A stretch of DNA of 41,133 bases, taken from a virus. This document shows, in pieces, positions 1 through 41,133 of the stretch; position 1 is the first letter of the stretch, and each line of letters opens with the position of its first letter. The position numbers and the translations under genes were made by a program. Under the pieces are notes generated by a model that did not search any database, was not told the DNA's origin, and saw nothing but the letters and a program-made list of their open reading frames with translations. The stretch is taken from IMG/VR virus record IMGVR_UViG_3300026382_000033, positions 1 to 41,133 of that record; one strand, written 5' to 3'.

Positions 1-2
1 CA

Positions 3-755
3 AAATATCAAAAAGAAATCAAGGAGAGGTCTGTCAATACGCTAGGTGAATGGCAACATCCACCAAGAAGTACAGTTGACCCACTGAAGGCAGTTCTTAG
101 AATTGTTGAATTAAAATTGGATGAGACAGGGAATGTTGTTGGTAAGGCAAAAATCCTTAACAATAATACTGAAGCGACAAACTCAATAAAAGGTCTTATA
201 AAAGAAGGAATTAAAATTGGTGTTAGTTCAAGAGGAGTTGGTAAAGTTTCTGCTACAGGTGTTGTAGAAGATTTCAAACTAATTACTTATGATGCAGTTG
301 ATATGCCATCAGATTACAATGCTATGCTTAATGGTATGGTTGAAGGTTATAAATTTGAAAATGGTATAATGCAAGATAAAGAATTTATGATTGATGAAAA
401 TGGTTGTATTGGTGAAGCATGTAGTATTGCTCAGACAAAAATCGATGAAGCAAAGGAAAATAACGAACCTTGCCCAATTCAGGAAAAAATTGATATTGCA
501 GTATCTGAAGCAAAAAAAGAAATCATTAAAGGCATGGCTGATTATATGTCAGAGGTAATTCATTCTCAAGAGAATAAATTAAATGATATTGTAGAAAGTA
601 TTGATGAATATATTTCAACGAAAACTGAAGGACTTGTTCAGGATATTAGTGATTATTTAGAAAATCCTGTCATTGAAAGCACCGAAAGCAAAAAATCAAT
701 AGATTCAGAAACTGCTAAGGCTCTTATCGAGGCATTAAAATCACAGAAGATTTAA
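3..755 (+). CDS. 21: Prohead core protease, gp21-like (5' end outside window)
   Basis: Serine protease (S80 type) that matures the T4-like prohead by cutting scaffold, capsid and internal proteins after Glu. The reading frame is open from base 3, so the gene starts upstream of the window and 250 codons are visible. Visible landmarks are the catalytic-His segment GEWQHPPRSTVDP, the catalytic-Ser segment IGVSSRGVGKV and the downstream YDAVDMPSD segment, in the order and spacing of T4 gp21. The C-terminal third is acidic and helical, as expected for a self-processed tail. It lies directly upstream of the gp22 and gp23 homologues, the standard T4 order. An internal ATG at 117 falls after the His motif, so it is not the start. 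Confidence 0.9.
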   Translation, partial: KYQKEIKERSVNTLGEWQHPPRSTVDPLKAVLRIVELKLDETGNVVGKAKILNNNTEATNSIKGLIKEGIKIGVSSRGVGKVSATGVVEDFKLITYDAVDMPSDYNAMLNGMVEGYKFENGIMQDKEFMIDENGCIGEACSIAQTKIDEAKENNEPCPIQEKIDIAVSEAKKEIIKGMADYMSEVIHSQENKLNDIVESIDEYISTKTEGLVQDISDYLENPVIESTESKKSIDSETAKALIEALKSQKI

Positions 756-783
756 TAATTTTAGGAAATAAAGGTAAATTACA

Positions 784-800
784 GGAATATAAATAATTCC
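784..800 (+). promoter_or_regulatory. Late promoter for the scaffold gene, inside a small inverted repeat
   Basis: TATAAATA at 788-795 matches the T4 late promoter box. It sits between GGAAT (784-788) and ATTCC (796-800), a 5-bp inverted repeat. Transcription would begin near 801 and give a leader of about 100 bases for the gp22-like gene at 904. Confidence 0.6.
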
Positions 801-810
801 AGTATAAGAT

Positions 811-882
811 ACTATATATAAAAATCGATAAAAATTTGACCGAAAAGTCATAAATCTAACTAATTTTTATCGATAAAAATTA
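811..882 (+). promoter_or_regulatory. Structured leader of the scaffold gene
   Basis: ATCGATAAAAATT (824-836) is the exact reverse complement of AATTTTTATCGAT (862-874). Between them TGAC and GTCA can form an inner stem. Bases 861-882 are also a perfect 22-base palindrome, so two competing folds are possible. The element starts with ACTATATATAAAAAT, which recurs before the capsid gene and, with one base changed, before the HNH gene. Its function is unknown; the location suggests control of scaffold mRNA stability or translation. Confidence 0.5.
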
Positions 883-903
883 AAAACATAGGGAGAAACA
901 AAC

Positions 904-1590
904 ATGAAACAAATTTTAGAAAATTTGGATATTGCTGAAGAAATTAAAGAAGAACTATCAGAATCTTTTGATGCTGCTGTACTTGTAGAAGCTGTTAAAT
1001 TAGCTGAAGGCAAAGAAGCAGAATACGAAGAATATATGGTTGCTCAAATGACTGAAATGAAGGCTGATTTAGAAGATACTATTGATGCTTATTTAGAAAA
1101 AGTTGTTGAACAATTCGTTGAAGATAATACTTTTGCAATTGATGAATCAGTAAAATCTGAAAAATACGACGCTGTACTTGAGGGATTCAATTCTTTAATG
1201 ATTGCTACTGGTGTAGAAATTGCACAAATTGCTGAAGCAAAAGAAGAAATTGAAGAAGAAATTGATGAGTCTGCTACAGCACTTGCTGATAGACTAATGG
1301 AAGAAAACATGGAACTTAAAGAGAAAAACGCTGAATTATTAAAAACAGGTCTTGTAAAAGAATCTGCTGAAGATATGACTGCTGTTCAAAGAGATAAATT
1401 CCTTAAACTTGCAAGAGTTGTTGAATTTGATGCATCTGCTCCGGTAGATTTCATTGAAAAAATGGATACATTAGTTGAGTCTGTTAAAGGCGAAAAAGTT
1501 GTTGCTGAGAAAGCACCTGAAGTTGAAGAAAAAGTTATTGTTGAGAGTGTAGGTTCATCTTACGTTACAAAAGCAAGTCACTTATTCTAA
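904..1590 (+). CDS. 22: Prohead core scaffold protein, gp22-like
   Basis: Internal scaffold around which the gp23-type shell assembles; in T4 it is destroyed by gp21 during maturation. The product is 228 residues, very acidic (Glu-rich) and almost wholly helical or coiled-coil, with a stretch around residues 105-145 dense in EE and KEE pairs. This composition and the place between protease and capsid genes fit gp22. Several L/I-x-E sites, the gp21 cleavage type, are present. The start has a good ribosome site (GGGAGA, 904 ATG). Primary sequence of gp22 proteins diverges fast, so the call rests largely on synteny and composition. Confidence 0.85.
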   Translation: MKQILENLDIAEEIKEELSESFDAAVLVEAVKLAEGKEAEYEEYMVAQMTEMKADLEDTIDAYLEKVVEQFVEDNTFAIDESVKSEKYDAVLEGFNSLMIATGVEIAQIAEAKEEIEEEIDESATALADRLMEENMELKEKNAELLKTGLVKESAEDMTAVQRDKFLKLARVVEFDASAPVDFIEKMDTLVESVKGEKVVAEKAPEVEEKVIVESVGSSYVTKASHLF

Positions 1591-1617
1591 GATATACTAT
1601 ATATAAAAATATAAATA
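1591..1617 (+). promoter_or_regulatory. Late promoter of the major capsid gene
   Basis: TATAAATA lies at 1610-1617, preceded by GATATACTATATATAAAAA. The same upstream stretch occurs with one change at 3141-3159 and in part at 808-825. A start near 1623 gives a short leader with AGGAGA before the ATG at 1646. The conserved upstream segment suggests a strong version of the late promoter. Confidence 0.75.
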
Positions 1618-1645
1618 ATAAAAACAAAATAGGAGAATTAAAAAT

Positions 1646-3013
1646 ATGGAAACACAAATGTTAACAGAAAAATACGCTGATATTTTAGAATCAGCAAAGA
1701 TGCCAGCAATCAAGGCTAGCGAAAAATCAAATGTTGCACTTTTACTTGAAAATCAAGCACAAGAAGAAGCAAGATTAATGACAGAGGGAACAATTGCATC
1801 AGATGTTGCACAATTCACTCCAATTTTTATGCCTTTGGCAAGAAGAATTCAACCAGCACTTATTGCTAATGAATTAGTTGGTGTTCAACCACTTACAAGT
1901 CCTACTGGATTTATTTACACACTTGCATTTAGATATACAGGTATGGGTGCTAATGCTGCTGATAAAACTGGTGGTAGAATTTCACCAATCGCGGGTTCAC
2001 AAATTATTGAAGTAGCTGTTACTGGTACTGCTCCAGTTAAAGGTGATACTGTTAAAGTTGGCGCTGCTACTGCAACTGTTATCTATGCTGAAGAAAACTT
2101 TTTCTTAATCGATGGTAAAATTGGTTCTGCAACTGCTACTCTTAATGATGCTGCAGATAATGAAATAGGTACTATCAAAGTTACTTATTCTAACGAATTA
2201 ACATTCAGAAAAATCTTAAAAGGTTATACTGGTTCACTTCCAACTTCAGAAGCAGAATTACTTGGTTATGATATGTCAGAAATCGGTTTCGATATCATTC
2301 AAACACAAATTGGTGTTGAATCAAGAAAACTTAAAGCAGAATATACTGTTGAAATGTACCAAGATTTAAAAGCAATGCATGGTCTTAATGCTGATGAAGA
2401 ATTAATGAATATGATGGCTGTTGAGATTCAAAACGAACTTGATAGAGAAATTGTTGATAAAGTAAATGCTTGGGCTGCTCCAGCAGGTGACTTTAAAATT
2501 GGTGGTGTTGATGCATCTGGTTCAGCTAGATTCGAATTAGAAGGTATGGCTCACTTACAACTTAAAATTGCTAATGAATCAAGAGAAATTGCTAGACTAA
2601 CAAGAAGAGGAGCTGGTAATATTTTACTTGTGTCTCCAAAAGTTGCTACAGTTTTAGAACAACTTAAAGGTTACAAAGCTATTGAAAATTCTACATCTGT
2701 AGATGCTACGGCAGTTGGTGTTGCGGTTATTGGAACATTCAATAAAATGAAAGTTGTTATGGATGCTTTTGCTACTACTGATTATTGTACAGTAATCTAT
2801 AAAGGTTCTGACAGAAGAGATGCTATCGGTTACTACGCACCGTATGTACCAGTTTCTTTCACAAGAGTTGTTCACCCTGAGTCAGGGCAACCGGCTATAA
2901 TTCTTAATACAAGATACGGAATTAAAGAGAATCCAATGAACTCTAAAGATACTCAAGGACTATATGCTAGAACTTTTCAAGTTGATTTTTCTGACAGCCT
3001 TTTAAGTAAATAA
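1646..3013 (+). CDS. 23: Major capsid protein, gp23-like
   Basis: Main shell protein of the head (HK97 fold, T4 family). It has 455 residues, shorter than T4 gp23 (521). The N-terminal region (about 1-47) is a delta-type extension with ENQAQEEARLMTEG near 35-48; cleavage after Glu47 by the gp21 homologue is plausible. The segment VAQFTPIFMPLARRIQPALI, then LTSPTGFIYTLAFRY, is characteristic of gp23 proteins, as are IGVESRKLKAEYT and the C-terminal ENPMNSKDTQGLYARTFQVD. A beta-rich insertion at about 125-180 looks like a surface domain. Base composition is less AT-rich than neighbours and codon use is more uniform, as expected for a highly expressed gene. Confidence 0.95.
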   Translation: METQMLTEKYADILESAKMPAIKASEKSNVALLLENQAQEEARLMTEGTIASDVAQFTPIFMPLARRIQPALIANELVGVQPLTSPTGFIYTLAFRYTGMGANAADKTGGRISPIAGSQIIEVAVTGTAPVKGDTVKVGAATATVIYAEENFFLIDGKIGSATATLNDAADNEIGTIKVTYSNELTFRKILKGYTGSLPTSEAELLGYDMSEIGFDIIQTQIGVESRKLKAEYTVEMYQDLKAMHGLNADEELMNMMAVEIQNELDREIVDKVNAWAAPAGDFKIGGVDASGSARFELEGMAHLQLKIANESREIARLTRRGAGNILLVSPKVATVLEQLKGYKAIENSTSVDATAVGVAVIGTFNKMKVVMDAFATTDYCTVIYKGSDRRDAIGYYAPYVPVSFTRVVHPESGQPAIILNTRYGIKENPMNSKDTQGLYARTFQVDFSDSLLSK

Positions 3014-3075
3014 TCTTAGGATTATTGCTTAAATTGAGTAATTAAGTCATAGTTAGTTATACTATAAAATAACAA

Positions 3076-3107
3076 GGAGGATGAGAGTTCCTCCATCTTA
3101 TATTTTT
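3076..3107 (+). terminator. Probable terminator after the capsid gene
   Basis: GGAGGA (3076-3081) pairs with TCCTCC (3089-3094) around a 7-base loop and is followed by ATCTTATATTTTT. It is the first stable hairpin after the gp23 stop at 3013. The T tract is offset by several bases, so it may be leaky and allow read-through into the HNH gene. Confidence 0.5.
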
Positions 3108-3164
3108 ATATATACTATATTTTGTTCGTCGTGGTTCTGGGATATAGTATATATAAAAATATAA
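3098..3164. repeat. 23-bp perfect inverted repeat carrying the late promoter
   Basis: Bases 3098-3120 are the exact reverse complement of 3142-3164, leaving a 21-base loop (3121-3141). The right arm contains most of a TATAAATA late box (3160-3167) and repeats the extended promoter element found before gp23. The loop itself contains bases that pair with 3183-3194 downstream, so the whole can form a pseudoknot in a read-through RNA. Confidence 0.85.
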
Positions 3165-3220
3165 ATAAAATAAAAAGACAAACAGAACCACGACCTCCGT
3201 TTGTCTTAAACGGAGCGAAC
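3124..3220 (+). promoter_or_regulatory. Ribosome-site-sequestering leader of the HNH gene, with late promoter
   Basis: GTCGTGGTTCTG (3128-3139) pairs with CAGAACCACGAC (3183-3194). CTCCGTTT (3195-3202) pairs with AAACGGAG (3208-3215). GTTCG (3124-3128) pairs with CGAAC (3216-3220). Together these make a three-way junction. The only Shine-Dalgarno (GGAG, 3212-3215) lies inside the second stem, 6 bases before the ATG at 3222. A competing stem, AGACAAAC (3176-3183) with GTTTGTCT (3199-3206), would free it. TATAAATA (3160-3167) should start late transcripts near 3173, which would lack 3124-3139. T4 I-TevI is known to be held silent on long transcripts by a comparable hairpin that contains a late promoter; the switch here is inferred. 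Confidence 0.7.
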
Positions 3221-3221
3221 A

Positions 3222-4202
3222 ATGAGACTACTACAATATAAACACTCAAAAATTGACTATAATAAGTTAAAAACAAATAAAACATATAGAAAATCTGTAA
3301 TAAACAAATTGAAGTTTTGGTATTTTTATAATGAATATAATGAAGAAACAGCTTTTTACTGGCTGTATAAAGATATAAAAAAGAGAAACCAAATACATAC
3401 TTATATAAAATACTTCAATATAAAATCACAAATTTTTAAGAATAATAGAAGTGCATCTGAGTATTTTTATACTAAAATTCATTCAAAAATTTGTCCTGAA
3501 TGCAACAAAAAATTTGTGCCTACCAAAAAGAAAGGAATATGTTGTTCTTCGAAATGCGCAAACAATCATAAAACAAAAGATATAAATTTCATATTAAAAT
3601 TAAGTCAAGGCGTCAAGGCATCATGGGAAAATCTTAGTGAAGAAGATAGAAATGAGAGGAAGCACAATATATCAAAAGGAAATAAGAATTTTTATAGCAA
3701 TCTATCAGAACAAGAATATAAAGAATTTTGGGATAATTGGAACAAATCTTATACAAAAACTTGTCATCTAAAGTATGGCTATTGTAGTTATTTTGCTGTG
3801 CCTGAACATATTAATTCTTTTAAGGAAAAAAGAAAACAAACAAATATATTAAGGTATGGCGGTCCAGCCCCAATTTGTTCAGAGGCAATAAAAGATAAAG
3901 TTAGGAAAACATTGAGGAAAACAAATGAAGCATCTGGTAAATGGATAAAACAAGAAGACATTTCAGACTTCAAATTATATTCAAGGATAGTAAGAAAACT
4001 AACTGAAAAACAGCCGATTCACTTATTAGAAAATTTTGATAAAAGAGGGACAGTAGATAAAGAAGATGCCTATCACCTTGACCATAAAATTCCTGTTAAA
4101 TATGGTTTTGATAATAATATTCTTCCTTATATAATAGCAGATATAAAAAATTTAGAAATGATACCTGCAATAGATAATATAAGGAAAGGCTCTAAATATT
4201 AG
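3222..4202 (+). CDS. Free-standing HNH homing endonuclease
   Basis: Predicted site-specific DNA endonuclease that spreads its own gene into phages lacking it. It has 326 residues. A zinc-ribbon-like segment lies near 90-115 (CPECNKK and CCSSKC). A DNA-binding region of short helices includes TNILRYGGPAP and EAIKDKVRKTLRKT, as in NUMOD-type modules. The C-terminal HNH core is YHLDHKIPVKYGF with His285, Asp287 and His288, then KNLEMIPAIDNIRKGSK with Asn310, Asn319 and Lys322. Such genes sit next to highly conserved phage genes, here gp23. It is more AT-rich than gp23. No intron boundaries are evident in gp23, so it is best called free-standing. Confidence 0.85.
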   Translation: MRLLQYKHSKIDYNKLKTNKTYRKSVINKLKFWYFYNEYNEETAFYWLYKDIKKRNQIHTYIKYFNIKSQIFKNNRSASEYFYTKIHSKICPECNKKFVPTKKKGICCSSKCANNHKTKDINFILKLSQGVKASWENLSEEDRNERKHNISKGNKNFYSNLSEQEYKEFWDNWNKSYTKTCHLKYGYCSYFAVPEHINSFKEKRKQTNILRYGGPAPICSEAIKDKVRKTLRKTNEASGKWIKQEDISDFKLYSRIVRKLTEKQPIHLLENFDKRGTVDKEDAYHLDHKIPVKYGFDNNILPYIIADIKNLEMIPAIDNIRKGSKY

Positions 4203-4213
4203 TCATTTCTTTG

Positions 4214-4414
4214 CTAAATAAATTGCTTATCATTCTTTTTAATTACCTCTAAAAAAGCAGTATATATAAATTCTAAATGACTAGTGTCTTTCTTTTCTAA
4301 TGTTATCACCCTTACTATATTATCCTCTTTAAGCTTATCAATTTGTTTATTAATATTATCCAAACAGTCCTTAGGTTTTTGTGGACGCCATCCGCTATTT
4401 ATTTCGATTATCAT
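4214..4414 (-). CDS. Small protein of unknown function
   Basis: 66 residues, not recognised. It begins MIIEINSGWRPQKPKDC, then has a lysine-rich helical middle and a C-terminal hydrophobic stretch. Start context is good: AGGAGAG 4-9 bases upstream, inside the last codons of the upstream membrane-protein gene, so translation is probably coupled. It converges with the HNH gene, leaving 11 bases between stops. Confidence 0.65.
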   Translation of the reverse strand: MIIEINSGWRPQKPKDCLDNINKQIDKLKEDNIVRVITLEKKDTSHLEFIYTAFLEVIKKNDKQFI

Positions 4415-4415
4415 T

Positions 4416-5588
4416 TCATCTCTCCTGATTTGTTAAAAATTTCCAAGTAATAAATCCACTTAGGATAACATTTCCAATAAAGATAAGTAATTGCCAATAC
4501 CACTCTAAAGTAATGTTCTCTTTAAGGTACTCAAATTCTTTCATTGGTTTTCTGATATAGCTTTTATTAATATGATATTCTAATTTAGTAAGAACCGTTG
4601 GAGAATTAATAGAAATATCTTTAAAAGCATTACCCATATCAATAATAAAATCTGTATTATTAGTGAAGCATATAACATCCGACCATTGGACATTACCTTT
4701 TTTATCTACACCGAGAACTAAAGTTACATCATTCTTTTTACCCATTTTCCAATATTGTGATAAAGCATCTTTAAAACTTCTATCATATTTTTCTGAATCT
4801 ACTATGTACAGAATAGGATTAGCTTGTTTAGTAATGCCAACTCTTGTCGTGATATGATTAAGAATTTCTAATTGTTTATTAGGGTTCTTAATTCTTCCAG
4901 TTGTATCGATGATTCTATTTAACTTTGTTTCTCCATATTTTCCCTCATAAAGTATAGGGTATTCTCTTAGAACTCCGACTTTTACTAATTGTTGGATTTC
5001 CTCTTTAGGAACTTTAGTATGAATAACATTATCTTTTGCCACTGCCACTAAATTTTCATACGTATGACCCACAGAAGTAGGGATTATTTTATTTGGATGA
5101 GAAACATATTTGTCACCATCTCCATAAGATACTTGATTACTTCTACTAATATTTACAAACTTTGTGCCAAACTCTCTCTTTGCTTGAAGATATTCTCCTC
5201 TTGAAATAGAGATAGATTCTCCAAGATTTGTTTTAATTTGATAATAAGCTGGATGATGGTCAATTCTAGTTTTTGTTCTTGTACAAGTTCTAGGATTTTT
5301 AGATGTTCCACAAGAATAGGTTTCGGTGTATGTTACTTTCTCATCCCATTCTTCATAATAAGTTGATGATGCTACTTTACCATTAAAATAATTCGTATCC
5401 CAAATATCAGTAGTAACTGAAAAAAGCAATGAATAAATTATTGCTACATAGGCTAAGGTTGCCGCTACCTGAATTCCAAACTCTTTTAATATATATTCTC
5501 TATTGGTGATATATAACCAAAAACCAATAGCAATAGGTACTAAGAAGTTAAACCAAAAACCAAAATTAGCTAAGATAATTTCTAACAT
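4416..5588 (-). CDS. Membrane protein with TPM-like soluble domain
   Basis: 390 residues. Two transmembrane helices near the N-terminus (about 8-27 and 39-60), a soluble domain of about 290 residues, and a C-terminal helix at about 365-385. The soluble part has a Cys pair in YSCGTSKNPRTCTR. Its second half, with RSFKDALSQYWKMGKKNDVTL then LGVDKKGNVQWSDVICFTNN, resembles the TPM domain pattern (alternating strand and helix with a kW-G-k-N-L-L core). The LemA-like gene lies two genes upstream, and LemA and TPM proteins are commonly neighbours in bacteria. Function is unknown in phages; envelope remodelling or a shield against other phages are options. The TPM comparison is by eye only. Confidence 0.7.
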   Translation of the reverse strand: MLEIILANFGFWFNFLVPIAIGFWLYITNREYILKEFGIQVAATLAYVAIIYSLLFSVTTDIWDTNYFNGKVASSTYYEEWDEKVTYTETYSCGTSKNPRTCTRTKTRIDHHPAYYQIKTNLGESISISRGEYLQAKREFGTKFVNISRSNQVSYGDGDKYVSHPNKIIPTSVGHTYENLVAVAKDNVIHTKVPKEEIQQLVKVGVLREYPILYEGKYGETKLNRIIDTTGRIKNPNKQLEILNHITTRVGITKQANPILYIVDSEKYDRSFKDALSQYWKMGKKNDVTLVLGVDKKGNVQWSDVICFTNNTDFIIDMGNAFKDISINSPTVLTKLEYHINKSYIRKPMKEFEYLKENITLEWYWQLLIFIGNVILSGFITWKFLTNQER

Positions 5589-5620
5589 TTTAAATTCCTT
5601 TTCTCTTTTTGTTCTTAAAT

Positions 5621-5815
5621 CTAATATTTTTTAGAGTTATTAATTGCTCTAGTAATATGAGGCACTTTACCCATTATAAAAAACGTACTACCATCATAAA
5701 GTGTTATCTTAACTATCGAACGATTTTCAACATTATATTCTTTTTCGATACGTTTAACATCATTAGCTTCGATCGATATATTTTCAAGAAAAATATCTAA
5801 AAATGATACCAACAT
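5621..5815 (-). CDS. Small beta-rich protein
   Basis: 64 residues with AAGGAT ahead of the ATG at 5815. The core NDVKRIEKEYNVENRSIVKI then YDGSTFFIMG is a run of predicted strands similar in plan to one half of the protein at 16114-16548 and to the protein at 27328-27612. It lies between the LemA-like and TPM-like genes in one leftward unit. The opposite-strand reading frame here has no ribosome site and is taken as a shadow. Function unknown. Confidence 0.65.
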   Translation of the reverse strand: MLVSFLDIFLENISIEANDVKRIEKEYNVENRSIVKITLYDGSTFFIMGKVPHITRAINNSKKY

Positions 5816-5825
5816 TTTTTATCCT

Positions 5826-6392
5826 TTATGAAGCGAATGGGTCAGTGACCTCATCCTCTCCAGTTTCCCAAGTTTTCTTGGTTTTCTTTGTAGTGATAAT
5901 TCTATCTTCAATCGCTTTAACTTTTTCTGATGGAAAATTAAAGAGAGTTACACCAATTGTACCTTTAAGTGAAGCCTTTCTCCAAGTTCTGTATTCTTGA
6001 ACAACAGAGATTTTTGATTTTTGTTGAGATTCTTCTCTAGCATACGCTTTTGAAATAATATCCATAAATTTAGAATAGAGTTTTTCATCAGCACCTGGTT
6101 GAGCTTCTTGAACCCATTTCATCATAGCACCCTGGTCATTTTTATATCTTTCCGCCTGTGCTTTAATCTTATCAATAGAAAACTTACTACCTTGCTTAAC
6201 AGTAAATCCTGACATCTTTAATTCTTTATCAACAGCAGCCCAAACATTTTGCATCGCTTCATCTTGTGCTAATACACTCTGTTCAAATCTTTCACCTGTA
6301 AATTTAGCACTAAAAACATAACCTACAGTGCCACCTACCAATAACAATAAACTTAATACTGCTCCAATTACTACTTTTACTCCTGTGCTCAT
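5826..6392 (-). CDS. LemA-like membrane-anchored protein
   Basis: 188 residues. N-terminal transmembrane helix at about 7-27, then a long helical domain. The run SVLAQDEAMQNVWAAVDKEL, then MKWVQEAQPGADEKLYSKFM and VVQEYRTWRKASLKG with a following FNFPSEK, fits the LemA fold and the phage members of that family. LemA proteins are single-pass envelope proteins whose biochemical role is not settled. The start overlaps the stop of the upstream small membrane gene as TAATG, indicating translational coupling. The adjoining TPM-like gene supports the call. Confidence 0.65.
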   Translation of the reverse strand: MSTGVKVVIGAVLSLLLLVGGTVGYVFSAKFTGERFEQSVLAQDEAMQNVWAAVDKELKMSGFTVKQGSKFSIDKIKAQAERYKNDQGAMMKWVQEAQPGADEKLYSKFMDIISKAYAREESQQKSKISVVQEYRTWRKASLKGTIGVTLFNFPSEKVKAIEDRIITTKKTKKTWETGEDEVTDPFAS

Positions 6393-6592
6393 TATTTCTT
6401 TCCTTTTAATAGTTTAACTTCGGTTTCCAATGTTTTAATTCTCTCTAATAGAGGAGCTTGTAGTTCAAGTACAGTCTCGGTCACTTTATCTTTATAATCC
6501 ATAGAGTAATTTATTTCTCTCTTAAGTAACCAACCGCCATAAGCTAATCCAATGGCTACTATAATAGCTACTATCTTTATTAATAAATTCAT
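6392..6592 (-). CDS. Small membrane protein with coiled-coil tail
   Basis: 66 residues: one transmembrane helix at about 4-24, then a soluble helix rich in E, L and K (ETVLELQAPLLERIKTLETE). The shape would fit a holin accessory or an inner-membrane spanin-like protein, and a lytic transglycosylase gene lies just upstream. There is no direct evidence for a lysis role. It is the first gene after the promoter at 6622-6644. Confidence 0.6.
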   Translation of the reverse strand: MNLLIKIVAIIVAIGLAYGGWLLKREINYSMDYKDKVTETVLELQAPLLERIKTLETEVKLLKGKK

Positions 6593-6621
6593 CTTTTCTG
6601 TCCTTGTCTTTTTGTTATATA

Positions 6622-6644
6622 ATTATAGCCTAACATACTTTAAA
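6622..6644 (-). promoter_or_regulatory. Middle-type promoter (TTTAA-N12-TATAAT)
   Basis: On the minus strand TTTAA (6644-6640) is followed after 12 bases by TATAAT (6627-6622). It precedes the unit 6592-4214. It is one of seven such sites in this window, all in front of leftward accessory genes. Confidence 0.65.
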
Positions 6645-6650
6645 CCGAGC

Positions 6651-7412
6651 TTAAATTCTTGAACTTTTTATAATTATTTTTACCGTTTTCATTCTCTTCA
6701 TGATTTTCTGATGATAACTTCTGTTACTCCAACCACCATTATATCTTCCAACTGCTTTCCAATATGCTTCTGATTTTCCAAACTTTCGAGAAGCTTGTTC
6801 ATACATGCTTAAGAGATAATGTCCACCAATAGTAGCCCCAAATTCAAAGTCATACATAAGTTTATTAATTAACATGGTATCTCTTCTCGCTTGCTTTTTG
6901 TATTTTGTCCAGAAACTATAATGAAAAAGAAACTCTTTTTTAGCCCATTTTAAAGTTCTAATGGCTTTTTTATTTCCTTTATCTGCTCTTGAATTCCAAG
7001 ATTTTGACTCTATTATTTTCTGATAATATTTCAGTTTTTTTAGATGTCTCTCATATTCCTTATAAGTGCTCTTTCCTTTATTTACTAAGTAACCATATTT
7101 TCTCTTTAACTCTGGGTATTTCAGGATTGTTAATTTGGCTGTACTAAGTTTAATTTGAAAATTGCCCAAAGAACTATCATAAAGTGATTTTAATCTGCCA
7201 GTATCTGTGTACTTATCTCCAATATTATCTGTTCCCCAAGAACTTTCTTGGCCCATAATACTAGGAAGAGTATTTTCAAATGTCATCCCATCTTTAGCTT
7301 TTATTGTTTTGCCTACTTCATAGGCAATTTTTATTTTTTCTTTCTGAATATTAGATAAAGCCATTAGGTGAGTCGATGCTAATATTAAAAAGATCATGAA
7401 AAGTCTCATCAT
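6651..7412 (-). CDS. Exported lytic transglycosylase (endolysin candidate)
   Basis: Predicted peptidoglycan lytic enzyme with the lysozyme-like transglycosylase fold. It has 253 residues from the ATG at 7412; the longer frame would need a TTG at 7427. A hydrophobic N-terminus (MRLFMIFLILASTHLMA) acts as signal peptide or signal anchor. The motif PSIMGQESSWG gives the probable catalytic Glu56, SLGNFQIKLSTAK corresponds to the G-x-x-Q motif and GRYNGGWSNRSY to the A-Y-N-G-G motif of the SLT family. The middle is very basic. An own signal sequence suggests export through Sec, as with signal-arrest endolysins, and then the holin would only need to depolarise the membrane. It could also be a virion-associated enzyme. 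Confidence 0.75.
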   Translation of the reverse strand: MMRLFMIFLILASTHLMALSNIQKEKIKIAYEVGKTIKAKDGMTFENTLPSIMGQESSWGTDNIGDKYTDTGRLKSLYDSSLGNFQIKLSTAKLTILKYPELKRKYGYLVNKGKSTYKEYERHLKKLKYYQKIIESKSWNSRADKGNKKAIRTLKWAKKEFLFHYSFWTKYKKQARRDTMLINKLMYDFEFGATIGGHYLLSMYEQASRKFGKSEAYWKAVGRYNGGWSNRSYHQKIMKRMKTVKIIIKSSRI

Positions 7413-7479
7413 ATTATTTTTTCCCAATCTGTTGCAGAAATAACATTAATCATTTAGTTCCTTCTTTTTGGTATATCTA

Positions 7480-7502
7480 ATTATATACCAATAATAATTA
7501 AA
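7480..7502 (-). promoter_or_regulatory. Middle-type promoter with MotA-like box
   Basis: Minus strand TTTAA (7502-7498), 12 bases, TATAAT (7485-7480). The upstream box reads TTGCTTTAA, which contains TGCTTTA as in the T4 MotA box. It drives the transglycosylase gene at 7412. Confidence 0.65.
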
Positions 7503-7514
7503 GCAAGCTTAAAA

Positions 7515-7895
7515 TTATATAAAATACTCAGGATATTCTGTGTGATTAAAAAATACTTCCAAAGGCAAAGCCTCTTTGATGAGTTCATCAAACCATTCAT
7601 ATTTTTGAAATGCTGACGCCAAAATAGCATCTCCTTTATAGCTTGTCACCACTGACCTATTAAATTCACATGATACCACAAATTCTGTGTATTGTATGTA
7701 TGCAGGGAAAGGAAGTTTTTGTGACTCATACAGTATAAAATCAAAATCAAGATAATCTATCAATGCATCAATCTCCTCCTGATTTTTTACATAAATACTT
7801 ACCTTGTGTCCTTCAATTAGAAACTTATCATTCACTGATTGAGGAACTTCCCTTTTTTGGTTCTCATATTTTTTTCTTGGTTTTATTTTTTCCAT
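7515..7895 (-). CDS. Unknown protein, possibly from a leaderless mRNA
   Basis: 126 residues, not recognised. The first 25 residues are basic (PRKKYENQKRE), the rest is mixed alpha/beta and ends in acidic aromatic residues (FNHTEYPEYFI). No Shine-Dalgarno precedes the ATG. Instead a TATAAT box ends 5 bases before the start codon, so the transcript would begin at or next to the AUG. No other in-frame Met exists to move the start downstream. Confidence 0.65.
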   Translation of the reverse strand: MEKIKPRKKYENQKREVPQSVNDKFLIEGHKVSIYVKNQEEIDALIDYLDFDFILYESQKLPFPAYIQYTEFVVSCEFNRSVVTSYKGDAILASAFQKYEWFDELIKEALPLEVFFNHTEYPEYFI

Positions 7896-7900
7896 ATTAT

Positions 7901-7923
7901 ATTATAGCATAGATATACTTAAA
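7901..7923 (-). promoter_or_regulatory. Middle-type promoter abutting a start codon
   Basis: Minus strand TTTAA (7923-7919), 12 bases, TATAAT (7906-7901). Only 5 bases separate the -10 box from the ATG at 7895. Confidence 0.6.
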
Positions 7924-7924
7924 A

Positions 7925-8620
7925 TTACATGAACGTCTCTCTTGGTAATGGATGAATTTTGCCATCAAGCCAATATTCTGCTTCGTATGTTTTATTCTCG
8001 AGTTTTTCCTTCACTAATACAAAATAATTTAAGTGATATTCTATTTCTCCTCGAATTTTAGGGGGTTTTGGTTCGGTGTGTAATGCATAGGATTGCATTA
8101 AATCACTGCCATAATTTAAGAGAACATTCCTTGAAGCAACGGCATTCTGAATGTAAGGATTATAGCAATAATAAATATTGAAACCTTTAATCTTTGCGTG
8201 TCCCCATTTGAATATTTTTACTCCAGGAACTTTTCGTGAAATCTGAGCCATTTCAGTGAAGTCATTAGATTTGAATACCATCATATAATCTTCCTTGTGA
8301 GCATTCTCCATTTCTTTAGGTAGAATGTAATTCCAATATGAAATATCCTTTCCCTCTCTCCGTTTAAGGAGATATTCCTGGTTAGGCTGAACAGGTTTGA
8401 CTGTACTCACCAACCACTTAATTTCTGAAGATGTGGCAAAGTCAAAATTTACGAAGGAAGGCAAATCTTTTTTATCTTTGATTTTTAGGTACCTTAGGTA
8501 TGGAGGCCTAATTTTAATGTATTCCTCAAATTCAATACCATTATTTTTTGCTGCAACCTTAAATGAATTGTATGTATCGACACCATAATATCTATCAAAG
8601 GTTATATAAACATTTTTCAT
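7925..8620 (-). CDS. Unknown protein under late control
   Basis: 231 residues, not recognised. It is mixed alpha/beta without signal peptide or membrane segment, with a Tyr-rich part at about 145-175 (KGFNIYYCYNPYIQN). The start is well supported by AAGGAGAT ahead of the ATG at 8620. A late promoter on the minus strand (8650-8643) precedes it, which suggests a virion or late function. Confidence 0.7.
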   Translation of the reverse strand: MKNVYITFDRYYGVDTYNSFKVAAKNNGIEFEEYIKIRPPYLRYLKIKDKKDLPSFVNFDFATSSEIKWLVSTVKPVQPNQEYLLKRREGKDISYWNYILPKEMENAHKEDYMMVFKSNDFTEMAQISRKVPGVKIFKWGHAKIKGFNIYYCYNPYIQNAVASRNVLLNYGSDLMQSYALHTEPKPPKIRGEIEYHLNYFVLVKEKLENKTYEAEYWLDGKIHPLPRETFM

Positions 8621-8636
8621 AGCATCTCCTTACTTT

Positions 8637-8650
8637 TATAAATATTTATA
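8637..8650. promoter_or_regulatory. Palindromic bidirectional late promoter
   Basis: TATAAATATTTATA is a perfect palindrome that places one TATAAATA box on each strand, overlapping by two bases. It lies between the divergent genes at 8620 (-) and 8681 (+). The same 14 bases recur at 12848 and 24554. Confidence 0.8.
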
Positions 8651-8680
8651 TAAATGGATTTTTAAACAAAGGAGACTACC

Positions 8681-9277
8681 ATGGCCAAAATGACACAAGC
8701 GGAAAAAGATGCCTATGATGTAATGAAAAAGCATATTGATAAGCCTTCAAGACTCAAAAAATCAGATTTTATTCCTGGGAAAATGGTAATGTTCGCCTAT
8801 AATGCCAAAGATAAAACGGCTGCATACGATGCCAATCCTTTAATCATTGTCCTAAGGCGATCATCAAAATACACTCTGGGATTGAACTGGCACTGGATGC
8901 CTCCAAAAATGAGAGAAAAGGTTCTTGATGGTATCATGAAGCAGAATAAGCAAAATATCAAAAGAGGACTCCCACTTACACTGAATTATAGCATGGTCAA
9001 AAGGCTAATTAAAGGCCTAGGACCAGTCGTGAGATTGTACATTAACAAACGGATTTCGTCAAAGGGTGTTGTTATTCCATCATACCAATATTACAAAATT
9101 GTAAACCTTAGAAGTGAACATTTTATCGGTATATCCGCAAAAGGAGCATGGGCTCAAGCGATAGCAAATAAAAAATTAAAGAAAAAAGCAAAAATTGCAG
9201 CTGCGATTCAAAGGAAAAAAGATCAAGCAACAGCACAAAAAAGATTAGATAAAAAGAAAAAAGGAGGCAAGAAATGA
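8681..9277 (+). CDS. Virion protein, possibly gp2-like DNA end protector
   Basis: 198 residues. The segment PGKMVMFAYNAKDKTAAYDA then NPLIIVLR and GLNWHWMPP matches a motif (Y-D-x-x-P-L, followed by GLN-H-) of a family seen in many T4-like phages, which I recall as annotated DNA end protector or structural protein. The C-terminal 45 residues are Lys- and Ala-rich, suitable for DNA binding. Order with the gp4 gene four genes downstream parallels T4 gene 2 to gene 4. The family name is from memory and is uncertain. Start: AAGGAGAC before ATG, behind a late promoter. Confidence 0.6.
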   Translation: MAKMTQAEKDAYDVMKKHIDKPSRLKKSDFIPGKMVMFAYNAKDKTAAYDANPLIIVLRRSSKYTLGLNWHWMPPKMREKVLDGIMKQNKQNIKRGLPLTLNYSMVKRLIKGLGPVVRLYINKRISSKGVVIPSYQYYKIVNLRSEHFIGISAKGAWAQAIANKKLKKKAKIAAAIQRKKDQATAQKRLDKKKKGGKK

Positions 9278-10035
9278 TAAAATTTAGTGATTTTATAAAT
9301 GAAAAATATGCCGCTAAAGGCAGAAAAAAGGAATGGGAATTGATGATTGACTGGTATATGCCATTAACACCATCGATACTCAAGGATTTTGAGATATTTG
9401 TACCTGAGGCATATCATGTCACGAGTATAGCATCCCTAAAAAATACCATAAAAATACAAGGCAAAAGGGTTGATTTACCCACATTCACTCGAGGTTCAAG
9501 GGGATTGTCGAAAGGTGCTATTGAAAATGCAGAGGTTCTTCTGAAAGTGGAAGGATACTCATCATTTTCCTCCGATGAAGATTTTGAATCTGCACTGGAT
9601 AGGAATGGTCACCGATGGTTACATCCATTGAAGGATAAAGATTATGTTGTTAATAATAAATTTAGCACTAAAATTGCACCGATTATTGTTAAAAAATATA
9701 ATCTCGATGACAGATATTCAGTGCCAAGTATGGTTAAGGCAATGAATGGCAAGGAAAAAGGAGAATTCGTAAAATTTTATTATGAAGAAGCAAAAAAATT
9801 AATCACAAAATCTCTCATTGATGATATCAAAGATTCGATGTCAAGGTCATATGCCGGTGATTATGATAATGATGAAATCTTACTCCATAATTTTAAAATC
9901 AAGGAAATTAAGGTTATCAATGATAGCTCTTCTGAATATAGTGCAGAGGAAAATATTCAGAAAATTTCGGATATGGGCATTGATGTTCAAGGCACAACAA
10001 CAAGACATGAAATTGAAAGTTTAGGAAGGAAATAA
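9274..10035 (+). CDS. Candidate head-packaged protein with capsid-targeting-like N-terminus
   Basis: 253 residues. It begins MIKFSDFINEKYAAKG, close in pattern to the T4 capsid-targeting sequence MKTYQEFIAE, with INE as a possible gp21-type cleavage site. T4 proteins with that signal are packed in the head and injected with DNA. The next part, FVPEAYHVTSIASLKNTI, with a conserved HVT and an FTRGSRGLS stretch, recalls the start of H-Y-E class ADP-ribosyltransferases such as DarT, but a catalytic Glu cannot be assigned, so this is only a lead. It overlaps the previous gene by 4 bases and the CheY gene by 1 base. Confidence 0.7.
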   Translation: MIKFSDFINEKYAAKGRKKEWELMIDWYMPLTPSILKDFEIFVPEAYHVTSIASLKNTIKIQGKRVDLPTFTRGSRGLSKGAIENAEVLLKVEGYSSFSSDEDFESALDRNGHRWLHPLKDKDYVVNNKFSTKIAPIIVKKYNLDDRYSVPSMVKAMNGKEKGEFVKFYYEEAKKLITKSLIDDIKDSMSRSYAGDYDNDEILLHNFKIKEIKVINDSSSEYSAEENIQKISDMGIDVQGTTTRHEIESLGRK

Positions 10036-10409
10036 TGAAAGTTTTAGTTTTGGATGACAGCAAAACAATGCTAAGGATTATATCGAATACCTTGAAAAGG
10101 GTTGGGTATACAGACATTGTGACTGCAGAGGATGGTGTCGAAGGACTGGCTGAATATAATAAGGCCAAGGATGCCAAAGAAAATTTTGATATAATCTTTA
10201 CGGATCATAATATGCCAAATATGACTGGGCTAGAATTTGTAAAGCATATCAGGAGTGTCGATAAGGATACTCCTATCGCAATGATTACAACCGAGGGAGG
10301 TAAGGCTGAGGTTATTAAGGCATTGAGGGCTGGTGTTAATAATTACATTGTTAAACCGTTTACTCCTCAAGTCCTCAAAGAAAAAATATCTGCAATTTTA
10401 GGACAATAG
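10035..10409 (+). CDS. cheY: CheY-like response regulator, single receiver domain
   Basis: 124 residues, one complete receiver domain. The acidic pocket is Asp7 and Asp8, the phosphoacceptor is Asp57 (FTDHNMPNMTG), the switch region is Thr85/Thr86 and Tyr104, and the conserved Lys is Lys107. The segment TTEGGKAEVIKALRAGVNNY then IVKPFTPQVLKEK is nearly that of Campylobacter and Helicobacter CheY, which points to a Campylobacterota host. The usual Trp after the phosphoacceptor Asp is His58. There is no output domain. It sits in a structural operon. Possible roles are altering flagellar rotation late in infection or carriage in the particle; both are inferences. Confidence 0.92.
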   Translation: MKVLVLDDSKTMLRIISNTLKRVGYTDIVTAEDGVEGLAEYNKAKDAKENFDIIFTDHNMPNMTGLEFVKHIRSVDKDTPIAMITTEGGKAEVIKALRAGVNNYIVKPFTPQVLKEKISAILGQ

Positions 10410-10410
10410 G

Positions 10411-10761
10411 ATGCTAACATACCTAGAATATAACATTATAATGCATAAGGATGACGAAATGCTAACATCATACATGGATAGTTTTTTCGATCTTTATAGT
10501 CTTATGAATTATATCGAACTGACATACAAAGGCAAACAACGATTCCCAAACACTCAAAAAGGAGTCCTTGAGGCAATTCTCATGACCACCAAAATGAACC
10601 CAGATTACAAAAAATTTGATAGGTTCAGGTTAAAGTGCCTTGAATGGGATGAATATTTCGATGAACATTTTGCTGGATTTGATCATATCGATGTGAACAA
10701 AAGCATAGCAGTGATTGTTGCTCGAGAATTGGAAAAACGAAAAATAAAAGGAGAGATATAA
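10411..10761 (+). CDS. Unknown protein between CheY and gp4 genes
   Basis: 116 residues, not recognised, predicted mostly helical, with acidic aromatic stretches (WDEYFDEHFAGFDHID). It starts one base after the CheY stop and its stop overlaps the next start (TAATG), so it is translated as part of the late operon. A second Met at residue 11 is possible but the first is better spaced to AGGA in the end of cheY. Confidence 0.65.
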   Translation: MLTYLEYNIIMHKDDEMLTSYMDSFFDLYSLMNYIELTYKGKQRFPNTQKGVLEAILMTTKMNPDYKKFDRFRLKCLEWDEYFDEHFAGFDHIDVNKSIAVIVARELEKRKIKGEI

Positions 10762-11237
10762 TGGCCTACGGAAAATGTAAACAAGGTATATATGTGCCTG
10801 TAAACCCTGATAAATGGATAATCACGGAATCTTTTGACATGAAGGAGCCGGGCATCAAATATCGTTCTGGATGGGAAAAAATGTTCTTTTTGTTTGCTGA
10901 TATGAATGATAATGTCATTAAAGTAAATTCAGAAGGCATGGTCATACCATATTTCAATCCTGTTAAGCAAAAAATGTCAAAATACTATATGGATGTTATG
11001 ATGGAAACCAAGGATGGCACTATATGGTTGGTTGAGATAAAGCCCTTTAAGGAAACTCAACCCCCGAAAAAACCTCGAAAAAATGCCAAAAATCCTCAGA
11101 AGGCTCAAGCAAATTATATTAAAGCTGTCGAGACATACGCTGTTAATCAGGCTAAATGGGAGGCTACCGAAAAGGTATGTCAGGAAAAAGGATGGAAATT
11201 TAAAATTATCACCGAAAAGGAATTATTCCCTAAGTAA
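10761..11237 (+). CDS. 4: Head completion protein, gp4-like nuclease fold
   Basis: In T4, gp4 finishes the packaged head before tail joining. The product is 158 residues, close to T4 gp4 length. The core YRSGWEKMFFLFADMNDNVI, then GMVIPYFNPVKQKMSKYYMD and WLVEIKPFKETQPPKKP, is the gp4 signature. It contains the PD-(D/E)xK-type residues Glu (WEK), Asp (YYMDV) and E-I-K. It ends the rightward operon and meets the leftward gene at 11246. Confidence 0.9.
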   Translation: MAYGKCKQGIYVPVNPDKWIITESFDMKEPGIKYRSGWEKMFFLFADMNDNVIKVNSEGMVIPYFNPVKQKMSKYYMDVMMETKDGTIWLVEIKPFKETQPPKKPRKNAKNPQKAQANYIKAVETYAVNQAKWEATEKVCQEKGWKFKIITEKELFPK

Positions 11238-11245
11238 CCCAGTAA

Positions 11246-11686
11246 CTACTTATCTTCAAAACCAATTATCTTGCCTGCTGTATTCATATTATAGTAATCA
11301 GGAAAATCATCATTTATAAGTTCTGTATACGCGTCTTTTGCGTCTTTTGCACTATAAAATTCTAATTCAAAAGAATGTTTTTCAAATTTTTCATTTTTAA
11401 TTTTAAAACCCAAATCTCTCAAAAAAGTTCCTGGATTCATTGTCTTTGCTTCAGAAATTCCTTTAATATCAGAAGCTTTTACTTTATCGCCTTTTTGATT
11501 CATCCCAGAAAGCAAATTCCTTGCTACTGCTTTTCCTCCAAGTTCCTTTACTATTTTTCTAAACTTCCTCGCCAAATCACTGTTTTCTATGTGTTCTAAT
11601 GCTTCACTGTCTTTGGTTCTGCCAACTGAACCAACTGGTGATTCTTGTATATTTTCTTTTTTTATTATTTCTCTAAATGACTTCAT
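11246..11686 (-). CDS. Candidate internal head protein with targeting-like N-terminus
   Basis: 146 residues from the ATG at 11686, chosen because GGGAGAAG precedes it; a longer frame from 11728 lacks such a site. It starts MKSFREIIKKENIQES, matching the capsid-targeting pattern, with IQE as a likely gp21 cleavage point. The remainder is basic and helical, then beta, with FELEFYSAKDAKDAYTEL near the C-terminus. Late promoter at 11717-11710. Probable packaged protein of unknown activity. Confidence 0.7.
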   Translation of the reverse strand: MKSFREIIKKENIQESPVGSVGRTKDSEALEHIENSDLARKFRKIVKELGGKAVARNLLSGMNQKGDKVKASDIKGISEAKTMNPGTFLRDLGFKIKNEKFEKHSFELEFYSAKDAKDAYTELINDDFPDYYNMNTAGKIIGFEDK

Positions 11687-11709
11687 TTTCTTCTCCCTTT
11701 TTTTTATTT

Positions 11710-11717
11710 TATTTATA
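11710..11717 (-). promoter_or_regulatory. Late promoter
   Basis: TATAAATA on the minus strand, 24 bases before the ATG at 11686. It overlaps the stop codon region of the upstream metalloprotease-like gene. Confidence 0.6.
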
Positions 11718-12459
11718 TTGATTTCCATATATTAGAATACATATATACATATTTCAAAAATCTTTTATCATTAGAATATATACTATATAGTGTATCATTT
11801 TTTATATGTTTCATTATCTTGGACATATCTCCTGACATCAATTTCACTAACTGATATGCGTAGGCCATTTTTTCTTCAGGAGATAGGAAATTAAATTTCT
11901 GTATAAGTCCTTGAATTTCTTTCTCATCATCTGAACTTCCTATATTTTTTATTTTGTTATTGATTAATTTTATTGTGTTTGTTGATTGTTCCAACCATTT
12001 ATCATTTGATTTCTTTCTTTGTTGCATATGAATCATTTCATGTCCTATAATAGCTTCTAATTCTGTAACAGAATTATCTAATGAGTATGCTATATGAATT
12101 ATGCCTTGATCATCGATATACCCATTCAAATCTTTAGGATCAGTAATCTCTGAAAAGATTATATCAGGAAACTCATTCTGTAAATATAACAAATCTATTT
12201 TTTTCAGTGTAATATTCATTGGCATGACTTTCTCATAAAGTTTTGATGTTGAATACTGCACATTTTCAAAAATATTTTTAAGGTACATGGCCTTTAATTC
12301 TTCCTTCAGATTCCTATCGTTTCTGTCATTGCTATCAGCCATAAATTCACTAAATTTTTTAATTTTATATGGTTTTTTTCTTCGTTGAACAGTAGCCTGA
12401 CCATATCGTTTCATAGGCTCTGAACCTGTTCCTGAACCAATATCTCCTGCTACTGTCAT
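11713..12459 (-). CDS. HExxH metalloprotease-like protein, candidate head-packaged
   Basis: 248 residues from the ATG at 12459, which directly follows the upstream stop and has AAGGAT ahead; the longer frame needs a TTG. A disordered basic N-terminus (about 1-33) leads to KIKKFSEFMADS, resembling the capsid-targeting motif. The C-terminal domain has ELEAIIGHEMIHMQQRKK, a zinc-protease HExxH motif at His140, Glu141, His144. Further on LSPEEKMAYAYQL supplies a Glu (about 195) in the E-x-x-A setting of third zinc ligands. Neighbours on both sides have targeting-like N-termini. A protease delivered with the DNA is plausible; the substrate is unknown. Confidence 0.75.
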   Translation of the reverse strand: MTVAGDIGSGTGSEPMKRYGQATVQRRKKPYKIKKFSEFMADSNDRNDRNLKEELKAMYLKNIFENVQYSTSKLYEKVMPMNITLKKIDLLYLQNEFPDIIFSEITDPKDLNGYIDDQGIIHIAYSLDNSVTELEAIIGHEMIHMQQRKKSNDKWLEQSTNTIKLINNKIKNIGSSDDEKEIQGLIQKFNFLSPEEKMAYAYQLVKLMSGDMSKIMKHIKNDTLYSIYSNDKRFLKYVYMYSNIWKSI

Positions 12460-12460
12460 C

Positions 12461-12817
12461 CTATAATCCTTTTGCTTCTCTTTTTTTAGCAATAATTTCT
12501 GCCTTTTTTGCTATTTTTATTGAATTTTTCTTTTTAGTTTTCATAACTTTTTTCATTGTTTTCTTTTTATCTTTGATTTCTGTAGGGGACATTTTTTCGC
12601 ATTTTTTCCCATCAACCAATTTATATCCTGGTGCTTTTTTGCCATCACCATCCACACACATTTTTTTAAGAACTTTTTTTAAGTTTCCTTTTTCGTCAGG
12701 TACCCATTTTTTCATTTTTTTGAGTTTAGCCCCTTCATCAAGCTTTTTCGCTTCCTCAACATCCAAAATTTCTTGGTAACTCTCTGCTATTTCTTTAAAA
12801 GATTTCATTTCGCTCAT
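12461..12817 (-). CDS. Small basic candidate internal head protein
   Basis: 118 residues, strongly basic. It begins MSEMKSFKEIAESYQEIL, again the targeting-like motif, followed by KKLDEGAK, where LDE-G fits a gp21 cleavage site. The released part would be a Lys-rich protein like the T4 internal proteins IPI-IPIII that accompany DNA. A short segment with two Cys (CVDGDGKKAPGYKLVDGKKC) occurs mid-protein. Start has CAGGAGAA upstream and a late promoter at 12861-12854. Confidence 0.7.
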   Translation of the reverse strand: MSEMKSFKEIAESYQEILDVEEAKKLDEGAKLKKMKKWVPDEKGNLKKVLKKMCVDGDGKKAPGYKLVDGKKCEKMSPTEIKDKKKTMKKVMKTKKKNSIKIAKKAEIIAKKREAKGL

Positions 12818-12847
12818 TATAATTCTCCTGTATTTTAGTTTTATTTA

Positions 12848-12861
12848 TAAATATTTATATC
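12848..12861. promoter_or_regulatory. Palindromic bidirectional late promoter
   Basis: TATAAATATTTATA, identical to 8637-8650, between the divergent genes at 12817 (-) and 12884 (+). Confidence 0.8.
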
Positions 12862-12883
12862 TTACAAATCATAAGGATTATAA

Positions 12884-14305
12884 ATGACAAACACGATAGA
12901 CAAAAAATTTGAGAAGGTTTACAGCCTTGACACAAATATTATTTTGGATAATGCTACAAACTTTTTGACATTATCAGATGAGGGCAAAAACCTAATCGTA
13001 TTGCCAGAAACTGTGCTCGATGAGATTGACTCAAAAAAATCAGGCTTTGATGAGATTAATTTCCAGGCAAGGTCTTTTGCTAGATTATTATTTGACGCTC
13101 AGATAAAGGATAAAAAAGAGTACAATACAAAATATGCCGATGTAACATTGACAGTTGTTGAGACTGCTGTTCAAGGATGCACTATATATATTATTTCAAA
13201 AAATATCTATAAAGCAGACACGGACAAGGTCTCAGGCTCTATCAAAAATGACAGAAAAATCCTTGAGATTACACAGGATTTACAGAAAATCGAAGGTTAC
13301 GAAGATATAAAATTTATCTCATTGGATGTTATGGCAAGGACTAGGGCTGTAAGCCTTGGTATTCCTACTGAAGCAATGAATTTAGGTTCAAGGGATGAAA
13401 TTCTCGAGTTCATCAAAGAGATTAAAATTGAAAAAGCAATCATTGAGGGGGATGATATCCTGGATTATGATAAGGATTATAAGCCTAACAATTTTAACTA
13501 TTTGTTAGATGATGGTGTTCAGAAAAAATTAGCCTGTATACAGAACGGGAAGATAAAACTTCTTGACGAAAAGGAATTGAGAAAACAGAACGTAAACCCA
13601 ATGAATAAAGAGCAATTATTTTTTAGCAATGCACTCCTTGATAATCATTATGACATCATTGTTGCTGAAGCTAAAGCAGGTTCAGGAAAAACGCTTCTTG
13701 CTATTAGTGCGGCAATGGAATTGATAAAACGAAAAGATTTTCAAAGGATTGTGTATATCAGAAATTCAGTCGAATCCCTTGCAAAGGGCGAAGATGTGGG
13801 TTACCTTTCAGGTAACGATGAAAAATTTGAAATTTATAATTTTCCTCTTTTTGACACATTAGCGTACATTGCATCGAAAATGATTGCAAGGAGCAATGAG
13901 AATAAGCAAGGCAAAGGTAAACTCGATGCTCAACCAACCGAAGAATTGATTTCCGAAAAAGTTGAACAGCTTGTTGAAAGGTTCCAGGTTCAGACAATGT
14001 GGACTGGTGCACTAAGAGGAAGAACAATATCTGATGCTATCGTTATTATTGATGAGGCTCAAAATATGGCAAATAGCACAATGCAGTTGACATTGAGTAG
14101 GGTAGATTCATCGTGTAAAATCATTGTTTTAGGTTCAAACAGGCAAATCGACAATGCTTACATTACCAAACATACAAATGGATTAACAACACTCCTTAAT
14201 GCAACCAAAGACAGTCATGAAGAGGTTAATCTTTTTGGTGTAGAACTTCATAAGGTTCTTAGGGGTCCTATTACAGCATTTGCAGAAAAAGTTTTTGAGA
14301 AATAG
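12884..14305 (+). CDS. phoH: PIN-PhoH family ATPase/ribonuclease
   Basis: 473 residues in two domains. The N-terminal PIN domain (about 10-155) has SLDTNI with Asp16, LPETVLDEID and SIKNDRKIL, giving the acidic nuclease residues. The C-terminal PhoH-type P-loop domain has AEAKAGSGKT (Walker A 266-270), IVIIDEAQNM (Walker B, 390-393) and VLGSNRQID. This architecture is known in bacterial PhoH2/YlaK proteins, which are RNA-unwinding ribonucleases, and PhoH genes are widespread in marine phages. The role in phage is unsettled. AAGGAT precedes the ATG, and a late promoter lies 23 bases upstream. Confidence 0.9.
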   Translation: MTNTIDKKFEKVYSLDTNIILDNATNFLTLSDEGKNLIVLPETVLDEIDSKKSGFDEINFQARSFARLLFDAQIKDKKEYNTKYADVTLTVVETAVQGCTIYIISKNIYKADTDKVSGSIKNDRKILEITQDLQKIEGYEDIKFISLDVMARTRAVSLGIPTEAMNLGSRDEILEFIKEIKIEKAIIEGDDILDYDKDYKPNNFNYLLDDGVQKKLACIQNGKIKLLDEKELRKQNVNPMNKEQLFFSNALLDNHYDIIVAEAKAGSGKTLLAISAAMELIKRKDFQRIVYIRNSVESLAKGEDVGYLSGNDEKFEIYNFPLFDTLAYIASKMIARSNENKQGKGKLDAQPTEELISEKVEQLVERFQVQTMWTGALRGRTISDAIVIIDEAQNMANSTMQLTLSRVDSSCKIIVLGSNRQIDNAYITKHTNGLTTLLNATKDSHEEVNLFGVELHKVLRGPITAFAEKVFEK

Positions 14306-14315
14306 GCTAAACAAC

Positions 14316-15092
14316 CTAAAAATCTAAAGATATTTTAGAGTCCATCAAGGACTCTGTCCTCATTTCATTTTCCATAAATGAAGTACAGTGCTCTGTATTA
14401 TTATAATCACAAAAAGAACATAATGCCGAAATTTCATCTTTGAATATTTCTGTTTTTTCTATTTTTTTGGTTTTATCATAAAAATGTTTAATATAAGAAT
14501 TGAATTCTGAACGAGTATAAAAAATTTCTTTTTTGGTTCCGTGTTCTATGAAAACAAAAACAGACTTTACACTTTGAATGTCAGGGTATTTTATAAACAT
14601 ATAAACAGCATATAACATACCCTGTTCATATCCAAAATCTTCAGTCTCAGATTTGTCTTGTCCTGTCTTGTAATCTATGAGAATAGATTGTTTTAGATTT
14701 ACATTAAAAGCATCAGCAGAGCCTCTCATCCAAGCACTTTTATCCCAAAAATCAACAAATTTTAATTTTTTATCAAAAGCAAAATCTTCTTCCAATATAG
14801 AGTCAGCGCGATTTATTAATTTTTCTGTTTTTTGTCCTAACTCAGTTTCCCTAAACTCTTTAACCATCTCTATAACTTTATCGGCTTCCTCTTGTGTGAA
14901 GATATGATTAAGCTCAACAGGAATGTTATAATCAAATTTATTTTCTAGGATTTCATGAGCGTATGAGCCCCTATATAATGCTAGTTGAGGTTCCGATTCT
15001 ATTTTTACTTTGTCTATGTATTTTAGTTTGAACATTTTTGAGCACGTTTTGAATGTCCCCATTTTGCTTATGCTATATGGATTATGTTTCAT
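14316..15092 (-). CDS. PD-(D/E)xK nuclease, RecB/Cas4-like, probable iron-sulfur cluster
   Basis: 258 residues. PYSISKMGTFKTCSKMFKLK is the N-terminal RecB-nuclease motif with a Cys at 17. YRGSYAHEILE gives the conserved His. The core is ...DAFNVNLKQSILIDYKTGQD, the D-x-K signature. Three Cys near the C-terminus (ALCSFCDYNNTEHC) complete a four-Cys set typical of 4Fe-4S nucleases such as Cas4 and AddB. It probably acts in phage recombination or DNA processing. The start overlaps the upstream gene by 4 bases. Confidence 0.85.
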   Translation of the reverse strand: MKHNPYSISKMGTFKTCSKMFKLKYIDKVKIESEPQLALYRGSYAHEILENKFDYNIPVELNHIFTQEEADKVIEMVKEFRETELGQKTEKLINRADSILEEDFAFDKKLKFVDFWDKSAWMRGSADAFNVNLKQSILIDYKTGQDKSETEDFGYEQGMLYAVYMFIKYPDIQSVKSVFVFIEHGTKKEIFYTRSEFNSYIKHFYDKTKKIEKTEIFKDEISALCSFCDYNNTEHCTSFMENEMRTESLMDSKISLDF

Positions 15093-15355
15093 ATCTGAAC
15101 CTTTTGTTTTTTTGTTGTCTTAGGAATGATTGCATACATTATTGTGATGTTTACTAGGTTTTTTGCATATGATATACTTGTTTCGGGAATATAAGCATCC
15201 CTAACTGATATGTCTATGATGTCAATATTAACATTTTCGTTATTGGCCTCAGGAATTCTGTTAATGAGATTCTGGATACTCTGATCCACTGAATCTGTAT
15301 TAGAATATGTCCCTGATTTTGTTCCCCAATTCTCATTTTTTCTATATAGTACCAT
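15089..15355 (-). CDS. Unknown small protein
   Basis: 88 residues, not recognised. The second half (NIDIIDISVRDAYIPETSIS) is beta-rich. Its good ribosome site (AAGGAT) and the 4-base overlap with the nuclease gene mark it as a real operon member. Confidence 0.65.
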   Translation of the reverse strand: MVLYRKNENWGTKSGTYSNTDSVDQSIQNLINRIPEANNENVNIDIIDISVRDAYIPETSISYAKNLVNITIMYAIIPKTTKKQKVQI

Positions 15356-15385
15356 TTTCCTATCCTTATGTCCTTCTATCCTGAT

Positions 15386-15661
15386 TTATATCAAAATCTC
15401 AGGATAATCTTCCAAAATCATTTTGTAATTTTCGTAAACTTCCTGTGGCGTAGTCTTGAGTGTCTGAAGATTAAATTCTAAAATATTAAGCCTTCTTTCA
15501 AGCATTTCCTGTTTTGTCTTAGCGAACCGATTCTTTTTTCTACGAATTTCCTTGCCTTGAACCTCAAAAATAAAAAACTGAGCTGTTTCTCGTTTTATTG
15601 TGACTTCACGAATGTCGAAAAAGGAGAAAACTTCCGCAAAAACTTTATCTCCTTTTTTCAT
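15386..15661 (-). CDS. Unknown small protein
   Basis: 91 residues. A beta-rich N-terminal half (DKVFAEVFSFFDIREVTIKR) is followed by a basic linker and a helical C-terminus. It starts two bases after the stop of the GapR-like gene. Not recognised. Confidence 0.65.
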   Translation of the reverse strand: MKKGDKVFAEVFSFFDIREVTIKRETAQFFIFEVQGKEIRRKKNRFAKTKQEMLERRLNILEFNLQTLKTTPQEVYENYKMILEDYPEILI

Positions 15662-15663
15662 TT

Positions 15664-16104
15664 TTAGTCAGCCTGCACCAATTGTGCGATTTCAGTATGA
15701 ATATCAGGGTCTGCACTAAGCACTGTTTGTATCATTTCAATTTCCGTGGCATCAAGGTCATTGAGTTTCATTGCCATTTTGATATTTTTAATTGCTTTAT
15801 TGACCTTCTGAACAGAAACGCCCTCATCTTTGTACTCATCTTTGATTGCTTTCATGTCATCTTTAATTTCCTTGATTTCCTTCTCAAGAGCAATCATTCT
15901 TCTTGCATATTCAAGAGTAAGTTTTGTTTCTTCTTCGTCTTTATTGATAAGAAATTCCTCTTGCATTTCCTGTGATGTTTGTTGTGCCGGTTGTGCAATG
16001 ACATCCACTTTTACATCAACTACAGTATTTTCTGCAACAACTGCTGCCTGTGTTGTGTCTGTATTAATGTCGTTTAACATCTCATCTAAATTAAAATCTT
16101 CCAT
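15664..16104 (-). CDS. GapR-like coiled-coil protein
   Basis: 146 residues. The first 60 residues are acidic and low-complexity (many T, V, A, Q). The rest is helical: YARRMIALEKEIKEIKDDMK then KDEYKDEGVSVQKVNKAIKN, which follows the pattern of the GapR/DUF2312 DNA-binding coiled coil (L-E-E-K---I-DDIK--Y-EAK--GFD-K--R). GapR clamps overtwisted DNA; a phage version might bind DNA ahead of polymerases. The acidic extension is unusual for the family. Assignment by pattern only. Confidence 0.6.
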   Translation of the reverse strand: MEDFNLDEMLNDINTDTTQAAVVAENTVVDVKVDVIAQPAQQTSQEMQEEFLINKDEEETKLTLEYARRMIALEKEIKEIKDDMKAIKDEYKDEGVSVQKVNKAIKNIKMAMKLNDLDATEIEMIQTVLSADPDIHTEIAQLVQAD

Positions 16105-16113
16105 TTTCTCTCC

Positions 16114-16548
16114 TTATAAGCATTTATTTTTAAATTTTTTGAATGTATTACTATCACTGAATGTGTAGAATACAAAATCCGAGGTAAGTTTGTTTATGTC
16201 TTTTGGATGTGTTACATTATAATTTAAGTTGAAAATTACTCTATTTTTGCTGTCATCAAGAGCAATACTTGATACACAATTTACATTGATATATCGCTGA
16301 TCATCTTCAACAGGCATAATCCATCTGGCACTCTCAATTCTTGCTGTAAACATATCAATTATGTCTTGAAGTTCTTGTTCGTTATTGAACATCCAATAAA
16401 CATAATCTGGTGTATATCTACCATCAAAAATTTTTACACTATAATTCATATTGAAAATAACCTTGCCTGAATCATTGTGTCTATCAATGTAAATATTAGA
16501 TACATTGTTTAGATTTACTATTTTATTATCTTTATACTTAATAAACAT
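16114..16548 (-). CDS. Protein made of two homologous halves
   Basis: 144 residues that split into two similar domains: VNLNNVSNIYIDRHNDSGKV then IFNMNYSV (about 11-40), and VNCVSSIALDDSKNRV then IFNLNYNV (about 88-114). Each is followed by a segment with an aromatic-F/W then a helix (NEQELQDIIDMF; SNTFKKFKNK). The plan, strands then one helix, recalls small PH-like folds. Function unknown. It ends one base before the next start. Confidence 0.7.
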   Translation of the reverse strand: MFIKYKDNKIVNLNNVSNIYIDRHNDSGKVIFNMNYSVKIFDGRYTPDYVYWMFNNEQELQDIIDMFTARIESARWIMPVEDDQRYINVNCVSSIALDDSKNRVIFNLNYNVTHPKDINKLTSDFVFYTFSDSNTFKKFKNKCL

Positions 16549-16997
16549 TATTTTCCTTCTTTTTGATGTAATTTTCTGAATTTTTTAAGACCTTTTCTCA
16601 CTGCCTTTGCCATTTCAGGATTTGATGCTTCAAGGAGTTCATTTACATCATCAAATGTTTTTACCATAAAAGGAAGAAATAAATCTGTCTGAACTTCTGC
16701 ATCCAATTCCTTAACCATTTCAAGAACTGTAATCACTAATTTTTTATGCTCTTTATAGTCATAATTCTTTGATTCCTCTTCAATTTGAGCAAGCAGTGCT
16801 AACTTTATAACCTTATCTTGACCAGTGGGATTTTCTTTTTTCAGAATATCAACAGTAATTTTAATTTGCTCTGATATTTTTTCGCTCATTTCATCAATGG
16901 CCTCCCTAAAATCTTCGATTGTTGCCTCTCCTGATTTTATCGATTCTACAATATTTTCGAAACCTTTTGCCATTTCCATTAAATCTTGTGCTTTCAT
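16548..16997 (-). CDS. Unknown helical acidic protein
   Basis: 149 residues from the ATG at 16997, which overlaps the preceding stop as TAATG and has GAGAGGAG upstream; the longer start at 17015 is less likely. Nearly all-helical, with a Lys-rich C-terminus (RKGLKKFRKLHQKEGK). Not recognised. Confidence 0.65.
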   Translation of the reverse strand: MKAQDLMEMAKGFENIVESIKSGEATIEDFREAIDEMSEKISEQIKITVDILKKENPTGQDKVIKLALLAQIEEESKNYDYKEHKKLVITVLEMVKELDAEVQTDLFLPFMVKTFDDVNELLEASNPEMAKAVRKGLKKFRKLHQKEGK

Positions 16998-17353
16998 TAT
17001 TTCGCTCCTCTCCATCTCGTTACTGTTACTTCATAAGGTTCAACAATTTCAATCTCACCGTCCCATTCTGTTCCGTTCCAAGAGTTATACCAACCACTTA
17101 CTCGAAAATTAATTACTTCGTTTGTCTGTTTATTTTTAATTTCAAAAACTTTCCACATTGAATCGCCTTGGCCTTCTCCTCCAAAATGTTCTACTTCCCT
17201 AAATTTATATTCTGAATTTTCGTAATCACTGATACATTCTTCTAAAGTATAGCCATCAAAATAGGTGTTTTCCTCACCATATTCATTAGCACCTTGCCCT
17301 GATAAGGCTTTATTGACTATTGCTCGTATTTTTTCTAATTCCAAATTTTTCAT
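16997..17353 (-). CDS. Unknown protein, paralogue of 17685-18071
   Basis: 118 residues. The segment VINFRVSGWYNSWNGTEWDG matches VIYFKLNGWYDSWNGTEWEN of the protein at 17685-18071, and both have an upstream W-V/K-F/Y strand and an N-terminal helix. Beta-rich with many aromatic residues. The pair flanks the gene at 17365. Function unknown. Confidence 0.7.
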   Translation of the reverse strand: MKNLELEKIRAIVNKALSGQGANEYGEENTYFDGYTLEECISDYENSEYKFREVEHFGGEGQGDSMWKVFEIKNKQTNEVINFRVSGWYNSWNGTEWDGEIEIVEPYEVTVTRWRGAK

Positions 17354-17364
17354 TTTCTATCCTT

Positions 17365-17685
17365 TTAATTGAAAGTATTTTTATCTGAGAAAAACATTCT
17401 CTCATCAAATTCTGACCAAATTAGTTTAGGCTTAACTATATAATCTTTGGTGTTCTTGAAATAATGTCTCCAAACATCTCCACTTTCCTCTCCTTCTCCT
17501 TCGACTGTAAATAATATATCTGGATAGATTTTGGAAATTTCTTTCATATCTGCCTTATAATCATACCATTTAGCTTCAAATTCCCCATCCCTAAATGTGT
17601 AATCAGTAATTTCTTCGAACTTATCTTCAAAATCATCTGGTAAAACTTCATCTGCTGTTATCTCATAATTTGTGTAGTAACCCAT
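17365..17685 (-). CDS. Unknown protein of a widespread MGYYTNY-type family
   Basis: 106 residues from the ATG at 17685, with AGGGAAG upstream and TAATG overlap with the upstream gene. It starts MGYYTNYEI, then has WYDYKADMKEISKIYPDILF and a GEGEESGDVWRHYFKN segment. I recognise this as a family of hypothetical proteins in phages and bacteria (W-x-H/Y-E-D-M---S--YPD-LF---GEG-E-GD-W--YF), without a known role. Confidence 0.7.
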   Translation of the reverse strand: MGYYTNYEITADEVLPDDFEDKFEEITDYTFRDGEFEAKWYDYKADMKEISKIYPDILFTVEGEGEESGDVWRHYFKNTKDYIVKPKLIWSEFDERMFFSDKNTFN

Positions 17686-18071
17686 TATTCTTCCCTCCAT
17701 TCAATTCTTATAACTTCTTTTGGATTTACAATAACGAAATCATTTTCCCATTCCGTGCCATTCCAAGAGTCATACCATCCATTTAGTTTGAAATAAATAA
17801 CTTCATCTGTCTCATTATCTTTTAAAGAATAAACAACCCAAGTTTTTTCTCCTGCTCCTTCATAACCACCAAAATCTTCTTCACAAGATATGGTATATTT
17901 CCCATTAGTAAATCTGCCTCTTATTGCATCTTGAAAAGCATCTCCATCAAAATTCTCAATATAATCTACATCTTGTTCACAAAACCACTTATTATCTTTG
18001 ACACTTTCAATAACCATATTTGGCACAACTTCTTTAATTAGTTTTCTTTTCTCATCTTTTGTCATCTTCAC
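17685..18071 (-). CDS. Unknown protein, paralogue of 16997-17353
   Basis: 128 residues. N-terminal helix, then a beta-rich domain with VIYFKLNGWYDSWNGTEWEN near 90-109, the part most alike to the paralogue. Acidic, Trp-rich. It is followed by the gene at 17685 with TAATG coupling. Function unknown. Confidence 0.7.
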   Translation of the reverse strand: MKMTKDEKRKLIKEVVPNMVIESVKDNKWFCEQDVDYIENFDGDAFQDAIRGRFTNGKYTISCEEDFGGYEGAGEKTWVVYSLKDNETDEVIYFKLNGWYDSWNGTEWENDFVIVNPKEVIRIEWREE

Positions 18072-18074
18072 TCC

Positions 18075-18293
18075 TTATCCTATAACCACAAAAGGGTATA
18101 ATTCATCATCTTCAAAATCATCATAATCATCCGGTTGTATTAAATCTAAATCTTCAGAAAATAATTCTTTTGATACCCAACCTTTTGGCACTCTCCTAAA
18201 AGAGTTACCCTCATCATCTGAACCAACAAGAACTTCTAAATCCTGAGGCAACTTTCCTAGCAATTCTTGCAAATTTTTAACTGTCATCTTCAT
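18075..18293 (-). CDS. Small acidic protein, paralogue of 20532-20741
   Basis: 72 residues. LQELLGKLPQDLEVLVGSDD followed by EGNSFRRVPKGWVS and an Asp/Glu run before PFVVIG. It shares this plan and most residues with the protein at 20532-20741. The LPQDLEVLV motif is common in small phage proteins of unknown function. It is the first gene after the promoter at 18316-18337. Confidence 0.7.
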   Translation of the reverse strand: MKMTVKNLQELLGKLPQDLEVLVGSDDEGNSFRRVPKGWVSKELFSEDLDLIQPDDYDDFEDDELYPFVVIG

Positions 18294-18315
18294 TCCTTAA
18301 TTTTTTCCTACTATA

Positions 18316-18337
18316 ATTATAACATAATAATCTTAAA
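18316..18337 (-). promoter_or_regulatory. Middle-type promoter (TTTAA-N11-TATAAT)
   Basis: Minus strand TTTAA (18337-18333), 11 bases, TATAAT (18321-18316), ahead of the gene at 18293. Nearly the same sequence precedes 20049 (TTTAAGATTATTAT shared). Confidence 0.6.
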
Positions 18338-18343
18338 AATAAA

Positions 18344-18482
18344 TTAACTCATCATATACCCTAATTTCATATAAAAATCATCCAAAAATGAGACATTGGA
18401 TTTCGTCTTAGTTTTTATGTTTCTGAAATTCAGAAACATTTTCTTCTATTTCTTGCAATAACACTTTATTGCTCTTTATCAT
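18344..18482 (-). pseudogene. Small gene split by a one-base shift
   Basis: A frame from the ATG at 18482 (MIKSNKVLLQEIEENVSEFQ) stops at 18408. In the next frame it continues as KTKTKSNVSFLDDFYMKLGY and ends at 18344. Removing one A from the AAAAA run near 18414 would join them into about 45 residues. The ATG overlaps the end of the gene at 18466. A hairpin TGTTTCTG/CAGAAACA falls within it. It may be a decaying gene or a base-call error; either piece could also be non-coding. Confidence 0.35.
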
Positions 18483-18870
18483 ATCGTACCCATTCTTTAT
18501 TATGTAAGTGTTTCATATATGGTATATATGAAGTAAAAATGCCATTAGAATATCTAATAACCATTTCCCAACTACCTCTATCACTAGGCATACCATATCT
18601 CATTTCATTATCAGCTAAATCACCAAGAAATTCCATTTTTCCTAGGTTATAAACAAAATTTTCTTCTGATTTAGAATCTTTTGGGATTAAATACTGTGGC
18701 CAATCTATCTTAATTTTTTCTTTATTTTCTTTTTTCGGTTTAACTATTCTAATACCGTCAAGATTTTTAGCAAAATTTTTAAGTGAAACAAAAATCTCGT
18801 TTGCTTCGTCAATAGTTTCACATTCTATATTAACGGTTTTGCCTCCTATTAGCATTTGCACATAAGTCAT
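18466..18870 (-). CDS. Unknown protein
   Basis: 134 residues. An N-terminal alpha/beta domain (MLIGGKTVNIECETIDEANE) is followed by a Lys-rich linker and an aromatic C-terminal half with DRGSWEMVIRYSNGIFTSYI. Not recognised. The ATG overlaps the upstream stop by 4 bases (ATGA), so it is co-translated with the nucleotidyltransferase-like gene. Confidence 0.65.
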   Translation of the reverse strand: MTYVQMLIGGKTVNIECETIDEANEIFVSLKNFAKNLDGIRIVKPKKENKEKIKIDWPQYLIPKDSKSEENFVYNLGKMEFLGDLADNEMRYGMPSDRGSWEMVIRYSNGIFTSYIPYMKHLHNKEWVRYDKEQ

Positions 18871-19640
18871 TTAATTTCCTTTATATAAGATATTTTTTCA
18901 ATAAAATATCTTTCATTCAAAACTCTAAGTGAATCAAAGTGTTCTATCAAAAATCGGTTAAACCATCCTGATGTTGTGCTCGTTATCATTTGTTTTAGCA
19001 TCTTCATCCTAGCATGCCTTAATGGTAGAGGTTTATCAACAAATATATACCTCTCGGCAGTTAATACAAAAAGTTCTTCTAACGCTGCTTGTATCTTTTC
19101 TTTATAACTTAGTTCATTCCAAAGTTCTTCAGAACAATAAGGAGAATTCAAATCTTTTCTAATTCTTTCATTCATAGGCCTCTCGTTAAATGCAAACCGT
19201 TCATGCAACCAATCATGATCATATTTTCTTTTGATATTCTCTTTGAAAAAATCCTCATTCTGAACATTCATCTTGACTTTTTTCTTCCCATGTAGTTTTT
19301 CCCAATCAGAACATAGAATATGATAAAGTTCTAAATTTAATTTACATCTTTTGGATTTCATAAATTCAATGTCTTTCATAGTCTTTTCCCATTTAATATC
19401 CCAAGCAGCGTGAGAAACTTTTATTGTATATAGAAAATCAGGGTCAACATAAGTTTTATCTTGATTATGCTCAAAAATATATCTAAAACCAGGACTATAA
19501 TAAAATTCTATAGATAGTCCCTTTTCGTTGATATTTTTAGGAATATCTTCATTATCACATATAACATCAATATCCTTAGGATTTTTAGAGTCACTAAACC
19601 AGTATTTCATAGCTTGTGAGCCGTAAATTAATTTCATCAT
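18867..19640 (-). CDS. Nucleotidyltransferase-fold protein
   Basis: 257 residues. The N-terminus LIYGSQAMKYWF then KNPKDIDVICD gives the G-S and D-x-D pattern of pol-beta-type nucleotidyltransferases (the Asp pair in DIDVICD), and SIEFYY a third strand. Later KYDHDWLHERF is a conserved motif in related T4-like phage proteins. These are probably nucleic-acid or antitoxin-type transferases; the substrate is unknown. Start overlaps the preceding stop as TAATG. Confidence 0.75.
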   Translation of the reverse strand: MMKLIYGSQAMKYWFSDSKNPKDIDVICDNEDIPKNINEKGLSIEFYYSPGFRYIFEHNQDKTYVDPDFLYTIKVSHAAWDIKWEKTMKDIEFMKSKRCKLNLELYHILCSDWEKLHGKKKVKMNVQNEDFFKENIKRKYDHDWLHERFAFNERPMNERIRKDLNSPYCSEELWNELSYKEKIQAALEELFVLTAERYIFVDKPLPLRHARMKMLKQMITSTTSGWFNRFLIEHFDSLRVLNERYFIEKISYIKEIK

Positions 19641-19807
19641 TAATCCTTGAGGTCTTTTAATTCTGATTTTCCAATCATATAAGCAAAAGTTCTCTTAAAG
19701 CTAGAGCCTTTTAAACCCGCTCCCCACATAAATATTGATACTTTTATCCAATTATGCAAAAATGATAATATAAACATGATAATTATATAAAATAATAAAA
19801 TATCCAT
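19640..19807 (-). CDS. Small membrane protein
   Basis: 55 residues. Start at the ATG of 19807, which overlaps the stop of the lipoprotein gene (TAATG); its stop overlaps the next start in the same manner. The first 30 residues are hydrophobic (ILLFYIIIMFILSFLHNW), forming one membrane helix, followed by a basic tail (KGSSFKRTFAYMIGK). Double coupling makes it a likely real gene. Confidence 0.65.
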   Translation of the reverse strand: MDILLFYIIIMFILSFLHNWIKVSIFMWGAGLKGSSFKRTFAYMIGKSELKDLKD

Positions 19808-20049
19808 TATTTACAACTTTTAATGCTACCATCAAGATTATATCTAACTGTTATTCCGCCTGAACGATATTTAGTATTCACTAAATATTCTACATTTGTA
19901 TTTTTATCACAATAAACTTCAATATCTGCACTTGCATAAGCTCCAGTTGCTTTAGGAGCTTGAGTTGATGGTTCTTCACAACCACTTATTAAGGTTGCTG
20001 TTGTTGTTAGTGCTAATACCACTAAAGCTGATTTTGTAAATTTTTTCAT
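19807..20049 (-). CDS. Lipoprotein, DUF6440-like
   Basis: 80 residues with a lipoprotein signal: basic start MKKFTKS, hydrophobic stretch, lipobox LISGC (Cys24). The mature part has VYCDKNTNVEYLVNTKYRSG then GITVRYNLDGSIKSC, the DUF6440 pattern. Two Cys could form a disulfide. It should sit at the outer or inner membrane surface facing the periplasm. Phage lipoproteins often block superinfection; that role here is only a suggestion. Promoter at 20073-20094. Confidence 0.8.
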   Translation of the reverse strand: MKKFTKSALVVLALTTTATLISGCEEPSTQAPKATGAYASADIEVYCDKNTNVEYLVNTKYRSGGITVRYNLDGSIKSCK

Positions 20050-20072
20050 CTTTCTATCCTTTTATTACTATT

Positions 20073-20094
20073 ATTATAATATAATAATCTTAAA
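20073..20094 (-). promoter_or_regulatory. Middle-type promoter (TTTAA-N11-TATAAT)
   Basis: Minus strand TTTAA (20094-20090), 11 bases, TATAAT (20078-20073), 24 bases before the lipoprotein ATG. The stretch 20095-20228 upstream holds no convincing gene on either strand. Confidence 0.6.
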
Positions 20095-20228
20095 GTAAAA
20101 TTAATTTATATGTGTATGTAATTTCGTGAGTCTAAATACACACCGTTAAATAAAAAATTTCAGACAAAACGGAATATTTTTAGTGGATGGCATTTATTTG
20201 TTTAGTTCTTTATTAATTTTATCTATTC

Positions 20229-20528
20229 TCATCTTTTTTCTAATGCTTTTGTAATGCAATATGTTCTAACTTTTATTGAATTATTTACCTTTTTGATTGC
20301 TTGTTCAAGTGTTAACCCACGATATAACCATCTAATAATAGTCCCACAATCTTTTGGCATAAATCTTTTATTAATTTTGTTAAAAAATGGTAAGTGTTTG
20401 TGTTCTTTATTTAATACTTTATAACTGATATATGATAAATTGTCCCATCCATTACATACTTTAATTTTAAATAACTCTTTAGTATTTAATTCTGATGCTT
20501 CTTTATCAGTGTTGCAAAAATAACTCAT
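20229..20528 (-). CDS. Unknown protein
   Basis: 99 residues, basic, with four Cys (Cys5, Cys25, Cys61, Cys92) not in a metal-binding pattern. Helical C-terminal half (GLTLEQAIKKVNNSIKV). Not recognised. Starts three bases after the upstream gene's stop. Confidence 0.6.
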   Translation of the reverse strand: MSYFCNTDKEASELNTKELFKIKVCNGWDNLSYISYKVLNKEHKHLPFFNKINKRFMPKDCGTIIRWLYRGLTLEQAIKKVNNSIKVRTYCITKALEKR

Positions 20529-20531
20529 AAT

Positions 20532-20741
20532 TTATCCTATAACAACAAAAGGGTGTAATTCGTCTTCAAATTCTTCATAATCATCAGAAGATATCAATTC
20601 TAGGTCTTCAGCAAACAGTTCCTCTGAAACTAACTTTTTGTGTAATCTCCTATAGAAGTTCCCTTCATCATCTCTGCTCACAAGAACTTCTAAATCTTGT
20701 GGTAACTCTTTTAACAGTTCAATTAAATCTTGTACTAACAT
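20532..20741 (-). CDS. Small acidic protein, paralogue of 18075-18293
   Basis: 69 residues: LIELLKELPQDLEVLVSRDD, EGNFYRRLHKKLVSEEL, acidic run, and PFVVIG at the end, aligned with 18075-18293 throughout. Both copies sit just after a middle-type promoter, so the duplication may have included the promoter. Function unknown. Confidence 0.7.
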   Translation of the reverse strand: MLVQDLIELLKELPQDLEVLVSRDDEGNFYRRLHKKLVSEELFAEDLELISSDDYEEFEDELHPFVVIG

Positions 20742-20759
20742 TTTATATCCTTTTTATAT

Positions 20760-20782
20760 ATTATAACATGAGATACATTAAA
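20760..20782 (-). promoter_or_regulatory. Middle-type promoter (TTTAA-N12-TATAAT)
   Basis: Minus strand TTTAA (20782-20778), 12 bases, TATAAT (20765-20760), ahead of the gene at 20741. Confidence 0.65.
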
Positions 20783-20795
20783 AGTAACTTAAATA

Positions 20796-21179
20796 CTAAT
20801 CTTCCCAATTATCTATTAAATCCATATGTTTCAGACTAACATCATCAGTGTCATGACTCTTAAAATAACAAACACAATCATAAATATTTTTTTCAAATTC
20901 TACTTTTATTTTACCTTTAATGTATAAGTCTGGCACACCTTCAAAATAATCGAGTTCTTCAAGATTCTGATGAGGTAAATCCCAGACTTCTCCCTGAATT
21001 ATATTCCCTATACCTGGCTGATTTTCAAGATAAGGAAAATATTCCATCATATCTTTGGATAGATACATTGGATATTTCTGAATTGTTTCCGCAGGGAATA
21101 GAAATTGCGCTGACAATTTTTTTAGAATGCCATTATTGATACACTCATTTTTTAGAGTTCCGTAAATGAAAATTAACAT
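20796..21179 (-). CDS. Gamma-glutamylcyclotransferase-fold protein
   Basis: 127 residues. LIFIYGTLKNECINNGIL is the substrate-loop motif YGTL of the AIG2/GGCT family. GEVWDLPHQNLEELDYFEGV places the catalytic Glu in the LD-x-E/YEG region, and VCYFKS the last strand. The family turns over gamma-glutamyl compounds; short phage members have no known substrate. The start overlaps the upstream gene by 7 bases. Confidence 0.82.
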   Translation of the reverse strand: MLIFIYGTLKNECINNGILKKLSAQFLFPAETIQKYPMYLSKDMMEYFPYLENQPGIGNIIQGEVWDLPHQNLEELDYFEGVPDLYIKGKIKVEFEKNIYDCVCYFKSHDTDDVSLKHMDLIDNWED

Positions 21180-21409
21180 AACATTAATCCTTGTTTGTTT
21201 AGATAATCAACCAAATCTCTATAATGATAACCAATGTACCCATCTAAATGAAAAATAGCAATTCTTGATGTTCCTTTTGTGCTAAGATAAACTTTCTTGG
21301 CATCATTGATAATTTCAAAAGATTTACATTCTTCTTCGAGAATTTTCTGAATTACTTCTGTTCTCATTTTATTACACTCATCAGCATAATATATTTGGAA
21401 TTTAGCCAT
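21173..21409 (-). CDS. Unknown protein, possibly thioredoxin-like fold
   Basis: 78 residues. FQIYYADECNKMRTEVIQKI, then a middle strand TSRIAIFHLDGYIGYHYRDL and a final helix, is the order of a glutaredoxin-like fold. Only one Cys stands at the active-site place (no CxxC), so it may be inactive or a different fold. Ribosome site AAGGAT precedes the ATG. Confidence 0.6.
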   Translation of the reverse strand: MAKFQIYYADECNKMRTEVIQKILEEECKSFEIINDAKKVYLSTKGTSRIAIFHLDGYIGYHYRDLVDYLNKQGLMLC

Positions 21410-21463
21410 TTTTAATCCTTTACTATTATGCTTCGCATTTTTCAGTTAATTCATTTATTTTCA

Positions 21464-22534
21464 CTATATTTCTTGTAATTTTGACATAAAAAACTCTCTT
21501 GCCACTTGAGAAATAATACCATTCACTGATTTGGGTTCCAAGCCCATTTGAGACATTTCTTCAGAATTTTCCTTAATAACATCTTGATGCACTAATCTTA
21601 GATATTGACCCATATCTTTCATTTCCATTAAATCTTCATTGCCATTATGTACACTATGCACAATTTCTGTCCACATTTGATTCAATCTTGACTCTGTACA
21701 AGCATATTTTTCAACGAATTCTTTTTTTGTTTTTTCCATTTCAACATCAACTACTTTAGGTACTTTTACTTTAGATTTTGAATGGCGTTCATCTTTAGTT
21801 TTGAAAATAAGTCTTTCACCATTTTCATGGTGTACCCATACAATTCCTTCCCCCGTTTTTATTTCAGAATCTGGATTAAGAACTTTACCTACAGGACATT
21901 CATCACCAACTAATGTTGTTAATTTAATCATTTCATTTTGTGCTTCTGCTAGTTTTACTTTGTCATTAAAATCAATTTCAATATCCCATGTTTGAAAATC
22001 TTCAATATTGTAAACATTACTTTCAGGAACTGATTCTAAATATTTGTGCGATACCCAAAATGCTGGCTTTTCTTCGTCATTTGGAGAGATTTTAACACCA
22101 AAAATAGCAAATGATTTGGACATTCCATTAACCATAACACCTTTCTGAATATTACCCCCAAAAAACTCGCCATAAATAGTAATACTTGCATCTTCTGTCA
22201 AATCATCAAATTCTAACCTGATTTTCTGAAAATACTCATCAAATACTTCTTGTCTTTGTGAACAGAAGAACGCAAAGCCCGCATTATCTTTTTCTGGGGT
22301 AACAATATTTTTTCTTGATTGATAGTGAACATTTCCGTAAGAATCTGCAACTACGGCACCTTGTGTACCATGTATTTTCGTAGTTCCATGAAACATTAAT
22401 GTTGGCAATTCAGCATCTTTATTCCATAGGACTTCTTTAGTTTCTTCATTATAAGAAACAAATTGTGCTTGCTCTGTAACTTGTTTAATAACTGAACGAA
22501 ATTGTTCTGTGCTTGGGTATTTAATCATTTTCAT
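21464..22534 (-). CDS. RNA ligase, Rnl2-like
   Basis: 356 residues from the ATG at 22534, selected by AAGGA 8 bases upstream; a longer frame to 22591 has none. ATP-dependent ligase that seals RNA ends. Motif I is TTKIHGTQG with Lys53 as the adenylated residue. SRKNIV, ITIYGEFFGG (motif III), EGIVWVHHEN (motif IV) and LIFKTKDERHSKS (motif V) follow in order. KxHGT is typical of the T4 Rnl2 branch. A helical C-terminal domain of about 100 residues follows. No kinase-phosphatase partner is seen in this window. It may repair host tRNA or RNA cut by defences. Confidence 0.87.
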   Translation of the reverse strand: MKMIKYPSTEQFRSVIKQVTEQAQFVSYNEETKEVLWNKDAELPTLMFHGTTKIHGTQGAVVADSYGNVHYQSRKNIVTPEKDNAGFAFFCSQRQEVFDEYFQKIRLEFDDLTEDASITIYGEFFGGNIQKGVMVNGMSKSFAIFGVKISPNDEEKPAFWVSHKYLESVPESNVYNIEDFQTWDIEIDFNDKVKLAEAQNEMIKLTTLVGDECPVGKVLNPDSEIKTGEGIVWVHHENGERLIFKTKDERHSKSKVKVPKVVDVEMEKTKKEFVEKYACTESRLNQMWTEIVHSVHNGNEDLMEMKDMGQYLRLVHQDVIKENSEEMSQMGLEPKSVNGIISQVAREFFMSKLQEI

Positions 22535-22563
22535 TATTTCTTTCCTTGTTTTTATTGATTTTA

Positions 22564-22662
22564 TTAATTTTTTTTCGCCTGACTTACACAATCATCTGTG
22601 CCTGGTGTAATACTATCCAAATGTGTTTTCTTGCTTTTACAAGCTTTATTTTTGTATTTCAT
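22564..22662 (-). CDS. Possible 32-residue gene
   Basis: Short frame with AAGGA 7 bases before the ATG at 22662. The product, MKYKNKACKSKKTHLDSITP then GTDDCVSQAKKN, is basic with two Cys. It sits between a broken gene and the RNA ligase. The ribosome site is the main support. Confidence 0.35.
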   Translation of the reverse strand: MKYKNKACKSKKTHLDSITPGTDDCVSQAKKN

Positions 22663-22674
22663 CTTTCGTTCCTT

Positions 22675-22814
22675 TTATTCTTTGGTTGCCTTAACCGATT
22701 TCTCTATCGCTATTACTTTCTTTAAATGGTCACCAGCAATTCTGATTTTCCAGAATCCACTGCATAGGCATTGATATGAGACAGTTCATTAAGCCTCGAT
22801 AGAATTTTATACAA
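22675..22814 (-). pseudogene. Small gene broken by a frameshift and without ATG
   Basis: Two overlapping frames read like parts of one protein: LYKILSRLNELSHINAYAVD in one, and GFWKIRIAGDHLKKVIAIEK then SVKATKE and a stop (22675-22677) in another. A single indel near 22745 would unite them. No ATG opens the first frame; TTG at 22814 is the only candidate. Interpreted as a decayed gene or base-call error. Confidence 0.35.
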
Positions 22815-22817
22815 AAA

Positions 22818-23021
22818 CTATCTGATACGCGCTTCTCTCCATATACCAGCAATGAAAATTGCTGCTCCTACAAAACTCCACAATACCCAGAATTTGAATG
22901 CTGTCCATGCCGCCAAACCAAAAGCCATTCCAGTTCCGCCCCATAGATATAAGACGTAACCTATTCCGCCAACGTTAGCAAATACTAACATAAACATTCC
23001 TATTGCTAGTAAAATTCTCAT
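22818..23021 (-). CDS. Small two-helix membrane protein
   Basis: 67 residues from the ATG at 23021, placed three bases after the upstream stop with AAGGAT ahead; the longer frame to 23105 overlaps the neighbouring gene by 82 bases and is rejected. Two hydrophobic helices (about 2-24 and 34-58) are joined by a Gly-rich turn (YLWGGTGMAFG), with a basic C-terminus WREARIR. Holin-like in size and shape, but far from the lytic enzyme. Confidence 0.65.
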   Translation of the reverse strand: MRILLAIGMFMLVFANVGGIGYVLYLWGGTGMAFGLAAWTAFKFWVLWSFVGAAIFIAGIWREARIR

Positions 23022-23023
23022 TC

Positions 23024-23257
23024 TTAATCCTTCAGAAAAAAGTGAAAATGCTCTTTTGAAGCACCGGCAAAACCCGTATTCGTTATTGCTTGAACTCCAC
23101 CCCATATACCGTTTATTGGTTTATTCTGAATCAATTCTTCCAGATCAGCTTCATTATAAATTTTATAATCTTCACCTTTTATCAGAACTGGATGTTCAAT
23201 GCCTTCTTCGCCTAAATATGTACCATATACATTGCTTACTTTTGCATTTTTAGACAT
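23024..23257 (-). CDS. Unknown small protein
   Basis: 77 residues. A beta-rich start (VSNVYGTYLGEEGIEHPVLI), an acidic helix and a His/Phe-rich end (KEHFHFFLKD). Not recognised. It lies between coupled genes on both sides. Confidence 0.6.
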   Translation of the reverse strand: MSKNAKVSNVYGTYLGEEGIEHPVLIKGEDYKIYNEADLEELIQNKPINGIWGGVQAITNTGFAGASKEHFHFFLKD

Positions 23258-23416
23258 TTATATTCTTCCTCTATCTATCATTCTATCCAAATAGTCTTCA
23301 GCAGCCATCAACTCTATTTCAAAATAATTAATCTCTTTCTGAGAATTACTTAAAATTGCTAACTCCAGGTCTTTTTGTAAAGATTTTATATGCTCTGTGA
23401 TTTCTTGATATGTCAT
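23258..23416 (-). CDS. Small helical protein
   Basis: 52 residues: MTYQEITEHIKSLQKDLELA then a continuous amphipathic helix ending DYLDRMIDRGRI. Its stop is directly adjacent to the next ATG. It is the first gene after the promoter at 23445-23467. Its frame is closed precisely at the neighbouring gene, which supports it despite its length. Confidence 0.6.
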   Translation of the reverse strand: MTYQEITEHIKSLQKDLELAILSNSQKEINYFEIELMAAEDYLDRMIDRGRI

Positions 23417-23444
23417 TGTTAAGCCTTTTCTTTAATATGGTATA

Positions 23445-23467
23445 ATTATACCATAGCAATGCTTAAA
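23445..23467 (-). promoter_or_regulatory. Middle-type promoter (TTTAA-N12-TATAAT)
   Basis: Minus strand TTTAA (23467-23463), 12 bases, TATAAT (23450-23445), with GG before the -10 box. It heads the unit 23416 to about 21464. Confidence 0.65.
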
Positions 23468-23488
23468 ATAAGATTAATTTTTGAAAAT

Positions 23489-23710
23489 TTAAAGCCTATC
23501 CATCAAATCTTCAATAATCTCAAAAATTTCAATGTCAGGCCATTCCTCCTCAGGTAAATACCGTCATTGTTTTGATAAAATACAATTCCTCTTCAGTAAA
23601 ATCAAAGAACCTTGTAATATGCACTGTCATTGCTGAGACATTATCAACATGCTCTTTCGTTTCTGTATTAAATATTCTATCCTGATAATCAAAATTCCTT
23701 CATTCCTCAT
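23489..23710 (-). pseudogene. Gene with two frameshifts
   Basis: One frame gives DYQDRIFNTETKEHVDNVSA then MTVHITRFFDFTEEELYFIK and a stop near 23555. The next frame continues YLPEEEWPDIEIFEIIEDLM then DRL and a stop (23489-23491). At the other end a start at 23703 or 23710 (MRNEG or MKEF) is one base out of frame with the body, at a TTTT run near 23692. Two indels would restore about 70 residues. The body looks protein-like, so it is a recent pseudogene or carries sequencing indels. Confidence 0.5.
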
Positions 23711-23713
23711 TTT

Positions 23714-24136
23714 TTAACCATTACTAACACCATATTTTAGTCTATGGTAATATTTTACAAAATTATAAAATAAAAATGTAGTTATTTTTGATACATTTAA
23801 GTATAAAAGTATTTCTAAGAAATACTCATCAGCTTTTTTATACTCTTCCATATCACAAAGATAATCATGAACTATCACTGCTGGCATATAATTACTTCTA
23901 TTTGGTGGCCAAATACTCCAAAAAATTCTCGGTATATTTGCTCCATTTGTCTTATATCCTTTGGGTATTGTAATATCTTTATACTTAAAACTTTCAAGTA
24001 GTATATACCTATCTCCCTCTAATGGGGATATTTTGATTCCTTTATAAAAACCACTCTTTATTTCTTCTAATTCTAATTCTGTTTTGCTGTTTAACTCTAC
24101 TCTTAATTCATCCGCTGTGTGTTCTATATTTTCCAT
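23714..24136 (-). CDS. DUF1353 family phage protein
   Basis: 140 residues. KYKDITIPKGYKTNGANIPR then IFWSIWPPNRSNYMPAVIVH and DYLCDMEEYKKADEYFLEIL is the DUF1353 signature: a Gly-A-N/S-I-PR loop, an invariant HDyL and a conserved AD. The conserved His-Asp and second Asp could bind metal. It is common in tailed-phage genomes, often near tail or lysis genes, with no settled function. The C-terminus may be membrane-associated (KITTFLFYNFVKYY). Confidence 0.82.
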   Translation of the reverse strand: MENIEHTADELRVELNSKTELELEEIKSGFYKGIKISPLEGDRYILLESFKYKDITIPKGYKTNGANIPRIFWSIWPPNRSNYMPAVIVHDYLCDMEEYKKADEYFLEILLYLNVSKITTFLFYNFVKYYHRLKYGVSNG

Positions 24137-24151
24137 TTTTACCTCGTTTTA

Positions 24152-24529
24152 CTATAAAATCGTGTTTGATATACTTTCAATATTGCCATTGGTGTTATAG
24201 CTTAAATCTTTTTGTTTTTTTACATATGAATTTAATTCCAAATCAAAGATTTCATTTATCATTGACGATAAATTTCCGTTTGCATCAAAAGTAAAATCAA
24301 CAGACTTCAGTTTATCTGATGTCTCTGAAGCATACACAGTTATGTTTGATAAATTGCCTTCACTATCAAACGAAAAAGTTGTATCATCATCCCTTACACC
24401 ATGAAATATGGTACTATGTTTTCTAACCCTTGCTTCAACTTCACCATCAGTGGCAAGATTAGAGTCATCGGCTGTATAACTATCACCTGCTCTTGTTTGT
24501 CTAGCTCTTAATTTTGTTAATCTAGCCAT
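24152..24529 (-). CDS. Virion protein candidate with F-x-x-x-G-N-L repeats
   Basis: 125 residues. Basic start MARLTKLRARQTRAGDSYTA, then three short repeats: FSFDSEGNLSNIT, FTFDANGNLSSMI and LSYNTNGNIESIS. This beta-hairpin type repeat recalls YD/RHS-like or tail-fibre shafts. A minus-strand late promoter lies at 24548-24541, so it is a late gene. Probably structural. Confidence 0.6.
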   Translation of the reverse strand: MARLTKLRARQTRAGDSYTADDSNLATDGEVEARVRKHSTIFHGVRDDDTTFSFDSEGNLSNITVYASETSDKLKSVDFTFDANGNLSSMINEIFDLELNSYVKKQKDLSYNTNGNIESISNTIL

Positions 24530-24553
24530 ATTAAACCTCGTATTTATAAATTA

Positions 24554-24567
24554 TATAAATATTTATA
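24554..24567. promoter_or_regulatory. Palindromic bidirectional late promoter
   Basis: TATAAATATTTATA again, between the divergent genes at 24529 (-) and 24581 (+). A further minus-strand box (24548-24541) is next to it. Confidence 0.8.
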
Positions 24568-24580
24568 AAAAGGATTAGAT

Positions 24581-25192
24581 ATGGAAAACAACGAAATAAC
24601 TAAAGAAGATTATGAGCATTTAATTAAAAAACAGATTTTATCATTTAATTTACACAAAAATCAAAGTTATGTTGATAGATTAATGAAAGAAGGGGAGATA
24701 AAAGGATTATCAAAACTTAAAAACTATTATAAAAATGTTATTGAGGCAAAGTATCTACAAAAACAAGAAAAACTGAAGAGTTTCAAAGACAAAGAAACTT
24801 CAATGAAAAAATTTGATATTGCAAAAGAGGGTCCTAAATTTGCAAAAGAAATATACTCTGTGTATAGACAATGTGATGTCTCTTTAATAAGACTAAAAGA
24901 AGAATTATGTGTGCTAAAAGCACTTGAAAAATTGTTTATACGACTTGATAGAGATGTTGAAGATGCTTTAACGAGTATAGATATTTTGGATAGACTAAAA
25001 GAAAATAAAGGAAAATATAGTCCTGATGTTCAAGCAAGAGTGGATGCTGGCAAATGTGCCCTAAAAAGACCCGGAGGTAAAAAGAAGTTTCCTTGTGATA
25101 ATAGCATAGTGCCCGGAACAAAATATTGTAAAGAGCATCTTAAAAAATATGAGCCTATTATGTATGCTGACATATTTCCGGAGGGAGAATAA
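24581..25192 (+). CDS. Unknown late protein with C-terminal zinc-knuckle-like motif
   Basis: 203 residues. Mostly helical and basic up to about 150. The end has KCALKRPGGKKKFPCDNSIV and PGTKYCKEHLKKYEP, where three Cys and a His could bind zinc. Possible DNA-binding or packaging-related protein; not recognised. It follows a late promoter and AAGGAT, and touches the next gene with no gap. Confidence 0.65.
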   Translation: MENNEITKEDYEHLIKKQILSFNLHKNQSYVDRLMKEGEIKGLSKLKNYYKNVIEAKYLQKQEKLKSFKDKETSMKKFDIAKEGPKFAKEIYSVYRQCDVSLIRLKEELCVLKALEKLFIRLDRDVEDALTSIDILDRLKENKGKYSPDVQARVDAGKCALKRPGGKKKFPCDNSIVPGTKYCKEHLKKYEPIMYADIFPEGE

Positions 25193-25783
25193 ATGAGAAG
25201 TTTTTCACCACAAGAGTTAAAATATAGGTACGAAAGACTTAGAGATGGCCTTCAAATAGAGAGTGATGAAATAATGAATATGTTAACTGAAACAAGGAGA
25301 GAAGATGACAAAGGCATTGAGGCAATAATAAGAGGTGAAGGTGAGAAAAATATAATAAATAATTTTATGATAGACATAGAAGATTCTTTTTTGAGTTCTC
25401 AGAATATAGACACTATATATAAATACCTTGATAAATCTCCTGAAGAGTGGGATTTTATCACCGAGGAACAAAAAGCGATACTTAGGAACACTGAAAATTT
25501 TTATAAGAGGTTAAAGAGGAATTATATGTTATATAGGGCATATTTGATGATTCTTAGAAAAGAGGTTATTAATTTTGTCGAGGTTACGATTAAGAAATTA
25601 GATAACAAGGATGAAATACAACAATCAGAGTTATTCAAAGAGATGACTAAATATATTATTAGTAATTACACTTATAAGGACACCATGAAAGAGTTGGGGT
25701 TTGAGGTTCAAAGGGATGAAGAATTAAAAGAGGATAAATTATATAGATATAAATTAGATAAGAAAAACTTGGTTTATAAATAA
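25193..25783 (+). CDS. Unknown late helical protein
   Basis: 196 residues, helical, with a Tyr/Arg-rich middle (NFYKRLKRNYMLYRAYLMIL). Immediately follows the previous gene; the ribosome site (GGAGGGAGAA) is inside it. The last codons contain the late promoter of the next gene. Not recognised. Confidence 0.65.
   Translation: MRSFSPQELKYRYERLRDGLQIESDEIMNMLTETRREDDKGIEAIIRGEGEKNIINNFMIDIEDSFLSSQNIDTIYKYLDKSPEEWDFITEEQKAILRNTENFYKRLKRNYMLYRAYLMILRKEVINFVEVTIKKLDNKDEIQQSELFKEMTKYIISNYTYKDTMKELGFEVQRDEELKEDKLYRYKLDKKNLVYK
25775..25782 (+). promoter_or_regulatory. Late promoter inside the end of a gene
   Basis: TATAAATA overlaps the stop codon at 25781-25783 and drives the structural gene at 25872. 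The leader holds a small hairpin, CGCTT (25843-25847) with AAGCG (25852-25856), just before the ribosome site AAAGGAGAA. Confidence 0.65.
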
Positions 25784-25871
25784 AGATAAGGATTGTAAAT
25801 TTTGTAAATTTACTCTTTACATATCCGGAAAAATAAAAAACTCGCTTTTTTAAGCGGAAAGGAGAAATATA

Positions 25872-27092
25872 ATGGCAATTAAATCACTTATTAGTCAAGG
25901 TAGACAAATAAAAGCCTCAGTTGCGCAAACAGATACTGATTTAGGTACTGATAATGCGGAAAGAAATACATTAGTCACAGGTGCTGCATATTTAGAAGAA
26001 GATTTGAATTTTATTCGTTCAATGATTCTTGATATCACAGGAGAAAGTCTATGGTCAGATAAACCAGCAGTTACTCTATCAGAGGCAGCAGGTGCTTCTA
26101 ACAAGTTAATCTTACAACCTGTACAATATACTGGCTCTGTTACAGATGCAGATAATGTTGTAACAGACTTAAATGCGGTTGCGGGTGTAGCGAATACTGC
26201 TGACACTGAAGATATAGGATATGTTGTAACAGATGCAGCAACTCCGGCACCAGGAACAAAAGCATTTGTTGCTATTAGAGATAAAGCAACTAATATGCCT
26301 TTAGTTGATGACAATGAAAATCAAATATTTGCAGTTGCATATAATGACGGAAATGACAAAGTTCAACTAAAATTCTTTACGGATGTTGACGGTACATATA
26401 CTGCAGCAACAATGTCTGGTACTGTAGACTTTGAAGCAATATTACCAAGTAGACAAACATTAGCAAATGCTGATGAAGGTTTCGCAATGGTTAATGCTGG
26501 ATTTGCTGATCAAGTTGGTGCATTTGAAGTAGGTAGCTTAGAATGGGTAGATGGTGTACTTAATGATGGTACTACTCCAACTTATAACTTTGTTGCAAAT
26601 GAAGATATTACTGCAACTATCAACAAAATCGCAGCTGTAGGTGTTGATGATAAAAATCTTGGAGATAATGTTTCTGTTGTTTCGGGTATTGATAGTGCTA
26701 CATTCACTACTACATTCAAAACTGATAATGCTGATTCATACTTTGAAGATGGCGATGATTACTATACTGTATTCGAGAAAATCGATGCACAAATGAAAGC
26801 TAATGAAGAGGCTGCTGCTTCTGCAAGTGCTGATAAAGTAATCGAAATTCTTACTGCTAATGTAGCAGAAGAGGCTGCACATGCTTTACCACAAAGTAAA
26901 ACTTATCTTAATACAGATAAAGATGCAATGGATGTATTCGTAAATGGTCAATTGATTGTTTCAGATGCTGTTGCAGATGCTAATAATGCGGGTGATACAG
27001 GAGATTATTCAGAGTCAAGCACTACTGAAATAACTTTACACTTCCCACTAGAAATTGGTGATGTTATTACTTACGCTATTAAGAAAGCATAG
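25872..27092 (+). CDS. Major virion structural protein, tail/fibre type
   Basis: 406 residues, acidic, Ala/Asp/Thr-rich and beta-rich. It begins MAIKSLISQGRQIKASVAQT and has a long central beta domain. The end, KTYLNTDKDAMDVFVNGQLI then a final ITLHFPLEIGDVITYAIKKA, is a beta module seen at the C-termini of phage structural proteins that display a terminal domain. Codon use and G+C are closer to gp23 than to the neighbours, suggesting strong expression. Its own late promoter and a strong bidirectional terminator isolate it as a single-gene unit. Confidence 0.7.
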   Translation: MAIKSLISQGRQIKASVAQTDTDLGTDNAERNTLVTGAAYLEEDLNFIRSMILDITGESLWSDKPAVTLSEAAGASNKLILQPVQYTGSVTDADNVVTDLNAVAGVANTADTEDIGYVVTDAATPAPGTKAFVAIRDKATNMPLVDDNENQIFAVAYNDGNDKVQLKFFTDVDGTYTAATMSGTVDFEAILPSRQTLANADEGFAMVNAGFADQVGAFEVGSLEWVDGVLNDGTTPTYNFVANEDITATINKIAAVGVDDKNLGDNVSVVSGIDSATFTTTFKTDNADSYFEDGDDYYTVFEKIDAQMKANEEAAASASADKVIEILTANVAEEAAHALPQSKTYLNTDKDAMDVFVNGQLIVSDAVADANNAGDTGDYSESSTTEITLHFPLEIGDVITYAIKKA

Positions 27093-27099
27093 TAATAAA

Positions 27100-27127
27100 T
27101 AATATATCGGGAAATCCCGATATATTA
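27100..27127. terminator. Bidirectional terminator
   Basis: A 12-bp stem (27100-27111 with 27116-27127) including CGGG/CCCG and an AAAT loop lies between convergent genes. AT-rich stem bases serve both strands, and the minus-strand gene's stop codon is part of the stem. Confidence 0.8.
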
Positions 27128-27322
27128 AATAAATATTTTCTTACCATCTTTTATAATTATTTTCTTATATTTTTTATCGATTTTATCATCCAATATGTTG
27201 CTTTCAAATTTTTCACAGGTATTATTTTTTTTCTTAAATGAATGGAATATAACGCATATTCCAACAGATACATTTTTCTTTTTATAGTGCTTACACATCT
27301 CACATACCTTTTCTTTTTTCAT
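27125..27322 (-). CDS. Small four-Cys protein, probable zinc binder
   Basis: 65 residues. CEMCKHYKKKNVSVGICVIF and later NTCEKFE give Cys7, Cys10, Cys23 and Cys36, a set fit for zinc or an iron-sulfur centre. The C-terminus is Lys-rich (KIDKKYKKIIIKDGKKIF). Follows the gene at 27328. Function unknown. Confidence 0.65.
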   Translation of the reverse strand: MKKEKVCEMCKHYKKKNVSVGICVIFHSFKKKNNTCEKFESNILDDKIDKKYKKIIIKDGKKIFI

Positions 27323-27327
27323 TGTTA

Positions 27328-27612
27328 TTACCTCATTATCCTAGTGCCTAAATTTTCCACAACTTCTTTAATTTGTGTATTGTAAACGATAATATTATCC
27401 CCTTCTGCTTGCACTAATTTATTTTTTAAGAATGTATAAAACTCTTCCGCACTTTCAGCACTAGAATATTTAAGAATTTTTATTATTATTCCGTGCTCCT
27501 CTAAAACCACACCATATATATTATCATTAATCTTTATCTTTTTTATTTTTGATATTTTACTTAAATTTATTAGTTCACTATCAATCTCAATATAATTACT
27601 ATATATACCCAT
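27328..27612 (-). CDS. Small PH-like beta protein
   Basis: 94 residues. Strands INLSKISKIKKIKINDNIYG and VVLEEHGIIIKIL, then a helix SAEEFYTFLKNKLV. The plan matches each half of the protein at 16114-16548 and the one at 5621-5815. Starts at the stop of the upstream gene. Function unknown. Confidence 0.65.
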   Translation of the reverse strand: MGIYSNYIEIDSELINLSKISKIKKIKINDNIYGVVLEEHGIIIKILKYSSAESAEEFYTFLKNKLVQAEGDNIIVYNTQIKEVVENLGTRIMR

Positions 27613-28178
27613 TATGCAGTTACCTCCCTATATATCTCTGTCACAAAACGAATAACAGCATCATGATTATCAGATGTACTCGTCAATTTTATTTTCATTC
27701 GTAATTGTTTTGGAATAAATGCCGTATCACTTGATTCTATTGTTAAGCCATAATCATTTGTGCCTGTAATTTCAAATCTATTAATGAATCTATTCATTAC
27801 GATGTCAAAATCATACATCATATATTGTCCTGTCCCTGATGTATTTTCAACCAAATTGCCATTAACAACATCATAATTACCTGTATGTGTTGGGTTAGGA
27901 AATAATGTATTTGCTGGTAAAATTATCTCAACAGTTGCCGCATCACCTTCTGTCGCATTTCTCCAAAATAATACCCCATCTTTAAGGTATATGTCATCAA
28001 TAAAACCAACCAATAACTCTCCTGGACCATTAACTCTAAACGGGTCCCCCTCTCCTCTTATCCCATTTATGAGATCATCTCCTGCACCAGTAATATATAG
28101 ATATGTTTCACCTTGTCTTGATGTATTATAAGTTTTTGGTGTACCATCCAATTGAACAAATTGTTTTCTAAACCCCAT
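27612..28178 (-). CDS. Virion structural protein candidate
   Basis: 188 residues from the ATG at 28178 (AAGGAGGAG just upstream, inside the preceding gene); the longer frame to 28313 is a read-back into that gene. Begins MGFRKQFVQLDGTPKTYNTS. Beta-sandwich-like, with ITGAGDDLINGIRGEGDPFR. Gene order after the adhesin suggests a tail-fibre accessory or tip protein. Confidence 0.65.
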   Translation of the reverse strand: MGFRKQFVQLDGTPKTYNTSRQGETYLYITGAGDDLINGIRGEGDPFRVNGPGELLVGFIDDIYLKDGVLFWRNATEGDAATVEIILPANTLFPNPTHTGNYDVVNGNLVENTSGTGQYMMYDFDIVMNRFINRFEITGTNDYGLTIESSDTAFIPKQLRMKIKLTSTSDNHDAVIRFVTEIYREVTA

Positions 28179-30504
28179 ATTTTTCTCCTCCTTGTTTATA
28201 TATTGATAATAATTCTGTTTTTGAGTATAAAACCTCATCATAAAACCACTCAGATATTTTAAAATTTGTATATCTAACATAACCCAATGGTGTTCCAGAA
28301 GATACGGTACCAAAATTTACAAACATATTGTCATATTCATAATAAGAATTATTTTTTTGTGTAGTTGTTCCAACCTCAACGCCATTTTTATAATAAGTTA
28401 AAGTAGTTCCATTGCCAGTAACTGTAATCATTGTCCATTTATTCAAATCAATATTATTTGTTGTTATTCTAACAGATTCATAAGCATTTCTCATATTTGT
28501 TCTATAACTGTACCCAGATAAATAATCGGTATAATTTTTATTGCCTATACTAAAAATATAATTATAGCCAGCTGATGTCTCTATCCAATAATTAAAAGTA
28601 AAAATATGTTGATGATTAAAATTATTCATATCCTTGAACCTTAACGTTTTTAGATTTTTAATATTATAATAATCATAGTCATCTGTGCTTATTAATTCTG
28701 CTTTTATGTCATCAAATTCTTCATCAAATGAACAGCCATAAGGCACCGCGTTAGTCATACCAAATAGACCTATGCCTTGTGATATTATTTTTCTGAATAA
28801 TTTATCTGATGCAACATTATTCAGGGTTGCATCAGGACTTGCCATTTTTAATTCAATTTTTTCTTGTTTTCCATAATATCTCATTTTAAATTTATGGTAT
28901 CCTTGAGATAAAAATTTCACATTTGTATTTGTGTTTGATGCAGAATAATCACCTGACATATTAAATACACTTATTATTGATTCATCATCCATAATCAATT
29001 CGGCAGACCCATTTGATGTTAGCTCAAATGTATATAATCCTATATAATCTAAATATATATACCCTTCATGAATTATTATATTCTCGGCAGATATATTTGA
29101 ATCTAAATCTATAACATCTTGAGCTACTATTTTATTTAGGTATTTTTGATTACAGTATTTTTTCTCTAATATAGTAAAATTATAATTATTATTTGGAGCT
29201 GAGCTGATAGAACTCGCATCATAGTAATTATATCTAATCCCATTTTCAAAATTATTTTCTATATTATCTGTTATATCCGGATTTTGTGTATTTATTAGAT
29301 ACCTTACCATACTTTCACTAAAAGCAAAATTATATATTTTATATTTTCCCAATGCTATATTAGATAAAGGAACCTTTTTAGTTCCAATCATCAAATCAGA
29401 TGACCTAAAAGCCCTCGGTTTTATATGTGTATTAAAAATAAACAATCCATCATAAAAAATTGTCCACTTTTTATTAGAAAAGACTATAGTTATATTATGA
29501 AAATTATCTAATTCGGTATCTTCTATATTAGTTATTTTGAATGTTCTGCTATTGTGACCTTTGAAATAAAGTGCATTATTACGTATTTCTAATTTATATT
29601 CATTTTTATTAAATAATAAAATATTATTGTTATGAGAAAGTGGCTTAAACCACACACTAAATGTATAATCTTTATCTATATTAATATTTTGTATTTCTCC
29701 AAAGTTTATATATGTTTTTTCGTCTAAGAAAGTTTTATTTGTGTATAAAGGAACATTTATTATTTTGCCAAAATCATTATTAATACTATCAATAAATACT
29801 TCGTCATCTATATCTGTTTGGAAATCTACACTAAATTGCAATCTTTTTTCGTCTTCTGTTATTGGTACATCTATCTCTGGCTCAACAGCATTCAATTCTT
29901 CTAGGTATTGACTTTTTGATTTTATGTCATCAACGTATATTCCTTCTATAAAAATACCGAATGAACTGATCTTTGAACATTTTATTGTTAGAACAGGATC
30001 TTTTAATTTATAATCAATAGAGAATTCGAAGTGTGTATAATCTTTTAATTCGATATCCCCCATTAGATTTAGATCAGCTGTTATATTGCCAGATTTCAAA
30101 TCTATTATTGCTTCATTAAGATAGCCCTTAAATTCTATTACATATTGCTGGTTTGGTAATAAATCTACACTTTTTTGAAAATAATAATAATCATTGCTTG
30201 TGTAAGTGTTTATATCATTGACTATTGTTACATCAAGTGCTTCATTATCTTCTGATTGTGTTATATCAATCTTTGTTATTCCGGTATTCAAGAATGATGA
30301 TATACTTGCTATTGTTGTGAAAGTTGAATTATCATCTGAGAATGTGACAAAACCATCTAACATAGGCTGTACCAATTCATCCAAATAATTACTCAAACTA
30401 TAAAAATCAGATATATCTCTTAAATTTTTGGATTCTAATGCTTTTAATGTAAATCCCAAATTATCAAAAAATATATCATTATCAGTTACATTATTAATGT
30501 TCAT
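28168..30504 (-). CDS. LamG-PA14-LamG adhesin or tail fibre
   Basis: 778 residues. About 1-215: beta-rich N-terminal part. About 220-400: a LamG/concanavalin-like jelly roll (KDYTFSVWFKPLSHNNNILL; NFHNITIVFSNKKWTIFYDG). About 420-560: a PA14-like carbohydrate-binding domain (GYIYLDYIGLYTFELTSNGS; SQGYHKFKMRYYGKQEKIEL). About 610-775: a second LamG domain (FTFNYWIETSAGYNYIFSIG; LNKWTMITVTGNGTTLTYYK). These domains bind glycans in known proteins, so host-surface recognition is likely. Late promoter 20 bases upstream. Confidence 0.8.
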   Translation of the reverse strand: MNINNVTDNDIFFDNLGFTLKALESKNLRDISDFYSLSNYLDELVQPMLDGFVTFSDDNSTFTTIASISSFLNTGITKIDITQSEDNEALDVTIVNDINTYTSNDYYYFQKSVDLLPNQQYVIEFKGYLNEAIIDLKSGNITADLNLMGDIELKDYTHFEFSIDYKLKDPVLTIKCSKISSFGIFIEGIYVDDIKSKSQYLEELNAVEPEIDVPITEDEKRLQFSVDFQTDIDDEVFIDSINNDFGKIINVPLYTNKTFLDEKTYINFGEIQNINIDKDYTFSVWFKPLSHNNNILLFNKNEYKLEIRNNALYFKGHNSRTFKITNIEDTELDNFHNITIVFSNKKWTIFYDGLFIFNTHIKPRAFRSSDLMIGTKKVPLSNIALGKYKIYNFAFSESMVRYLINTQNPDITDNIENNFENGIRYNYYDASSISSAPNNNYNFTILEKKYCNQKYLNKIVAQDVIDLDSNISAENIIIHEGYIYLDYIGLYTFELTSNGSAELIMDDESIISVFNMSGDYSASNTNTNVKFLSQGYHKFKMRYYGKQEKIELKMASPDATLNNVASDKLFRKIISQGIGLFGMTNAVPYGCSFDEEFDDIKAELISTDDYDYYNIKNLKTLRFKDMNNFNHQHIFTFNYWIETSAGYNYIFSIGNKNYTDYLSGYSYRTNMRNAYESVRITTNNIDLNKWTMITVTGNGTTLTYYKNGVEVGTTTQKNNSYYEYDNMFVNFGTVSSGTPLGYVRYTNFKISEWFYDEVLYSKTELLSIYKQGGEKYGV

Positions 30505-30509
30505 ATTTA

Positions 30510-30698
30510 TTACCTTTTTATTTTATTTATATTTTTCCAAAAATTTTTAACATATTTTTCTCTAATTATGGAATATGTTTTATCTTGAATTTTATTTGTT
30601 TTCTTTCCATAACAGCATTTTTCGCACATCAGTAAATCAGGTTCCGTGCCTTTTGCATTTCTATGACTTAAACAAGTTAATAGATTACAATTCATCAT
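30510..30698 (-). CDS. Small Cys-rich protein
   Basis: 62 residues. CNLLTCLSHRNAKGTEPDLL then MCEKCCYGKK gives five Cys plus a His, likely a zinc-binding fold, followed by a basic tail. It overlaps the upstream fibre gene by 4 bases. It might be a remnant or relative of endonuclease zinc modules. Function unknown. Confidence 0.55.
   Translation of the reverse strand: MMNCNLLTCLSHRNAKGTEPDLLMCEKCCYGKKTNKIQDKTYSIIREKYVKNFWKNINKIKR
30524..30531 (-). promoter_or_regulatory. Late promoter of the LamG-PA14 gene
   Basis: TATAAATA on the minus strand inside the last codons of the small Cys-rich gene, 20 bases before the ATG at 30504. Confidence 0.7.
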
Positions 30699-31429
30699 TC
30701 TGGATAATAAATCTTCCTAAAACCCAATACAAATACTGCATTATTCAGTGCTGTATCTAATATATATGAGCTTATTGCCACCCCAGCATTAAAATCTATA
30801 TTTAGATTTTCGTTATAAGCATAATTAACGGCTGTTGATCCGAGGTTTAATGAAGCCAAGGCATTTCTATTATCATTTTCATCTCTCACTTCGATAACAG
30901 TCCCTTTATTTTTATCCGTAGTGCTGTACTCAAATGATACCAGACAACAATCTTCGCCAGCCCTTAACTCGTATGGAAATTTGGAAGATGATATACCGTC
31001 TGCATATCTCATATATGTATTACTTTTATTTGAACCACTTCTTGAGAACATAACCCTTACTATTTGATTATCGAGATATTTTTCTCTATCTTCATCATAG
31101 TAGTAAGGCAATGCAATGGTTTGAATATCTGCCTGGTTAATCCATTGAACAGAATCACTTTCTCCATCATATCTAAGGATTTTTTGGTCATCTTCATCTG
31201 GGTCTGGGGTCGGTATTATTGATGTGCCGGCTACAGCATCTGACCAAATATAATTTGTTCCGTCAAATTTTAAGTATTGATTGTCATTATCAGGGGACAA
31301 TGCTTCAGGAACATGTATTGTACTATTTTTATGGTCTGTTATCTTTTCTGCCACATATTCAGACATCTCATCTTCTGAGGCAAAATCACTATCCAAAACC
31401 TGACTTTCTTTTATTTTTGTCCTTGCCAT
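30695..31429 (-). CDS. Tail-fibre protein
   Basis: 244 residues. The N-terminus MARTKIKESQVLDSDFASED is a recurring opening of phage fibre proteins (A-R-T-K-I-x-E-S-Q-V--x-DF-SE-E). Then YLKFDGTNYIWSDAVAG and LRYDGESDSVQWINQAD are the typical short collar repeats of fibre shafts. A beta-rich C-terminal domain (about 110-244) may be the binding part. Confidence 0.7.
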   Translation of the reverse strand: MARTKIKESQVLDSDFASEDEMSEYVAEKITDHKNSTIHVPEALSPDNDNQYLKFDGTNYIWSDAVAGTSIIPTPDPDEDDQKILRYDGESDSVQWINQADIQTIALPYYYDEDREKYLDNQIVRVMFSRSGSNKSNTYMRYADGISSSKFPYELRAGEDCCLVSFEYSTTDKNKGTVIEVRDENDNRNALASLNLGSTAVNYAYNENLNIDFNAGVAISSYILDTALNNAVFVLGFRKIYYPE

Positions 31430-31439
31430 ATATTATCTC

Positions 31440-31778
31440 CTAAACTAATCTTGAGCGATTTTTATATTCTGTGTATAATTGCTCGCTTTGAAAATAATCA
31501 ATATTATTTATTGTTACTTTATAAAAAATTGTATAACTATTTGGCTTTTTCATATCTTCTATGGTTGAAACAGAAAGCTTCCATTGATATAAACCATTTG
31601 TTATCTCTTCCATATCAAAATAAAATTCCGTTGATGTAAATGAGAAGTCACTTTGCAAAAATAATTTATCTGAATTTCTCATTATTTTTACACTGGCATT
31701 TTGATCCGTCAAAGGTACTGAATTCTTTAACAAATGAAGGGTACAATAGAAATCTATATCTAAAAATATTTTATTCAT
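31440..31778 (-). CDS. Small virion protein candidate, Ig-like
   Basis: 112 residues, mainly beta strands. FYFDMEEITNGLYQWKLSVS and YTIFYKVTINNIDY resemble an immunoglobulin-like or baseplate upper-protein-like sandwich. Late promoter at 31811-31804. Neighbouring genes are fibres. Confidence 0.6.
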   Translation of the reverse strand: MNKIFLDIDFYCTLHLLKNSVPLTDQNASVKIMRNSDKLFLQSDFSFTSTEFYFDMEEITNGLYQWKLSVSTIEDMKKPNSYTIFYKVTINNIDYFQSEQLYTEYKNRSRLV

Positions 31779-31803
31779 TTAAACCCCTTCATCTTTTTTG
31801 TAT

Positions 31804-31811
31804 TATTTATA
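31804..31811 (-). promoter_or_regulatory. Late promoter
   Basis: TATAAATA on the minus strand just beyond the stop of the gene at 31812 and 25 bases before the ATG at 31778. Confidence 0.7.
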
Positions 31812-32351
31812 CTAATTTTTTGCCCATAGTTTTACAGTGTACCAAAATTTAGAATTATGTTGCTCATTAAGGACAGAAAATTCAATGTATTTTTTGTTAT
31901 TGATTGTTATTATTTCTTTTTTGTGCTCAACTTTAGAGGATTTTAATGCAACAGAAAGTCTCGAAAAATTCGCCTTCATTCTTTTATTGCGCGGATAATA
32001 CCTAAACCTAATTTTTGCTAATTTATTTTTGATATCTTTATAAGGCATTAGAATTAATTCAAAACTATTTGGTTTATCATCTATGTTTGCTCCAAATGAA
32101 ACAAGGTTTCCTATTGAGTAATTTTTTGATATAACATATTTTTTATTTTTTCTTTTTAGGTTTTTTCTAATTATATTAATATGAGGATATCTTTTATATA
32201 ATTCTTTTAATTCCATATTAATTTCTTTTATAAGTGTATTTATTTCTTTTTTATTATATTCTATCAATTTCCTCGAATTTTTATTGTATTTTATTATTGA
32301 TTCTAAGCTCAAATCATCTAAACCAAATAAATTTTTATAATTTATTGACAT
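31812..32351 (-). CDS. Unknown basic protein
   Basis: 179 residues, very Lys- and Asn-rich and more AT-rich than its neighbours. Helical N-terminal half (IKYNKNSRKLIEYNKKEIN), beta C-terminal half (FELILMPYKDIKNKLAKIRF). Not recognised. Composition unlike the flanking fibre genes hints at a later insertion. AAGGAT precedes the ATG. Confidence 0.6.
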   Translation of the reverse strand: MSINYKNLFGLDDLSLESIIKYNKNSRKLIEYNKKEINTLIKEINMELKELYKRYPHINIIRKNLKRKNKKYVISKNYSIGNLVSFGANIDDKPNSFELILMPYKDIKNKLAKIRFRYYPRNKRMKANFSRLSVALKSSKVEHKKEIITINNKKYIEFSVLNEQHNSKFWYTVKLWAKN

Positions 32352-32369
32352 ATTTATCCTTTATATTAG

Positions 32370-32399
32370 AAATGACTAGGACATTAATCCTAGTCATTT
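32370..32399 (-). terminator. Terminator after the fibre gene at 32402
   Basis: A perfect 12-bp stem, AAATGACTAGGA (32370-32381) with TCCTAGTCATTT (32388-32399), loop of 6, lies three bases beyond the stop of the leftward gene. The stem ends in a short T run on the minus strand. Confidence 0.7.
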
Positions 32400-32401
32400 A
32401 A

Positions 32402-33298
32402 TTATGCTTGTTTGTAATCTACAACAATATTACCATCTAGTGCCTCTGCAAGTGTTATAACACCTGAAGCATCAACAGTATAGTCATTATCAGTACCTAA
32501 AGAAAGTCTAATACCTGAAGCATATACTCCAAGAACAGCTGTATCACTAGCCTCTATATCACCAATTGTAATAGTTAAGCCATCAGCAGATACTTCTGAT
32601 GATGAATTATCACCGTAGAATGTAGTGTTTACTGCACCAGCTAGCGAATCGAGCTCTCTTAATGCTGCCTCAATATCTGACTTACCTTGAATATCATCAC
32701 CAACTAAATCATAAGTTTTATCAAAGATTGTAGCTGTGCCTGTTTCACCGATAAGATTAATCTCAGCGCCAGTATCACCTGCAGCCCATTTAGTTGAACT
32801 TGAAGCTTTATAGATTAATGAACCAGCTGTACCATCTGTGATATCAACAGTAAGACCAGAACCGTCTGCAGTAGCAACTGTGCCACCTTTACCAACTGTA
32901 ATATTTTTATCTTCAACATCTAGTGTTTCAGAATTAACAGTTGTAGTTGTACCGTTTACTGTTAAGTCACCATTAACAGTAACATTGTTTGAAGTCACGA
33001 TGGCACCACTTGTACCATCTACACTTAATACTTCTGTTCCAGATGTTAAACCAACAACAGATAATTTACCATCAGTAGTTGCCGTAATTTGACCATCATT
33101 ATCAACAGAAACATTTGCGTCTGCTGCATCACCTACGACTAATGTGTTTATTGTTACATCAGATGTAGTGTCTATTTTAGTGCCATCTACAGCACTATCA
33201 ACTATCTTAACCCTTGTAACCGCATCATCCGCTAGTTTAGCTTCAGTTACTGATAGGTCTTTTAACCATTTTGAACCCGTTACTCTTGTAATTGCCAT
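32402..33298 (-). CDS. Tail-fibre/structural protein
   Basis: 298 residues, rich in Asp, Thr, Val and Gly. The segment VTVNGDLTVNGTTTTVNSET then LDVEDKNITVGKG is a hallmark of fibre proteins of T4-like and cyanobacterial phages. N-terminal MAITRVTGSKWLKDLSVTEA and KLADDAVTRVKIVDSAVDGT form a short repeat (x-D-A-V). The C-terminus resembles that of the protein at 25872. G+C is above the neighbours, as in that protein and gp23. Confidence 0.75.
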   Translation of the reverse strand: MAITRVTGSKWLKDLSVTEAKLADDAVTRVKIVDSAVDGTKIDTTSDVTINTLVVGDAADANVSVDNDGQITATTDGKLSVVGLTSGTEVLSVDGTSGAIVTSNNVTVNGDLTVNGTTTTVNSETLDVEDKNITVGKGGTVATADGSGLTVDITDGTAGSLIYKASSSTKWAAGDTGAEINLIGETGTATIFDKTYDLVGDDIQGKSDIEAALRELDSLAGAVNTTFYGDNSSSEVSADGLTITIGDIEASDTAVLGVYASGIRLSLGTDNDYTVDASGVITLAEALDGNIVVDYKQA

Positions 33299-33310
33299 TT
33301 TATATCTCCC

Positions 33311-33359
33311 GTGAATACTTATTCACTAATTTTGCTTTAATAGAATTTACTCTATTAAA
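33311..33359. terminator. Two hairpins between structural genes
   Basis: GTGAAT (33311-33316) pairs with ATTCAC (33321-33326), and TTTAATAGA (33336-33344) pairs with TCTATTAAA (33351-33359). The second, next to the late promoter at 33368-33361, may end the upstream transcript; the first would stay in the leader of the gene at 33298. Confidence 0.45.
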
Positions 33360-33360
33360 C

Positions 33361-33368
33361 TATTTATA
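33361..33368 (-). promoter_or_regulatory. Late promoter
   Basis: TATAAATA on the minus strand, 62 bases before the ATG of the fibre gene at 33298. Confidence 0.7.
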
Positions 33369-33374
33369 TTTTTT

Positions 33375-33905
33375 CTATGACCCCAAAATTGCATATTCAA
33401 GATTTTTAATATCTCTAACCATTGTCTCTATGCTTTTTGGCTGTACTTTTATTATCTGAGAGGTATTCAGGCCATATACCGTATCTTTTGCTATTAAGGT
33501 GTATGTGCCTAATTCAGAAAATGTATATCTAAAATTGTATATACCTAAATTACCAACCCTTGATACTTCTGTTCCTGCAGATAATGTTTCCAATAATTCC
33601 GTTATTGTTATTGTGTTATTAACTATATTTTTTATATAATATATATATGATCCTATCTTTAATCTGTCAGATACTACAAGACCTGTGACATCATCTAAAA
33701 CTATATCAGTATCCCCTTGATTTTGGTTATTTGATGTATTTGTAGAAAAAGAATCGACAGGTTCTATTACCTCTGAAGAAGCAATACCCTCCTCTACATA
33801 TATATCATTATTAATATCATATATGTTTGTCTTAAAACTGCATCCATATCTCTGTGTTATTATCTGAGCTATGCCCTCTTCATCTTGAATAAATAATCCT
33901 ACCAT
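33375..33905 (-). CDS. Virion structural protein candidate
   Basis: 176 residues. DTDIVLDDVTGLVVSDRLKI then YIYYIKNIVNNTITITELLE is a beta module widespread in phage fibre and baseplate proteins (D-V-x-x-f-xxGd-I-i-g). It is followed by an Ig-like strand set (YNFRYTFSELGTYTLIAKDT) and a short C-terminal helix (IETMVRDIKNLEYAIL) that may trimerise. Confidence 0.65.
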   Translation of the reverse strand: MVGLFIQDEEGIAQIITQRYGCSFKTNIYDINNDIYVEEGIASSEVIEPVDSFSTNTSNNQNQGDTDIVLDDVTGLVVSDRLKIGSYIYYIKNIVNNTITITELLETLSAGTEVSRVGNLGIYNFRYTFSELGTYTLIAKDTVYGLNTSQIIKVQPKSIETMVRDIKNLEYAILGS

Positions 33906-33915
33906 TTATACCTCC

Positions 33916-35067
33916 TTAATTTCCTATCATATCAGGAAATATCCAATAAATTTCTTCAGTATTTGAACTTCCTGCTGTTCCTGTTCCTTCATCTTGAATA
34001 ATAACACATTCTTCAAATGAAACAACATATTCTTCATCATTTATTACAACAAGATAATCACCATAAGAAACATCTAATAAAGGACTGCCATATAACCCCT
34101 TTGAAATTGAGACTAAATCGTGTGTTCCCAATAATGTTCCTGTATCATTTATATAATAATAATCAAAACTTAAAGATAAATTTTCTTCCAAAGACTCTTC
34201 ACTAAAATAGAATTTCAATGCACTTTGATTAACCTTATAATCTATAATAAAAACTTCAGAGCCTAGAGAAACTCTAAAACAATAATACCCATCTTCAGAA
34301 AAAGTATAGTTCCAGCTAAATAAATTTTTTCCTTCATCTGCCATTGTCCCAGAAGTTATTTCTTCGTCATCTCTGTAAACAATAATGTCAGGTGTTTCAT
34401 CATCAGACACACCCAAAATCATTATTTTTATGGTATCATTTATGCTTTTACACTTTGTACTTCTTGTTATGTTTGTGCTACTTACTATTGCATTATAAAC
34501 ATATGAATTTGTGCTCAGAGTTCCATTTTTATTTAATGATGTCTGATGAATACCATAAGAACCTGATTTTGTTGGCACAAAATCAAAAGACTCATTTGAC
34601 GTTCTTATTACCTCATTTGTATCTTCATTTTTTACTACATAATAATTAAATAAATTTTCTGACTTTTCTTCTATATTTTGAACTGCAACTTTTATCAAAT
34701 TCTCATGAACATCAAGATTAGCTTCGTCATTATTTTCTGTATATCCTAAAGTAATGTTATTTTCTAGGATATTATCTGCATAATTTAATAAAATATAATC
34801 TGAATATATTTTATTTGTTTTTTCTTCATCACCATATACCTCTATCAAAACTAAATCTTTGTCAGTTATTTTTCCTTGTATGCCTAACATATCTCTGTCA
34901 CCAAGATTTATTTGATAATTCGATTCAGTGCTCAATACAATATAAGATTTTGTCACAAAAGTAGATAGAGTATTATCATAGTACGTACCGTCAAGATAGA
35001 CATCGGAAGATAAAGATGAGTCGTCTTCATTTGTAATGGAGCCATATATGGTATAATTAAAAATCAT
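33916..35067 (-). CDS. Multi-domain Ig-like virion protein
   Basis: 383 residues, beta-rich and acidic, apparently three to four sandwich domains. Recurrent strand patterns include SFDFVPTKSGSYGIHQTSLN and FSWNYTFSEDGYYCFRVSLG, as in Ig-like domains with a conserved G-x-Y. Surface decoration or fibre protein. Ribosome site is modest. Confidence 0.65.
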   Translation of the reverse strand: MIFNYTIYGSITNEDDSSLSSDVYLDGTYYDNTLSTFVTKSYIVLSTESNYQINLGDRDMLGIQGKITDKDLVLIEVYGDEEKTNKIYSDYILLNYADNILENNITLGYTENNDEANLDVHENLIKVAVQNIEEKSENLFNYYVVKNEDTNEVIRTSNESFDFVPTKSGSYGIHQTSLNKNGTLSTNSYVYNAIVSSTNITRSTKCKSINDTIKIMILGVSDDETPDIIVYRDDEEITSGTMADEGKNLFSWNYTFSEDGYYCFRVSLGSEVFIIDYKVNQSALKFYFSEESLEENLSLSFDYYYINDTGTLLGTHDLVSISKGLYGSPLLDVSYGDYLVVINDEEYVVSFEECVIIQDEGTGTAGSSNTEEIYWIFPDMIGN

Positions 35068-35077
35068 ATTCTAAAAC

Positions 35078-35743
35078 TCACTGAGTATACCTATATTTAA
35101 CAGCCACGCCGAACTGAATATGTCCAGACCCTTCTGTTTCTTCAGGTAATTTTATGCTCACACCTATTCTTGCCTCGTCCCCAACTAATCCTAATTGACT
35201 ATCGTCGAGGGGTTCAGGATATATTAGCCCATCTATTTGATCATTTGAAGTTTTGCTATAATCCATTGATGTTTTTGATAGAGTCACAGGAGAAAAACTC
35301 AACCCATAATTATCATATCCTAATCCGTTTGTTTTTACTGCGTCGTTGCTTCTATCCAAATGAATTCTCACGCCCATTTCCGGATTATTGAGAGCAGAAG
35401 TTCTCATAAATTCATAATCATTGGTCGATGTTTGTGGTATATTATTTTCATCTACACCACCAGACCTGAAAAAATTTGGATTATATGGAAATGAAGCATC
35501 CTCTGCAGCAGCAACATAACCTCCCCAATTTATTCCAACAGTCTTAAGATATATGCCAACATCGTATATTGGTTCTGTTCCATTGTGCCTAATATAATAA
35601 AAAATAGGTTCTGAATCAATACCTGTTTCCAAATCACCAAAATCCTCACCTTTTAGGGTTGCGGTACCATCTTTGTCGAAAATTGTATTATTGCTTTCAT
35701 CATCATAACTAATGAGTGATGATGTTAATATTACTTCTGCCAT
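35078..35743 (-). CDS. Structural protein, paralogue of 37134-37775
   Basis: 221 residues. IFYYIRHNGTEPIYDVGIYL parallels DIIITHSATEAITGVKFYFQ in the protein at 37134, and both end with a strand pair after a P-E (IKLPEETEGSGHIQFGVAVK; LFVPESLEDAGKRQIALYTR). Probably paired tail proteins. Its start overlaps the end of the GIY-YIG gene, and a late promoter lies inside that gene. Confidence 0.7.
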   Translation of the reverse strand: MAEVILTSSLISYDDESNNTIFDKDGTATLKGEDFGDLETGIDSEPIFYYIRHNGTEPIYDVGIYLKTVGINWGGYVAAAEDASFPYNPNFFRSGGVDENNIPQTSTNDYEFMRTSALNNPEMGVRIHLDRSNDAVKTNGLGYDNYGLSFSPVTLSKTSMDYSKTSNDQIDGLIYPEPLDDSQLGLVGDEARIGVSIKLPEETEGSGHIQFGVAVKYRYTQ

Positions 35744-37125
35744 TTAATGTTCTCCTTGAATATTTCTGTTTTCCCCGAAATACCTAAATCTATGTTATTA
35801 TTTATAAGAAGTTTGTCGTTATTTTCAAGTAATATTTCCTGTTCCTTGTGATATGCATTTAAACCATTTTGAAATATCTCAAAATTTACAATTTCTATTT
35901 TATATTCCATGTATTCTTTGCCAGAAAATCTGTGCTGTATATCTATTTCAGGATTGTATTTGTGTTTTAATAGACAAACTCCTATTTTATAAAAGTTCCC
36001 AAAAGTAATATAATATAAAATTGTTGGTTTATTTTTATATCTTGCTTCTTGAGATAAATTAAGATGCTTTGAACATGTTTTGCAACAAAGAACAGTGCCA
36101 TTTCCCTTATACCTATTTAATGTGTGTGCAGTCCTGGTGAATTTGTTTTTACATTTGCACACGATAGTGATTTTTGTGTGAGAGTCAAAAATTCCTTTGG
36201 TTAGTAATTTGCAATCATAACTCTCTATAATATTTTTTACATTTTTTGTGGTTTCTCTCTTTTTGGCGTAGTCTATATGACACTGCTTAGAACAATATTC
36301 AGAGCTTAAATCTGATCCTGTGACTTTTTGACAACGTGTGTTTTTACATATATAAGGAAAACCAAGCATCTTTTTCAATCTCAATGAAAAATTCAAGTTT
36401 TCATTTGGTATATGTGTATCTTGCTCATGAAACCAAATAAAGTTTTTTATGCTATCTTCGTAAGGCAAATTAAATTTTACACGATCAAGTTTTGCAAAGT
36501 TTTTTATTGCTTGATTAAATTCGTGTATCCCATAATTAAAATTATTTTTATTTATTTTTTCTCTTAAAGAACATACTTCACAAATTATTTTTTTATTTTT
36601 TATATTAATGAGATTTGAACATGTTTTACAATAAAATTTATTTTTTGACATAAAGATATTTTTGTTCTCAAATAAAATATTTTCATTTATATTTTTGTGA
36701 CGCTCTTTTTTGGATAAAGATGCCTTTTCAATTCCTTCTATTTTGTTGCATGATTTGCATTTTGGAATATATCCTAATTCAACTCTTTTTAGGTTTATCT
36801 TATCTTTATTCCCACACTGACACTCAAAATATATAATGCTTTTTGTGTCATCTATTTTATAAGCATTGTGCTGTAATAAAAAGGTTTTTAATTTTTTTAT
36901 TTCAGTGTTATCTCTCCTATTGCTTTTACAATAATAGCATTTTTTGTCTTTTATGCCATTGTTAAAATCAATTTTAAATTTTTTGAAAGTTACATTTCTC
37001 TTTTTGTGACAATAATCACAAATAAAATCTACTTTATCAGAGAAATTTATATTGTGATTTACATTGAGACCATAAAAAGAAATAATTTTACTTTTTTCTT
37101 CTTTAATCTCTTCATTTGTTCTCAA
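35731..37125 (-). CDS. GIY-YIG endonuclease with zinc-ribbon array
   Basis: 464 residues, Lys-rich and more AT-rich than neighbours. The first 360 residues hold about five Cys-pair modules (CDYCHKK, CYYCKS, CKSC, CKTC with CEVC, CSKQC, CCKTC), probably zinc-binding DNA-recognition units. The C-terminal GIY-YIG domain has ILYYITFGNFYKIGV (371-382), Arg399 and Glu428 (HKEQEILL) as catalytic residues, and SGKTEIF near the end, as in phage members. It lies between two paralogous structural genes, typical of a mobile endonuclease. Confidence 0.8.
   Translation of the reverse strand: MRTNEEIKEEKSKIISFYGLNVNHNINFSDKVDFICDYCHKKRNVTFKKFKIDFNNGIKDKKCYYCKSNRRDNTEIKKLKTFLLQHNAYKIDDTKSIIYFECQCGNKDKINLKRVELGYIPKCKSCNKIEGIEKASLSKKERHKNINENILFENKNIFMSKNKFYCKTCSNLINIKNKKIICEVCSLREKINKNNFNYGIHEFNQAIKNFAKLDRVKFNLPYEDSIKNFIWFHEQDTHIPNENLNFSLRLKKMLGFPYICKNTRCQKVTGSDLSSEYCSKQCHIDYAKKRETTKNVKNIIESYDCKLLTKGIFDSHTKITIVCKCKNKFTRTAHTLNRYKGNGTVLCCKTCSKHLNLSQEARYKNKPTILYYITFGNFYKIGVCLLKHKYNPEIDIQHRFSGKEYMEYKIEIVNFEIFQNGLNAYHKEQEILLENNDKLLINNNIDLGISGKTEIFKENIKWQK
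35799..35806 (-). promoter_or_regulatory. Late promoter inside the endonuclease gene
   Basis: TATAAATA on the minus strand, 55 bases before the ATG at 35743. It lets the downstream structural gene be expressed without the endonuclease. Confidence 0.55.
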
Positions 37126-37133
37126 CCGAAATC

Positions 37134-37775
37134 CTAAAACGTGTAAGTTATCCTAGTATATAATGCTATTTGCCTTTTACCTGCGTCTTCTAAACTTTCG
37201 GGAACAAATAATCTAGTTTTTATCCAAGCATAATCGCCTCCAGAATAACCATCAAAAGGATTGATAACATCCTCTGTGCCTGTTCCGCCAGGTCTACCCT
37301 TATTGTTTAGAGGTCTGGCATTTTCTAAAGTATCCATCCAATCCGTTCTAAATTGGTCGTCTATTTGAGATTCGCTTTCATCTTTATATATTAAATACAT
37401 GCCATCTATAGCACTGGTACCAGATTCTCCTGCATAAGAATCATCACCCCATTTTTTCATTTCGTCAAAGTCTGCTTGTGCGCCAGCAGTATCGTCTGTG
37501 CTAGTAAAACCTGTTCCGCCTGTTCTAACATTCGTTGTAGGTTGAAAATAAAATTTAACACCTGTAATTGCTTCAGTGGCACTGTGTGTTATTATTATAT
37601 CAAACTCTCCTGAACTTTGAGCATTTGTTAGTGCACCTAAGAAAATACCCGTTGTGTTACCATCTCCTGTAAGCACTGTTCCCATTTCAGTTTCTTCATT
37701 CCATCTTAATGACTCTTGTTCTGTTGGTAGATTACCTGCATCTGATGACTGAAAATATATAATTGGCTTTGCCAT
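37134..37775 (-). CDS. Structural protein, paralogue of 35078-35743
   Basis: 213 residues, starting MAKPIIYFQSSDAGNLPTEQ. DIIITHSATEAITGVKFYFQ and the last strands align with the paralogue. A Gly/Thr-rich loop (TTNVRTGGTGFTSTDDTAGA) follows. Likely a tail protein. Its own late promoter is at 37802-37795. Confidence 0.7.
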   Translation of the reverse strand: MAKPIIYFQSSDAGNLPTEQESLRWNEETEMGTVLTGDGNTTGIFLGALTNAQSSGEFDIIITHSATEAITGVKFYFQPTTNVRTGGTGFTSTDDTAGAQADFDEMKKWGDDSYAGESGTSAIDGMYLIYKDESESQIDDQFRTDWMDTLENARPLNNKGRPGGTGTEDVINPFDGYSGGDYAWIKTRLFVPESLEDAGKRQIALYTRITYTF

Positions 37776-37794
37776 ATATTACCCCCTTTATTTT

Positions 37795-37802
37795 TATTTA
37801 TA
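37795..37802 (-). promoter_or_regulatory. Late promoter
   Basis: TATAAATA on the minus strand, 19 bases before the ATG at 37775. Confidence 0.7.
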
Positions 37803-37803
37803 T

Positions 37804-40413
37804 TTATCTCATTATGGTAAATTTGTCTTCTTCTTGCACTTTTATATTGAATATAAAAGGCAAAGGTTGAAGTGTATCATTAATCATTTCTTCAAAGAAA
37901 AGAGATGAATCATTATCTTCTGTCACTAATTGCCATTTACCAACCCTCTGGTCATACACACTAACATTTTCTAGGTGTGATAATTGAGGTCTTATTTGTT
38001 CATTAAAAGTGCCTTCAACACCATCCCATATTATTAGATTTTCTCCTTTTGATAAAATTACTTTCTCTTCTGATCCTTTTTCTCTTTTTCCTAATAGTAT
38101 AGTATATGAATCATCTATATTTTCATAATATAAAACTTTATTATGCATTTCGATGTTTTTGTCAAGCACACCAGGAATAATTACACCCCAATTATCTTCT
38201 TGCTTGTCACTAAAATTGATTAATGATGGTATAGTTATTCCTTTGTCATTTAATTGATTTATAAACGAATTTTCTATTGTACTCACTACATCTTCATCTT
38301 TATTCCAATTTTGTTCCAAGGATGAATCCCAATTACCTGTGCCATCACTCCACCAAGGTAATATGTTATGTCCTTTCGATATAAAATAATACACCAAATC
38401 AAGTATATTAAATTCGAGATTAAATGCTTTTGAAATAGTATTTACAAATAATTCCAAATCAATGGCAAAATCTTTATTAACCGAAACAAAATGTTCTATA
38501 TCTAATCCATAAGCATAATTAAGTTTTTCTACAGTTATTTCTATATTTTGAACCGCATCCATGTTAATTACTGTTTCTACTTCTATATTAATATTTCTAT
38601 TTTCTGTTATTATTTGCAAATATTCCAATACCAATTCATAATTTTTATTGATGTCAGTATTAACTTCAAGATTTATAACATAATCTTTTACGATAGATAT
38701 GTCTGTTTCTATATTTGTTATTTCTGAATCATTGAACACCTTTTTAAACTCAATGGGTAAAGAGCAATCTTTATACAATTCAGATATGTTAAATTCAATA
38801 TCAGCCTTAAAATTGCTTGTTATTTCTGTTATGTCAAATTCAATCTCTGTTATTTCATCTGAGTTTATTACAATGCCAGTTTCGATATTTGTGTTAAATG
38901 TTGTTCCTATTGATGAAACATTTGCTTCTATATTTAATGGTGCATCATTAACACACAGCACAAGAATTTGAAAATAATTATCTTTATAACCTATTGGCAC
39001 TATATATGCTTGATGTTTCATATTTAGTTCATATGGTTTTATCATTTCAAAGTTAAATGGGGTATCAAAATGCGATGCTAATAATGTTTCCAAAGATAAT
39101 TCATATTCTTTGCCAATATTTGTTATATCGTACTCATGATTAAGAATATAATTATCATGATATACCCTAGAAAATTCTATATTTAGTGGATAATCTTTAT
39201 TAATATTTGTTATATTTGTTTCTAAAGATATACGATAATCTTTATTAATATTGTTTACATTATATTCATGGTTAATTGCATAATTATCATGATATACCCT
39301 AGAAAATTCTATATTTAGTGGGGCATTTACTGTTGATATGACATATTCTAAGTCTGTTTTAACGTCACTATTAACTGAAACATAATATTCATGTCCTATA
39401 CTATAATCATCATGATATACCCTAGAAAATTCCATATTAATCGAATCATTATCATTATAAACGCGAATGACTTCCATGTTAGTATTCCAATCAGATGTTA
39501 TTATGGGATAAAATTCCATATTAAGAGGATAAACCACATCATTGTTTCGATCCATTTCAATACTTAATACATAATCTTCTTTTATACCGAAATTAAATTC
39601 AAAAGGAAGTCTATATACACCTGAAATATATGAATCCATTTCAATATTTGTATATTCTATTGATTCATAGCCAGCAGAGTATTCGAAATTTGTTTTACTT
39701 TCTACATTATATACTTTTCGAAATTCCATATTAAGGGGGTAAACTGTATCATCATTTCTATATAATTCAAAATTTAATGATTTTATTGATTCATCACCAT
39801 AAACCCATTGGAAATTTAACTCACCCCTAGCAATAACAGACAAAAATTCCATATCAATGTTTGTGCTATAATCTATTTTTGGAAAAAACTCAAATTCATT
39901 ATTTAGTATCTCCGGATTAGTAACACTAAGAACATCAACTTCAAAATCTGTGCTGTACCAAGGGAAAAATATACTAAATTGAAATTCTTTTTTATTATAT
40001 CCCCATGGTATAAGTTTTGCTTGCAATAATTCATTTCTTGATATAATGCTACTATCAAACATATTATGGTAACTCTGTCTTTCCAATAATGAATACAGGT
40101 AATTATAATCAGTATATAAAGACATTAAATCATCTATCCTAGAAGTATATGGAAATATACCTTCATTATATGTATAGATATAATTTTTCTCTAATAAATT
40201 TAGATTCAAAAATGTATATTTCCCACTCGTCCCTAAGACATAAGAATAATCTTTTGGTTTATAGGTACCCACGGAATTCAAAGCATTATTAAATTCAAAT
40301 TTTTCGGAAAAGCCCAGCTTAGACAGGACTTTTATTTCTAAATTATTGAAGAGATTGAAAGAATAAGAATAATTGATGTTAAATATTCTACTTCTATACT
40401 CTAATTCTTCCAT
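37804..40413 (-). CDS. Giant repeat protein, predicted fibre or baseplate-associated
   Basis: 869 residues, acidic. About 1-156 is a non-repeat head ending in LLQAKLIPWGYNKKEFQFSI. About 157-672 consists of roughly 34 units of 13-16 residues with the pattern [ILMF]-E-x4-[VI]-x-N/D-x3-[LI]-N. A related cap-like segment (KHQAYIVPIGYKDNYFQILV) interrupts it at about 465-490, so there are two repeat arrays. About 680-869 is a Trp-rich beta domain (HNILPWWSDGTGNWDSSLEQ) without repeats. No signal peptide. Among fibre genes under late control it is most likely a long particle fibre or tape-like element. I do not recognise the family. Confidence 0.75.
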   Translation of the reverse strand: MEELEYRSRIFNINYSYSFNLFNNLEIKVLSKLGFSEKFEFNNALNSVGTYKPKDYSYVLGTSGKYTFLNLNLLEKNYIYTYNEGIFPYTSRIDDLMSLYTDYNYLYSLLERQSYHNMFDSSIISRNELLQAKLIPWGYNKKEFQFSIFFPWYSTDFEVDVLSVTNPEILNNEFEFFPKIDYSTNIDMEFLSVIARGELNFQWVYGDESIKSLNFELYRNDDTVYPLNMEFRKVYNVESKTNFEYSAGYESIEYTNIEMDSYISGVYRLPFEFNFGIKEDYVLSIEMDRNNDVVYPLNMEFYPIITSDWNTNMEVIRVYNDNDSINMEFSRVYHDDYSIGHEYYVSVNSDVKTDLEYVISTVNAPLNIEFSRVYHDNYAINHEYNVNNINKDYRISLETNITNINKDYPLNIEFSRVYHDNYILNHEYDITNIGKEYELSLETLLASHFDTPFNFEMIKPYELNMKHQAYIVPIGYKDNYFQILVLCVNDAPLNIEANVSSIGTTFNTNIETGIVINSDEITEIEFDITEITSNFKADIEFNISELYKDCSLPIEFKKVFNDSEITNIETDISIVKDYVINLEVNTDINKNYELVLEYLQIITENRNINIEVETVINMDAVQNIEITVEKLNYAYGLDIEHFVSVNKDFAIDLELFVNTISKAFNLEFNILDLVYYFISKGHNILPWWSDGTGNWDSSLEQNWNKDEDVVSTIENSFINQLNDKGITIPSLINFSDKQEDNWGVIIPGVLDKNIEMHNKVLYYENIDDSYTILLGKREKGSEEKVILSKGENLIIWDGVEGTFNEQIRPQLSHLENVSVYDQRVGKWQLVTEDNDSSLFFEEMINDTLQPLPFIFNIKVQEEDKFTIMR
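38398..39945 (-). repeat. Coding tandem repeat array, about 42-45 bp units
   Basis: DNA coding for the 34 short units above. Most have diverged. Near-identical copies remain: 39151-39189 and 39283-39321 share ATCATGATATACCCTAGAAA and its flanks, and a third, slightly changed copy is at about 39407-39435. The spacing of about 130 bases equals three units, so recent duplication moved three-unit blocks. Confidence 0.8.
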
Positions 40414-40432
40414 TACTATTCTCCTTTATTTT

Positions 40433-41122
40433 TTATAAACCGTTATATGCCGCAGCGCGCCAATAATATTTTCCTTTTGGTTTTAATAATACCCTTACGC
40501 CACCAAAATATTTTTTTGTTCCTTGTGATGGTTTTGAACCAAAACCTTCTTTGAACACCGTGCTATCAGGCATACCTGTGCCCATTTCTAGCCATCCTTG
40601 ATTTTCATCACTGAAATCAGGATCTTCGTATACATTCCAATCTTTGCTATAATACCATGTCAAACCTGTATAATTACTCCCATCTTCAATCCATGAATCT
40701 ATTGTCATTGGTCCATTATAGTCTATATATATTTCCTGCAATTCAGGTGTATGTGTTTTATTATCTGTATATAATATAAATCTTAATACAAAATCTTTTC
40801 CATGCTCTGGTCCATTATTTCTCGAAAATTCATATTCAGATAATTTTAATACTTCATTATAAGTCATCGCTTTATCATAATCATCTTTATCAACATTAAC
40901 CCATTCGTTTATCTCAAAATCATAAATTCGCCAATTATCTCCTATCTTAAAGAAATATTTTATCGAACATTCAGGACTTAATGAGCTATATCTTGTATAT
41001 ATCCTGTTTATTTTCTGTATATTAACACCAGGAATCGAAATATCTCTGTATGTAAAATTATTATATCCATCTTTTTCTGTTTGTTCTGCTTCATTATATG
41101 TGATTAGTGATATAGGTTCCAT
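40433..41122 (-). CDS. Virion protein candidate
   Basis: 229 residues from the ATG at 41122, which has AGAAAGG upstream; the frame stays open to the window edge, so a longer form cannot be excluded. Beta-rich; HGKDFVLRFILYTDNKTHTP then ELQEIYIDYNG is a discoidin/jelly-roll-like ending seen in fibre proteins. The last part (GGVRVLLKPKGKYYWRAAAY) is a fibronectin-like strand pair. Upstream partner of the repeat protein. Confidence 0.65.
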   Translation of the reverse strand: MEPISLITYNEAEQTEKDGYNNFTYRDISIPGVNIQKINRIYTRYSSLSPECSIKYFFKIGDNWRIYDFEINEWVNVDKDDYDKAMTYNEVLKLSEYEFSRNNGPEHGKDFVLRFILYTDNKTHTPELQEIYIDYNGPMTIDSWIEDGSNYTGLTWYYSKDWNVYEDPDFSDENQGWLEMGTGMPDSTVFKEGFGSKPSQGTKKYFGGVRVLLKPKGKYYWRAAAYNGL

Positions 41123-41133
41123 ACCTTTCTGGG

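Follow-up and report, generated by a model that had tools for sequence, protein, structure and literature searches.

How the translation of a homing endonuclease gene (HEG) lodged directly downstream of a phage major capsid gene might be controlled, and whether the RNA leader between the two genes exerts this control, are the questions raised by the window, i.e., the whole stretch of DNA analyzed here, a virus contig of 41 kb (41,133 nucleotides) from IMG/VR. The window carries a T4-type head gene cluster, in which genes encoding a gp21-like protease and a gp22-like scaffold protein are followed by the gene encoding the gp23 major capsid protein (1646..3013, plus strand; Pfam PF07068, E=3.8e-93). 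According to gp23 DNA comparison, its nearest named relatives are Firehammervirus Campylobacter phages; the relatives compared below are metagenomic contigs throughout. Downstream of gp23 lie, in this order, a terminator-like hairpin (3076..3094, plus strand), whose T-rich tail extends into the left arm of the leader, the leader itself, and a gene (3222..4202, plus strand) encoding an HNH homing-endonuclease-like protein of 326 aa (PHROG 5104, E=2e-16; PHROG 3339, "homing endonuclease", E=3e-7) with a C-terminal HLDHK motif, in agreement with a preliminary description of this DNA, which had placed a homing endonuclease here. A terminator-like hairpin is likewise found immediately 5' of the leader in L020, L039, and L041.

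The leader is composed of segments on the plus strand that can pair in alternative ways. A left arm, L (3098..3120), and a right arm, R (3142..3164), form a perfect inverted repeat of 23 bp, the loop of which contains segment A (3128..3139), the exact complement of segment B (3183..3194), located after an 18-nt linker between R and B; the A:B duplex comprises 12 bp. Segment E (3195..3202), the anti-Shine-Dalgarno arm, forms 8 bp with segment F (3208..3215), which buries the Shine-Dalgarno sequence GGAG (3212-3215). The inverted repeat, the loop pairing, and the hairpin burying the ribosome site had all been proposed in the preliminary description and are present as proposed. The competing stem was also recognized there, but it is longer by one pair, comprising 9 bp rather than 8 between C (3175..3183), the 5' end of the predicted late RNA, and D (3199..3207). 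Since D overlaps E, C:D and E:F are mutually exclusive. The T4-type late promoter, too, was correctly located, its -10 box TATAAATA occupying 3160..3167, and T4 spacing predicts a transcription start at about 3173. A second copy of TATAAATA is comparably placed about 30 nt 5' of the gp23 start (1610-1617). All late promoters are predicted from the T4 motif and spacing, and the window contains 19 copies of TATAAATA versus 11.8 expected, so the motif by itself is weak evidence. On the minus strand, C:D together with a preceding A-run (3175-3207) resembles an intrinsic terminator for leftward transcripts, and those of the minus-strand genes converge on it.

The 201-nt region has a predicted folding energy of -47.3 kcal/mol (z = -5.7), which none of 200 shuffled sequences equaled. 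The predicted energies are -20.2 kcal/mol for the A:B duplex, -9.5 kcal/mol for the C:D hairpin, and -9.3 kcal/mol for the E:F hairpin, and when A:B is enforced, the nested fold reaches -45.3 kcal/mol with E:F formed. Given the 18-nt linker, L:R and A:B could arguably coexist as a pseudoknot. In RNA starting at 3173, the minimum-energy fold is C:D, and the predicted cost of opening the Shine-Dalgarno sequence is 0.9 kcal/mol with C and 6.6 kcal/mol without it; the folding comparison suggested in the preliminary description therefore points the way it anticipated, toward a ribosome site that is cheap to open in the predicted late RNA and closed in the absence of C. All window-like leaders show a shift in cost of the same sign, the difference being small in L020b, L052, and L087. 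Opening in the predicted late RNA is partial, the Shine-Dalgarno sequence being unpaired with a probability of 0.30 in the window and 0.13 in L020a.

Searches of IMG/VR with gp23 and the nuclease identified the leader in L014 (near-identical), L016, L017, and L020, in each of which a related HNH gene (71-93% identity) lies 3' of it, while L015, L019, and L021, close gp23 relatives with no nuclease at this site, contain a plain terminator and no leader. The L:R, A:B, and C:D helices, and largely E:F, are kept through compensatory changes in homologous leaders, as revealed by eight leaders aligned with MAFFT without reference to structure. Considered together, L:R, A:B, and E:F are paired in 90.8% of cells and include 18 pairs changed on both sides, compared with 7.1 in shuffled alignments (0/500 as high) and at most 6 in slid controls; conservation by compensating changes was the feature on which the preliminary description had made its own reading depend. 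For individual helices, 94.9% of L:R cells are paired, with 8 pairs altered on both sides, the two A:B halves are paired in 90.9 and 92.5% of cells, with both sides altered in 8 of the 12 pairs, and E:F is paired in 79.7%. C:D is paired in 91.7% of cells, and its double-sided changes affect 3 pairs and 8 cells (versus 3.9 cells when shuffled; 0/500). For the whole structure, no observed measure was reached by more than 2 of 500 shuffles, and all slid controls were far lower. The 5-bp closing stem GTTCG/CGAAC, which is present in the window as previously reported, is unconserved in the relatives (65.6% of cells paired versus 65.1% shuffled), and the exact closed three-way junction built on it is thus unsupported.

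We consider it probable that the leader is a two-state RNA element controlling translation of the mobile HEG and that, in the window, the state is set by the promoter from which the RNA originates. The late promoter sits between A and C, and an RNA made from it would start at C and lack A; C:D would then form, E:F would be broken, and the ribosome site would be exposed. In an RNA reading through the gp23 terminator, L, A, and R would all be present, the L:R stem would display A in its loop, and A:B would keep C off D, leaving E:F to bury the Shine-Dalgarno sequence. Such an arrangement would probably guard against excess nuclease synthesis from the capsid operon, which is strongly transcribed. 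The sequences themselves establish the helices and their conservation, the sense-strand bias described below, the overlap of D with E, and the positions of promoter and terminator, and from these we infer the start site near 3173, which of these RNAs exist, and the effect on translation; a precedent is provided by T4, where ribosome-binding sites (RBS) are buried on long HEG transcripts (PMC2988022, PMC3014915). Since gp23 is itself a late gene, the contrast in the window would be between own-promoter RNA and gp23 read-through RNA and not between late and early RNA, a point on which the preliminary description has to be revised.

The leader is not confined to the gp23 locus. A topology scan of 536 kb revealed 17 combinations of an inverted repeat with loop-to-tail pairing, 12 of them with a Shine-Dalgarno sequence and an open reading frame (ORF), compared with means of 1.6 and 0.1, respectively, in Markov-resampled sequence. 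The same chain of helices, spelled with different letters, occurs 3' of a tail-sheath-like gene in L039, L041, L015/L048, and L052, whereas the divergent L030 and L031 carry it 3' of gp23, with a C-to-A change in A matched by a G-to-T change in B. Further leaders precede nuclease genes in L082, L087, L090, L091, and L095. In total, about 50 differently spelled copies of the design are found in related phages ahead of many unrelated nuclease genes, including those encoding HNH, GIY-YIG, and Vsr-like endonucleases.

Several of these loci have features of their own. L020 (4050-5480) contains two copies of the gp23 3' end, terminator, and leader. The endonuclease encoded first terminates in NFSDSFLK, the C-terminal residues of gp23, and the second leader, arranged in tandem, is followed by a broken Vsr-like endonuclease gene, an arrangement resembling the scar left by homing or by a tandem insertion. 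In L044 (640-2268), an N-terminus related to that of the window endonuclease is fused to a Vsr-like domain and the leader is absent; the start codon overlaps the upstream ORF stop, which suggests translational coupling instead. Long ORFs without Pfam matches lie behind leaders of the same architecture at L014:655-2956, L095:7391-9290 (minus strand), L115:612-2021, and L087:11170-12624. They share paired motifs reminiscent of the family-A/T7-like polymerase palm (ELDLGSAAQ..HLHDA, EFDLENAAP..VHDG, EVDIKGSQV..VHDA, and SYDINTSLY..NHDE); the L014 ORF additionally encodes a C-terminal HNH homing-endonuclease domain, and a single-sequence structure model gave no reliable fold (pLDDT 34).

A larger sister group, referred to as type 2, differs in the position of the promoter. 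Here the late promoter precedes L, so that the entire element is downstream of it, and transcription is predicted to start on C (AUAAGAG), which is complementary to D (CUCUUAUAA); D doubles as the anti-Shine-Dalgarno arm and pairs with F. The pattern of promoter, C, and D alone retrieved 41 distinct cores from IMG/VR, and because it fixes C and D, conservation of C:D in this set is not independent evidence, while L:R and A:B are. At least 10 L:R pairs and at least 7 A:B pairs are present in 37 of the 41 cores; the pair sum is at least 22 in nearly all, and a sum of at least 20 was reached by none of 820 shuffles. All 37 A segments differ from one another, and A:B consists of 361 Watson-Crick and 11 G.U pairs. 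On contigs with several leaders, the mean pairing energy is -15.8 kcal/mol between A and B of the same leader and -5.9 kcal/mol between A and the B of a neighbor. Proteins encoded 3' of the leaders have PHROG matches to homing or HNH endonucleases, some also with NUMOD3 or GIY-YIG Pfam domains. Among GTDB cellular genomes, the pattern gave five matches, four without L:R and A:B and one in a phage contig within a metagenome-assembled genome. Boxes resembling a -10 element at the end of R in type 2 leaders were checked by eye and rejected as inconsistent. L145 (minus strand, near 3459), on the same contig as L209, has an inverted L-R loop in which A and B are direct copies, making it a natural variant without A:B.

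Because each type 2 RNA contains the full set of segments, promoter choice does not explain everything, and loss of the left half through promoter position is not the general mechanism. With both state-determining halves always present and the ribosome site closed in the nested prediction (by a mean of 4.3 kcal/mol), a trigger may be required for the open state. Type 2 could thus be a bistable element alternating between three tandem hairpins (C:D1, A:B, and D:F; closed) and a three-way junction (C:D, L:R, and B:G; open). Extended to the leader as a whole, this gives the most serious rival to promoter-of-origin control, namely a co-transcriptional timer or factor-responsive switch in which nuclease synthesis is timed by conversion of the fold or by a bound protein. 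It gains from type 2 being the larger group, with all its segments downstream of the late promoter, and from the finding that no upstream anti-C marks read-through RNA there (5.08 versus 5.00 shuffled). The type 2 segments also follow one another with little or no linker sequence, CTCT (D1) precedes A in 32 of 37, the A:B fold lies 4.6 kcal/mol above the minimum, with the constrained open and A:B folds both within about 4-5 kcal/mol, and the short B:G helix has weak support (3.80 versus 2.89 pairs). However, the promoter in type 1, the window-like arrangement, seems purpose-built to exclude A, we know of no ligand or protein partner for the leader, and the balance between folds is uncertain with Turner energies that omit coaxial stacking and kissing loops. 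We therefore regard a timer or switch as a rather unlikely, though credible, account of the leader.

Two further explanations deny that the RNA works as a whole. If the repeats functioned as DNA, as a cruciform or as a recombination or nuclease target, the RNA fold would be incidental; the palindromes are perfect, and the inverted loop of L145 is the expected product of recombination or template switching between the arms. Nevertheless, when the helix search treated G.U and A.C alike, type 2 helices contained far more sense-strand G.U than A.C (23 to 3 in L:R, 7 to 3 in A:B, and 25 to 2 in D:F), which indicates selection on the coding-strand RNA. Moreover, the helices always end at the Shine-Dalgarno sequence, and D:F and C:D overlap the ribosome site, so a role at the DNA level alone appears very improbable. 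Hardly better is the prospect that the parts act separately, with L:R serving as an RNase III site or terminator that detaches gp23 mRNA, C:D as a leftward terminator, and E:F as an ordinary RBS hairpin. A double strand of 23 bp would suit RNase III, and C:D with its T-run does score as a terminator on the minus strand, on which genes converge here. Yet this would leave A:B unexplained, though it is kept while its letters change, and the sense-strand G.U pairs in C:D of L039, L041, and L020b correspond to A.C mismatches on the minus strand. Control of HEG translation by a two-state leader, with promoter of origin as the determinant in the window, therefore remains our preferred interpretation.

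The element appears to be undescribed. None of the 4227 Rfam families gave a match at the gathering score in 141 kb of family loci; sub-threshold matches of the window to RUF1 and Phe_leader fell far below gathering and were rejected. Topology scans of T4, Aeh1, NCTC12673, F379, CP220, and Vibrio SRILMA yielded at most one match each, none with a Shine-Dalgarno sequence and an ORF, the type 2 pattern is absent from six named phages, and the window leader, used as a DNA query against INPHARED, gave chance matches only. No description was found in the literature, although literature coverage was partial and this is weak evidence. Phage CP220 (NC_027997, at about 141946) has an inverted repeat of 26 bp whose loop, TACGCGTCTT, is the complement of AAGATGCGTA, immediately 5' of the hypothetical gene gp161; a Shine-Dalgarno hairpin was not seen, and the repeat is possibly a distant member in a cultured phage.

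Muffling of HEGs by RNA hairpins was previously known in a few T4 cases, whereas the device described here is far more elaborate and widespread, accompanying unrelated nuclease genes and persisting though nearly every base has changed. Its roughly 50 natural variants could be used to test how selfish genes limit their own expression and to study how an RNA chooses between two folds according to where transcription starts.

Among known systems, the closest are T4 I-TevI, I-TevII, I-TevIII, and segB and Aeh1 mobE, whose leader structures bury the RBS and whose late transcripts escape by lacking sequence needed for the inhibitory structure (PMC2988022, PMC3014915). The window leader resembles the I-TevI/mobE type in burying the RBS of a HEG in a long RNA, in having a late promoter at the structure, and in belonging to T4-like phages; a HEG lies directly downstream in both the window and its relatives, and E:F without C holds GGAG in a stable hairpin. 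It differs in that the predicted start at 3173 precedes the two arms that form the RBS hairpin (3195-3202 and 3208-3215), as the preliminary description had noted; since both arms stay in the predicted late RNA, the leader works like the I-TevI/mobE type but is not a member of it. Opening is instead assigned to the alternative stem C:D, governed by A:B and the long L:R. The translation-initiation hairpins of T4 e, soc, and 49 similarly place the Shine-Dalgarno sequence or start codon in a helix on transcripts from upstream, but these are not HEG leaders, and the L:R/A:B/C:D chain is not described there (PMC3014915).

Attenuator-type leaders with 1:2, 2:3, and 3:4 pairings and translational riboswitches likewise employ mutually exclusive helices with anti-Shine-Dalgarno and anti-anti-Shine-Dalgarno logic. 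The window leader shares this logic but differs from them in that no ligand, upstream ORF, or sensor is apparent and Rfam has no matching family. Taken together, the leader is a real control element, apparently a form of T4-type translational control of HEGs and a candidate RNA family, whose members combine L:R, the pairing of loop A with tail B, C:D opposed to the RBS hairpin, and a HEG, without the closing stem. We see about an even chance that it represents a structured regulatory RNA of a novel class, namely a leader both modular and bistable, spread across unrelated HEG families in T4-like phages, re-spelled in nearly every copy, pairing with itself in preference to its neighbors, and timing or gating the translation of a selfish gene.
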